A DNA stretch of 46,213 bases from positions 1 to 46,213 of the forward strand of contig JADGQM010000002.1 of NCBI GenBank assembly GCA_017881795.1, given 5' to 3'. This stretch comes from Syntrophobacteraceae bacterium (GTDB taxonomy: Bacteria > Desulfobacterota > Syntrophobacteria > Syntrophobacterales > Syntrophobacteraceae). The notes below the pieces were generated by a model. The model had not been told where the DNA came from. It saw only the letters and a program-made list of their open reading frames with translations, and searched no databases. The position numbers were made by a program, and so were the translations under genes. Below are positions 1 through 46,213 of this stretch, piece after piece; the stretch's first letter is position 1, and every line of letters starts with the position of its first letter.

Positions 1-122
1 CAGATAAAAGGTTTCTTGCCGCCGAGCACCTTCACCTGCTTGCCGATTTCTTTGTGAGCGCCAACACCCATCAGGGTAACTGTGGGAATGAAAAATCCGT
101 AAACTTGTTCGCCAACTGCCAT
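1..122 (-). CDS. Iron-containing alcohol dehydrogenase, N-terminal fragment (cut by window edge)
   Basis: Only about 40 codons are present; the gene runs off the left edge. The ATG at 122 follows a good ribosome site (AAAGGAGAAACACC) and the product begins MAVGEQVYGFFIP followed by LMGVGAHKEI. This N-terminus is typical of NAD-dependent group III Fe-alcohol dehydrogenases (ethanol, butanol and methanol dehydrogenase type), which interconvert alcohols and aldehydes in the cytoplasm. The metal-binding half is outside the window, so catalytic residues cannot be checked. It lies downstream of a sigma-54 response regulator and has a consensus -24/-12 promoter about 135 bp upstream, so it is the probable target of that regulator. 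Family assignment is fairly secure from the N-terminus; substrate is unknown. Confidence 0.8.
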   Translation of the reverse strand, partial: MAVGEQVYGFFIPTVTLMGVGAHKEIGKQVKVLGGKKPFI

Positions 123-255
123 GGTGTTTCTCCTTTTTCGGTTCGTTTGGTTGTGATTATGATCATTAATCGCCTCCTACGGAACGGCCCTTAAGAGGCA
201 AGCAATGATCGACCTGCATTTGTATAAAGCCATCATCGGGTGCCACAGCGTTAGA

Positions 256-270
256 GCAAAGGTCGTGCCA
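256..270 (-). promoter_or_regulatory. Consensus sigma-54 (-24/-12) promoter for the downstream Fe-alcohol dehydrogenase
   Basis: On the minus strand the sequence reads TGGCACGACCTTTGC followed by T, a full match to TGGCAC-N5-TTGCW with the required 10 bases between GG and GC. Transcription would start near 244, giving a leader of about 120 nt before the ATG at 122. The gene immediately upstream encodes a sigma-54-dependent activator, which is the obvious candidate regulator. Confidence 0.88.
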
Positions 271-272
271 CC

Positions 273-301
273 TACTATTTTAATAATAATTACAAATAGT
301 A
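273..301. promoter_or_regulatory. AT-rich dyad next to the sigma-54 promoter
   Basis: TACTATTT and AAATAGTA form an 8-bp perfect inverted repeat around 13 bases of AT-rich sequence, starting 3 bp upstream of the -24 element. It could be a binding site for a DNA-bending protein or an activator. It is close to the promoter for a classical enhancer, so the role is a guess. Confidence 0.35.
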
Positions 302-507
302 ACCCACTAACTAATGGCCTAATCATCCGTACTGGCTGGTCACGGTGGAAAGACAATTTTTTGGTTTTTGCCTAAGGGAATAGCGTTCGAGGCTGTTTCT
401 GCTTATAATTCAATTAATTAGCTGGATGGGTCAGAATGGCCGTTGAATTCTTGAGAAGTGTGTCAAAAGTAAACATTATGTCACGATGTATACAAACCAA
501 CAGATAT

Positions 508-1854
508 CTATGCGAGCTCATACTCTTTGAGCTTGCGATACAGGGTCTTGCGACCTATGCCAAGGATTCCCGCAGCCTGAGACCGATTCCCATCGACCCA
601 TTCCATAACCCGGCGAATGTGCCGCTTCTCCAGTTCAGTCAAGGGAATAAGGGGAACGTCGGTCGTTGCGGAATCGCTCTGCTGTGTCAGTTCACGAGGC
701 AAAGCGCTCTCGCTGATAATACCGTTTTCAGCGAGAATAATGCCCCTTTCAATAACATTGCGCAGTTCTCGCACGTTGCCGGGCCAGGCATAGTTCATCA
801 AGCACTGCATGACGCTCTTGGACACCCGGCAAGGGCAGGCTCCACTCCCCAAGAGCCCCAGAAAATACTCAACCAGCAAGGGAATATCCTCTTTTCGCTC
901 GCGTAATGGTGGGATGTTAATTTGGAAAACATTGAGTCGATGGTAAAGCGCCTCGTGGAAATTTCCAATCCGCGCTTCTTCCACCAGATTACGATTGGTC
1001 GCGAACAGGAACCGAACGTCCACCTGCCTTTCATATTTATCGCCTATGCGCCGGTAAGTCTGAGTTTCAAGCACTCTCAACAGCGCCGCCTGCACCTCGA
1101 GGGGAAGCTCTCCGATTTCATCCAGGAACAGCGTTCCTTCATGGGCGAGAGTGATCAGCCCGTCATTGGTTTCATTCGCACCGGTGAACGCTCCTTTGCA
1201 GTAACCGAAGAGCTCACTTCGCATGAGCTCTTTTTGCAGGGTGCCACAGTTTTTTATGATCAGCGGCTGTTCCGCACGCTGACTCCGGTAGTGAATGGCA
1301 CTGGCAATCACGTCCTTCCCCGCGCCGCTTTCACCCGTGATCAACACAGGGACATTGGTCGGCGCCACTTTTTCAATGAGATACTGAATATGTTCGACAC
1401 CTGACGAGCGACCCACAAACTGAGGGAGTGGATGGTAGGTTTGGGTGTGACGAAGCAGCCGGTTTTGCCTCTGCAAACAGACGCGCTGATAGGCTTTTTC
1501 AACTACCAGCTCCACTCGATCCAGGGTAAAGGGCTTGGTGATGTAGTCGTAAGCCCCAAGCTTCATCGCCTCTACCGCATTTTCCACATTTCCATAGCCG
1601 GTTATCAGGATCACCTCAACATCCGGGATGGCCTGCTTAAATTTTTCAAGGAGATCGATTCCATCCCCGTCCGGCAAGCGGATATCAAGCACGATCACAT
1701 CAAATTGTTGCCGCTCGATCAGCTCAAGAGCATGCCGCGCACTGTCAGCACTGCAGACGTTTCGCCGCATGCTGTTGAGCTCTTTTTCCATCAGGCGGCG
1801 GATAGATTCTTCGTCATCAACTACCAGGATTCGGATTGGATTGAAGACTACCAT
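508..1854 (-). CDS. Sigma-54-dependent response regulator, NtrC family
   Basis: A 448-residue activator with three domains in order. The receiver domain (about 1-125) has the acidic pair VVDDEE and phospho-acceptor Asp57 in [11 protein letters not shown]. The AAA+ sigma-54 interaction domain (about 148-375) has Walker A GESGAGKD, the sigma-54-contacting GAFTGA loop, Walker [10 protein letters not shown] and an arginine region ATNRNL. A Fis-type helix-turn-helix ends the protein ([19 protein letters not shown]). On phosphorylation such proteins oligomerise at upstream sites and open sigma-54 holoenzyme complexes. The ATG at 1854 has a GGGAG site and lies 38 nt inside the histidine kinase gene, so the pair is translationally coupled. 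The perfect sigma-54 promoter just downstream of this gene is the most likely target. Family certainty is high; the inducing signal is unknown. Confidence 0.95.
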
Positions 1855-3046
1855 TACGATTCTCCCGCGGTAACTTCACAATGAAAGTGGAACCCTTGCC
1901 CTCTTCGCTTTCGACTTGAATCTCTCCACCATGCTGATCAACGATATTGTAACAAGTTGATAATCCGATGCCGACGCCCTTTCCGACAGGTTTGGTGGTG
2001 AAGAACGGCTCGAATAACCTGTCCATATGCTCGCTTGGAATGCCGTAGCCGGTGTCCTCAATAGAGAATGAAACCCAATCCCCGTTCCCTGAGGATGTCC
2101 GAAGAATGATTGCCCCCTTTTCCTGAGTGGCATCCAACGCATTGAACAAAAGGTCCAGAACAACCTGCTTCAATTGGGATTCATTGCCCTGCACCGGAGG
2201 AAGGGACTCATCCAGCTCAACCTGAATGAGGTCTTTTCGATATTGTTTGAGTTGATTTTGGAGCAGCTTCAGGGTGTCGTTCACCAAGTTATTGAGATTG
2301 ACTGGCGACGACTCGGGACAGGTCTGACGACCAAAGGTGAGCAGACTCTGTACGATTTCCTGGCAGCGCTGGCATTCCTTCAGAATGATTCCAAGGTATT
2401 CACTGAAATCATCCATCAATTCCTGATCAATGGTCTTCTCGATCCTTGGCAAGCGCCGCTTCAGCCCCTCCGCAAAACCCGAAATCGCAGTGAGGGGATT
2501 GTTGATCTCGTGAGCCACGCCCGCGGCCAGCACTCCGATGGTAGCCATGCGCTGTGACTGGTAATATTTGGCCTGCAGTTCTTTTTCCAAAGTGACATCC
2601 CGCATAAGGAGCAGGATGAGGCAAGGTTTTCCATCAGGATTCCGCAATGGTGAGGCGGTGATTTCAAAATGCCGGTTCTGACCATCCACCGGATATATCG
2701 CCAGGTGACGGCAGACGCGATTGCTTTCGCGGGAAGTTATTACCGGACACGACGAGCAGGGCTGTGGTGCAGAACGGAAGACTTCATGGCAAAATTTCCC
2801 TTCCGGCTCGGGAACGCGAAATACATCCTGAAATACATGATTTACCGAAACAATTTTCAGATTCAGCGAAAGCACCATCATTACATCGGTAATACCATCC
2901 AAAATAGCCTGTATTTGCCGTTGCCTGCGCGCCAGCTCAAGATTTGATATCTCGACCTCGGCAACCTTCTGCTGTAGTTCACGATAATAACCCAGCTTGG
3001 AATGCTCGACACCGATCAGATCGTCCAGGGTAGGCTTTGATTTCAT
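1817..3046 (-). CDS. PAS-domain sensor histidine kinase with a Cys-rich PAS motif
   Basis: About 409 residues with no membrane segment, so a cytoplasmic sensor. A short coiled coil (15-45) is followed by a PAS domain (about 45-155), a dimerisation and phosphotransfer helix with H-box GVAHEINNPL (His near 179), and an ATPase domain with DTGYGIP, FEPFFTTKPVGKGVGIGLS and a final GSTF box. The PAS domain carries C-x10-C-x2-C (FCHEVF then PCSSCP), which could bind a metal, Fe-S centre or heme, or act as a thiol switch; that is inference. The ATG at 3046 overlaps the stop of the upstream dehydrogenase as TGATG, and its own 3' end overlaps the response regulator. The three genes therefore form one operon. 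Confidence 0.93.
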   Translation of the reverse strand: MKSKPTLDDLIGVEHSKLGYYRELQQKVAEVEISNLELARRQRQIQAILDGITDVMMVLSLNLKIVSVNHVFQDVFRVPEPEGKFCHEVFRSAPQPCSSCPVITSRESNRVCRHLAIYPVDGQNRHFEITASPLRNPDGKPCLILLLMRDVTLEKELQAKYYQSQRMATIGVLAAGVAHEINNPLTAISGFAEGLKRRLPRIEKTIDQELMDDFSEYLGIILKECQRCQEIVQSLLTFGRQTCPESSPVNLNNLVNDTLKLLQNQLKQYRKDLIQVELDESLPPVQGNESQLKQVVLDLLFNALDATQEKGAIILRTSSGNGDWVSFSIEDTGYGIPSEHMDRLFEPFFTTKPVGKGVGIGLSTCYNIVDQHGGEIQVESEEGKGSTFIVKLPRENRNGSLQSNPNPGS

Positions 3047-4188
3047 CACCAGGCCCCTTCGCAGATTTGCAGCAAATCCTCACACGTGGCTTTACGAGGA
3101 TTGGTTAAAAGACACGCATCATTAACTGCCATCTTGCAAAGGTTTGGCAACTCGGACTTATCGCGAACAATTTCCTTCAGGTGGACACCCACTTCCAAGG
3201 ATTCACAGAACTCTTCGAACTTCTCGATACCCCCAAGGGCGGTCGCCTCCGACGAACCAAGCCTCCTTCCCAGCAACACTCTGCCTATGTCCGCCATCTT
3301 CTCAATACATTCAGGGAGATTGAAGCGCATCACCGCGGGCAGGAGCACGGGGTGGACGAGGCCATGCAGCGTGTCAAACATTCCTCCCAGCGAATGCGCA
3401 AGGGCATGATCGGCGCCAAGACCAGCATTGCTGAAGGCCATACCTGCCACCGTGCTCGCTGAGCTCAACTGCTCAAGACTGTCCAAACTTCGCGTTTCCA
3501 CGGCGGTGTGCAAGTGTTTGACGATCAGCCCGATTGCCTGGAGAGACAGCAGTTCAGTGAAGGGAGAGGCAATATTGGATACGTACGATTCGATGGCGTG
3601 GCTCATGGCATCTATCGCGGCGGCGATAATCAGTTTTCGCGTTTTGGTTTGCAGCACGAGGGGATCAATGATGGAAATGTTAGGCACCAGAGTGCGACTT
3701 ATGATTGACATTTTTACTTTACGGCGAACATCCGTGATGATGGCAAACTGGGTTATGTCGGACCCGCTGCCTGCGGTGGAGGGGATGAAGACCATGGGGG
3801 GAAGGGGACGCTGAATGCGATTGGCTCCTTCATAATCACGAATCTGCCCACCATTGCTGGCGACAACGGCAATCCCTTTGGCCGCATCCATGGGACTGCC
3901 GCCCCCGAGCGCGATTACCACATCGGCCCGCTCCCGCCGGTAGACAGCCGCTCCCTTCTCTATCTGAAGATCGCGGGGGTTGGACACCACATCATTGAAA
4001 TAAACCCAGCGCAATTTCTCCTCTTCAAGGGTTTCAGTGAGACGATCGACCCAGCCCGCCTGCTCCAAACCCGGATCGCTTACCAGGAAGACCTTTTCTG
4101 CTCCGATCCGACGGGCACAGCGCCCGACATATCGCAAGCTGCCACGGCCGAAAATGATTTCGGGGATCGAAAATTTACGTAATTCCAC
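3046..4188 (-). CDS. Iron-containing alcohol dehydrogenase
   Basis: Full-length group III Fe-ADH of about 380 residues. It has the nucleotide-binding GGGSPMDAAKG and the metal-ligand positions in IDAMSHAIESY (Asp, His), DHALAHSLGG (His) and LHGLVHP (His). It would reduce or oxidise a small alcohol or aldehyde with NAD(P)H. The ORF track starts at a TTG at 4233, but that codon lies about where transcription from the likely promoter at 4242-4270 begins. A GTG at 4188 preceded by AAAGG gives a protein starting VELRKFSIPEIIFG and is preferred. It is the first gene of the dehydrogenase-kinase-regulator operon, and the second dehydrogenase at the window edge suggests one alcohol or aldehyde response system. 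Confidence 0.92.
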   Translation of the reverse strand: MELRKFSIPEIIFGRGSLRYVGRCARRIGAEKVFLVSDPGLEQAGWVDRLTETLEEEKLRWVYFNDVVSNPRDLQIEKGAAVYRRERADVVIALGGGSPMDAAKGIAVVASNGGQIRDYEGANRIQRPLPPMVFIPSTAGSGSDITQFAIITDVRRKVKMSIISRTLVPNISIIDPLVLQTKTRKLIIAAAIDAMSHAIESYVSNIASPFTELLSLQAIGLIVKHLHTAVETRSLDSLEQLSSASTVAGMAFSNAGLGADHALAHSLGGMFDTLHGLVHPVLLPAVMRFNLPECIEKMADIGRVLLGRRLGSSEATALGGIEKFEEFCESLEVGVHLKEIVRDKSELPNLCKMAVNDACLLTNPRKATCEDLLQICEGAW

Positions 4189-4241
4189 TAATCCATTACC
4201 TTTCTTGAGTTTGCCGTTAATTGCCCACGTCAATTTAAATT

Positions 4242-4270
4242 ATGATAACCATCTCATTCCGATTTTTGAA
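4242..4270 (-). promoter_or_regulatory. Candidate sigma-70 promoter for the Fe-ADH/kinase/regulator operon
   Basis: On the minus strand TTCAAA is followed after 17 bases by TATCAT. The predicted start near 4235 supports the internal GTG start at 4188. No SECIS, riboswitch or other structure was noticed in the rest of 4271-4500. Confidence 0.45.
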
Positions 4271-4402
4271 GTTATCGTGGAGATTATCGTGCATTTCCCG
4301 ACCAACCCTTTCTTTTCCCGCCCCTTGGGACTCTGAGCCCTCTGCAGGAATTCTCCTTCCAGTACCCCTAAAAACTTGTAATAACGTCGGGCCGGATTCG
4401 GT

Positions 4403-4408
4403 TATAAT
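4403..4408 (+). promoter_or_regulatory. Possible -10 box (TATAAT) for the ferredoxin-type gene
   Basis: A perfect TATAAT lies 93 bp before the GTG start at 4501. No convincing -35 hexamer is found at 16-18 bp, so this is a weak call made from the hexamer and its location in a divergent intergenic region. Confidence 0.3.
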
Positions 4409-4500
4409 TCAAGCCGCTCAGAGGCTTGGCTGTTTTCTCCAAACACGGCAAGGGATTTGGCCGGGCGACAACCTTTCAATTGGTCTTAAGGAGCTAAAGC

Positions 4501-5346
4501 GTGTGCCAGTTTTGCCATCAGCATGGGGAAGGACAAAAGTGGTATCTAAAGGCTGAGCATTACTCCAATGAGCTTCTTGCCGACCTGGAGCGACGTCGCT
4601 ACATGGGCGATTTTGTCAGGAGCGTCGGCGGTGGTCAGCTTTCCCGGTTGGAGCAGGAATTCCAGCAGGCCATGACGGTCCCGAAATGGTTGCGCCAAAT
4701 CCTTTACAAGTATTATGAGAGAAAATATCGCCGGGACCATTTTGGACAGGTAGTCCCGATAGAAGACTTGGACAAGGTAATGTCGCTGGCCAATTCGATT
4801 GTCAGAATGCCCTGCATCTGCAGGAAGCAAACTATTGGACGAAACAATGCCGAGTACTGCATCGGGCTGGGCCTCGACTCCGAAAAGTTGCTGAACTTCA
4901 GAGATGCCTTTTTCGAGACTTTTCAACTCGGTCCGGATGAAACCCCATTTGATCGGCTTACCCGGGCTGAAGCGCTGGAATTGCATCGCGCCTTTGAGAA
5001 AGAGGGTTTGATCCATACCATTTGGACTTTCAAAACACCATTCATCGGAGCAATCTGCAACTGCGATCGTGCGGACTGTCTTGCCATGGTAAGCTACCGT
5101 TACAACTTTCAGATTTTTTTCAGGAGTGAATATGTCGCCGGAGTCACTCAGGCGACCTGCAGCGGGTGTCGCGCCTGTCTTTCCTTATGCCAGTTCGGCG
5201 CGATTGGGTATTCGGTGACGAACCGCAAAGCCTTCATCGATCCCGTCCGATGTTACGGTTGCGGAATTTGTCGGTGCGCTTGCGAACATGATGCAATCTC
5301 CCTCACGTCGCGAAGCCAACATCCAATAGCCAGTAAGCTCTGGTAG
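4501..5346 (+). CDS. Uncharacterised 4Fe-4S ferredoxin-domain protein
   Basis: 281 residues, starting at GTG with AAGGAG seven bases upstream. The C-terminus carries two adjacent 4Fe-4S motifs, CSGCRACLSLC and CYGCGICRCAC, so it should hold two clusters and pass electrons. The N-terminus begins MCQFCHQHGEG, and two further Cys groups (MPCICRK with YCIGLG, and GAICNCDRADC) lie in the middle. This arrangement recurs in anaerobe proteins annotated only as 4Fe-4S binding, whose partner is not known to me. There are no signal peptide or membrane segments, so it is cytoplasmic. It is probably a single-gene unit; the DNA after it is a decayed gene. Confidence 0.85.
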   Translation: MCQFCHQHGEGQKWYLKAEHYSNELLADLERRRYMGDFVRSVGGGQLSRLEQEFQQAMTVPKWLRQILYKYYERKYRRDHFGQVVPIEDLDKVMSLANSIVRMPCICRKQTIGRNNAEYCIGLGLDSEKLLNFRDAFFETFQLGPDETPFDRLTRAEALELHRAFEKEGLIHTIWTFKTPFIGAICNCDRADCLAMVSYRYNFQIFFRSEYVAGVTQATCSGCRACLSLCQFGAIGYSVTNRKAFIDPVRCYGCGICRCACEHDAISLTSRSQHPIASKLW

Positions 5347-5575
5347 ACCAATTGCGGCAAAAGGGCTAGTCTCCGGGAAGAGCGTTCGCATCGAAAGTGA
5401 CGATCGCAAAGGTGCACTGATCGTGGTCGATATGCAATACGAATTTGTCCACCCGGATGCTTCGGGAAGGGTCTCGGGAGCCTGCGCAACGAGGCCGAAG
5501 CTTGTGGCAACGCTGGAAGCATTTAGATGGACCGGAGCGAGATCAGCATCCGGTCTTGACTCCTCTTGACCGTTG
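5342..5575 (+). pseudogene. Decayed isochorismatase/cysteine-hydrolase-like fragment
   Basis: One frame reads GALIVVDMQYEFVHPD and continues with KLVATLEAFR. This matches the conserved start of isochorismatase-family hydrolases (IVVDMQNDF, with the catalytic Asp) and the following helix. Similarity then stops and a TGA follows, so the catalytic Lys and Cys part is missing. There is no plausible start codon with a ribosome site. It looks like the remnant of a gene truncated by a frameshift or deletion. Translating past the TGA gives nothing recognisable, so selenocysteine decoding is not suggested here. Confidence 0.45.
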
Positions 5576-5714
5576 CTGTATGAGCGGACTCCACCCTGCT
5601 GGGTGCAGGACGAATCTGGGGACCACTGGCGCAAGGGGTAATTCTAGGTTAAGGTGGAGGAAGAGACTGAGTAAAACATTTTACAAACCCTTTTCAATTC
5701 CAGGAGGAAAGCGT

Positions 5715-6167
5715 ATGCACAAAAAACTGACATTGTTTTCAACGGTTCTTCTTGCACTCTGGCTGGCGAGCTGCAGTCATTCACCTACTCCCACGGCTAA
5801 GGTGGCTCAGCAGCCGACGCCCCAAGCCGCGCCTCAGGCCTCGTCAACTCAGGGAACCCCTGCTGCGGTTGTCACCGAAACCGAATTTGACTTCGGTGTA
5901 GTGTCAGAAGGCAACGATTATGTGCACGATTTCAAGATTGCCAACAAGGGCGACGCCGTTCTTGAAATCATAAAAGTCCTCCCTGCCTGAGGGACCATGC
6001 TTGTCCGTTTTGACCGGACAATCCCTCCCGGCGGCGAGGGCTCAGTGCGAATTAGTTTGAATCCCAAGGGCTGTACAGGAACTGCCAAGAAAACTGCGTT
6101 CGTGAAAACTAACGATCCCAAGAACCCTATGCTCTCTGTAACGGTGAAAGGACGGCCAGCGCCCTGA
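5715..6167 (+). CDS. DUF1573 lipoprotein with in-frame TGA (predicted selenoprotein)
   Basis: The ATG follows AGGAGG and encodes a lipoprotein signal with lipobox LASC (Cys20), then a Pro/Ala/Thr-rich linker and one DUF1573 domain (from about residue 56). The frame meets TGA at codon 92, then continues without another stop to codon 150 through conserved DUF1573 sequence (FDRTIPPGGEG, KGCTG, KTNDP). The TGA falls where family members have the first Cys of SCGC, giving A-Sec-G-T. A hairpin 10 nt after the TGA fits a bacterial SECIS. ORF callers would stop at 5990 and call a 91-residue protein. A homologous gene at 29051-30175 has the same TGA, which argues against a random nonsense mutation. 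Likely location is the outer membrane or periplasm; function is unknown, plausibly redox or metal binding. Confidence 0.82.
5991..6025 (+). promoter_or_regulatory. SECIS-like stem-loop downstream of in-frame TGA
   Basis: Directly after the TGA (5988-5990) come GGGA, a 6-nt bulge, a perfect 7-bp stem TTGTCCG/CGGACAA (6001-6007 with 6015-6021) closing the loop TTTTGAC, and TCCC pairing with GGGA. The apical loop lies about 18-24 nt after the TGA, within the range known for bacterial SECIS elements. Confidence 0.7.
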
Positions 6168-6259
6168 CGCACACCGCCCGAGAGCGGCAAGAGGGTTTTG
6201 CAGGTACTGGATCGTTTTGAGCCAGTTGACCAAATAGGGCTTCGCAAGTGGAGAGAGCA

Positions 6260-6685
6260 ATGAAAAGACTGAGCGCCACGGCGTTGATGGGTGTCATCCT
6301 CCTCGGGTTGGCGGTATGCGCATCCGCATCGAACCTGGGAGCGGCCGGCGAAAAACCCGACGTCTTCTGCCGGGTCATAAAAGAGCCAGACCCGCTTCTG
6401 ATGGGCAGTTGGAAGTGCATGTTCGAAAGACGCCTCGAGGAAGGCGGTTGGGACACTGATCCCGCTGAATATCGTTTGATTAAATATGAGGACAAGTATG
6501 CCCTCTATTTTTACAGGGTATCGCGGGGTGGAAAAAAGAAATACATGGGTTGGCGTGAATGGACCATTGATGGTGCCCAAATCACTTCTGACACCGGGGT
6601 GAAGATCTTTACCGAAAATGGGCAAGTCTTCTTCGTGTGGCAGGATGGGAAGCCAGTGAAGATGACCCGCATCGGAGTGCAGTGA
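6260..6685 (+). CDS. Small secreted protein of unknown function
   Basis: 141 residues starting at ATG 6260, preceded by GGAGAG; the GTG at 6248 in the ORF track overlaps that ribosome site. A signal peptide (MKRLSATALMGVILLGL, cleavage near ASA-SN) indicates export. The mature part is rich in aromatic and charged residues (GSWKCMFERR, WREWTIDG) and looks like a small beta-rich fold, but I do not recognise the family. Two Cys (in VFCRV and WKCMF) could form a disulfide. It lies 92 bp after the DUF1573 selenoprotein candidate on the same strand and may be co-transcribed with it. Confidence 0.75.
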   Translation: MKRLSATALMGVILLGLAVCASASNLGAAGEKPDVFCRVIKEPDPLLMGSWKCMFERRLEEGGWDTDPAEYRLIKYEDKYALYFYRVSRGGKKKYMGWREWTIDGAQITSDTGVKIFTENGQVFFVWQDGKPVKMTRIGVQ

Positions 6686-6693
6686 TTCAAATA

Positions 6694-6725
6694 AAGAAGC
6701 TGGGTTGGTACCAACCCAGCTTCTT
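6694..6725. terminator. 32-bp perfect palindrome between convergent genes
   Basis: AAGAAGCTGGGTTGG and its complement meet around a central TA, giving a perfect palindrome between the convergent gene ends at 6685 and 6767. The U-tract is weak on both sides, but the position suggests a bidirectional terminator. Confidence 0.7.
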
Positions 6726-6766
6726 CAATCATTCTCCCAAAGCTGTTCCTTGAGCAGCCGAGGCGA

Positions 6767-8494
6767 TTACCTCGGACGCGCTTTCGTAATGCCCCCACTC
6801 ACCGCCACATTGTTATTCTCGTTGCTTTCGGCGATCTTTGCATCATAGTCGATCACCGCCCTGAGGTATTTTCCTTTAAGTGAGGTGGTGGCGCTAAACA
6901 CGGGGTAAAGGTACCGCACCCCACCAACAGCCAAGCCATTCGAAACCGTCTGGCTGGAAACATAGGTGCCGGCGCTTGTCCCACTTGTGGAGAGGTAATA
7001 GGCGACATTGAATTTGCCCGCAGCAGCGCCTCCGATATTGCTGACTTTCAGCGTTCCATAAACGATCTTTCCACTCGAATAAGAAGTGACTGACGTCCAG
7101 GCGCCGGTGAGGTCAGGCAGGGCGGTGGCAAGCGCCGTCTGCAGGCTGAACGGTCCGCTCGCGCCATTATTGCCATCGACAACAATATAGTAGGTTCCGG
7201 CAGGAGCGTTCGCATATTTGGCCGAAGTATCCCCGAAAGCAAGGCAGCTCGTTGGGTTGCATGCGCTGAGGATAAAGACGTCGAGGTCGAGACCTGTTGT
7301 CATATTGCTGAGTGTAGCAGTAAGGTCTCCCGTCTTGGTGGTAGTCACGGTATAAACCTTTTCGGGACCGGTCTCAGTTCGACCGCTGCAACCATAGGTG
7401 CTGACGTTGGACTGACCGCCCACCGTGGTCTGCCCCTGTTTAAGCGTCCCCAGGGTAAGGGCCGTCGCACTGGCACAGTTCAGACCAGGGGCCGGGGTAG
7501 TGCCACAATTGGAAAAATTGATGTAATTGGTAGCGTACCCCACCTTGGAGATACCATAACGGATGCGCATATAGCCGCTTTCGCCCCATCCTGTACCCCA
7601 ACTGTTCTTGAGAATCCAGTAGCCATTGTCAGGTCCCACATCATCATTCCACCCTACCAGAGCCACCGCATGATTTACCGTGCCACTGCACGTTTCATTG
7701 GCATTGAAGATACCTGATCTGTAGGCCTGAAAGGAGCTGCCCACACAAACCGAAGTGGAGACTGGTCCGTAGGTTTGGATCGCCTGTTTGATAGCGGCGA
7801 CCGACGGCACCGAATACCCGGCAACGTAACTCCAGCTATTGATCTTGTACGGATGAGAGTGAGGACCGTTGCATGCCGCATTTGTAGCCGTATAAGGGAA
7901 GTTCGCGTCAAGCACCGCTCCCGCATTGGTTTCTTTCTTTGTCGTGGGAATATACGATTGGTGATAGTCATGGGCGAACCACCCTCCGCTGCAGCTCCAA
8001 TTATTCTCATTGCAGGATACGAGATACTGTTCCGAGAGATCCTCGACCCTAGCATTACAATGAATGCTAATGAGCATTTCGAGCGGCGCAACCGTCCCAA
8101 AGGCCCAGCAACTACCGCAAGAGCCCTGGTTCTTCACCGGCGTATTACCACCGAAATCGCGCCAATCGTAGGAGGTCGGAGTCGCTGAAAGGTATGACTC
8201 CGTGTCTTCAAACATGGCGAACCGTCGCCAGTCCTTGGGTACAACAAGCCCGCAAAGCTCGGGAATAGCATACTCCATAGCGGGATTGTAACCCACTGTG
8301 AAAGTATAACCCTTCTCTACGATTTCCTTTTTGAGATCTTGCAGCTGTGCCTTGATCTCGGGCCTGATCTGATTCGACACCTGTTCAGTCTGGAGCTGTG
8401 CCTGGACCAATCTGCAGGACATAAACAAGCCTGCCAGCAACATCAGGGATACGACAACGAAATAGCCTTTGAGGAATGTTCTTGATCTCTGCAT
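6767..8494 (-). CDS. Secreted papain-family (C1A) cysteine protease with PPC and CARDB-like C-terminal domains
   Basis: 575 residues from ATG 8494, which has a strong GGGAGGA site; the ORF-track start 15 codons upstream lies before that site. A signal anchor (GYFVVVSLMLLAGLFMSC) is followed by a short pro-region. The C1A catalytic domain (about 100-340) has the oxyanion Gln and nucleophile Cys in QGSCGSCWAFG, His in VNHAVALVGW and Asn in LKNSWGTGWGE, so all catalytic residues are present. After it come a PPC-type beta domain (DLDVFILSAC, AGTYYIVVDG) and a CARDB-like domain ending with AESNENNN. Such enzymes digest extracellular protein. It stands alone on the minus strand, with a terminator palindrome shared with the plus-strand gene. 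Confidence 0.93.
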   Translation of the reverse strand: MQRSRTFLKGYFVVVSLMLLAGLFMSCRLVQAQLQTEQVSNQIRPEIKAQLQDLKKEIVEKGYTFTVGYNPAMEYAIPELCGLVVPKDWRRFAMFEDTESYLSATPTSYDWRDFGGNTPVKNQGSCGSCWAFGTVAPLEMLISIHCNARVEDLSEQYLVSCNENNWSCSGGWFAHDYHQSYIPTTKKETNAGAVLDANFPYTATNAACNGPHSHPYKINSWSYVAGYSVPSVAAIKQAIQTYGPVSTSVCVGSSFQAYRSGIFNANETCSGTVNHAVALVGWNDDVGPDNGYWILKNSWGTGWGESGYMRIRYGISKVGYATNYINFSNCGTTPAPGLNCASATALTLGTLKQGQTTVGGQSNVSTYGCSGRTETGPEKVYTVTTTKTGDLTATLSNMTTGLDLDVFILSACNPTSCLAFGDTSAKYANAPAGTYYIVVDGNNGASGPFSLQTALATALPDLTGAWTSVTSYSSGKIVYGTLKVSNIGGAAAGKFNVAYYLSTSGTSAGTYVSSQTVSNGLAVGGVRYLYPVFSATTSLKGKYLRAVIDYDAKIAESNENNNVAVSGGITKARPR

Positions 8495-9169
8495 GAGAAA
8501 ATCCTCCCTTCTCATCACTAAAAAATTATTTTGTAACATTAAATGAAACGGTCTTCAGCGAAGCTGAAGTTTCCCACCCCTGTCCGGTCGGATAATCATA
8601 ATCCACCGCGCGCCTCCTGGCAAATTCAATGGATCTGGCGCCGGGCAACATCACTTTAGGAAATCGTGCCCGGCAAATTCTCGAGAGACTGGACAACCCA
8701 CATTGCCAAAAGAATGCAAGGACCGTGCCTACATACTTGGATTCGTTCAAGTCACCAATGACTACTTTCCGGGTGATTTTCACTCCCCGAGCTTGCCACA
8801 AGCCATGGAAATCACGGTCTAAGGTCTGCGGTGCTTCTTTCCGACCTCTAATTACGCAACTCTGACTGCCATTTCCAAAGAATGCGTCTAAAAATAACCT
8901 TGTGATCAGTATTTACCGTCTAAACAGGCGCGATAGCCTGTTCCCCAGAGCAGTTCACCACAAAGAAGTGTAGGGGCTTTCCAGCTTGCCAACATTTCAG
9001 ACAGGTTCAAAATAATGGCATGTTTGATGGCAGGTCTGTTCAATGAGGGGATTGATTCCCGGATGTGGTGTCAGAAGCTTCGAGGATTTACGATCCTCTC
9101 TGCAGGGCACATGACCGAAGCTCAAGGGATGCCGGAATCCGTCACCCAGGTGACAAATTCTTACGGTTT
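8495..9169. other. Intergenic region carrying one copy of a large inverted repeat
   Basis: No convincing gene. The ORFs at 8526-8801 and 8629-8865 lie in the dispersed repeat at 8602-8808. I see nothing recognisable in 8809-9169 apart from the 3' flank of the algJ-like gene. Confidence 0.5.
8602..8808 (-). repeat. Dispersed repeat, copy 1 (inverted relative to 13229-13437)
   Basis: The reverse complement of this segment matches 13229-13437 over about 205 bp at roughly 75-80 percent by eye. Shared blocks include GTGAAAATCACCCG, TAGGCACGGTCCTTGCA and TTGCCCGGCGCCAGATCCATT. Differences fall at all codon positions, so it does not look like a conserved protein. The two copies face each other around a 4.4-kb segment. 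Origin unknown; possibly a degraded mobile element. Confidence 0.75.
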
Positions 9170-10306
9170 CTATTGAAGCCGAGTAACCGCCTGACCCGGT
9201 TTCTCGTCTTCGTAATAGAAGTCATCATGAATAGCCTGGGTGATGTAACGTTCGGCAAAGACGTGCAGCACCGCCTCGGGGTGCTTTTCGAAAATGGCCT
9301 CGAACCGATAAGGGGCAAACGGCGCAATGTTAGCCAGCTCCTTGAAGTTCCGATGGAGATAAGGATAGAGGCCGTCGCCGAAGGAGTCATGGCGAAAGAC
9401 TAAGGTCCCCATCTGATGCGGGTTGGGTGCATTGTCCAGGCTGAACCGGGTGTCGTTTTCTTCCGCCATGGCATCCTGCAGGAATAGCATGTGAGCCAGA
9501 TCTCCCCCGGTCGGAGTGCGTTCCGTCCTGACCGCATCCGCGACGACAGGAACCGGGGTAAGCGCCGGAAGATAAGCGGAGAGCTGCCGCATGATCTCCA
9601 CGTATCCGATGTAGGCCCCGTAGCTGTTCCAGTGACTGTCTGTTTTCCAGTACACAGGGTGTTCACTTTTGGCCCGGAACAGCGCGTCCCTGAGATCAAG
9701 GATTTTCACTTGGGAGTGCTGGCGCATATGGGCGACCAGTTGGTCCAGGCGATTAGTGTTGCGGAATGTTCTGATGTTGTCCGGCAGGTATTCGCTGTAA
9801 ATCGTGCTCTTGTTTGGGACAATAGCCACGAGGTAGGCGATGTTTCTCGCGGCGAATGCCCGCTGATTTACTTCGAGCTGCCTCTGGAGCCTGACCAGTT
9901 CGGCCTGCGATAAGGGGATGGTCCCGCGGAAATCATTGATGGTGTTGCCGTCAGCCAGGGCTTCGGAATGGTAGAAGAGCCAGGAATCCTTGCCCAGGAT
10001 CACACTCGGAACGGGTGAAACACCAAGAAAGGTCAGTTTCAAGATGCTGTTCCAGCGGATCAGGTAAGGACGAAAGCCAAAATTATCGACTGCGTATCGC
10101 TCCCAACCCTCAGCAAATTCACCCAGGGATGCATAATGCCCGGTGGGCGCCTGCGCCAGTTCCCGATTCTCGGTGTTTTCAGGTTCGGGGAAGAAATGGA
10201 ACCGCATCTGCAACACGGGCAGAGAGAGCGCACCGAAGAAAGCAATAATCAAGAGTAACGGTATGCCTCTATGCTTCCCCTTCATACTCCATGCACAACG
10301 CCCCAT
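9170..10306 (-). CDS. AlgJ/AlgX-like SGNH-fold O-acetyltransferase
   Basis: 378 residues; the ATG at 10306 has GGGAG at proper distance. One N-terminal membrane segment (GIPLLLIIAFFGALSLPVL) anchors a periplasmic domain. The signature YWKTDSHWNSYGAY (catalytic Asp/His type motif) and the Ser motif FRHDSFGDG, with GKDSWLFYHSEAL near the start, match the AlgJ/AlgX family, which transfers acetyl groups to exopolysaccharide in the periplasm. It follows an AlgI-type MBOAT gene on the same strand after 118 bp, the standard pairing. No polysaccharide polymerase or export genes are nearby, so the acceptor is unknown. Confidence 0.88.
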   Translation of the reverse strand: MGRCAWSMKGKHRGIPLLLIIAFFGALSLPVLQMRFHFFPEPENTENRELAQAPTGHYASLGEFAEGWERYAVDNFGFRPYLIRWNSILKLTFLGVSPVPSVILGKDSWLFYHSEALADGNTINDFRGTIPLSQAELVRLQRQLEVNQRAFAARNIAYLVAIVPNKSTIYSEYLPDNIRTFRNTNRLDQLVAHMRQHSQVKILDLRDALFRAKSEHPVYWKTDSHWNSYGAYIGYVEIMRQLSAYLPALTPVPVVADAVRTERTPTGGDLAHMLFLQDAMAEENDTRFSLDNAPNPHQMGTLVFRHDSFGDGLYPYLHRNFKELANIAPFAPYRFEAIFEKHPEAVLHVFAERYITQAIHDDFYYEDEKPGQAVTRLQ

Positions 10307-10424
10307 ATATCTCCCAAGGTCACTGATTCAGTTATTTGTCATTTGGACCACAGGGAAAAATTCTGACATCCCTCATGTCCGTTCGAAATGACAGACACGC
10401 AAACTATGACTGTACAAAATATAG

Positions 10425-11936
10425 CTAGAACTTAAAGTAAATAAACGGACTATATGTGCCGACCGCGACCGCCATGCAGGATAATAAAAATAAGAGGCTC
10501 AAAATGGCAAAGTGAACAAAGGAAATACCATAAGCCAGCGCTCGGTTCGGCGCGCGAGGGCTCTCAACGAACCTGCGGGTCAACCTTTTAAAGAGCGTCG
10601 CCACGGGCAGCGCTGCAACTCCTCCAATGGCCATGGTAAGGGTCACTTCATGATCAACGTATTGGGCCAGGTAGTATTGTCCACTGCCAGCCGCACCGAA
10701 TCCCGACATCGCTTTGAGATAGTGTAGAGCATAGGATAGATCATCGGCTCTGAACAATACCCAGCCGATCCCAATCACGCCCAGTGCATAAAGATGCCGC
10801 AAGGGGCGCCAGGCGGTTTTCAGGAACCGGCCTATTTCCAGTCTTTCGAAGACCAGGAAGAAGCCGTACCACAGTCCCCATAAGATGAAATTCCAGCTTG
10901 CGCCGTGCCATAGCCCACAGAGCAGGAAGACCACAATGAGGTTCCGATAGTGCTTTGCTGGAGAGCACCGGTTTCCGCCCAGAGGAATATAGAGGTAATC
11001 CCTGAACCAGACGGAAAGCGAGATGTGCCATCTTCTCCAGAATTCCTGGATGGACTGGGAAATATACGGGTAATTAAAATTCTCGGGGAATTCGAAACCA
11101 AAAGTCTTACCGAGCCCGATGGCCATATCGGTATATCCGGAAAAATCAAAATAGATCTGCAGCGTAAAGCAAATTATGCCAAGCCAGGCAAGGTCGAAGC
11201 TCAGCTCATTTGCAGGGATGGTAAAAATCCTGTCGACTACAACAGCTATGGGATTGGCAAGCAACACCTTCTTCCCCAAACCAATGATGAAACGCTGAAT
11301 TCCGATCGAAAGAGTTTGGGCAGTCACGCGTCTCTCGGCAAGCTGGTTTTCCGCATCGCAATATCTTAGAATGGGTCCGGCCAGGATCTTCGGGAAGACC
11401 GCGAGGTACAGTGCGAGTTTGAGTGGATTCTTTTGAGGTGCAGCTTTGCATTGGTAGGTGTCGATCAGAAATGAGAGAGCATGAAAGGTGAAAAATGAAA
11501 TCCCAAGTGGAGTCACGACTTTATCCATGGCAATCGAGTCCGAATCAAGCCATCCCAGTGACAAGTTGAGGTTATAGACCAGGAAATTGATATACTTGTA
11601 GTAGGTGAGCAGGGCCAGATTAAGGATCATTCCAAGGATAAACAGAAGTTTTCTCAAATTATGCAGATTGGGTTGGGAAGCACTGGCGCCTGCAAAATCA
11701 ACCCGAACTCTTCCTTCAACGGTTGTTCTATCGATCAGATAGAAGATTAAGCCGACAAGATAGTTTACAAGAATGGAGAGAAGCAGTACAAAAACTTGTT
11801 CCCTTCCACCCCATGTGTAAAAGATCAGGCTCGCCAGAAGCAAGATAAGGTTTTGCGATTTCTTCCAGGATAGGTAATAGGCGGTCCATACAAATGGCAA
11901 AAAGAAAAAAAGGAAGATTACCGAACTGAATATCAT
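10425..11936 (-). CDS. algI: AlgI-type MBOAT O-acyltransferase
   Basis: 503 residues with roughly ten hydrophobic segments, starting MIFSSVIFLFFFLPFVW. MBOAT signatures are present: FWRRWHISLSVWFRDYLYIPLGGNR and the catalytic His in CGLWHGASWNFILWGLWYG. AlgI-type proteins move acetyl groups across the inner membrane for an AlgJ/AlgX partner, and that partner lies directly downstream. The ATG at 11936 has no clear ribosome site, which is odd. I use algI as a family symbol only; the modified glycan need not be alginate. Confidence 0.9.
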   Translation of the reverse strand: MIFSSVIFLFFFLPFVWTAYYLSWKKSQNLILLLASLIFYTWGGREQVFVLLLSILVNYLVGLIFYLIDRTTVEGRVRVDFAGASASQPNLHNLRKLLFILGMILNLALLTYYKYINFLVYNLNLSLGWLDSDSIAMDKVVTPLGISFFTFHALSFLIDTYQCKAAPQKNPLKLALYLAVFPKILAGPILRYCDAENQLAERRVTAQTLSIGIQRFIIGLGKKVLLANPIAVVVDRIFTIPANELSFDLAWLGIICFTLQIYFDFSGYTDMAIGLGKTFGFEFPENFNYPYISQSIQEFWRRWHISLSVWFRDYLYIPLGGNRCSPAKHYRNLIVVFLLCGLWHGASWNFILWGLWYGFFLVFERLEIGRFLKTAWRPLRHLYALGVIGIGWVLFRADDLSYALHYLKAMSGFGAAGSGQYYLAQYVDHEVTLTMAIGGVAALPVATLFKRLTRRFVESPRAPNRALAYGISFVHFAILSLLFLLSCMAVAVGTYSPFIYFKF

Positions 11937-12020
11937 ATCAAAACACTTGCCGGGTCTTGAGTGCTACGCGTCCTGAACAACAGCCTCAGCATCCCAGGCG
12001 CAGGCCCATTTGGTTTACAG

Positions 12021-12054
12021 ATGGCACGCAAGAGCCAACAGCCAAGAGCCAATG
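12021..12054. repeat. Low-complexity AGCCAA-type repeat
   Basis: AAGAGCCAACAGCCAAGAGCCAATGAGG is a degenerate repeat of AGCCAA(C/G) units in the divergent intergenic region before the small gene at 12066. It belongs to the same class of short degenerate strings seen at 28303-28340 and 34987-35013. Confidence 0.5.
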
Positions 12055-12065
12055 AGGAGTTTACC

Positions 12066-12353
12066 ATGACTGACCAGGAAAAATTGAGTGAGGTTCAGGG
12101 TTATCTGCTTAGCGAATTCCCGGGTTCGAAGATAGAGGTGAAATACGAACCCAGAGAGCGAATTCACGTATACAACATCCTCCATGAGGGGAAATCCCAT
12201 CGGGCTATCTTGACTGAAGCCTTCCTCAGTGTCTGCGAGGCTTCACAAATTCCGGCTACTCTGGAAGAGTTCACGCTCGCTGAACATCTTCGTGAGATGG
12301 GGGCGACAGCGGTTGTGGTGACGACCGAAGGGCTCAAGCTCGAAGGCGAGTAG
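12066..12353 (+). CDS. Conserved-looking small protein of unknown function
   Basis: 95 residues; ATG 12066 is preceded by GAGGAG, while the ORF-track start at 11961 runs through repetitive DNA and is not credible. The product is acidic and soluble, with a pattern of alternating strands and helices (KIEVKYEPRERIHVYNI, HRAILTEAFL). There is no signal peptide, membrane segment or Cys cluster. I do not recognise the family. It is isolated between the algI-like gene (opposite strand) and decayed sequence. Confidence 0.65.
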   Translation: MTDQEKLSEVQGYLLSEFPGSKIEVKYEPRERIHVYNILHEGKSHRAILTEAFLSVCEASQIPATLEEFTLAEHLREMGATAVVVTTEGLKLEGE

Positions 12354-12840
12354 CACCGCCGGCCAAGGGCCGAGAGCGGGTCAAGAAAGCCGTGAAAAGA
12401 TTTCACTGCAAAAGCGCAGAAAGCACACGGAAAAGGCCCTGTTTCCTCAGCGTCCCTGAGGCGGAAAAACGACGCTTCCAACCCCAATCAGTGTGCTGAC
12501 AGCCGCCTTGCATGGCTTCGACTGTGCCGATGGCGTCCCGCTCCAGACGGAATTGGAATGGAGATAAAGTATAGCCAACTTTCACCTTAACTCAATGGAA
12601 CGATACTTGAAAACGTGCCATCCGGATCAGTAAGTCTTAAATGACGTGAAACCGTTGCGGGAATCGTTGTCGAGTGGGTGACGCCCGCCGAAGTTAAATT
12701 TCCAGGGATTTTGGAGCAAAGCAGGGAACCGTATTATGTGGAAGATCCCCTTATTGGCGAAGGAGAAAGGCAAATCTGGTGTGAACCGCGGGCAAGACAA
12801 AGGGTGCTATCCGCTTGCCCGGCCGCTGCCGATTTTTTAC
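12354..12840. other. Intergenic or decayed DNA
   Basis: No supported gene. 12402-12440 resembles a degenerate TTCACTGCAAAAGCGCAGA-type repeat string. The ORFs at 12678-12875 and the upstream part of 12736-13056 lack ribosome sites and recognisable sequence. Confidence 0.4.
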
Positions 12841-13056
12841 ATGTCCGATTACTCGGTGCTGGGGCTATTGGTTGACCAGCTTGAAGAAGCGGTTCGGGTT
12901 CTCGGGGAGAACCAATTCTCGGTGCTCGACGAGGATGGCGACCTCGAAGTGGTCATGAATCATCCAGGCCAACTGCCGGAGATCGTTCGCCTGCTCGGAG
13001 GCAAGGGTATTGGCTCTGAGATCGCCGATGTCGTCAGTGGCATCTACCAGGGGTGA
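12841..13056 (+). CDS. Small unrecognised protein or remnant (ACT-like appearance)
   Basis: The frame from ATG 12841 gives 71 residues (MSDYSVLGLLVDQLEEAVRVL) with protein-like composition: beta-alpha-beta pattern, acidic, ending SGIYQG. The shape resembles a small ligand-binding fold such as ACT, but this is an impression only. There is no ribosome site before the ATG, and an earlier in-frame start at 12736 has none either. It may be the surviving end of a decayed gene. Confidence 0.35.
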   Translation: MSDYSVLGLLVDQLEEAVRVLGENQFSVLDEDGDLEVVMNHPGQLPEIVRLLGGKGIGSEIADVVSGIYQG

Positions 13057-13139
13057 TAGCCGCTGAACCTGCCGGTGCGGCAGGCAAGGCCGTCGCTTTG
13101 GATGCGATGGTGAAGCTCGGTTATGGCGACGCCGGAAGC

Positions 13140-13170
13140 AAAAAAGCCGGAGCTTTTCACACTCCAGCTT
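13140..13170 (-). terminator. Orphan intrinsic terminator on the minus strand
   Basis: Minus-strand RNA would form AGCUGGAG/CUCCGGCU (8 bp, one G-U pair) with a 9-nt loop, followed directly by UUUUUU. On the plus strand the same stem has an A-C mismatch and no U-tract, so it points to leftward transcription. No minus-strand gene is seen upstream of it, which hints at a non-coding transcript or a decayed gene. Confidence 0.55.
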
Positions 13171-13228
13171 ACAAATAAGTCTTGAACCTCTTCAGCCTCG
13201 TGCTGATCAGATCTTTCTCACCTTAATT

Positions 13229-13437
13229 CCCATGGCTTGTGGCACAGTCGCGGAGTGAAAATCACCCGCAAAGTAGTCATCGGTGACCGGAACGGACCCA
13301 ACTATGCAGGCACGGTCCTTGCAATCATATGCTTTTGCGAGTTGTCCAGTCTCATGAGAATGCGCAGCGCACGATCTCCTAGAGCGATTTTGCCCGGCGC
13401 CAGATCCATTGTATTTGCCAATAGGCGCGCGGTGGAC
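13229..13437 (+). repeat. Dispersed repeat, copy 2 (inverted relative to 8602-8808)
   Basis: See copy 1. This copy lies in the opposite orientation and begins CCATGGCTTGTGGCA and ends AGGCGCGCGGTGGA, the same ends as copy 1. The shared ends suggest a discrete element rather than random homology. Confidence 0.75.
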
Positions 13438-13675
13438 AACAAAAGCAAGCGGAGAATTGCACGGATGAGCAGATCACCCAGAAGTCGCAGCAAAAACCTT
13501 TTCCCTGACAGTTTTTCCTTGAGTCAATGACATACGCTGTCAATTAGTTGACGGAAGTTGCTTGCCGCCAATTGTTAAATTACGAAGCTGCTGCTCATGG
13601 GAACCTCTTCTCAGCAGTTTCAACAGGACAAAGTGGCAAGCAACCGGCGAAAAGCGCTTGCCTCTCAATTCGCAC

Positions 13676-13712
13676 CAGTCAGTTTTACCAGTCTTATCAG
13701 TTTTACCAGTGT
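13676..13712. repeat. TTACCAGT/TTATCAGT tandem string
   Basis: CAGTTTTACCAGTCTTATCAGTTTTACCAGTG is a short degenerate tandem of about 9-nt units, located 50 bp before the hydrolase start codon. Confidence 0.5.
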
Positions 13713-13763
13713 GTTTGTGCTTGGGGAGCGTTGGTCTTACCAAAATCAAATCAGGAGGAGTTC

Positions 13764-15260
13764 ATGAAAACAGTGCTTGCCGGTGTCTTTGTTCTTGTTG
13801 TGTGGCTGAGCGTTTCGCCGCTTCTGGCATGTTCGGATTTTATCATGCCCGGCATCAATCCCGTGGTGTCCGCCCGCACTATGGACTTCGAGATGAACCA
13901 GTACAATGCGGCGGTGTTTGTGCCGCGAGGGTTGCATTGGACATCTCATGCGCCGTGGTGGGGAGCTATTACCCAAGATGGCGCAAGTTGGTACAACAAA
14001 TATGGATTTGTCGCCATCGATCTTCTGGGCGGGGTGAAGGCCGTTCAAAAAATTATGGGCCAGAAGTATTCCGATGGCATGAACGAGGCTGGATTGTCGG
14101 CGGCGATTTTATGGTTAGACGGCGCTGAGTATCCTGATGTGAAAGAAGCCGACAAGGCACTGTCAGCGCGGGACCTGATTGCTTTCACCTTGGGAAGATT
14201 CGACACCGTGAAGAGCGTGCGGACGGGTTTTTCAAAAGTAACGGTGTGGGATGAAGATCTCCTGGGACTTTTGCATTTTACACTTCACCTGGTTGTGCAT
14301 GACAAGGATGGGAAATCGTTGGTGATCGAGTGGGTTGATGGTAAGCCCCCTAAAATGTATGATGATAACAATACTTTTGCAGGGGTTTTGACTAACGATC
14401 CTACTTATCCTAAACAAGTGGATCACTTAAAGCAGTTTTCCACTCTTACCAACCAGGATCTTAAAGATCCAAAGACTGGCGCTTTTATCGAAGGCTCAGG
14501 GATGGCGACATTGCCCGGAGACTATACACCGAAATCCAGATTCGTCAGGCCGGCGATTCTATCAAAATTCGCTTTGACCCAGCCTCCTCTTGCGAGCGAT
14601 TGGAAGGTCCAGCAGGCCTTTCACATCATTCACAATAGTCAGGCTGCGGTTGGAGAAAACCATCATTCTGATGTCGAATCCTTCCTTTTCGGCGGACGCT
14701 TTTACACCTTGTGGACGATCGTGCGCGATCACACCAACCTCAAGCTATATTTCACGGGCACCCGCAATCAGTCTCCCCGAGTGATAGATTTCTCCAAACT
14801 TGATTTTGAGCTGGGGAAAGAGCCTCGGACTCTGGCAATAATGGATGAATTCGCAGATCCAATCGAGCTGAAAAAGTCCGACCCCGCTCGATCTCTTAAT
14901 GCTGATGTCCAGGATGCAGGGGATGTGTTCAGCATGAACATTACCGTGGGTATTCCCCCTTCCGATCAGGGAAGAAAGGGGAACTATTATATTTTTGCTG
15001 AGACTCCATCAGGCAAGATTATGAGTTTCAACGGTCAAGGGTGGGTGGAACTCGGAGCGAAAAAGCCGTTGATTCCCTGTGGCGCAGGAAAACTCGAGAC
15101 GACAACATTCCCGGTGTTGAAGGACGCTTCCTCAGATTCATGGAATGGGGCTCAATTCTTTGCGGGATACGGGAAAAGCGAGTGGGAGATGTATCTGAAG
15201 GGTCAATTTGGACGGGTGTATGAGGCGGCAGTATCCAGCAGTAACCCAGTGGAACAATAG
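13764..15260 (+). CDS. Exported linear-amide C-N hydrolase (choloylglycine/penicillin V acylase-like Ntn family), copy 1
   Basis: 498 residues from ATG 13764, which follows AGGAGGAG. A signal peptide ends LLA just before CSDF, so cleavage would expose Cys as the N-terminal nucleophile of an Ntn hydrolase. SARTMDFE supplies the typical Arg and Asp of this superfamily; GFVAIDLLGG, SDGMNEAGLS and LTNDPTY match the conserved Asn regions. These enzymes cleave linear amide bonds, such as bile-acid or acyl-homoserine-lactone amides; the substrate here is not predictable. The C-terminal 100 residues form an added beta-rich segment shared with the next gene. It forms an operon with its paralogue 11 bp downstream. 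Confidence 0.85.
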   Translation: MKTVLAGVFVLVVWLSVSPLLACSDFIMPGINPVVSARTMDFEMNQYNAAVFVPRGLHWTSHAPWWGAITQDGASWYNKYGFVAIDLLGGVKAVQKIMGQKYSDGMNEAGLSAAILWLDGAEYPDVKEADKALSARDLIAFTLGRFDTVKSVRTGFSKVTVWDEDLLGLLHFTLHLVVHDKDGKSLVIEWVDGKPPKMYDDNNTFAGVLTNDPTYPKQVDHLKQFSTLTNQDLKDPKTGAFIEGSGMATLPGDYTPKSRFVRPAILSKFALTQPPLASDWKVQQAFHIIHNSQAAVGENHHSDVESFLFGGRFYTLWTIVRDHTNLKLYFTGTRNQSPRVIDFSKLDFELGKEPRTLAIMDEFADPIELKKSDPARSLNADVQDAGDVFSMNITVGIPPSDQGRKGNYYIFAETPSGKIMSFNGQGWVELGAKKPLIPCGAGKLETTTFPVLKDASSDSWNGAQFFAGYGKSEWEMYLKGQFGRVYEAAVSSSNPVEQ

Positions 15261-15271
15261 GAGGGGCTTCC

Positions 15272-16756
15272 ATGTTGAATAAAAGTCAAATGTTAAGAAC
15301 TATTGGCGGATTGGGATTGGTTGCTTTTCTGGTGGCAATGGTTGTCCTCGGGAATCCGGTTACCTTGCGTGCTTGTTCCGACCTGGTCGTTCAAGGCGGG
15401 TTGAATGACGATGTGTTTGTTTCCGGGCGAACACTGGATTACGATGTAGATTACGCCTCGGATTTGATTTATGTACCCTCGGAATTGCCCTGGCATTCGA
15501 CTATGCCGGATCACAGCCAGGGAGCTTTCTGGAATAACAAATATGGCTTTATCGCGATCAGTATCCCGAAACAGACGAATAAGTACCTGGATGGCATCAA
15601 CCAGCACGGCTTATCGGCGGCGCTCTTATGGCAAAAAGGGGCGGTATTTTCAAGTCCTGGCCAGCCTGACATGACCTTGGAGGATGCAGATCTGGTGGCT
15701 TGGGTGCTTGGTAACTATATCCTGGTTCCAAAAGCCATCGAGGGTCTCAAGTTGATGAAGGTATGGCATAATGAAAATTTACTGCCACGGGAAGTGCATC
15801 TGGTTTTGCACGATGTAAAGGGAAATTCTGCGGTGGTTGAATGGGCTGCCGGAGAGCTCAAAGTCTATGCGGGCGATGATTATCAAGGGATTCTGACGAA
15901 CGATCCGGACTATGGTCAGCAGGCTATTAATTTGAAAAAGTATAGTAGCTTGACCAACGAAGATGTTAAAGAGAACGGCGTTTGGGTCGAGGGGGCAGGA
16001 ATGAGGGGTATGCCTGGGGATTTTTTGTCAAAATCCCGCTTCGTCAGACTGTATACGCTTAAGAACTTTGCCCTGCAGAGTTTTCACGATGGCCATATCT
16101 ATGTTCTTCCAACTTACGGCCCGGACTGGTCGGTGCAGACCGTTTTTCAGCTTTTGGGCCGAGTCGATATCCCCAAGGGAACAATCACCCACACCGATCC
16201 AACGCTGGGGATAGTCTATCCGTTCAGCCAGTGGACACTGGTGCGTGACCATTTTCGCCAACGATTGTATGTTCGAGGTTGCCGGAATCAGATTATTCGC
16301 ATGATTGATCTGAGAAAGATCAACTGGCAGGGTAGCGCAATTGAAACTATTGGACCGGTAGAACCGCCTGTGACAACGGCAGATATGGCTATAGACGCCA
16401 CTTATCTGCCGGCGGCGAACCAGAGCTGGGACAGCGAGAATGGGACGATGAGCCTTTTGGTCACCATTCCTGTCCGTCCCGAAGATGAAGGAAGTGTGGG
16501 GGATATGTATGTCTTTGCCCAGATGGGCTCTGGAAAGGCTTATTATTGGGATGGGAAGGTATGGAAAGATGCTGGTGACAAAATGAAGATCCTCCCCACT
16601 CGCCACGGTAAGTTAAAGACCAGTCGTTTCCTGGTCTTTAAGGACGAGCCTGCTGATGAACGTTGGGCAGGAGCGTCGATCTATGCCGGATATGGGGCAA
16701 ACGTATCAGATATGTTTCTCACAGGCCAGTACAACCGAGTGGTGCTCATAAAGTAG
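15272..16756 (+). CDS. Exported linear-amide C-N hydrolase, copy 2
   Basis: 494 residues; ATG 15272 follows GGAGG. It is a diverged paralogue of the preceding gene along its full length: CSDLVVQGG directly after a signal peptide ending LRA, SGRTLDYD, NNKYGFIAIS, LDGINQHGLSAALLW, LTNDPDYG and a shared C-terminal YVFAQMGSGKAYYWDG (compare YIFAETPSGKIMSFNG). The nucleophile Cys and the Arg-x-x-Asp pair are kept, so both copies should be active. Tandem duplication with divergence suggests different substrates. Expected location is the periplasm or outside the cell. Confidence 0.85.
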   Translation: MLNKSQMLRTIGGLGLVAFLVAMVVLGNPVTLRACSDLVVQGGLNDDVFVSGRTLDYDVDYASDLIYVPSELPWHSTMPDHSQGAFWNNKYGFIAISIPKQTNKYLDGINQHGLSAALLWQKGAVFSSPGQPDMTLEDADLVAWVLGNYILVPKAIEGLKLMKVWHNENLLPREVHLVLHDVKGNSAVVEWAAGELKVYAGDDYQGILTNDPDYGQQAINLKKYSSLTNEDVKENGVWVEGAGMRGMPGDFLSKSRFVRLYTLKNFALQSFHDGHIYVLPTYGPDWSVQTVFQLLGRVDIPKGTITHTDPTLGIVYPFSQWTLVRDHFRQRLYVRGCRNQIIRMIDLRKINWQGSAIETIGPVEPPVTTADMAIDATYLPAANQSWDSENGTMSLLVTIPVRPEDEGSVGDMYVFAQMGSGKAYYWDGKVWKDAGDKMKILPTRHGKLKTSRFLVFKDEPADERWAGASIYAGYGANVSDMFLTGQYNRVVLIK

Positions 16757-16792
16757 CTCATGATAACTCGAGACGGGCGGTGACGTATTTCG

Positions 16793-16831
16793 CTCCGGAG
16801 CCCAGGCTCCGGGGCGCGACCGTCCCGGTCG
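16793..16831 (+). terminator. Tandem GC-rich hairpins after the amide hydrolase pair
   Basis: CCGGAGCC/GGCTCCGG with a 2-nt gap (16795-16812) is followed by CGACCG/CGGTCG with a 3-nt loop (16817-16831). There is no U-tract, so termination is possible but not sure; dispersed palindromic repeats are an alternative. Confidence 0.4.
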
Positions 16832-16883
16832 TAACCTTAGTAAAGCTCCACAAAATAAATTGACCATAATCCCAGGACGTCAA

Positions 16884-16953
16884 CCCGCATGCTTTTGGCG
16901 GGAATCCAGAATAAAAGCCTGGATGCCTGCCTTCGCGGGCATGGCAAGTCGAT
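16884..16953. repeat. Dispersed palindromic repeat (GGCGGGAATCCAG type)
   Basis: CCCGCATGCTTTTGGCGGGAATCCAG is followed by CTGGATGCCTGCCTTCGCGGGCATG. The inner arms pair as GGCGGGAATCCAG with CTGGATGCCTGCC, and each outer part is itself a small hairpin. This type of repeat is widespread in bacterial intergenic DNA. The rest of 16757-17110 holds nothing else recognisable. Confidence 0.55.
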
Positions 16954-17110
16954 CTCGGATACCCATTTATGTGGAGCCGTACTGAGCACCGCTGGGCTCA
17001 CCATAATACCACCCACAACCGCCCTGGTAGTTCATTTCTGCGGGCAGGGTTGGCCACGTCCCCCTGGATGGTTTCTTCACCTGCGTTGTGATCGTGTTGA
17101 GTTGCCTTTC

Positions 17111-19366
17111 TCAGTGTTCCTGGGCGTCGATAACGGCGAGTGAGGTGGCGTTGACGATATCTTCCACGTCACAGTTCCGCTGAATGACGTGAATCGCTCG
17201 GCTCGTCCCCATGAGAATGGGACCGATGGCTTTGGCGCCGCCGAGGCGCTCCATCAGTTTGTAAGCGATATTTCCGGCATCCAGACAGGGGAAGATCAGG
17301 ACATTTGCCTTACCCCTCAGATCGTTAAAGTCATAAACCCGGTTTAAAATCTCGGGAATGACTGCCGTGTCGGCTTGCATCTCGCCATCGATTTTGAGAT
17401 CCGGGCGTCGCTTCTTCACGATTTGCACGGCGCGGGCCACTTTCTGGGCCACGGGATGACGAGTGCTGCCGAAGTTGCTGAAGGAGAGCATGGCGATGCG
17501 CGGTTTGATTTCCAGCAGGCGAATTACGGTGTCGGCGGCACAAATGGCGATCTCTGCCAGTTGTTCGGTAGTGGGATCGATGTTCACCGTCGTGTCCGCA
17601 AAGAACATCACATCCTTTTGGAAAACCATCATGTACATGCCGGCTATGACTGAAGTCTGTTGGTCCAGGGGGAGGGTCTGTAGAGCCGGGCGAATGGTTT
17701 CCTGATAGTGTTTGTTGACTCCCCCCACAAGGCCATCGGCGTCTCTCATCCTGACCATCATGGCGCCAAAGTAATTGCGATTGACCGTCAAGAGCTTGGT
17801 CGCTTCCTTTCGCGTTATGCCCTTGCGGGATCGCAGGCGGTGGAATTCGGTGACATAGTCATCAAAGCGCTCAAATTTCCTGGGATCGATGATCACCGCC
17901 CGATCCAGTTCCAGACTCAGCTCAGCGATATTCTTTTCGATCACCGCCCGTTCGCCCAAAAGAATCGGGCGGGCTATCCCTTCATCGAGGATAACCTGGC
18001 ACGCCCGGAGGATTTTCGGCTCATTGCCTTCCAGAAAGACGATGCGTTTGGGGTCGCGCTGGGCCCGGTGGATGATCCTTCGCATGATTTCCTGGGACCG
18101 GCTCAAGCGGCTTTCCAGGTCGTCCCGGTAGACATCCCAGTCGTACAAGGGTTTTCGGGCAACCCCCGAGGCTACCGCAGCCTTGGCCACGGCCACGGCC
18201 TCCCACACCAGCACTCGGGGATCAAAGGGCTTGGGGATGATGTACTCCGGACCGAATCTTAAGACCTGTCCGCCGTAAGCCCTGAGGACCGAGTCAGGGA
18301 TGTCTTCTTTGGCCAGATCAGCCAGGGCGCGGACAGCGGCGATCTTCATGTCGTCATTGATGGCGGTTGCGCGAACGTCCAGAGCGCCGCGAAAAATAGA
18401 GGGAAAGCCGAGAACATTATTGACCTGATTAGGGTAGTCGGAACGACCGGTGGCCATGATAAGGTCGTCGCGAACACTCGTCGCTTCATCATACTCGATT
18501 TCCGGATCAGGATTGGCCATGGCGAAAATAATCGGCCTCCCGGCCATGCTTTTTACCATTTCTTTAGTCACCACCCCGGCAACGGAAACTCCGGCAAAGA
18601 CATCAGCATCGTTCATGACTTCCGCTAGGCTCATCGGTTCCGTGCCATTGGCGAGCCGCTCTTTGTAGGGGTTCATGCCTTTTTCCCGGCCCTTGTAGAC
18701 GAGGCCGTTGGAATCCACCATGAACATGTTTTCCCGCTTCACCCCGAGCTTGATGTAGAGTTCGGCGCAGGCGATTCCGGCGGCGCCGGCGCCCGAAAAC
18801 ACGACCTTCACCTGGTCAATCCTTTTCCGTTGCAATTCGAGCGCGTTCAACAGAGCAGCGCCCGAGATGATGGCGGTGCCGTGCTGATCGTCGTGGAAGA
18901 CGGGGATGCTCATGATCTCCTTGAGCCGCTCTTCGATGTAAAAGCATTCGGGGGCTTTGATATCTTCCAGATTGATGCCGCCAAAAGTCGGCTCCAACAA
19001 TTGCACCGCTTTGATGATGTCATCGGGATCGGTGGAACCGAGCTCGATATCGAACACGTCGATATCAGCAAAGCGCTTGAAAAGCACCGCTTTTCCTTCC
19101 ATGACCGGCTTTGCGGCAAGGGGACCAATATGACCGAGCCCCAACACCGCGGTGCCGTTGGTCACCACGGCGACGAGATTGCCCTTGATCGTGTAGTCAA
19201 AGACCCGGTCTGCGTTTTTCTCGATTTCCCTGCAAGGTGCGGCCACACCTGGAGTGTACGCCATGGAGAGATCTCTTTGGGTGATGCAAGGTTTCGTGGA
19301 TTTCACCTCGATCTTCCCGGGGCGCTCCTGGGTGTGGTACAGCAAGGCATCTTCCTTACGAATCAT
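17111..19366 (-). CDS. maeB: NADP-dependent malic enzyme fused to phosphotransacetylase-like domain
   Basis: 751 residues from ATG 19366, preceded by GGGAGGA; the upstream ATG at 19390 contains that site and is rejected. The malic enzyme half (1 to about 430) has YTPGVAAPC, the catalytic Lys region and FHDDQHGTA, plus a nucleotide-binding [13 protein letters not shown]. The C-terminal half (about 435-750) is phosphotransacetylase-like ([47 protein letters not shown]). MaeB makes pyruvate, CO2 and NAD(P)H from malate; the C-terminal domain usually serves allosteric control by acetyl-CoA and is not thought to be catalytic. It is a monocistronic gene on the minus strand. Confidence 0.96.
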
Positions 19367-19495
19367 GCTACGTTCCTCCCGGAATTGCACATCATGAACG
19401 ACAGATGGTCAGTCCGCCCTGTCCGGTTTGGTCTGGCTGACGATGTGCTGACTTCTTTTGATTTTCTGGCGGGTCGGTATCGTACTGGGAGAAAG

Positions 19496-19529
19496 AAAAA
19501 AACCCGGAGAAATCGACCTGCCGGGTTTT
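19496..19529 (-). terminator. Intrinsic terminator after the 115-aa Cys-rich protein gene
   Basis: On the minus strand AAAACCCGG pairs with CCGGGTTTT around a 13-nt loop and runs into TTTTTTT. It lies 50 bp after the stop at 19579 and ends that transcript before maeB. Confidence 0.85.
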
Positions 19530-19578
19530 CCAGGAGTTCAACAAAGAAATCTTACCCGTCCCTCTTTTATCCTTTTAC

Positions 19579-19926
19579 CTAAGCATGCCCTAGGAGGCGC
19601 ATCCGTTCTTCTGCGGCGGCAACCCGCTCCGCATCCAATGCGGAACGCAGCCGGCGCAGACTTTCCAATACTTCCATGGCCCTTTGCTTTGCCTGCAAAT
19701 CAACGGATTCTGCTTCCTCAAAGCGCTTAAGCTGCTCCTTGATCGCTTTGGCTTTCAGACTGAGCTCTCTGATGCGTCTGAGAACCTCTTCTTCACGGTG
19801 AGTGAGAACGGTGCTCTTCTCGTGGCATCCATAGGCTTTGCCGCCTTCGTCGGCGGCAAGATCACCGGTTTCACAACAACCGCAATCGTCGACTTCGAAA
19901 ATCGCGAGATGATGCTTGGAATCCAC
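19579..19926 (-). CDS. Small Cys-containing coiled-coil protein, unknown function
   Basis: About 115 residues. GTG 19926 is preferred over ATG 19941, because GGAGGTGAT then lies 8 nt upstream of it and the likely promoter starts RNA near 19955. The N-terminal part has a Cys cluster (DDCGCCETGD, then YGCHEK), which could bind zinc or another metal. The rest (about 45-115) is a charged helical segment with coiled-coil periodicity (VLRRIRELSLKAKAIKEQL). There is no export signal. I do not recognise the family. It stands alone with its own promoter and terminator, which supports a real gene. Confidence 0.75.
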   Translation of the reverse strand: MDSKHHLAIFEVDDCGCCETGDLAADEGGKAYGCHEKSTVLTHREEEVLRRIRELSLKAKAIKEQLKRFEEAESVDLQAKQRAMEVLESLRRLRSALDAERVAAAEERMRLLGHA

Positions 19927-19961
19927 TTGAATCACCTCCATTCCGGTTAAATTAAAGGTTA

Positions 19962-19991
19962 ATAGTACCGTCTCGAGAGGACCAAAGTCAA
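19962..19991 (-). promoter_or_regulatory. Candidate sigma-70 promoter for the Cys/coiled-coil protein
   Basis: Minus strand TTGACT, 18-bp spacer, TACTAT. The predicted start near 19955 gives a leader of about 29 nt to the preferred GTG. Confidence 0.55.
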
Positions 19992-20349
19992 TCAGGTGAG
20001 CACTTTCTTTTTGCAGGGCGGAGTCAGACCGCTTTCAACTCTGCCGGCATCGTCCGCTTGCCCGCGTGACTATGAGGACATTGATTCCTTGCCGTGGTCT
20101 TCCGCTTCCCGCTTTTGACATGACAAGCTCGGCATGGACCGCCGGTCGCTCACCTCGCTAACCGCCTCTCACGTGGCTAATATAATAATCCATCTGTAAT
20201 CACGGAAGCAGGTGTCCGCTTTTTTGGAACAGAGCTTGATCGAGATTTACCTGTTTGAAGTATTCCATTTGATAAGCATTTGGTACAGTCCAAAAAAACC
20301 GCTGTGATTTCTCTCATACAGGAACTTGGGCTTAAGTAGAGGAGGCAGA
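19992..20349. other. Intergenic region upstream of the macro-like gene
   Basis: Nothing recognisable beyond the promoter of the divergent gene. No RNA gene or clear promoter for the plus-strand gene was found. Confidence 0.4.
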
Positions 20350-20943
20350 GTGGAAGGGAAACCTGATGTCAGGCCAAAATTACGCCTTCTTCGGGGTGGT
20401 CGTGACAATGAAATCACGTTTCGCTCTCTCAGGATCGTTGCAGCACCCTGGAACAGACCGCCATTTCCCGTGGATGCGGTTGTTTATGAGGACGACACCT
20501 ATCACGTACTGAGTGCCGATCCCGAGTTTCAGGAAGTAACGGAACACCCTGTCCGGCTAATGACGGAAGTGCTTGCGGCACGTCCCTCGATCCCTGGAGA
20601 GGTGATCATCAAGAGGGGAGTGCCCCTTCGGTTTCTGGCGGTAATCCACGATTTGAATCAAGATCCAACTTGGAGGGAAGAATGGATAATCGCTAGTTTG
20701 CACGGAATCTTTCGACAGGCTGAGGAGAGAAAACTTGAAGCACTCGCCCTCCCAGCGCTCGGAGTCCGTTGCCCTTCTCTGGAGCGAGAGCGCTTTGTTG
20801 TTCTGTTGCGGCAGCGGCTCTCTCAGTTGTCAGGTACCAGCTTGAAACGCTTGTGGTTGACGACGCCCGACGCAACCAGTGGCGAGCTGTTGAGACTTCT
20901 CGAAATGGGCCGGGAAGAACAATGGCGGAGGACTCGAGAATGA
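20350..20943 (+). CDS. Macro-domain-like protein of unknown function
   Basis: 197 residues from GTG 20350, which sits five bases after AGAGGAGG; the TTG at 20326 precedes that site and is rejected. The central part (FLAVIHDLNQDP, then LEALALPALGVRCPSLERERF) recalls the second half of macro domains, where an ALPALGTG-type loop binds the phosphates of ADP-ribose. The usual Gly-rich first loop is not evident, so the fold assignment is tentative. It is followed after 52 bp by a Nudix hydrolase, which fits a role around ADP-ribose or nucleotide derivatives. Cytoplasmic, no signal. Confidence 0.6.
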   Translation: MEGKPDVRPKLRLLRGGRDNEITFRSLRIVAAPWNRPPFPVDAVVYEDDTYHVLSADPEFQEVTEHPVRLMTEVLAARPSIPGEVIIKRGVPLRFLAVIHDLNQDPTWREEWIIASLHGIFRQAEERKLEALALPALGVRCPSLERERFVVLLRQRLSQLSGTSLKRLWLTTPDATSGELLRLLEMGREEQWRRTRE

Positions 20944-20995
20944 ACCACCTGAGCGTTCTTCTTACTGGAACAAGGAAACATTTTAAGGACTGAAA

Positions 20996-21532
20996 ATGTT
21001 TGAGAAGAATTCACACTGTTCCTATTGTGGCCACGCTTTCCGGAACAGGGATCCATGGCCAAGGCGTTGTGCAGGCTGTGGTAGGGTGACCTTCCTCAAT
21101 CCGCTTCCCGTTGCGGTAACCCTGGTCCCTGTGGACCAAGGCCTTATCGTGATTCGACGAGGCATCGAACCTCACACCGGTATGCTGGCTCTTCCGGGCG
21201 GATATATCAACCTGGGCGAAACTTGGCAGGAGGCGGCTGCACGAGAGGTTTGCGAGGAGACGGGGATCGTCGTGAGAACGAATGAGATCAAGGAATTCGG
21301 GGTGCGAAGTGCTGACGACGGCACGCTCTTGGTTTTTGGTCTTGCCGAGGCCAGAAATTCTTCGAGCATTCCTCCTTTTGAACCTACTGCTGAGAGTACG
21401 GAAAGACTTATCCTTACGGAACCGCAAGATTTGGCGTTCGCCTTTCACATGGAAATGGCAGGGATATTTTTTTGCCAAGAGACGGGAGGAAGAAACAGGG
21501 GGCCTGAGAAGAATCGAGGTGCCACAAGTTAA
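20996..21532 (+). CDS. Zinc-ribbon Nudix hydrolase
   Basis: 178 residues, ATG 20996 with AAGGAC upstream. An N-terminal zinc ribbon (CSYCGHAF then RCAGCGRV) precedes a Nudix domain whose box reads GGYINLGETWQEAAAREVCEETGI, matching GX5EX7REUXEEXGU with all metal-binding Glu present. Nudix enzymes cut a nucleoside diphosphate linked to another moiety. The zinc ribbon recalls the NudC/ADP-ribose pyrophosphatase branch, but the NudC signature after the box is not evident. Probably co-transcribed with the macro-like gene upstream. Confidence 0.92.
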   Translation: MFEKNSHCSYCGHAFRNRDPWPRRCAGCGRVTFLNPLPVAVTLVPVDQGLIVIRRGIEPHTGMLALPGGYINLGETWQEAAAREVCEETGIVVRTNEIKEFGVRSADDGTLLVFGLAEARNSSSIPPFEPTAESTERLILTEPQDLAFAFHMEMAGIFFCQETGGRNRGPEKNRGATS

Positions 21533-21591
21533 TTACCAAGAATGGGCCCAAGGTGGAGAGGTGTCAGGGTGGTGACGCACATGGAACATGA

Positions 21592-21825
21592 TCAGGCAGC
21601 CACCAGGCAGATCTCGCGGTACAGGCACGCGCATTGATCGCAAAAGCCTTGGGATCTGCCAAAACAATCGAAGTTCCCCTCCTGAGCCTGCCGCTTGCGA
21701 TACAGTGGAGTCAGCGCCTCCTTCAAACAGGGTCCGCAGAGACCGTGGGAATATCCATCGCGTTCGGGCTCCCCTTCCCCCCACGTGCTCTTGCATCGAA
21801 TACACTGGTATTTTAAGGGATTCAC
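21592..21825 (-). CDS. 77-residue Cys-rich zinc-ribbon-like protein
   Basis: GTG 21825 follows GAGGAGGAA; the longer ORF to 21936 has no ribosome site. The protein has an N-terminal YQCIRCKSTW and HGLCGPCLK, a normal four-Cys zinc ribbon, and a C-terminal FCDQCACLYREIC cluster. It would bind one or two zinc ions or possibly an Fe-S cluster. No family is recognised. It converges on the Nudix gene and is followed upstream by 264 bp with no gene. Confidence 0.7.
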   Translation of the reverse strand: MNPLKYQCIRCKSTWGEGEPERDGYSHGLCGPCLKEALTPLYRKRQAQEGNFDCFGRSQGFCDQCACLYREICLVAA

Positions 21826-22089
21826 GGGTTCCTCCTCGTCTCTGGTCTCGGCTCTCCGGATGTCGACCGCAATTTTTTCCCGACGGTATGCTGCTGTCGG
21901 GCGCCCAATCTGTTTTAGATTTAATGCAATTAGCATGCTAAAAACCTAAATCCTTATGGCGAGCCATTCTTTGAGCAAAAGCAGGTGAGCAGTGGAAGTC
22001 GCCGGTTACAATTTTCGCCAAATGGGTTACGATTTTTTCACAAGGCATGACCATTCTCCCACAGCTCATGAACCTTGAGTCCACGCGCG

Positions 22090-22722
22090 TCACTCAAAAC
22101 AATTTGACGTCTCGGAGTTACTTGCTTCTACCTTAAGACAGATGAGTCCCTTGGCATTCGGCCATTCCCATTTGATCACTGCTTCCGGTTCAACCCTGCC
22201 TCCGTTTATATGGGCATCCTTACAGTTCGCCCAAAAGCTGCGTGGTTGGACGGCAAAAAAATCCTGAAAAACATTCTTTTCAATCCAGATCCCTTTGCCA
22301 AGGAAAATCGGCGCCAGCTCATTGAGCAGGATATTAAAAACCTTCACCGTGACCATGCCCTCTTTCGAGACTGCCGTGTCTTGCGTTTCGGCGGCAGTGA
22401 TCTGGGAACGCATCGCCGCGTAATAGCTGCCTCTTCTCAGGGTTGCTCCCACCAGACCGGGCATTGCTGCGGAAAGCGCCAGGACGGACCCATCCCTAAC
22501 CACGGAGGACTCAAGGTCGTCCACAGCCTTGCCATCCAGAAAAATGGTCTGGATTTTTTCAAGGTGGTCTTGACTCAACCCGAATTCCTGGGTGAGAGTA
22601 GCTTCCACACTCATCCCCACCCTGATCTTGAGCTCAAATCCACTTTGCAGCAGGTAATAAAAGTCGGCCAGGCAGTTGTCTTTCAGGCACAGATAGAGAC
22701 TTGGCATCTCAGAGATTTGCAT
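22090..22722 (-). CDS. Unknown protein with a beta-grasp-like N-terminal domain
   Basis: 210 residues from ATG 22722, which follows AAGGAG; the ORF-track start 23 codons earlier precedes that site. Residues about 20-90 show a beta-grasp (MoaD/ThiS/ubiquitin-like) pattern: a strand pair, VEATLTQEFGLS, then IQTIFLDGKAVDDL and VRDGSVLALSAAMPGLVGATLRRG, similar to the way sulfur carriers specify a cofactor loop and a C-terminal Gly-rich turn. It differs by having a further 120-residue domain, so it is not a simple sulfur carrier. No known function. It is monocistronic. Confidence 0.7.
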   Translation of the reverse strand: MQISEMPSLYLCLKDNCLADFYYLLQSGFELKIRVGMSVEATLTQEFGLSQDHLEKIQTIFLDGKAVDDLESSVVRDGSVLALSAAMPGLVGATLRRGSYYAAMRSQITAAETQDTAVSKEGMVTVKVFNILLNELAPIFLGKGIWIEKNVFQDFFAVQPRSFWANCKDAHINGGRVEPEAVIKWEWPNAKGLICLKVEASNSETSNCFE

Positions 22723-23159
22723 ACTACTCTCCTTTTTCTCCAGAATCGATTGACTGTAATGTGAACCATATGATCGCTTCGGTCGAGGCATCCGTCAAGC
22801 CCAGGATGGTTGGAAATCTGCCTAAGGGGATATTCAAGGAATAAACTTCTTCTTTTGCCGCGCAGAGCACGAAGAAAACGAAGGATAGGAAGTCATTTCT
22901 TCATCCTCTTCGTGTTGCTTCGTGGTTTGAAATAGGGTCAAAATGAGAGCAAGTTATTTTTGGACGGACCCCTAACGGCGCATCGGATGAGCCGGGCTGC
23001 CGATGGGACGGGGAGGTGAGAAGACTCGGAGATGGAGGGATGGAGAGACGCGGGTATGGTTGAAATGCCTGTGGTAAGAGTTTATATTCACCAATGTCTT
23101 GCTGGATGGTGCGTAAAGTGCTGGATTTAATGATTTAGACATTGCTTCAGGATATTGTG
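22723..23159. other. Intergenic region before the ClpX-like/heme operon
   Basis: Contains copy A of the CTTCGTG repeat. A sequence TGGTGCGTAAAGTGCT (23109-23124) keeps the GG-N10-GC spacing of sigma-54 promoters but departs from the consensus elsewhere; it is only a weak candidate. No gene is seen. Confidence 0.4.
22865..22974 (+). repeat. CTTCGTG-type dispersed repeat, copy A
   Basis: ACGAAG units on the left and CTTCGTGTTGCTTCGTGGTTTGAAA on the right surround GGAAGTCATTTCTTC, followed by a tail GGGTCAAAATGAGAGC and GGACGGACCCCTAA. Copy B at 38732-38842 matches this along about 110 bp including the tail. Confidence 0.75.
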
Positions 23160-24944
23160 ATGCCGGATGATATCCCAGAATTACCTGACCAGGAAGAACT
23201 GGAAAAGGAGCTGAGTGAATACCTTTCCAAGAAGTACGGATATCGGATAAAGGTGGTTTCTCCCATGATGCTGTCGCAGACGAAAGATCCTCCGCAAGAA
23301 CAAAAGAAACCTGGTGGTGTTGATAAGATCAAATTTGACCTCAAACCGGAAGAATTGGAAAGCTACCTTGATCAATACGTGATCAAGCAAGCGGAAGCGA
23401 AGGCAGTGCTGGCCACCAAGATCTGCACCCATTACAATCGAATCAAATACCAACGGCGGAAGCCTCGGTTTCGGGGTGAGGAAATTGTCGGGCGAATCAA
23501 GAACAACGTCCTGTTGATTGGACCTACAGGGGTTGGCAAGACCTACCTTGTCAAATTAATTGCCAAGAAACTTGGCGTTCCATTTGTGAAAGGTGATGCC
23601 ACCAAGTTCAGTGAAACGGGATATGTGGGTGGCGACGTGGAAGATCTTGTGAGGCAATTGCTGGTCGAGGCCGACGAGGATCTGGAGTTGGCTGAACATG
23701 GAATCATCTACCTTGATGAAATTGATAAAATCGCCTCCTCCCGGCACCTCATCGGACCGGATGTTTCACGAACGGGGGTGCAGCGGGCTCTTCTGAAGCC
23801 GATGGAAGAGACCGAAGTGGACCTCAAGGTGTCCCACGATCCCATCTCTCAGATCCAGGCCATCGAGCATTACCGAAAGACCGGGAAGCGTGAAAAACGC
23901 ACCATTAATACCAGGAATATTCTTTTTATCATGAGCGGCGCGTTTAACGATCTCGCCCCAATCGTTAAAAAACGCATGCAGCAACAGGGTGTTGGTTTTG
24001 GCGCGCAAATCCACAGCAAAGAGAACGACCATAAGTTCGCCCGGCATGTCAAAGCGGAGGACATGATCGAGTACGGTTTCGAAAGCGAATTTGTCGGTCG
24101 CCTGCCGGTTGTGGCCGTGTTGGAGCCTCTGGAGGTTGAGGATCTCTATGAAATCCTGAAAAACCCGAACAATCCCATCATTGTTGGAAAAACAGAGGAC
24201 TTTCGGAGTTACGGTATCGATATCAAGTTTCGAGACGATGCTCTGCATCTCCTTGCCGAGATGGCATATGAGGAAAAAACAGGAGCGCGGGGGTTGGTGA
24301 GTGTCATTGAACGAGTACTGTTGTCCTTCGAAAAAAGCCTTCCGACCTCTACCATCCGTTATCTTGTGGTCACGAGGGAGGTGGTGCTCGATCCGCTTGG
24401 CGAATTGGACCGAATCCTTGGCAATCCCCATGATCCTGGGCGTCTGCAGGGATATCTGCAATTCATCGAGAACGAGAAAGCGCAGGCTCGAGAGCAGATG
24501 ATGACAAGGGGAGAGCACTATATCCTCCAATTTCCTCAGATCTTTTCCCCTGACCGAATTGAATTGGTCGTAGAGCAGCATTTGCGCACCGGTCTGGCTG
24601 TTGAGGCCGTCGTAGATGAGGTAATTTTGCTCTATAATCAAATCCGGGTATTCGAAACAGATTTCCATGAGAATTATCATTTTAGGATTCATTTCGATGA
24701 GGAAGCGGTTAATCAGATCATCGAAGAGGCGTTGCAACGGGATTCCACGGCCACGGCCGTGTGCTTCGGGGTTTCCCGAGACTTCGACTACGGTTTCAAA
24801 CTGATTGCCGACCGCAGCGGCCAAACCGAGTTCACCATGCCCAGGAGGGCCGTCCTTCAGCCGAGCGTCTACCTGGATGAGTTGATCCGGGAAAGCTATC
24901 GCAGCTATCCCCTCGATGCCACCGAGCAAAGAGAAAAATCGTAA
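23160..24944 (+). CDS. ClpX-like AAA+ ATPase with extra C-terminal domain
   Basis: 594 residues from ATG 23160 (CAGGAT upstream); TTG 23142 and GTG 23157 are alternatives. It aligns with ClpX from about residue 58: Walker A GPTGVGKT (121-128), pore loop GYVGGDV, Walker B IIYLDEIDK, an IGF-like ClpP-docking loop VGFGAQI, and the small AAA domain with TGARGL. It lacks the N-terminal zinc domain of true ClpX and adds about 150 C-terminal residues. This suggests a specialised unfoldase that may still dock ClpP. It starts an operon with ahbC, hemB and ahbD (17 bp to ahbC), so its substrate may be a heme-pathway enzyme; that is inference. Confidence 0.9.
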   Translation: MPDDIPELPDQEELEKELSEYLSKKYGYRIKVVSPMMLSQTKDPPQEQKKPGGVDKIKFDLKPEELESYLDQYVIKQAEAKAVLATKICTHYNRIKYQRRKPRFRGEEIVGRIKNNVLLIGPTGVGKTYLVKLIAKKLGVPFVKGDATKFSETGYVGGDVEDLVRQLLVEADEDLELAEHGIIYLDEIDKIASSRHLIGPDVSRTGVQRALLKPMEETEVDLKVSHDPISQIQAIEHYRKTGKREKRTINTRNILFIMSGAFNDLAPIVKKRMQQQGVGFGAQIHSKENDHKFARHVKAEDMIEYGFESEFVGRLPVVAVLEPLEVEDLYEILKNPNNPIIVGKTEDFRSYGIDIKFRDDALHLLAEMAYEEKTGARGLVSVIERVLLSFEKSLPTSTIRYLVVTREVVLDPLGELDRILGNPHDPGRLQGYLQFIENEKAQAREQMMTRGEHYILQFPQIFSPDRIELVVEQHLRTGLAVEAVVDEVILLYNQIRVFETDFHENYHFRIHFDEEAVNQIIEEALQRDSTATAVCFGVSRDFDYGFKLIADRSGQTEFTMPRRAVLQPSVYLDELIRESYRSYPLDATEQREKS

Positions 24945-24961
24945 CCATAGGAATAGCCATA

Positions 24962-26143
24962 ATGATCGGTATCTCAAAGCTTTATTGTGGCACTGTCGAG
25001 CCTTCTGACGCCTTGCGCTACGGGCGCCAAAGCGGGCATCTGCCTTCGCACCTCCTGCAGTTTTCCCGGGACAAGAAACCGGTAGTCGTGTGGAACATGA
25101 CCAGACGCTGCAACCTGAAATGTGTCCACTGCTATGCCCACGCCAGGGACGAGGACTTTCCGGACGAGCTGTCAACCCGGGAAGGAAAAAGCGTTCTTGA
25201 TAATCTAGCGGAATTTGGCTGCCCGGTGGTGCTTTTCTCCGGCGGCGAACCGATGATGCGTCCTGATCTCATGGAACTTGCCTCCCATGCCGTTGGCAAA
25301 GGCATGCGCGCAGTTATTTCCACCAACGGGACCTTGATTACTCCTGCTGCTGCTCAGCAGCTCAAAGAGATCGGATTGTCCTACGTGGGGATCAGCCTTG
25401 ATGGCATGGAAGGCGTGAACGATCGGTTTCGGGGAGTGCGGGGGGCGTTCCGTAAAGCGCTTGATGGCATCGCTGCATGCCAGGAAGCAGGGATCAAGGT
25501 GGGGTTGCGGTTTACCATGAATCGCCTCAATTATCGTGAAATACCCGCCATTTTCGACCTGCTGGAGGAACGCGACATCCCCCGGGTTTGCTTCTATCAT
25601 CTGGTTTATGCCGGAAGAGGCAGCAAACTCATGGATGAAGACCTCTCCCATGAGGAAACCCGGACGGTCGTGGATCTCATTATCGAGCGAACCGACGACC
25701 TTCATCGGCGCGGCAAGATGAAAGAGGTCTTAACTGTAGATAACCATGCTGATGGCCCCTACCTGTACCTCCGGATGCTCAGGGAAGGATCGCTCAGGGC
25801 TTCTGATGTCCTGGAACTCCTGCAGATGAACGAGGGCAACAATTCCGGGCGCGGCATCGGCTGCATCAGTTGGGACGGCAGGGTCCATGCCGATCAGTTC
25901 TGGCGCGATTACAGCTTCGGCAATGTCAGGGAGCGGCCTTTCAGTGAGATCTGGACCGACCTTTCCAATCCTTTGATGAAGCAACTTAAAGACAAGAAAC
26001 TTCATGTAAAAGGGCGCTGCAGCCGTTGTCGCTGGTTGGATATCTGCGGGGGGAATTTCCGGGTGCGTGCTGAAGCTGCAACAGGGGACCTGTGGAGTCC
26101 AGACCCGGCGTGCTACCTTACGGATGAAGAAATAGCCCGGTAA
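24962..26143 (+). CDS. ahbC: AhbC: 12,18-didecarboxysiroheme deacetylase (radical SAM)
   Basis: 393 residues. The radical SAM motif CNLKCVHC (Cys50, 54, 57) binds the SAM cluster, with GGEP and the usual barrel. A C-terminal SPASM-type Cys region (GRCSRCRWLDICGG) should bind further Fe-S centres. In the siroheme-dependent route AhbC removes two acetate side chains of didecarboxysiroheme to give Fe-coproporphyrin III. This identity is based on the N-terminal GISKLYCGTVEPSD, the C-terminal PDPACYL, and on hemB and ahbD following directly. Its paralogue ahbD lies two genes downstream. Confidence is high for radical SAM, good for AhbC. Confidence 0.88.
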   Translation: MIGISKLYCGTVEPSDALRYGRQSGHLPSHLLQFSRDKKPVVVWNMTRRCNLKCVHCYAHARDEDFPDELSTREGKSVLDNLAEFGCPVVLFSGGEPMMRPDLMELASHAVGKGMRAVISTNGTLITPAAAQQLKEIGLSYVGISLDGMEGVNDRFRGVRGAFRKALDGIAACQEAGIKVGLRFTMNRLNYREIPAIFDLLEERDIPRVCFYHLVYAGRGSKLMDEDLSHEETRTVVDLIIERTDDLHRRGKMKEVLTVDNHADGPYLYLRMLREGSLRASDVLELLQMNEGNNSGRGIGCISWDGRVHADQFWRDYSFGNVRERPFSEIWTDLSNPLMKQLKDKKLHVKGRCSRCRWLDICGGNFRVRAEAATGDLWSPDPACYLTDEEIAR

Positions 26144-26180
26144 CGATCTTATTGTTGCTCGATAGAGGAGGGTGCTTCCC

Positions 26181-27158
26181 GTGTATTTTCCCGAATATCG
26201 CCCAAGAAGGTTTCGTCGTACCGAAAACCTGCGCCGCATGATTCGCGAAACGGTGCTCACCGTGGATCAACTGGTTTACCCTCTCTTTGTCCTGCCGGGC
26301 AAAAACATAAAGAACCCCATTCAATCTATGCCGGATGTCTATCAGTTTTCGGTTGATCGGCTCATGGATGAAGTGGCGACCGTGGTGCGTCTCAACGTGC
26401 CGGCAGTGTTGTTGTTCGGCCTGCCTCAGGAGAAGGACGAGGAGGGAAGTGAAGCTTTTTCGGATCACGGCGCGGTTCAGAAAGCCACCCTGGCCATTAA
26501 GGAAAAATACCCCGACCTGGTGGTCATAACCGATGTTTGCTTGTGCGAGTATACCAGCCACGGCCACTGTGGGCTGCTGCAAGGGGAGCAGGTCGACAAT
26601 GATGCTACGCTGGAGGTGTTGGCAAGGGTCGCTCTCTCTCATGCTCGTTCCGGCGCCGATATTGTGGCCCCCTCCGATATGATGGATGGTCGCGTGCGGG
26701 CCATTCGACAGGCCCTGGATGAAAACGGCCATGACCAGGTCGGCATCCTCTCCTACTCAGCCAAGTACTGTTCTGCCTTCTATGGACCGTTCCGCGAAGC
26801 GGCCGATTCTGCTCCCAAGTTCGGTGACCGGCGTGCGTATCAAATGGATATGGCCAATGCGGATGAGGCTCTGCGCGAGATCGCCATGGACTTGGAGGAG
26901 GGAGCGGATATGGTCATGGTCAAGCCGGCCCTACCCTACCTGGACATTATTCGCCGCGCCAAGGACCGCTTCGATTGGCCGGTGGCGGCGTACAATGTCA
27001 GTGGTGAATATTCCATGATCAAAGCCGCGGCGGCTCAGGGCTGGCTGGATGAGAAACGGGTGATGATGGAAGTCCTCTTCTCCATCCGGCGAGCGGGAGC
27101 AGATCTCATTTTGACCTATTTTGCCAAAGAAGCTGCAAAAGTGCTCCTGGAGAATTGA
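26181..27158 (+). CDS. hemB: Porphobilinogen synthase (delta-aminolevulinate dehydratase)
   Basis: 325 residues. GTG 26181 lies 9 nt after GAGGAGG and is preferred to the GTG at 26172. The zinc-site Cys are present in [14 protein letters not shown], so it is the zinc-dependent type. The Schiff-base lysines are in [14 protein letters not shown] and [10 protein letters not shown]. The enzyme joins two 5-aminolevulinate molecules into porphobilinogen, a step shared by all tetrapyrrole routes. It sits between ahbC (37 bp) and ahbD (12 bp), linking early and late steps of the same pathway in one operon. Confidence 0.97.
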
Positions 27159-27170
27159 ACGAGGAAGTGC

Positions 27171-28238
27171 ATGAAAAGGGAACATAAAAGCGGGAGTGAG
27201 GCCAATTTGCGCCTGGTGGCATGGGAAGTGACGCGCACTTGCAACCTGGCCTGCATTCACTGCCGCGCCGCCGCGCTGGACCGCCCTTATGAGAACGAAC
27301 TAACGACGGCGGAATGCTTCAAGCTGTTGGATGAGATTCAAACCTTTGCCAGTCCGATCATCATCCTGACCGGTGGCGAACCCCTGTTGCGTCCGGATAT
27401 CTTCGAGATTGCAGCTTACGGAAACCAGAAGGGCTTCCGTATGACCATGGCCGTGAACGGGACCCTCCTCTCTGCCGATAAAACCAGAAGGATGCAGGAA
27501 GCAGGAATTCAGCGGATCAGCATCAGCCTGGATGGCGCGACAGCCGCATCGCATGATGCCTTCCGCCAGGTTCCCGGGGCTTTTGAAGGAGCACTACGTG
27601 GCGTGCAGTACGCCAGGGAGGCGGGCCTGGATTTTCAGATCAATACCACCATTACGCAGCAGAACCTCCTTGAGCTCCCAGCCATTCAGGAGCTCGCGAT
27701 CTCCCTCGGTGCTGTGGCCCACCACATTTTCCTGCTCGTTCCCATGGGCCGTGGCAAAGACCTGACGGAGCAGGGTATCAACGCCGAGCAATATGAAGAA
27801 ACGCTGCATTGGTTCTATGAACAAAGAGACCGGACGCCGCTACAGTTGAAAGCGACCTGTGCCCCTCATTATTATCGCATCCTACGGCAGCAGGCCCGAT
27901 CAGAAGGACGTGAAGTGAGCTTTAAGACTTTCGGCCTGGATGCCATGACCCGCGGTTGTCTGGGAGGGGTCGGCTTTGCCTTCATTTCCCATGTCGGACA
28001 GGTACAGCCCTGCGGCTACCTGGAACTCTATTGCGGCAACATCCGGGAACAATCCTTTCGGGAAATCTGGGAGAACTCCACCATTTTCAGGGATCTGAGG
28101 GATTTTGGCAAGTATCGGGGAAAGTGTGGGGGGTGCGAGTACGTGAAGGTATGCGGCGGCTGTCGCGCCAGAGCTTATGAAAGCACGGGCGACTACCTCG
28201 CGGAAGAACCGCTTTGCCTGTATCGTCCGAAGAAGTGA
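27171..28238 (+). CDS. ahbD: AhbD: heme synthase (radical SAM, Fe-coproporphyrin III decarboxylase)
   Basis: 355 residues with the radical SAM motif CNLACIHC (Cys24, 28, 31), GGEPLLRPD, and a C-terminal auxiliary cluster region CGGCEYVKVCGGCRARAYESTGD. AhbD oxidatively decarboxylates two propionates of Fe-coproporphyrin III to vinyls, giving protoheme. It is paralogous to AhbC; the two differ in the C-terminal Cys spacing, and the C-terminus here matches the heme synthase type. The genes for siroheme formation and AhbA/AhbB decarboxylase are not in the window. Confidence 0.9.
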   Translation: MKREHKSGSEANLRLVAWEVTRTCNLACIHCRAAALDRPYENELTTAECFKLLDEIQTFASPIIILTGGEPLLRPDIFEIAAYGNQKGFRMTMAVNGTLLSADKTRRMQEAGIQRISISLDGATAASHDAFRQVPGAFEGALRGVQYAREAGLDFQINTTITQQNLLELPAIQELAISLGAVAHHIFLLVPMGRGKDLTEQGINAEQYEETLHWFYEQRDRTPLQLKATCAPHYYRILRQQARSEGREVSFKTFGLDAMTRGCLGGVGFAFISHVGQVQPCGYLELYCGNIREQSFREIWENSTIFRDLRDFGKYRGKCGGCEYVKVCGGCRARAYESTGDYLAEEPLCLYRPKK

Positions 28239-28302
28239 AAAGTAGGGGCAGTGACTCGCTTCTAGACTGCTGGCGAGCGCGTGTGCCATCTGCATCCAAG
28301 GA

Positions 28303-28340
28303 CCTATCAACCATCAACTAATAACCACTAACCGATAACC
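28303..28340. repeat. ACCACTAACC-type degenerate repeat string
   Basis: ATCAACCATCAACTAATAACCACTAACCGATAACC lies between ahbD and the rhodanese gene. A related string in the other orientation occurs at 34987-35013 near cysE. Confidence 0.5.
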
Positions 28341-28360
28341 GATACATAAGAGCCAAAAAC

Positions 28361-28846
28361 ATGAGTCATCAATGGTTTCAGGCGATATGGCAAAGCATGG
28401 CCGTTCTCATCATTGCTCTGGGAATCGGCCTCAGCGTCAATATCCTACGCGATCAAAGACTACCGCTTGTTCCGGATTTGTCTACGGGCGTTCAGATCAA
28501 TCCTCCCTCGGGAGGAGACAACCTGATCATTGCCCTGGAAGATGCCGAAGCTCTCTACTTTGATCAACAAGCAGTATTCCTTGATGCCCGTTCACGGGAA
28601 CAATACCGCAGGGGGCATATTGAAGGCGCCAAGAGCCTGCCATGGGAAGATTTTGACCGACGCTTCCCGGAGGCTATGTCGGGTATTCCTCGTGATGCGA
28701 TTATTATTACTTACTGTGATGGCGAAAGTTGCAACCTCAGCAGGGAACTCGCTTCAGCACTCATGGCCAAGGGCTATGGCCAGGTGCGAGTCCTTGTTGA
28801 TGGATGGAAACTCTGGCAGCAGTTTAACCTTCCCACAGGACAGTAG
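28361..28846 (+). CDS. Membrane-anchored rhodanese-like protein
   Basis: 161 residues. A single N-terminal membrane segment (SMAVLIIALGIGLSVNIL) is followed by one rhodanese domain: FLDARSREQYRRGHIEGAKSLPW and the active-site loop YCDGESCNLS with the catalytic Cys, then VRVLVDGWKLW. The orientation predicts a periplasmic domain. Such proteins carry or transfer sulfane sulfur. It converges on the DUF1573 selenoprotein candidate, and related genes of this kind are often close to DUF1573 genes (recollection, not tested). Confidence 0.9.
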   Translation: MSHQWFQAIWQSMAVLIIALGIGLSVNILRDQRLPLVPDLSTGVQINPPSGGDNLIIALEDAEALYFDQQAVFLDARSREQYRRGHIEGAKSLPWEDFDRRFPEAMSGIPRDAIIITYCDGESCNLSRELASALMAKGYGQVRVLVDGWKLWQQFNLPTGQ

Positions 28847-28999
28847 CCCTCCGGACCCCTTCCCAGAGCATCAAAGACTCAGCCGTTCTCAAAATATAAT
28901 TCCCGAGTGTGCGGACGCATCCGGCGCAATCGAATACTTCCGCATCCGCCGTTTTGACGCAGACCACGGCAACATGATAGGGAGGCGGGAAAAGCTGTT

Positions 29000-29044
29000 C
29001 GCTCATATCCTCTCTTGCCTGGCGGACAAGAGAGGATATGAGCG
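29000..29044. terminator. 18-bp perfect stem hairpin between convergent genes
   Basis: CGCTCATATCCTCTCTTG and its exact complement enclose the 9-nt loop CCTGGCGGA. It lies between the rhodanese stop (28846) and the DUF1573 stop (29051), only 7 bp from the latter. There is no U-tract. Bidirectional termination or a dispersed palindrome are both possible. Confidence 0.55.
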
Positions 29045-29050
29045 CAACCA

Positions 29051-30175
29051 TTACTGCGGGGTGCTTTGGGGCGCTTCATCCGGGTTGGGAGGCGCCTGAG
29101 CGCTGGGGGGGCGAGTGAGCGGCGTCTCGGCACTGTTTATTATATGGATCTGGACCTGTTGTGGTTCGTCAGATTGCACATCGGTTTGAATCGTTAGGGT
29201 TGTCTGTTGTCGGCCTCCTGCCCCGGTTGGGAGACCTTCCATTTTGGGGGTAATCTCCAGGCTGAAGCCGGGTTCCTTGGGGAGAGGCTCCTGCTTGACC
29301 TCGATCAATTTTTCATCGTAAGTGAGTTTCTTAATTTGGAAAGGCTTGTTACGGTTGCTGACAACGAGCACCTTTCCCGTGCGCACGGGTTGTTGTGCAG
29401 CCATTTTGCCGATCAACACCATCAACGGTTTGACGGTGACGTCCCCTTCGATGAATCCATTAATTCGGATCATAATCTCCGGTTTTTCCTGGACGTCTGT
29501 ATAACATTTAATAAACCCGTTGTAGTTCCCCTGCTTTAAGAGATTGGCGACTTTCAGACGATAGTGTTTCCCCTCTTCCACTGTTTCTAATTTATAGCGG
29601 ATCTTGTCTTCGAGGTTGCTCTCGACTTTCTGAATCGCGAATCGTTGCGTAGAACTAACCAAATCGATGGTTTTTTCCTCCAACTGGTCTGCCATCCCCC
29701 GGAAAGCAACGTTGCCGGCAGGTTGAATTTCGATCAAGGCCTTAACGGCTCCCTGCAAAACCAGCATAGTTCGCTGATTTTGAGGGTCATTGCTAAACAC
29801 GGTGGCGGTCTTCTTGACATTTCCCTGGTAGCCTTTGAGATTAACCTTAAGAGTTACTTTGCCCTCGCCTCCGGGAGGGATAGCCCGATCAAACTGGGCT
29901 ACAGCGCACCCTCAACCAGGGCGCACTTGCTCGATCTGCAATTCCGTTTTGCCTGTGTTCTTGACCGTATAGTCATGAGAAACTTCGACCCCCTCAAAGA
30001 CTTCACCAAAATCATAGGTCGCTTCCGGCACCTGGATCACCGGTGCATCCTGAGAAGCCGCCGGGGCTGCGGGCTTGGGCTGAGCAGGATTGCCGGCAGG
30101 GTCGGCAGCATGAGCCCAACTCAGGCAAGCGCACCATGCCGCAATAAACAAAGCTGATTTGAAGACACGATTCAT
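29051..30175 (-). CDS. Exported DUF1573 protein with in-frame TGA (predicted selenoprotein)
   Basis: Full frame of 374 codons plus stop, split in the ORF track into 29912-30175 and 29051-29800. A signal peptide (cleavage after AHA) precedes a Pro/Ala linker and a DUF1573 domain (YDFGEVFEG, SHDYTVKNTG). TGA is codon 88 in the context V-R-P-G-TGA-G-C-A, followed by AQFDRAIPPGGEG and SNDP. It replaces the first Cys of the SCGC motif, giving a Sec-Gly-Cys pair. After the domain the protein continues about 220 residues of unknown fold ending in a Pro-rich tail. The TGA aligns without gaps with the TGA of the gene at 5715. A SECIS-like hairpin follows at the same distance. Truncated reading at TGA would remove three quarters of the protein. 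Confidence 0.84.
29877..29911 (-). promoter_or_regulatory. SECIS-like stem-loop downstream of in-frame TGA
   Basis: After the TGA (29914-29912, minus strand) come GGG, a 7-nt bulge, the 6-bp perfect stem TAGCCC/GGGCTA around the loop AGTTTGATC, and then CCC pairing with the first GGG. The stem begins 10 nt after the TGA, the same as in the gene at 5715, and both loops contain TTTGA(C/T). Confidence 0.7.
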
Positions 30176-30265
30176 AATCCCCTTTCCTCCCTCGAGAATT
30201 AGCTGCGTTGTTCGTTCAGAAACCCAATTATGTCAAAGATTTATTTCCCAAGTTTATGCTCGCTC

Positions 30266-30294
30266 TGCATAGCTTTTCCGACCCCAAAGGTCAA
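30266..30294 (-). promoter_or_regulatory. Candidate sigma-70 promoter for the DUF1573 selenoprotein gene
   Basis: Minus strand TTGACC, 17-bp spacer, TATGCA, about 90 bp before the ATG at 30175. Confidence 0.4.
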
Positions 30295-30310
30295 GATCAA
30301 AAAGGGAAGC

Positions 30311-31549
30311 TCAAAACTCCGGCATCAGCTCACCCGCAGACACTACGGCAATCTTCTCCCCTTCAAACTCCCCCACCTCCTGGCTGAGTGCGTGCAGGGT
30401 AGCTTCGTGAGGGTGGCCGATGGCCAAGGCCGATCCCTGGATTTTCGCCCGGCGTATGACCTGTCTTATTTGTGCGCGAATGGCGCCTTCCGACGGATTA
30501 TTGTCAAGGAAGACGTCGCGCCGTCGGAAGGGGATGTGGACCTGTTGCGCCACGGAAGCGGCTACGCTGCGGGGGCTGGTATAGCTGTCAATGAAGTATA
30601 GCTTTCGTTTTCTCGCTTCTTCCAGGACCGTTTTCATCACCGCGGCATTCTCGGTGAAGCGAGAACCCATATGGTTATTTATGCCTGTGAAATAGGGGCT
30701 CGCGTCCAAAGCGCTACTGAGCGATTCCTGAATAGCATCGCCGGACATAGAGAGTAACAAGGCCCCTTTGCCCGGCTTCACTCTGGGATAGCCTTGTGGT
30801 TCCATTGGCAAATGAAGAATAACCTGGCGGTGGTGCGCATGGGCCAACTCGGCAACCTCCTGACTATACTGTTGGTGGGGAAGGATGGAAAAGGTAATGG
30901 CAAGGGGAAGTTCGAGAAACCTCTTGGCAATTTCCAAGTTAGGCCCAAAATCATCGATTACGATGGCCACCCTGGCAATGGGCGGAGTAAGAGCTGGGGA
31001 GGGGAGCTGGGGGGGCGAAAGGGGGGTTTGCAGTTCATTCGTGTTGGGTTCCGGCGCCCGCGAAGCATAATGAGTGGTGGCACGGGTTTCATTGTGGGAG
31101 TCTGCTACGGGAGCCTGTCTCGGTTTTATAGGGTCTTGGAGCTCGGAGGTGTGTTTTGCGGCTGCCCCGGTGCTCTGACGTTTATCACTGCCTGTTGCCG
31201 TCGGCTGCCGTGTCGCTTCACTGGCCCGAGGGAGATCCCGATGATCAAAGAGCTTTGGCGGGGAAGTCACCTGGTTTTTTGCTGCGGCTTCCGGCCGTCG
31301 CTGGGGCGCCGGATTGGAACTCTTCCCCCAGTATATGATCCCCGCCAACGCCATTACGGCTATAAACCAAGCCAGCAGCAAGGCTAAACGGGGAGTCTTC
31401 GCAATTCTCCGGAAAGAAAACCGGAAGCTTCCACCATCGGCTTTCCTGGAACTCTTCCCGGAGCGCTTGTCAGTTCTTCGATTCCTTGGCGCTTTCCCCC
31501 TGGAGCTTTTGCTGTTCCCGGGGGCCACCCTGGAAGCCATCTGAACCAT
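30311..31549 (-). CDS. Divergent polysaccharide deacetylase family protein (YibQ/DUF610)
   Basis: 412 residues. A basic N-terminus and one membrane segment (LALLLAWFIAVMALAGIIYW) lead into a long Pro/Ala/Thr linker (about 75-190). The C-terminal domain (about 190-405) carries VAIVIDDFG, HLPMEPQG, NNHMGSRFTE, FLDN and AIGHPH, the conserved pattern of the divergent polysaccharide deacetylase family. Members are periplasmic and linked to the cell envelope; the catalytic activity is not established for most. It lies 12 bp after ctpA on the same strand, the common gene order (peptidase then YibQ-like). An internal ATG at 31540 is an alternative start. Confidence 0.9.
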   Translation of the reverse strand: MVQMASRVAPGNSKSSRGKAPRNRRTDKRSGKSSRKADGGSFRFSFRRIAKTPRLALLLAWFIAVMALAGIIYWGKSSNPAPQRRPEAAAKNQVTSPPKLFDHRDLPRASEATRQPTATGSDKRQSTGAAAKHTSELQDPIKPRQAPVADSHNETRATTHYASRAPEPNTNELQTPLSPPQLPSPALTPPIARVAIVIDDFGPNLEIAKRFLELPLAITFSILPHQQYSQEVAELAHAHHRQVILHLPMEPQGYPRVKPGKGALLLSMSGDAIQESLSSALDASPYFTGINNHMGSRFTENAAVMKTVLEEARKRKLYFIDSYTSPRSVAASVAQQVHIPFRRRDVFLDNNPSEGAIRAQIRQVIRRAKIQGSALAIGHPHEATLHALSQEVGEFEGEKIAVVSAGELMPEF

Positions 31550-31561
31550 AGTTCTTCAGGA

Positions 31562-32878
31562 TTATTTGACGGTCATCTGACCCATGATTTTGTATCCCTT
31601 GAGCAAATCCAAGGCCCGTCTGAGCTGGTTGTCCTGTTCCAACATCTTTTGCGTCTCGAGCTGGATTGCCCCAGCCTTCGAGTCTCCTGGTTCCGATTTT
31701 TCTGTTTCCATGTGTCGCGGGAGATCTTTTTCGCGAATACGCCGGAGCTCATCTGCCCCTTCTTCTTCGGTTTTCGGAGGAGACTCTCTCTTGACCAGAA
31801 TATCGGGCTCAATCCCCTTGGCTTGGATGGATCGTCCTGACGGCGTGTAGTAGAGCGATGTAGTAAGTCGTAGGGCCGATCCATCACTCAAGGGAATGAC
31901 GGTTTGGACGGAACCCTTACCGAAGGTCGGCTCTCCCAGGACGATTGCCCGTTTATGGTCCTGGAGAGCCCCCGCCACGATTTCTGAGGCGCTGGCGCTT
32001 CCCGAGTTGACCAGCACCACGATTGGATAGTTGCGGGGTTTGCTGTTCTTGTGGGCCTCAAAGCGCATCTTTTGGTTTTCCAGTCGTCCGCCTGTGTAAA
32101 CAATCAAACCCTCATCAATAAATTCATCAGCGACTTCAACAGCCTGATCCAGCAGTCCCCCTGGATCATTGCGGAGATCCAGGACCAATCCCTGCAGAGG
32201 ATGATTATCGCTTTCGAGCTGATCGAGGGCCTTGCGTAGATCGTTAGCCGTTCCGCTTTGGAAACTGGAGATCCGAACATAGCCGTAGCCTGGTTCCAGA
32301 GTGCGCCACTTTACGCTTTGGATAGAGATCGTATCCCGGGTCAGATCAAATTCCAAAGGCTTACGTTCGCCTTTTCTGATGACGGTGAGCTTCACTTTCG
32401 TGCCTTTGGCGCCGCGCATTTTTTGCACCGCCTCCGTCAGCGACATATCCTGAGTCGGCTGGTCATCGATTTTGATGATCTGGTCTCCGGCTTGCATCCC
32501 TGCCTTGTCGGCCGGGGTTCCCTCCAGCGGGGACACCACCGTCAGGACTCCGTCTCGCGTGGTAATTTCGATACCCAACCCACCGAATTTCCCTTTGGTT
32601 TCAACCTGTAACTCTTTATATTCCTCAGGTTTGAGAAAGGAAGAATGCGGGTCGAGTTCGCGAAGCATGCCACTTACGGCTCCGTACATGAGCTTCTTCA
32701 AATCGACCTTCTCCACATAGTTATCCTGGACAATATTTAAGACATCGCTGAATAGCCTCAAATATTGGTAAACATCGGGATTTTCCTCGGTGGTCTTGGC
32801 TCTGAGAGTCGACCATCCCGTCAGCAGGAGCAGCAACAAAGCGAGCACTAAAATGGTCTTCTTATTCTTCTTCAACAT
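31562..32878 (-). CDS. ctpA: C-terminal processing peptidase (S41A)
   Basis: 438 residues. A signal peptide/anchor (ILVLALLLLLLTGWSTLRA) is followed by the S41 N-terminal region, a PDZ domain (GGLGIEITTRDGVLTVV, AGMQAGDQIIKIDD) and the protease core with Ser in NSGSASASEIVAGALQD and Lys in FGKGSVQTV, a Ser-Lys dyad. It would process periplasmic proteins or peptidoglycan hydrolases. It has a good promoter upstream and forms an operon with the YibQ-like gene. The C-terminal tail (about 370-438) is charged and Glu/Lys rich. Confidence 0.97.
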   Translation of the reverse strand: MLKKNKKTILVLALLLLLLTGWSTLRAKTTEENPDVYQYLRLFSDVLNIVQDNYVEKVDLKKLMYGAVSGMLRELDPHSSFLKPEEYKELQVETKGKFGGLGIEITTRDGVLTVVSPLEGTPADKAGMQAGDQIIKIDDQPTQDMSLTEAVQKMRGAKGTKVKLTVIRKGERKPLEFDLTRDTISIQSVKWRTLEPGYGYVRISSFQSGTANDLRKALDQLESDNHPLQGLVLDLRNDPGGLLDQAVEVADEFIDEGLIVYTGGRLENQKMRFEAHKNSKPRNYPIVVLVNSGSASASEIVAGALQDHKRAIVLGEPTFGKGSVQTVIPLSDGSALRLTTSLYYTPSGRSIQAKGIEPDILVKRESPPKTEEEGADELRRIREKDLPRHMETEKSEPGDSKAGAIQLETQKMLEQDNQLRRALDLLKGYKIMGQMTVK

Positions 32879-32928
32879 GAAATATTCCTCATCCTTTCTA
32901 AAATCCTAAAATCATGGTGCACATGAAG

Positions 32929-32958
32929 ATTATGCTTTATGGCACAAAAAACGTCCAA
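32929..32958 (-). promoter_or_regulatory. Candidate sigma-70 promoter for ctpA operon
   Basis: Minus strand TTGGAC, 18-bp spacer, CATAAT, about 50-80 bp before the ctpA start. Confidence 0.5.
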
Positions 32959-33053
32959 TTCCAAGATTTTCAGGAATGCCGCCTGCTCAAAAAATAGCAA
33001 TAACCGGCCCGCCCAAGGCAAACCCCTTTGAACCCGCTGTTGCTTCCAAAATG

Positions 33054-33170
33054 TTAGCTATTCCCATTCATTTCGGCGAGTCCGGGCGTGCTATTGAGAA
33101 CAAGCACCACCGTAAGGGAGAGAATGCCTGTAATCGCCACGCCGATGAGCTTCCTTACCTTTGGGGCCAA
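33054..33170 (-). CDS. Possible signal-peptide-only fragment (38 codons)
   Basis: A minus-strand frame from TTG 33170 reads KLIGVAITGILSLTVVLVL followed by NSTPGLAEM and a stop. It looks like an intact signal or membrane segment with almost nothing after it. It may be the leftover of a deleted gene or a small membrane protein. No clear ribosome site. Low confidence. Confidence 0.25.
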   Translation of the reverse strand: MAPKVRKLIGVAITGILSLTVVLVLNSTPGLAEMNGNS

Positions 33171-33362
33171 TTCTAGCTTTCCATTTGGGCTTTTTCCATA
33201 GAAAACTTTCGCGGAGGAAGCTGAGTAAGCGAGGCGAAGTTGTCGGCTCCTACAGGGAGGCTCGGGATGCTGAGCAATCCGAGGAAACCTTCTGCTGTCG
33301 GAAATTACCAGGTTCCATTTTCATGCTTCAGGGGCGCGACTCGGGCATGAAAGTTATCTCGA
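33171..33362. other. Intergenic DNA between ctpA region and rrf2
   Basis: I see no gene, repeat or terminator that can be supported in this stretch; together with 32959-33053 it makes up most of the 480-bp gap downstream of the Rrf2 gene. Confidence 0.35.
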
Positions 33363-33800
33363 TCAAATGCTATAGGTGATGGCTTCCTGCTTGCCTCTTT
33401 CCTTTTCAAGCATTTCTTCGAGGGTAAAGGACTCCAACGCCCGGAGCATCTTGTCTGCGACTTCCGTCCACACTTCTCTGGCGACGCAGCCACTGGCCCG
33501 CTTGCACAAAGAGGGTTGCTCCGTGCAGTCCACCAAACACATCGAACCCTCCAGAACCAGCAGGATTTCCTTCAAGGAGATGAGATGGGGCGGTTTCGCC
33601 AAGACATAACCACCCTGCGAGCCCCGCGTGGAATTGATCAGCCCAGCGTGCTTTAACGGCGAGATCAAATGCCAGAGATATTTCTCAGAGATTCCCTGCC
33701 TTTTTGCCACGTCTTTAAGGGAGACCGTCCCCTCCCCGTAATGGAGGGCCAAATCGAACATCAACCGGACGCCGTAGCGGCCTTTGGTAGACAGCTTCAC
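33363..33800 (-). CDS. Rrf2 family transcriptional regulator (IscR-like, Fe-S sensing)
   Basis: 145 residues from GTG 33800 with GGGAG upstream; the ORF-track extension to 33890 lacks a site. The N-terminal winged helix (KLSTKGRYGVRLMFDLA, RQGISEKYLWHLISPLK, GSQGGY) is typical of Rrf2. Cys88, 92, 99 and 105 include the C-x6-C-x5-C arrangement that binds a 2Fe-2S cluster in IscR-type members. It lies 181 bp after cysE on the same strand and downstream of nifS and nifU. It most likely adjusts Fe-S assembly and cysteine supply to cluster status. Confidence 0.93.
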   Translation of the reverse strand: MKLSTKGRYGVRLMFDLALHYGEGTVSLKDVAKRQGISEKYLWHLISPLKHAGLINSTRGSQGGYVLAKPPHLISLKEILLVLEGSMCLVDCTEQPSLCKRASGCVAREVWTEVADKMLRALESFTLEEMLEKERGKQEAITYSI

Positions 33801-33981
33801 GTTATCTCCCAGTGAGGTTGCAGCTTCCAAACGAACGAAACGACCATCAATAATCCTTGCCCCCCACAAGAATGCGCCCAAAATCCCCAATTCCCATCAA
33901 ATATGCAATACGAAGCGGGATGCCCCTTTTGATGAGCATCCCGCCCGGGATATTAGAACAACACGTCAAGTCACTGATTGA

Positions 33982-34950
33982 TCATGATGAGCTATCGACA
34001 TCGCTCATCTTAAATATTAGCTCTGGTTTCTTCAAAAAGACCTTGGTGTCGGGAGGCACGGAATCAGTGATCCACACATTCCCCCCGATCACCGAGCGTG
34101 CCCCGATGACGGTCTCCCCGCCCAGGATGGTGGCGCCGGCATAGATGATCACATCGTCTTCGATGGTTGGATGACGTTTCTTATTCCTGAACAGTTCACC
34201 GGCATCTCTGGGCAGAGAAAGGGCGCCAAGCGTAACGCCCTGGTAGAGCCTTACATGTTTGCCAATCTCCGTGGTTTCGCCCACCACTACGCCCGTCCCA
34301 TGGTCGATAAAAAAGCTCTCTCTGATATGGGCGCCCGGATGGATATCGATGCCGGTCAGACTGTGGGCATATTCACTCATGATGCGAGGAATGAAGGGCA
34401 CTCCCTGCTCCCAGAGCTCATGGGCCATCCGATAGACGCTGACGGCAAAGAGCCCAGGATAGCTGAAAATCACTTCATCATAACTTTTGGCCGCGGGATC
34501 CCCTTCGTACGCGGCCCGGACATCTGTCGCAAGAATCGCTCTCAGCCCGGGCAGTTTGCCCATGAACTCCACGGTGATCTCCTGGCCACGCTCTTCACAC
34601 ATGATACAGGGCAGGTTGTGGCGGATGCAGTCATGACGCAAAGCAACAGAAACCTGCTCAGCCAGGATCTCGAACAGCGCTGTGGCCTCCTGGCCAAAAT
34701 AGTAGTTCAAATTGAACTCATCGATACGGGTGCGGACAAAATACCCCGGATAAAGAATCCGACAGATTCTCTGTACAATGTCGATTACCGAATCCCGCGA
34801 AGGGATCGGTTCGGGACCTACGTGATCGAAACAATTTTCTCGGTTGCAGGAAAGGACAAGCTCGCTCACGATTGCAGGTATTGATTCGCGGTGGAGCTTG
34901 CCTGCTGCAACCTCGATTTTGCACTGATCCATTAGCGATATTTCATGCAT
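33982..34950 (-). CDS. cysE: Serine O-acetyltransferase (EpsC type)
   Basis: 322 residues, ATG 34950; a TTG two codons upstream is the ORF-track start. The C-terminal left-handed beta-helix has hexapeptide repeats and the SAT signature GIDIHPGAHIRESFFIDHGTGVVVGETTEIG, then VTLGALS and GGNVWITDSVPPDT. The N-terminal 150 residues are longer than in E. coli CysE and match the EpsC type of anaerobes. The enzyme makes O-acetylserine from serine and acetyl-CoA, the substrate for cysteine synthase. It feeds cysteine to the desulfurase encoded upstream. Confidence 0.95.
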   Translation of the reverse strand: MHEISLMDQCKIEVAAGKLHRESIPAIVSELVLSCNRENCFDHVGPEPIPSRDSVIDIVQRICRILYPGYFVRTRIDEFNLNYYFGQEATALFEILAEQVSVALRHDCIRHNLPCIMCEERGQEITVEFMGKLPGLRAILATDVRAAYEGDPAAKSYDEVIFSYPGLFAVSVYRMAHELWEQGVPFIPRIMSEYAHSLTGIDIHPGAHIRESFFIDHGTGVVVGETTEIGKHVRLYQGVTLGALSLPRDAGELFRNKKRHPTIEDDVIIYAGATILGGETVIGARSVIGGNVWITDSVPPDTKVFLKKPELIFKMSDVDSSS

Positions 34951-34986
34951 GATCAACCCAGTTTGTGAAAGTTACCAAAAGTAGTC

Positions 34987-35013
34987 ATCAGTGGTTAGTG
35001 GCCAGTGATCAGT
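34987..35013. repeat. GTGGTTAGTGGCCAGTGATC-type repeat string
   Basis: CATCAGTGGTTAGTGGCCAGTGATCAGT is a degenerate string related to the one at 28303-28340 in reverse orientation. Confidence 0.45.
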
Positions 35014-35144
35014 CTTCAAAAATTGCAGATGTGGCGATGTCTGAATCGATGCCCTTGCCACGGTTGTATCTTTCAGACGAGCAATTGCACCTGGTAAACC
35101 TCGGCGAAAGTTTCTTACCAATTCGACCACCATTCAACCCGATT

Positions 35145-35176
35145 GTGTAAGGGCGACCGGCCGGTCGCCTTTACAC
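35145..35176. terminator. 16-bp-stem palindrome just after nifS
   Basis: GTGTAAGGGCGACCGG meets CCGGTCGCCTTTACAC with a single G-T mismatch and no loop. It starts 4 bp after the nifS stop, consistent with termination of nifU-nifS. It is also a common dispersed palindrome type (GGCGACCGGCCGGTCGCC), so it may be a repeat insertion. Confidence 0.55.
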
Positions 35177-35179
35177 TGG

Positions 35180-36358
35180 CTAGGCTGAGCCACACTGCTG
35201 TGCTGTCGTCCAATACGGGGACAGGTTTCGCAAGGTCTCAATGATCGGCGGGAGCTTTTCGATGACGAACTCGATCTCCGCATCGGTATTGTAGACACTC
35301 AGGCTAAACCGTATGGAACCGTGAGCCATGGTGAAGGGCACCCCCATGGCGCGAAGCACGTGGGACGGCTGCAGCGATCCGGAAGTACAAGCGGAACCGG
35401 ACGAAGCACAGATCCCGTATTCGTCCATCATCAGCAGAATTGATTCTCCTTCGATAAACTCGAAGCTGATATTGCTCGTGTTGGGAAGGCGGTTGATGCG
35501 GTCGCCATTCACCCGGCTGTTTGTGACGCGACTCAGGAGTTCATTCTCCAGCTTATCGCGCAACTCCTTGACGCGGGTGTTCTCCGCTTCCATGTTTTGA
35601 TTCGCCAGTTCACATGCCTTGCCCAGTCCGATGATGCTCGGGGTATTCTCTGTCCCGCCGCGGCGCCCTTTTTCCTGATGGCCGCCGATGAGAAACGGCG
35701 AAAACCGGGTACCCTTGCGCACATAGAGCACCCCGATGCCTTTGGGAGCATGAAGCTTGTGGCCCGATATGGATAGCATATCGATGGCGGTTTTGCTGAG
35801 ATTGATGGGGATCTTCCCCACGGCCTGCACGGCGTCGGTGTGAAACAAAATGCCGCGGGCGCGAGCGATCTCGGCAGCCTTCTCGACGGGAAAGATCACC
35901 CCGGTTTCGTTGTTGGCCCACATGAGGCTAACGATTGCCGTATCCGGAGTGAGGCTCCTCCGGTATTGCTCCATATCCAGACGCCCGTCACCGTCAACCG
36001 GCAGTTCGGTGACGCGATACCCCTCATTTACCAGTTGCGCACACAGGGCCTTCACGGCGGGATGCTCAACCCGGCTGGTCACGATGTGGCGCTTGCCCGG
36101 CTGAGAAGCCAGCGCTGAGCGGATGGCGGCATTGTCGCTTTCTGAGCCGCAACTGGTAAAGATGATCTCGTCAGGAGAAGCGCCAAGCAACGCAGCTACG
36201 TGTTCACGGGCTTCGCGCAGTTTTCGTCCCACTTGACCACCGAAGGTGTGCATGCTGGACGGGTTGCCATAAAGCTCATGAAAGTAAGGCAACATCGCTT
36301 CCAGAACTTCCGGCGCAACCTGCGTTGTCGCATTGTTGTCAAGATAGATGGTTTTCAT
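35180..36358 (-). CDS. nifS: Cysteine desulfurase (NifS/IscS type)
   Basis: 392 residues from ATG 36358 after GAGGAGG. It has YLDNNATT, PLP-lysine motif SGHKLHAPKGIG and the active-site Cys in SSGSACTSGSLQPSHVL, which receives the sulfur. It releases sulfur from cysteine for Fe-S assembly on NifU. The start overlaps the nifU stop as ATGA, so the two are translationally coupled. The longer ORF start 11 codons upstream lies inside nifU. Confidence 0.96.
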   Translation of the reverse strand: MKTIYLDNNATTQVAPEVLEAMLPYFHELYGNPSSMHTFGGQVGRKLREAREHVAALLGASPDEIIFTSCGSESDNAAIRSALASQPGKRHIVTSRVEHPAVKALCAQLVNEGYRVTELPVDGDGRLDMEQYRRSLTPDTAIVSLMWANNETGVIFPVEKAAEIARARGILFHTDAVQAVGKIPINLSKTAIDMLSISGHKLHAPKGIGVLYVRKGTRFSPFLIGGHQEKGRRGGTENTPSIIGLGKACELANQNMEAENTRVKELRDKLENELLSRVTNSRVNGDRINRLPNTSNISFEFIEGESILLMMDEYGICASSGSACTSGSLQPSHVLRAMGVPFTMAHGSIRFSLSVYNTDAEIEFVIEKLPPIIETLRNLSPYWTTAQQCGSA

Positions 36359-37185
36359 TGGGACTCCTCCTCGACCACCAGTTCCGGCCACACCAGTTCA
36401 CGGAGCTTCAGTTCCACGAAGTTCTTGAGGGTCATGTTGGAAGCCTGGCAGGATGCGCAGGCGCCCCTTGTGGCTACAATCACGCGATTGCCGATCACAT
36501 CGATGAGCTCGATATCCCCGCCGTCATGCTTCAAGGATGGCCTGATTTCACGCTCGATGGTCTCCTCGATCATCCTGATCTTCTGGATATTTGATAACCT
36601 GGGCTTGAGGGTCGGCGTGGTTTCCATGTCCGAGCGGACTCGGTCCAGAATTTCTTGAATCGCTCCGTGGCAATTGCCGCATCCGCCTCCCGCCTTGGTG
36701 TAATTGGTGACCTCTTCAATCGTCTTGAGGTGGTTTTCCCGTATCGCCCGCTCAATTTCCCGATCGGTCACGCCGAAGCATTCACAGACGATCTCTCCTT
36801 CAACGGCTCTCTCGGGGATACCCTTGTAATGGGCGATGGCCGCTTCCAGGGCTTCACGCCCCATCACCGAACAGTGCATCTTTTCTTCGGGGAGACCGCC
36901 AAGAAACCTGGCAATATCCTGGTTGGTGACCTTTTCGGCCTCTTCGATGGTCATCCCCTTGACCATCTCGGTCAGAGCGGACGCTGAGGCAATCGCACTG
37001 GCACATCCGAACGTCTTGAATTTTGCCTCTTTGATCCGTTTGTTGTCATCCAGCTTGAAGGTAAATTTGAGGGCATCACCACAGGCTATGGAACCCACCT
37101 CAGCGACCCCATCGGGATTTTCCACCTCCCCCACATTGCGCGGATTCAAAAAGTGCTCTTTGACCTTATCTGTATAATCCCACAT
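36355..37185 (-). CDS. nifU: NifU Fe-S scaffold protein, full-length three-domain form
   Basis: 276 residues from ATG 37185. Three domains occur in order: an IscU-like scaffold (1-125) with Cys in ACGDALKF, FGCASAIASAS and MHCSVMG; a Bfd-like 2Fe-2S domain (about 130-185) with CECFGV and GGGCGNCH; and a C-terminal Nfu domain with CASCQ. The protein assembles and hands over Fe-S clusters. No nitrogenase genes are in the window; in anaerobes this gene pair is often the general assembly system. A promoter lies close upstream and an unusual palindrome lies just before it. Confidence 0.95.
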   Translation of the reverse strand: MWDYTDKVKEHFLNPRNVGEVENPDGVAEVGSIACGDALKFTFKLDDNKRIKEAKFKTFGCASAIASASALTEMVKGMTIEEAEKVTNQDIARFLGGLPEEKMHCSVMGREALEAAIAHYKGIPERAVEGEIVCECFGVTDREIERAIRENHLKTIEEVTNYTKAGGGCGNCHGAIQEILDRVRSDMETTPTLKPRLSNIQKIRMIEETIEREIRPSLKHDGGDIELIDVIGNRVIVATRGACASCQASNMTLKNFVELKLRELVWPELVVEEESQ

Positions 37186-37223
37186 CGTCACCACTCCTGA
37201 GCTAAGTTGTTCAAATCTCCTGC

Positions 37224-37252
37224 ACCATATTGTTACCGGGCCGCTTCGTCAA
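37224..37252 (-). promoter_or_regulatory. Sigma-70 promoter of the nifU-nifS operon
   Basis: Minus strand TTGACG, 17-bp spacer, TATGGT, with predicted start near 37217 and a leader of about 32 nt. A good match at the expected distance. Confidence 0.6.
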
Positions 37253-37267
37253 AGGCACAACCTCAAA

Positions 37268-37304
37268 GTCATATCGACCACGCCTCTGCTGTGGTCGATA
37301 TGAC
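37268..37304. promoter_or_regulatory. 14-bp perfect inverted repeat upstream of the nifU promoter
   Basis: GTCATATCGACCAC and its exact complement enclose the 9-nt loop GCCTCTGCT. It sits 16 bp upstream of the -35 box. It could be an operator, an activator site, or the terminator of an unseen transcript. It does not resemble the IscR consensus as I recall it. Confidence 0.5.
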
Positions 37305-37785
37305 CTATGCCCTGCGAGACGGCATCCCAGTGACTTATTACGAAAATGTCAGCATCAGTGATACGTGATAGCTTCTCCAAAGTGCATCTGAAAAGCTTCA
37401 TCTTACATCATATTTCTCCCCAAACAACAAAATGTTGCACGCGCTGCCACCCCATTATCCCGTTTCCAACACTCCAGGCTGACACAAACCATCCGTCGCA
37501 CTCAAAAAACAATGGCCAGGATTGCCTCCCGGCCAACTTTGGGCTCACCTCTGCCCAAGGCGTCTCGTATCCCAAAGCTAAATTAATTATCCCCGATTCG
37601 TTGTGCAATGTTGGTAAGTAAGACTCAGCCGGCAGCTCAAACCCATTTGCGTTTTCCTGGGATGTTCACTCCTCCCGCGCCCCCTGCAGGATCAGCTGAA
37701 GGATGTCAGCATCAATCGCGATCAGGCCAATCCTCCGCGAATGGCTACAATGCTGCGCCTACGCTATCACCGCAGAATTGCCATG
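37305..37785. other. Intergenic DNA between nifU and the metallophosphoesterase
   Basis: No gene can be supported. Several short ORFs exist without ribosome sites or recognisable sequence. No repeats beyond the palindrome at 37268-37304. Confidence 0.4.
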
Positions 37786-38700
37786 TCACACCCACACCCC
37801 CTGGCCCGCGACGGTGACTTTCCCCTCACGGGTGACGGTGACCAGGCGGGCGGAGTCAGGGACGGCATCGGTCTTCAGGAACAGCGCCCTGAGCATGTTC
37901 GGCGTCTGGCCGACGTTGAAGCATGGGACATCCCCGACGTGCTGCCAGGCCTGCCCACTCTTCCATGGCGCTTCATGAATATGGCCATGAAGGGACAGGA
38001 TCAGCCTCCGCGTGCCGCTCCATCGTTCAATAAATCGCCTTACCGCCAGGCTTCCAACGTGGAGACCGCTCTGCGTCAGGTCAAGGGCGGTATTCTTCGG
38101 GGGAGCGTGGCAAACAAAGATAAAGGACGATTTACCCCAACGGGGACCTTCCATGGCCGAAGACAGCTCAGTCAGATCATCCTCTATGGTACCCGCCGAG
38201 AAGTCTAAAGTGTAAGGGGTGGCGGCGCCCGAGTAGGTGACATAACCGGCTCTCGCTACTCTCCCTTCTGAAAGACCATCGTGATCCCTGCAGTCGGGCT
38301 TTTCGCGGTCTTTGATCAAAAAGGGCGTCGGATTTACCGCCATATAGCCCACTACCGCCAGGTTCTCGCTCACTTCTATTACGCGCATGTGAAGCAGGTC
38401 GAGGTCGCCGCCGCCATCGGCTTCCATTTGGGGCCTTGCAGCCGCAATGTCGTCATTTCCGAGGTCGATGAGGACTCTTATCTCCTTGTGGGTAGTTCGG
38501 AATTCTCTGAGCCGGGGCAGCAACACATTCCTTACCCAGAGTTGATGCGGCTCGATGGAGGCTTCAATCGACCCCTTCCAATCAGGAATGATGTCACCCC
38601 CGACGATGAGGAGTTGCGGACGGAGCTCTCTTGCGGCTTTCAGGAACCGGTCAAGGTGACCCGGATGCACATGCGTGTCGGAAGTGCAGAGGATCTTAAT
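37786..38700 (-). CDS. Metallophosphoesterase with unusual or lost start codon
   Basis: About 304 residues of calcineurin-like phosphoesterase: TSDTHVHPGH (D-x-H), VGGDIIPDW (GD), GNDD, FVCHAPP and LHGHIHE (GHxH), all metal ligands present. Homologues normally start a few residues before ILCTSDTH. Here the codon at that place is ATT (38700) with a TGGAG box 12 nt upstream, and no ATG, GTG or TTG is available before the repeat at 38732. The ORF-track start at 39108 reads in the wrong frame through the sirtuin gene and the repeat, giving TTKNTKSTKK-type sequence. Either ATT is used or the gene was damaged by the repeat insertion. Confidence 0.75.
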   Translation of the reverse strand: MKILCTSDTHVHPGHLDRFLKAARELRPQLLIVGGDIIPDWKGSIEASIEPHQLWVRNVLLPRLREFRTTHKEIRVLIDLGNDDIAAARPQMEADGGGDLDLLHMRVIEVSENLAVVGYMAVNPTPFLIKDREKPDCRDHDGLSEGRVARAGYVTYSGAATPYTLDFSAGTIEDDLTELSSAMEGPRWGKSSFIFVCHAPPKNTALDLTQSGLHVGSLAVRRFIERWSGTRRLILSLHGHIHEAPWKSGQAWQHVGDVPCFNVGQTPNMLRALFLKTDAVPDSARLVTVTREGKVTVAGQGVWV

Positions 38701-38731
38701 CGGGGTCTCCGAATCTCCAAGATACTTTCTT

Positions 38732-38842
38732 TTACCACGAAGAACACGAAGTACAGGAAGTGATTTCTTCGTGCTCTTCGTGTTCTTCGTGGTTTGAAAC
38801 AGGGCCAAAATAAGAGCCAACTGTTTCTGGACGAGCCCTAAA
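38732..38842 (+). repeat. CTTCGTG-type dispersed repeat, copy B
   Basis: ACCACGAAGAACACGAAGTACAGGAAG then TTCTTCGTGCTCTTCGTGTTCTTCGTGGTTTGAAAC, with a tail GGGCCAAAATAAGAGC and GGACGAGCCCTAAA like copy A. It includes the sirtuin stop codon (38838-38840) and ends 32 bp before the metallophosphoesterase start region. Confidence 0.75.
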
Positions 38843-39569
38843 GGAGTGGCAGCACTTCGCCGCTTTTGCCCAGGATGCTGAGCTCGTAGATGTCGGTATA
38901 GGGAGTAGGTTCCAGATTGATTTCCGCCACAAAGGCGCCGCGTCGCCTGGCAGTCGCTCCCATGGAAGCCGCTGGCTGCACCACTCCAGAAGTTCCTACC
39001 ACGATCATGACCTGGCAGGTATCGAGGGCGCGGTATGCCTGATCGAGGATCTTTGGGTCCAGCATCTCGCCAAACCACACCACATGCGGGCGGAGGAGCG
39101 CGCTGCACGCCTCACAGGTCGGAAGCTCCGGCAAAGGTGCCCGGCGATCTTCTGTCAGTTCCCCGCAACCCGTGCAACGCACCCACCAGATGTTCCCATG
39201 CAGTTCGATCACTTTTCGGCTGCCGGCGGTCTGATGAAGACCATCGATATTTTGCGTAATCAAGGTGAAATGAGGAAATCGGCTTTCCATGGCGGCAAGG
39301 GCCAGATGGCCAGGATTGGGATGAAGGGGAGCGAGGACTTCGCGGCGCCAATTGTAAAATTCCCAAACCAGCCTCGAATTCTCGGCAAAGGCTTCGGGAG
39401 TGGCCAGATCAGTTGCGCGATAATGCCGCCAGAGTCCATCTTGACCCCTGAAAGTGGGCACTCCCGACTCTGCAGAAATTCCGGCGCCAGTCAAGGCCAC
39501 AACTCTCTCACATCCCTCAAGTCTTTCTTTAAGTAAGCGAATTTTCTCGTCGTTCGATTGTTCTGCCAT
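38838..39569 (-). CDS. cobB: Sirtuin NAD-dependent protein deacylase, class III type
   Basis: 243 residues. GAGISAESGVPTFRG (NAD binding), TQNIDGLH and the catalytic His in ELHGN are present, with four zinc Cys (CTGCGE and CEACSA). The helix FYNWRREV supplies the Y-x-x-R pair that in class III sirtuins recognises succinyl and other acidic acyl groups, so it may desuccinylate as well as deacetylate. It removes acyl groups from lysines using NAD. Its last codons lie in the repeat copy B, which may have replaced the original 3' end. The following gene is a metallophosphoesterase on the same strand. Confidence 0.93.
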   Translation of the reverse strand: MAEQSNDEKIRLLKERLEGCERVVALTGAGISAESGVPTFRGQDGLWRHYRATDLATPEAFAENSRLVWEFYNWRREVLAPLHPNPGHLALAAMESRFPHFTLITQNIDGLHQTAGSRKVIELHGNIWWVRCTGCGELTEDRRAPLPELPTCEACSALLRPHVVWFGEMLDPKILDQAYRALDTCQVMIVVGTSGVVQPAASMGATARRRGAFVAEINLEPTPYTDIYELSILGKSGEVLPLL

Positions 39570-39749
39570 GTCGCTTCCTCCCTGCCGTTCTGAACCATTT
39601 CCCGATCCTCCAGCCGTCCATTCTTTTCAATTTAATATAATTTATTACTTCGAGCAGCAAGAAGAAGGTGCGTATACACCTTGCAATCAACCAAGGAGAA
39701 CCTTTATTTAAGGGTGAACGTTGAGCGCTTACATTCAAGGAAATCAGGT

Positions 39750-40538
39750 ATGAATGAGTTGATCGTGGGATGCTACCAAATGGCTGTTTTGCCGGGAGAT
39801 GTTGACGGGAACCTGGCCAAGCTGGAAAAGGTCCTGCCGCAGATGAAGCATAAGGGGTGTCAACTGGCGGTGTTCCCGGAAATGTGGTCCGGTGGCTTTG
39901 TCTCTTCTGCCCTGCAGGAAATGGCGGAGTGCACGCCGACAATTCTTGAAAAAATGAAAGAATGGGCCGTGCGCTACCGTATGGTCCTGGTCGGAAGCCT
40001 TCCCGAAGCTGAAGGAGAGAAGATTTTCAACACCAGCTATGTCGTTGAGAGCAACGGTGATGTTGCGGGCAAGTATCGGAAGATCCATCTCTTTTCGCTT
40101 ACCGGTGAACCCGACCAATTCGAACGCGGTCGGGTTCCCGTGGTTTGTGAAACCAGTGTAGGCCGTTTGGGCATTGAGATCTGTTACGATCTACGATTTC
40201 CGGAGCTTTCACGAAGACTGGCCCTGGATGGAGCGGAAATTCTGTGCTTCTCAGCACTCTGGCCGGTTCCCAGGATCGCCCACTGGTCTTTGCTGTTGCG
40301 CAGTCGTGCCGTGGAAAATCAGCTATTTGTCATGGGCTGCAATGGCTGTGGCACGGAAGGCACTACACAGTATGGAGGAGCCTCCGCGATTGTGTCGCCC
40401 GCCGGAACGCCGCTCGCTGAAGCCCAGCAGGGGGAAGAGATCCTCATCGCCAGACTGAATCCTGCGGAAATGCAGGATTTCCGCAGACACATCCCTTGTT
40501 TTTCAGATCGTTTGCCTGGAAGCTACAATATTGTGTAA
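39750..40538 (+). CDS. Carbon-nitrogen hydrolase (nitrilase superfamily, omega-amidase-like)
   Basis: 262 residues from ATG 39750 (AGG just upstream); the ORF-track extension to 39681 is not supported. The catalytic triad is Glu44 (VFPEMW), Lys111 (KYRKIHLF) and Cys145 (EICYDLRFPEL). The last motif resembles omega-amidase/YafV enzymes, which hydrolyse alpha-ketoglutaramate-type amides or repair glutathione. The substrate cannot be fixed from sequence. It is followed after 62 bp by the thioredoxin reductase fusion gene on the same strand. Confidence 0.92.
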   Translation: MNELIVGCYQMAVLPGDVDGNLAKLEKVLPQMKHKGCQLAVFPEMWSGGFVSSALQEMAECTPTILEKMKEWAVRYRMVLVGSLPEAEGEKIFNTSYVVESNGDVAGKYRKIHLFSLTGEPDQFERGRVPVVCETSVGRLGIEICYDLRFPELSRRLALDGAEILCFSALWPVPRIAHWSLLLRSRAVENQLFVMGCNGCGTEGTTQYGGASAIVSPAGTPLAEAQQGEEILIARLNPAEMQDFRRHIPCFSDRLPGSYNIV

Positions 40539-40600
40539 GGTGGAGTTTCAGTCATTCGCCATTTGCGCTCCTTTTTGACGGTTATCAGGGAGGGACCTAT

Positions 40601-42244
40601 ATGCCAGATCAGGAAACCCAGTCACAACCAACAGAAAGCTTTCTAGCCGGGGAAATCGAAAAACAGCTCAAAACGGTATTCGAACAGATGCCCCACGGTG
40701 TACCTCTGTATCTTTTCACCCGCAAGGGAGATAACGAAGTCCTGAATCAGGCTGCAAAGACCCTGATTGGAGCCTTCCGCGATCTTTCCGACAAGATTGA
40801 ATTCAAGGAGTTTGATCTCAGCGATCAACTGGCCCAGAAATGGAACGTGACCGGTTCACCCACGATCCTTTTCGATCCGGAACGGACTGCGATTCGTTAT
40901 CTCGGGACGCCTTACGGGGAAGAGGGACGGACGTTTCTCGGAACCATCCTGCTCCTCGGTTACCGGACGAGTGGCGTAAGTGAGCAGTCGCTCAAGATTC
41001 TGAACAAGATCGATTCCAGGAGGGAGATAAAGGTCTTCGTCAGTCCAACCTGCCCTTACTGTCCCGAGCAGGTGCTGAACGCGGTTAAGGCTGCCCTGGA
41101 AAAGCCTGAACTGATTGCTGTTGAGATCGTTGACATTCAATCCAACGCTGAGCTTGCTGAACAGTACTCGGCCTTCAGTGTTCCGCAAACCTTTGCCAAC
41201 GATGTCCTGATCGGCCAGGGAGCCCAACCGGAAGAACTTTTCATGGCTTCCCTGGAGAAGCTCGAACCGCAGACTATTTTTATTCCGGAAAGCGATGCCG
41301 AACTGGTTGAAACGGATGTGGTGATCGTTGGAGGCGGGCCTGCCGGGCTCGCTGCTGGAATCTATGCCGTGCGCAGTGGTCTCAAGAGCGTGGTTGTGGA
41401 GCGTGGCGCTCTGGGAGGGCAGGTCGCGATCACGCCGATTGTGGAAAACTACCCGGGTTTATCCCGCGTTCCCGGCAAAACGCTCGTCGATATCACCGTC
41501 AGTCATGCACTGGAATACGTTCAGATTTTCCAGGGAGAAGAGGTTCTCGAGATTCAACCCGGCGAGATCGTGACGGTCATCACCAGTCGCAGGAGATTCC
41601 TGGCGAGGGCTGTCATCTTGGCCACCGGCGCCAACTACGCCCGCCTGGGCGTTCCCGGCGAAATGCGCTTCGCAGGTCGTGGGGTCAGTTACTGTGCAAC
41701 GTGCGACGGTCCCCTTTTCAAAGGGAAAAAAGTGGTCGTGGTCGGTGGCGGAAACAGCGCAGTTACCGAAACCCTCCATTTGCACAACATCGGTGTGCAG
41801 GTTACCATGGTTCACCGCAGGGACGCGTTCAGAGCTCAGGAATATCTTGTCAAAAATATCTTCGCCAACGACATCCCAGTTCTGTGGGATACCGAAATTA
41901 AAGAAATAAGAGGAAAGGAACGGGTCAGCGAAGTGGTCCTGGTTAACAACAAGACCGGGGAAACCACCGTCTTTCCGACCGATGGTGTTTTCATTGCTGT
42001 TGGCTATACCCCTACGGTTGAACTGGCCGTGAAAACCGGCATTGAACTCACCCCAGACGGCTTCATCAAACGCGACGACCATCATCGGACCAATATCCCT
42101 CGAATTTACTCCGGAGGGGACGTGGAAGGTGGATACAAGCAGATCGTTACGGCCATGGCTCAGGGCAGCGAAGCCGCCATGTCGGTGTTCGAAGATCTGA
42201 TGCACCCCTATTGGCAGGAGAAGAAAGCGGCAACGGGGGGTTAA
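40601..42244 (+). CDS. Thioredoxin reductase-like flavoprotein fused to two N-terminal thioredoxin folds
   Basis: 547 residues from ATG 40601 (GGGAGGG upstream). Residues about 20-120 form a thioredoxin fold with no CxxC; 125-235 form a second with the active pair C151-P-Y-C154; this double fold is like the AhpF/PDO N-terminus. From about 240 comes an FAD/NAD(P)H reductase with GGGPAGLAAG, the redox Cys365-A-T-C368 and GGGNSAVTE. Electrons would pass from NAD(P)H through CATC to the CPYC domain and to a partner such as a peroxiredoxin. AhpF is the nearest analogue. No peroxiredoxin gene is adjacent. It is followed by a long hairpin. Confidence 0.94.
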   Translation: MPDQETQSQPTESFLAGEIEKQLKTVFEQMPHGVPLYLFTRKGDNEVLNQAAKTLIGAFRDLSDKIEFKEFDLSDQLAQKWNVTGSPTILFDPERTAIRYLGTPYGEEGRTFLGTILLLGYRTSGVSEQSLKILNKIDSRREIKVFVSPTCPYCPEQVLNAVKAALEKPELIAVEIVDIQSNAELAEQYSAFSVPQTFANDVLIGQGAQPEELFMASLEKLEPQTIFIPESDAELVETDVVIVGGGPAGLAAGIYAVRSGLKSVVVERGALGGQVAITPIVENYPGLSRVPGKTLVDITVSHALEYVQIFQGEEVLEIQPGEIVTVITSRRRFLARAVILATGANYARLGVPGEMRFAGRGVSYCATCDGPLFKGKKVVVVGGGNSAVTETLHLHNIGVQVTMVHRRDAFRAQEYLVKNIFANDIPVLWDTEIKEIRGKERVSEVVLVNNKTGETTVFPTDGVFIAVGYTPTVELAVKTGIELTPDGFIKRDDHHRTNIPRIYSGGDVEGGYKQIVTAMAQGSEAAMSVFEDLMHPYWQEKKAATGG

Positions 42245-42292
42245 TTTTTTTTTCACGAGAATTCTCTTGACATCCGTGTTATGATTAAAATC

Positions 42293-42311
42293 GGAAAGAA
42301 TGATTCTTTCC
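42293..42311. promoter_or_regulatory. 19-bp perfect palindrome
   Basis: GGAAAGAATGATTCTTTCC is symmetric about a central G. It sits 20 bp after TTGACA (42267-42272) and an extended -10-like TGTTATGAT (42277-42285), so it may be an operator or part of a short RNA. Confidence 0.4.
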
Positions 42312-42316
42312 TCCTC

Positions 42317-42359
42317 CGGAGAGAGTCAGGTTCTCCCTCCTCCTTCCTGACTCTCTCCG
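42317..42359. terminator. 14-bp perfect stem hairpin after the thioredoxin reductase gene
   Basis: CGGAGAGAGTCAGG and its exact complement enclose a 15-nt pyrimidine-rich loop TTCTCCCTCCTCCTT. It lies 72 bp after the stop codon. There is no U-tract. Termination or a structured small RNA are the options. Confidence 0.5.
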
Positions 42360-42592
42360 CTCATTTATCTTGAATCCCTACCCTTCAAATACAGGGTTTT
42401 CTGTTGGCAAATAGGGTCTTCACCCAATTAGCAGCGCTTACAGCGAGGTAATATAAAAACATTGGGCCTTGAAGGCAGGTGAGGAATATTGAGACGGCGC
42501 CTGTGGTATGTTAGCGAGCAGGAAGGAGTGAGGGCCAATGCCAGGTCACTCAGAATGTTCCGAGGGCAGAGACGGGTTTGGATACGAATGAC
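42360..42592. other. Intergenic DNA before the 157-aa unknown gene
   Basis: Nothing beyond the palindrome and hairpin just upstream. No clear promoter or ribosome site for the following gene was found. Confidence 0.35.
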
Positions 42593-43066
42593 ATGACAGC
42601 TAAACGGGAACGGTCCGCCTTGGCTTCTCTGATGAGCGCTGAGCAGCGCGGGGAAGTCATTCGCAGGTATGAACAGCTACTCCAGAAATACTCAGCCCCG
42701 GTAGCGAGAGAGGCAGACCTCCCCTATCCGAAGAAACTGATCCGGAGGGCTATTCGGGAGGAGTTGAGCGAAAATCCCGATTTTGAGATGCGCAGTTATC
42801 TGGAAATTGCCTTTGTGCAACTTGAATGTTTCCTGCCGCCGGATGAATTCAAGGTTGTCCATGATTTCAAACGGGCCAGCGCCCTTGCCCAGGAACTCGC
42901 GAAAAGCGGAGATCCCAGGGATATCGTGGCCTCAGCCGGCATTCTAAGCGAGGTCAAAGGGGATAAGGCGGTAAGAATTCTTGAAAAGATCTCCAGGAAG
43001 ATTCGACGAAGAATAGCGGAAATTCGTGCCATCAGTCTCCCTGTCTTCAACACCACAGAGTATTGA
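42593..43066 (+). CDS. Helical cytoplasmic protein of unknown function
   Basis: 157 residues from ATG 42593; a TTG five codons upstream is the ORF-track start. There is no good ribosome site for either. The protein is basic and mostly helical with no Cys motif (only ECFLP), membrane segment or signal. Sequence such as LPYPKKLIRRAIREEL and DIVASAGILSEVKGDKAV is not recognised. Its last 20 bp overlap the convergent recJ gene end. Confidence 0.6.
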   Translation: MTAKRERSALASLMSAEQRGEVIRRYEQLLQKYSAPVAREADLPYPKKLIRRAIREELSENPDFEMRSYLEIAFVQLECFLPPDEFKVVHDFKRASALAQELAKSGDPRDIVASAGILSEVKGDKAVRILEKISRKIRRRIAEIRAISLPVFNTTEY

Positions 43067-44720
43067 CCTTCCCCATGTCCTTCATGCTCAGGACCGTTCT
43101 GCCGCGAAAATCATCCCATTCAATCTGAAATACCAGGTCCATATGATCTTTAGCCTGCCAGCCATTGGGCAACCATTGCTCACCTCGCCAGAAGATCCCT
43201 TCAAAGCGATTGTCCACAATCAGTTGCAAATGTTTTTTTTCTTTACCAAATACCCTCTGGAGAGCGACTCTGACGTTGCGTGCGGCAAAGATCGGGAGGG
43301 GATTCCCAAGGCCATGAGGTTCCAGCTTCTGGAGCATGCTGAAGAGTTGCGGTGACACCAGATCCAGATCGAGTTCCATATCGACCTTTCTGCGGGGGAT
43401 GAAAACCTCTGCCGGATAGGTGTGGGCGACCTCTTCAAAGCGCCTGGCAAACCCTTCGAGCTTCTCCCGGGCGAGGGTCATCCCGGCTGCCATCTTGTGT
43501 CCCCCCCACTTCCGCAGATAATCTTTGCAGCATCCAAGAGCCGAATAGATGTCGAAGCCAGGAATACTGCGCGCCGAACCCCGTGCCAGCCCGGTCTCGT
43601 CGTCCATTGAAAAAATGATGGTGGGACCGTAATGGAATTCCTGTTGAATGCGTGAGGCGATGATCCCTACCACACCTTGCGGCCATGCGGAATCCCCCAT
43701 GATCACGGTGCGCCTTCGTGCATGTTCCTGAGTATAGCGCTCGCGGATCTGGTTGATTATTTGCTCCTCCTGGTGGCGCCTCCTCGCGTTGAGCCGATTC
43801 AATTGATCCGCAAGCTCGCCGGCATCCTGTTCCCGCTCTGCCATGAGAAAATCCAACGCCTGGAGGGCATCTGCCATCCGGCCGGCGGCGTTAATACGCG
43901 GCCCCAGATAGTAGCCGATGTGACCGGCAGTGAGGACTTTCCCGGCCAGGCCAGCGCTCTCAGCAAGCTTCGCGAGCGGCAAATAGGTCCTCATATTCAT
44001 GCAGCCCAAGCCGCTCTGTGTCAGGATTCGGTTAGCATCAACCAGCGGCACGAGATCAGTGACCGTGCCCATGGCAGCCAGCATGAGATACTTCCCTCCC
44101 AGCTTGGGAACGGAAAACTTGCTCCCTAATGCCTTGCGCAATCTGGCAAGAAACAGGAGGGTCAGCCCCGATGCGCAAAAATCCTTAAAAACGGAGGGAC
44201 ATGCAGGCTGTTTGGGATTGATCAGGACTGTTGCAGGCGCCAACCCATTTTGAGAAACCTCGTGATGATCGATAACCAGGAAATCAGCGCCCAGGTCGCG
44301 AGCGGCACTCACTGAGTGAAGATCATGGGTGCCGCAGTCCATGGCCACAAAGAGGCTCGCATCGGGATGCTGGCGAATCGCTCGCTCCGGCACGCCGTAG
44401 CCCTCCGCCCGCTGCGGGATCACCACCACATAATTGTTAGAACCGATATCCCTCAGAAAATGGGCCAACTGGGCTACCGAGGTTATGCCGTCGCAATCAT
44501 AGTCGCCAATGAGCACCACCTTGTTGCGAGCGGCCAGATGACTTGCCATCAGTGCCGCCCCTTCATCCATCCCCTTCAGCGTAAGGTGTGATTCCAAATC
44601 CTTGAGACTGCCACTCAAAAAAGATGATCCTACGCCCCGATTCTGAAGAAGGACTTCCAGAACGCCATCGACCGATGTGGGCCTAGGCTTTCCTGTAATC
44701 TCCCATTTGCTGCGTATCAT
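43047..44720 (-). CDS. recJ: Single-stranded-DNA-specific exonuclease RecJ
   Basis: 557 residues. DHH phosphoesterase motifs are all visible: GDYDCDGITS, MDCGTHD, VIDHHEVS, then GPRINAAGRM and the DHHA1 motif GGHKMAAGMT. RecJ degrades single-stranded DNA 5' to 3' in recombination and mismatch repair. The length is typical for the family. The ATG at 44720 has AAGAGG upstream. It appears monocistronic. Confidence 0.95.
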   Translation of the reverse strand: MIRSKWEITGKPRPTSVDGVLEVLLQNRGVGSSFLSGSLKDLESHLTLKGMDEGAALMASHLAARNKVVLIGDYDCDGITSVAQLAHFLRDIGSNNYVVVIPQRAEGYGVPERAIRQHPDASLFVAMDCGTHDLHSVSAARDLGADFLVIDHHEVSQNGLAPATVLINPKQPACPSVFKDFCASGLTLLFLARLRKALGSKFSVPKLGGKYLMLAAMGTVTDLVPLVDANRILTQSGLGCMNMRTYLPLAKLAESAGLAGKVLTAGHIGYYLGPRINAAGRMADALQALDFLMAEREQDAGELADQLNRLNARRRHQEEQIINQIRERYTQEHARRRTVIMGDSAWPQGVVGIIASRIQQEFHYGPTIIFSMDDETGLARGSARSIPGFDIYSALGCCKDYLRKWGGHKMAAGMTLAREKLEGFARRFEEVAHTYPAEVFIPRRKVDMELDLDLVSPQLFSMLQKLEPHGLGNPLPIFAARNVRVALQRVFGKEKKHLQLIVDNRFEGIFWRGEQWLPNGWQAKDHMDLVFQIEWDDFRGRTVLSMKDMGKVNTLWC

Positions 44721-45137
44721 CCGACCCTCTTAAGGAAGTGGTCCAATTGGAATGCTGGTCTGGAATGATTTCTTTGATTTCCTTTTCCGGGCCTTGACGA
44801 TCATCTCGCCACCTCCGCAGGCTCGAGCAAAGACCAGCGTTGCCCTTCACGGCGCCTCGTGTTTCTAACATAATGGATGTAAATTTTTGAAAAATAAATT
44901 AAAGACGTAATGAACCGGCCGATCGCACATGTGGTGCCGTCAGGCATTATTTTCAACTTGCCTCAAACGCAATCGTGGAATAAAGAAGGGTACGGGAGTT
45001 TTAGATAGCTTGAATGCGCGGTGCTGCAAGGGTGAGGATTTTCATGGAGCCTGATTCTGAGTGCCTGCGGTGAAGAGCATAGATGCCGATTGGCATTTTC
45101 TACGTTTGAAAAAAATTGTTTAAGACCAGGAGCAATT
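44721..45137. other. Divergent intergenic region between recJ and the methyltransferase gene
   Basis: No gene supported; the ORFs at 44683-44871 and 44963-45286 have no ribosome site or known sequence. AT-rich parts (44875-44905) could hold promoters but no clear pair of hexamers was identified. Confidence 0.35.
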
Positions 45138-45704
45138 ATGACTGATACGCTCGCGTACATGAGAAATTTCATCAGGGACAAGAATGTTGCTTCCATCACG
45201 CCCACTTCTCCGTTTGGTGTGAAGAGAGTGTGCCGGAATATCGACTTTGATTGCGGTGATCTGATCGTTGAATACGGGCCGGGCACCGGTGTTTTTACGA
45301 ACTATCTGTTGAAAAATATGAAGAGCGGCTCGCGGCTGATCCTGATTGAGCGAAATAAGAATTTCGATTCAATACTGAAACGGACCATCCAGGATCCGCG
45401 GGTGGTGATTTTCAATGACAGTGCTGAGAACGTCTTGGAAACCCTCCGTTCCTGCCAGGAGTCCCAGGCTGACTATATCGTCTCCGGTATTCCCTTCCTT
45501 CTGCTCAATTGTCTGCTAAAGGAGAAGATCCTTTATAATACGCATCGGGCACTGAAGAAGGGCGGCAAGTTCCTGGTCTATCAAACCTGTTTCCAGGCTG
45601 ACCATCACCTCAAGGTGCACCTGGAACGGTTTTTTCCCTCAGTTCACACCAAGTTTGAGGTCAGGAACATCCCCCCTCTGCGCATTTACGAAGCAATCAA
45701 ATAG
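45138..45704 (+). CDS. Class I SAM-dependent methyltransferase (phospholipid or rRNA-adenine methyltransferase-like)
   Basis: 188 residues from ATG 45138 preceded by AGGAG; the ORF-track start is 16 codons earlier. ASITPTSPFGVKRV followed by the SAM-binding LIVEYGPGTGVFTNYLL and the acidic LIERNKNF resembles KsgA/Erm and PmtA-type enzymes. The IVSGIPFLLLN motif stands where N-(I/L)-P-(Y/F) catalytic residues occur in those families, as in PmtA (SGLP-type). A phospholipid N-methyltransferase is slightly favoured, based on this SGIPF form. Not membrane-spanning. Confidence 0.82.
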   Translation: MTDTLAYMRNFIRDKNVASITPTSPFGVKRVCRNIDFDCGDLIVEYGPGTGVFTNYLLKNMKSGSRLILIERNKNFDSILKRTIQDPRVVIFNDSAENVLETLRSCQESQADYIVSGIPFLLLNCLLKEKILYNTHRALKKGGKFLVYQTCFQADHHLKVHLERFFPSVHTKFEVRNIPPLRIYEAIK

Positions 45705-45752
45705 ACCCTGATAGGTTGTGTCGCCCATTTACATCATGAAGGCGGCATCCCC

Positions 45753-45795
45753 AATCCCCCCGCTCCCCACCTCGAAAAGAGGGAGCGGGGGGATT
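45753..45795. terminator. 15-bp perfect stem hairpin (AATCCCCCCGCTCCC)
   Basis: AATCCCCCCGCTCCC and GGGAGCGGGGGGATT enclose a 13-nt loop, 48 bp after the methyltransferase stop. A strong stem with no U-tract; it is of a type also found as a dispersed repeat in many genomes. Confidence 0.55.
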
Positions 45796-45892
45796 TCCAA
45801 ATCAAAGTGGCCCCCGGTGTTATTATTTGTTATCTTCTTTAATGGAATAATCAGAAGTCTACACAAAGATCATGAAGAACCCATGAAGGGAT

Positions 45893-45944
45893 TGGAATCT
45901 TTTGAAAAAATCCTTCGTGCTCTTCGTGTGCTTCGTGGTTAAAA
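45893..45944 (+). repeat. CTTCGTG-type dispersed repeat, copy C (partial)
   Basis: CCTTCGTGCTCTTCGTGTGCTTCGTGGTTAAAAAA matches the right half of copies A and B, but lacks the tail. Confidence 0.65.
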
Positions 45945-46009
45945 AAATGTCTTTGGTTGCGGCATCAACGCCGCTCTGGTGGAGACAGATTAAATAGAGG
46001 AGAAGCATC

Positions 46010-46213
46010 ATGACTTACACGAACGTTCTTGTGGAAAAGAAAGATCTCATTGGTTTTATCACTCTGAATCGTCCTGAGGAGATGAATACCTTTAACATTC
46101 CCTTTGCCCGTGAACTCAACGACGCCCTTTGGGAAATGGACAAGGACCCAGAGGTAAGGGTTGTGGTGATCAGGGGAGCCGGCAAACATTTTTCCACTGG
46201 TATTTCCCTTGCC
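46010..46213 (+). CDS. Enoyl-CoA hydratase/isomerase (crotonase) family, N-terminal fragment
   Basis: 68 codons from ATG 46010 after AGAGGAGAAG; the gene continues past the right edge. Sequence such as LIGFITLNRPEEMNTFN and VRVVVIRGAGKHFSTG matches the start of crotonase-fold enzymes, including the first oxyanion-hole segment. These hydrate or isomerise acyl-CoA. The catalytic Glu region is outside the window. Confidence 0.9.
   Translation, partial: MTYTNVLVEKKDLIGFITLNRPEEMNTFNIPFARELNDALWEMDKDPEVRVVVIRGAGKHFSTGISLA

Follow-up and report, generated by a model that had tools for sequence, protein, structure and literature searches.

Two genes in the window (the whole 46,213-nucleotide stretch of Syntrophobacteraceae DNA analysed here) each contain an in-frame TGA followed by a potential hairpin; are these TGAs read as selenocysteine (Sec), and are the hairpins the SECIS elements that direct it? 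Nucleotides are numbered below from the T of the TGA (position 1), so that position p is window coordinate 5987+p in gene 1 and 29915-p in gene 2. The features are as follows:

5715..6167, + strand: gene 1, predicted short DUF1573 selenoprotein, 150 aa with TGA translated as U, Sec at codon 92 in the motif LPA-U-GT
5988..5990, + strand: putative Sec TGA of gene 1
6001..6021, + strand: hairpin 1 of gene 1, positions 14-34, 7 bp, loop UUUUGAC
6022..6041, + strand: hairpin 2 of gene 1, positions 35-54, UCCCUC/GAGGG(C)
29051..30175, - strand: gene 2, predicted long DUF1573 selenoprotein, 374 aa, Sec at codon 88 in the motif RPG-U-GC
29912..29914, - strand: putative Sec TGA of gene 2
29881..29901, - strand: hairpin 1 of gene 2, 6 bp plus a basal G-U, loop AGUUUGAUC
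29861..29880, - strand: hairpin 2 of gene 2, UCCCUC/GAGGG(C)

Both products are DUF1573 (Ig-like, HYDIN-type) proteins, each gene has one internal TGA besides its terminal stop, and both TGAs align with the Cys of Cys homologues and the TGA of TGA homologues. Gene 1 matches PF07610 at 4.6e-16 and, at 92.8 bits, falls just below the curated cut-off of 100 for the NCBIfam model NF041425; gene 2 matches PF07610 at 3e-24 and exceeds the NF041425 (OS_HP2_seleno) cut-off with 120.1 bits. Export signals, judged by eye, are present at both N-termini, that of gene 1 being a signal peptide with a lipoprotein-like LASC. A PDB search gave no significant match. Adjoining gene 2, window positions 24962-28843 encode two radical SAM/SPASM proteins and a rhodanese-like protein.

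Hairpin 1 in the two window genes

The first-pass annotation placed a perfect stem exactly 10 nt past each TGA, and the sequence bears this out: the gene 1 TGA is followed by 10 nt, TTGTCCG (6001-6007), the loop TTTTGAC and CGGACAA (6015-6021), and the gene 2 TGA (29914-29912, minus strand) by 10 nt, TAGCCC (29901-29896), the loop AGTTTGATC and GGGCTA (29886-29881). RNAfold recovers both stems, at -8.6 and -9.9 kcal/mol, respectively. Dinucleotide shuffles of the short stretch gave z = -3.4 for gene 1 (0 of 200 as good) and z = -1.8 for gene 2 (13 of 200). The UUUGAY loop that had been proposed as a shared RNA signal is the Phe-Asp codon pair, and it is missing from other TGA clades. An Rfam scan of the window gave no match.

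Do these stems go beyond what the protein code requires, as had also been proposed? In protein-preserving synonymous-codon shuffles neither gene alone was significant (p 0.18 for gene 1 and 0.15 for gene 2); a palindrome is favoured by the residues V-A-x-F-D-R-A/T-I, and folding is equally good in 15-18% of the synonymous recodings, so the two window hairpins by themselves prove little. This figure also speaks for a different account, in which each TGA is an ordinary stop or a pseudogene lesion and the codons for V-A-x-F-D-R-A-I produce the stems by coincidence. Because two gene copies alone could not prove a hairpin, the case for it rests on the homologue set.

Hairpin 1 among homologues

We collected DUF1573 matches from the family, order, class and phylum of the source and aligned them at the Sec codon; 126 are distinct TGA genes and 71 are Cys genes. 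(A protein search of genome contigs gave only 4 loci, of which two are TGA genes of Desulfobacteraceae.) All 126 TGA homologues have the TGA at the same codon and a frame that stays open beyond it, and these comparative data refute the reading of the TGAs as stops or lesions; the wobble covariation, its absence from Cys genes (both below) and the presence of Sec machinery also stand against that reading, to which we give almost no credence.

A scan of 30-nt segments along the gene against synonymous shuffles gave, for the TGA genes, mean z-values of -1.79 at +6 and -1.69 at +12, values near 0 upstream, and again -1.18 at +30, a second dip; the corresponding values for 69 Cys genes are -0.51, -0.29 and 0.01. 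Minimum free energies of -7.5 or lower are found in 88% of the TGA genes versus 16% of the Cys genes (Mann-Whitney p 7.5e-14).

Because of the reading frame, third codon positions face each other in pairs 15-33 and 18-30 of hairpin 1. Among 105 gap-free TGA genes, 79% have a standard pair at 15-33 versus 42% expected, with GC, CG, UA, UG, GU and AU all occurring, and this pair tops the 1128 third-position column pairs with z 8.6 (the next real pair has 4.8, and the one value listed above 15-33 comes from an invariant column pair and is a division artefact). Thinning the set to under 80, 70 or 60% identity leaves 71-78% paired versus 42-44% expected. The first-pass annotation had named equal pairing in Cys homologues as the observation that would count against it, and such pairing is not seen: in 36 gap-free Cys genes pair 15-33 forms in 44% versus 43% expected, which is the chance level. 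The structure with both helices (the second is described below) fills 84.5% of paired cells in the TGA alignment (A2), where slid versions reach at most 62%, and it has 53 double changes versus 21.8 when shuffled; in the Cys alignment (A3) the value is 47.3% versus 47.9% shuffled, again chance. Clades with other amino acids have different stems in the same place (CUGUUUC/GAAACAG and CUGUCUC/GAGACAG, for example), and the Cys copy in the source genome (L011) lacks hairpin 1. The protein tree has poor support, and with too few supported branches the tree-based independent-pair tests lacked power. These comparisons demonstrate computationally that an RNA structure is under selection in TGA genes only; the compensatory pairing that the two window genes were insufficient to establish is thus found across the homologue set.

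Some homologues depart from the common arrangement. L025 (genome G012) has Thr (ACA) at the Sec codon and retains hairpin 1 fully, and the congeneric L061 (G013) has Ser there and a decayed hairpin; since G012 and G013 still have SelA and tRNA-Sec, this looks like recent Sec loss with a relic SECIS. L077 (G017) has TGG (Trp), one base from TGA, and retains hairpin 1 in part. In short paralogues of the gene 1 type (L012, L051, L059 and L080, for example) the second Cys of UGC is often gone (UGS, UGT, UGL or UAS), which leaves a lone Sec. L094, L084, L056, L071, L054 and L058 lack one codon between the TGA and the stem, and in these both hairpins appear to have shifted 3 nt towards the TGA as a unit. 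A subgroup with R..P (L026, L027, L028 and L034-L036) can form the stem with an extra U bulging from the 5' strand, UUG[U]CCGG/CCGGCAA, which recalls the E. coli fdhF SECIS with its bulged U.

A second hairpin directly behind the first

The second dip in the fold scan led us to positions 35-54, where a further hairpin was found with pairs U35-A54, C36-G53, C37-G52, C38-G51, U39-A50 and C40-G49. Its synonymous-shuffle z is -1.61 +/- 0.09 in TGA genes versus -0.08 +/- 0.22 in Cys genes. Codon choice is biased where the pairing needs it: CCT is used at codon +12 in 61 of 96 cases versus 23 of 124 elsewhere in the same genes, GAG at +16 in 77 of 80 versus 60 of 130, and GGA at +17 in 69 of 104 versus 54 of 297. 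RNAalifold calls both hairpins in a 22-sequence subset selected from one register, and it calls no structure with all 73 aligned sequences.

Could hairpin 1 alone be the SECIS, the signal at hairpin 2 stemming from some other selection, for instance for a Shine-Dalgarno-like GAGGGA or for preferred codons in IPPGGEG? The protein sequence IPPGGEG constrains most of the paired columns of hairpin 2, so that its covariation comes from few independent events, which favours this view. The changes that do occur nevertheless fit pairing and not a Shine-Dalgarno-like motif. U39-A50 is replaced by G/A39-U50 in GGVG and GGLG genes, such that with GTG or TTG at codon +16 the Pro at +12 is encoded by CCG or CCA instead of CCT in 9 of 10 cases, and in the AALASA/TLVSA clade AUU/GAA becomes AUA/GUA. 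The signal is, moreover, absent from Cys genes. We therefore regard a role for hairpin 1 alone as rather unlikely, and prefer a recoding element to which hairpin 2 probably also belongs.

The first-pass annotation had noted a GGG behind each TGA and a CCC behind each stem, both of which are present in the two genes, and had paired them as a lower clamp. An element made of a single hairpin plus this GGG-CCC clamp would resemble the longer E. coli fdhF hairpin. RNAfold lends it some support: in gene 1 GGG 5991-5993 competes for CCC 6023-6025, giving 70% clamp versus 30% hairpin 2, and in gene 2 hairpin 2 is the likelier partner of CCC 29877-29879, with about 60% versus 30% for the clamp. Two GG-CC pairs are always possible, pairs 4-38 and 5-37 being fixed by Gly and Pro codons. 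The third pair (6-36) forms in only 29% of the 105 aligned TGA genes, however, position 6 being a C opposite C36 in 52 of them, and over the homologue set the mean probability of clamp pairs 4-38 and 5-37 is 0.02 versus 0.63 for hairpin 2. We consequently rejected the clamp as a conserved feature, and consider it improbable as the functional element. From the codon choice, the AUU/GAA to AUA/GUA change and the shuffle z, the CCC forms the 5' arm of hairpin 2 in most homologues. The openly accessible literature searched gave no description of the second hairpin or of the covariation of the element, and a second hairpin directly behind the first is apparently reported here for the first time.

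Selenocysteine machinery

The source genome contains SelA (1.8e-187), SelB (384 bits) and tRNA-Sec (74.8 bits), as well as five or more formate dehydrogenase-like genes that contain a Sec TGA in frame. Among the 128 genomes compared, 9 have no SelA match. Five of these (G059, G089, G145, G197 and G269) have only TGA-less DUF1573 forms, and their tRNA-Sec is absent or borderline (48.8-50.8 bits, scores that turn up in control genomes too); G123 scores 72.6 bits for tRNA-Sec and has Cys in the Sec column of the alignment; and G092, G131 and G220 carry TGA genes and have tRNA-Sec scores of 58-77 bits. G092 is a single contig, 99% complete, with a TGA-DUF1573 gene, a tRNA-Sec of 76.5 bits and no SelA match at 1e-60.

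A probable tandem-hairpin recoding element

We hold with considerable confidence that genes 1 and 2 encode DUF1573 selenoproteins in which hairpin 1 is the SECIS and hairpin 2 probably forms part of the recoding element. The homologue comparison indicates that the hairpin past the in-frame TGA very probably directs Sec insertion in both genes. The SECIS bound by SelB is most likely hairpin 1, and we predict that hairpin 2 is probably part of the same element. The following course of events would fit: both genes would encode periplasm-directed proteins whose TGA is decoded as selenocysteine; the base of hairpin 1, 10 nt past the TGA, would lie at the mRNA entry of the ribosome when the UGA is in the A site; SelB would bind hairpin 1 and deliver Sec-tRNA-Sec; and hairpin 2, stacked directly behind hairpin 1 and conserved with it in TGA genes, may shape or slow the approach of the ribosome or prevent misfolding of hairpin 1.

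The element is best read as a tandem-hairpin form of the bacterial SECIS that in most genes is without the apical-loop G of the current model (below). More tentatively, and at somewhat less than an even chance in our judgement, the DUF1573 genes might represent a distinct class of bacterial SECIS with two stacked hairpins, a first loop of the UUYGA type, and a second hairpin, with a GGY loop, that is needed for efficient recoding and is possibly the real SelB contact. To our knowledge, published bacterial SECIS models consist of a single stem-loop. Bacterial SECIS elements are notoriously difficult to define, and 126 natural TGA variants with Cys controls give direct covariation support for one in an uncharacterised selenoprotein family; the same set indicates a second conserved hairpin and a failure of the apical-G rule in most members.

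Comparison with known systems

The DUF1573/OS_HP2 selenoprotein family (NF041425) with its UGC motif has already been published (PMC9312934, PMC13188914). The window genes have the protein family, the Sec position and the UG[C] motif described there, and gene 2 scores above the model's cut-off; gene 1 differs in belonging to the short paralogue group that often lacks the second Cys (UGT, UGS or UGL) and in scoring under the cut-off.

The bSECIS consensus model, as restated in Fig. 2 of PMC13188914, has a stem of 4-16 bp, a loop of 3-9 nt, 16-37 nt from UGA to loop, a minimum free energy of -7.5 kcal/mol or lower and, as its main sequence rule, a G in the first two loop positions. Hairpin 1 has 7 bp and a 7-nt loop in gene 1 and 6-7 bp and a 9-nt loop in gene 2, with spacings of 17 and 16 nt and energies within the limit; among the 126 homologues, 115 fit the stem rule, 117 the loop rule, 107 the spacing rule and 111 the energy rule. 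The apical G is present in gene 2 (AG...) and absent from gene 1 (UU...), and 22 of the 126 homologues have it and 104 do not. The SECIS-like identity first suggested for these hairpins thus agrees with every computational test available except this one. Gene 2 conforms to the whole model, and most DUF1573 members fit its stem, loop size, spacing and energy, but as a group they differ from it in the missing apical G and in the second hairpin that directly follows. Because a subset of bacterial SECIS elements fails the model (PMC13188914), we file the DUF1573 element as a variant that would act like a bSECIS.

The formate dehydrogenase SECIS elements of the source genome likewise place a hairpin directly past a Sec TGA within the coding region and would use the same SelB; their loops contain GG (GGGCU, GGUCU and GGC), whereas those of the DUF1573 genes mostly do not begin with G.
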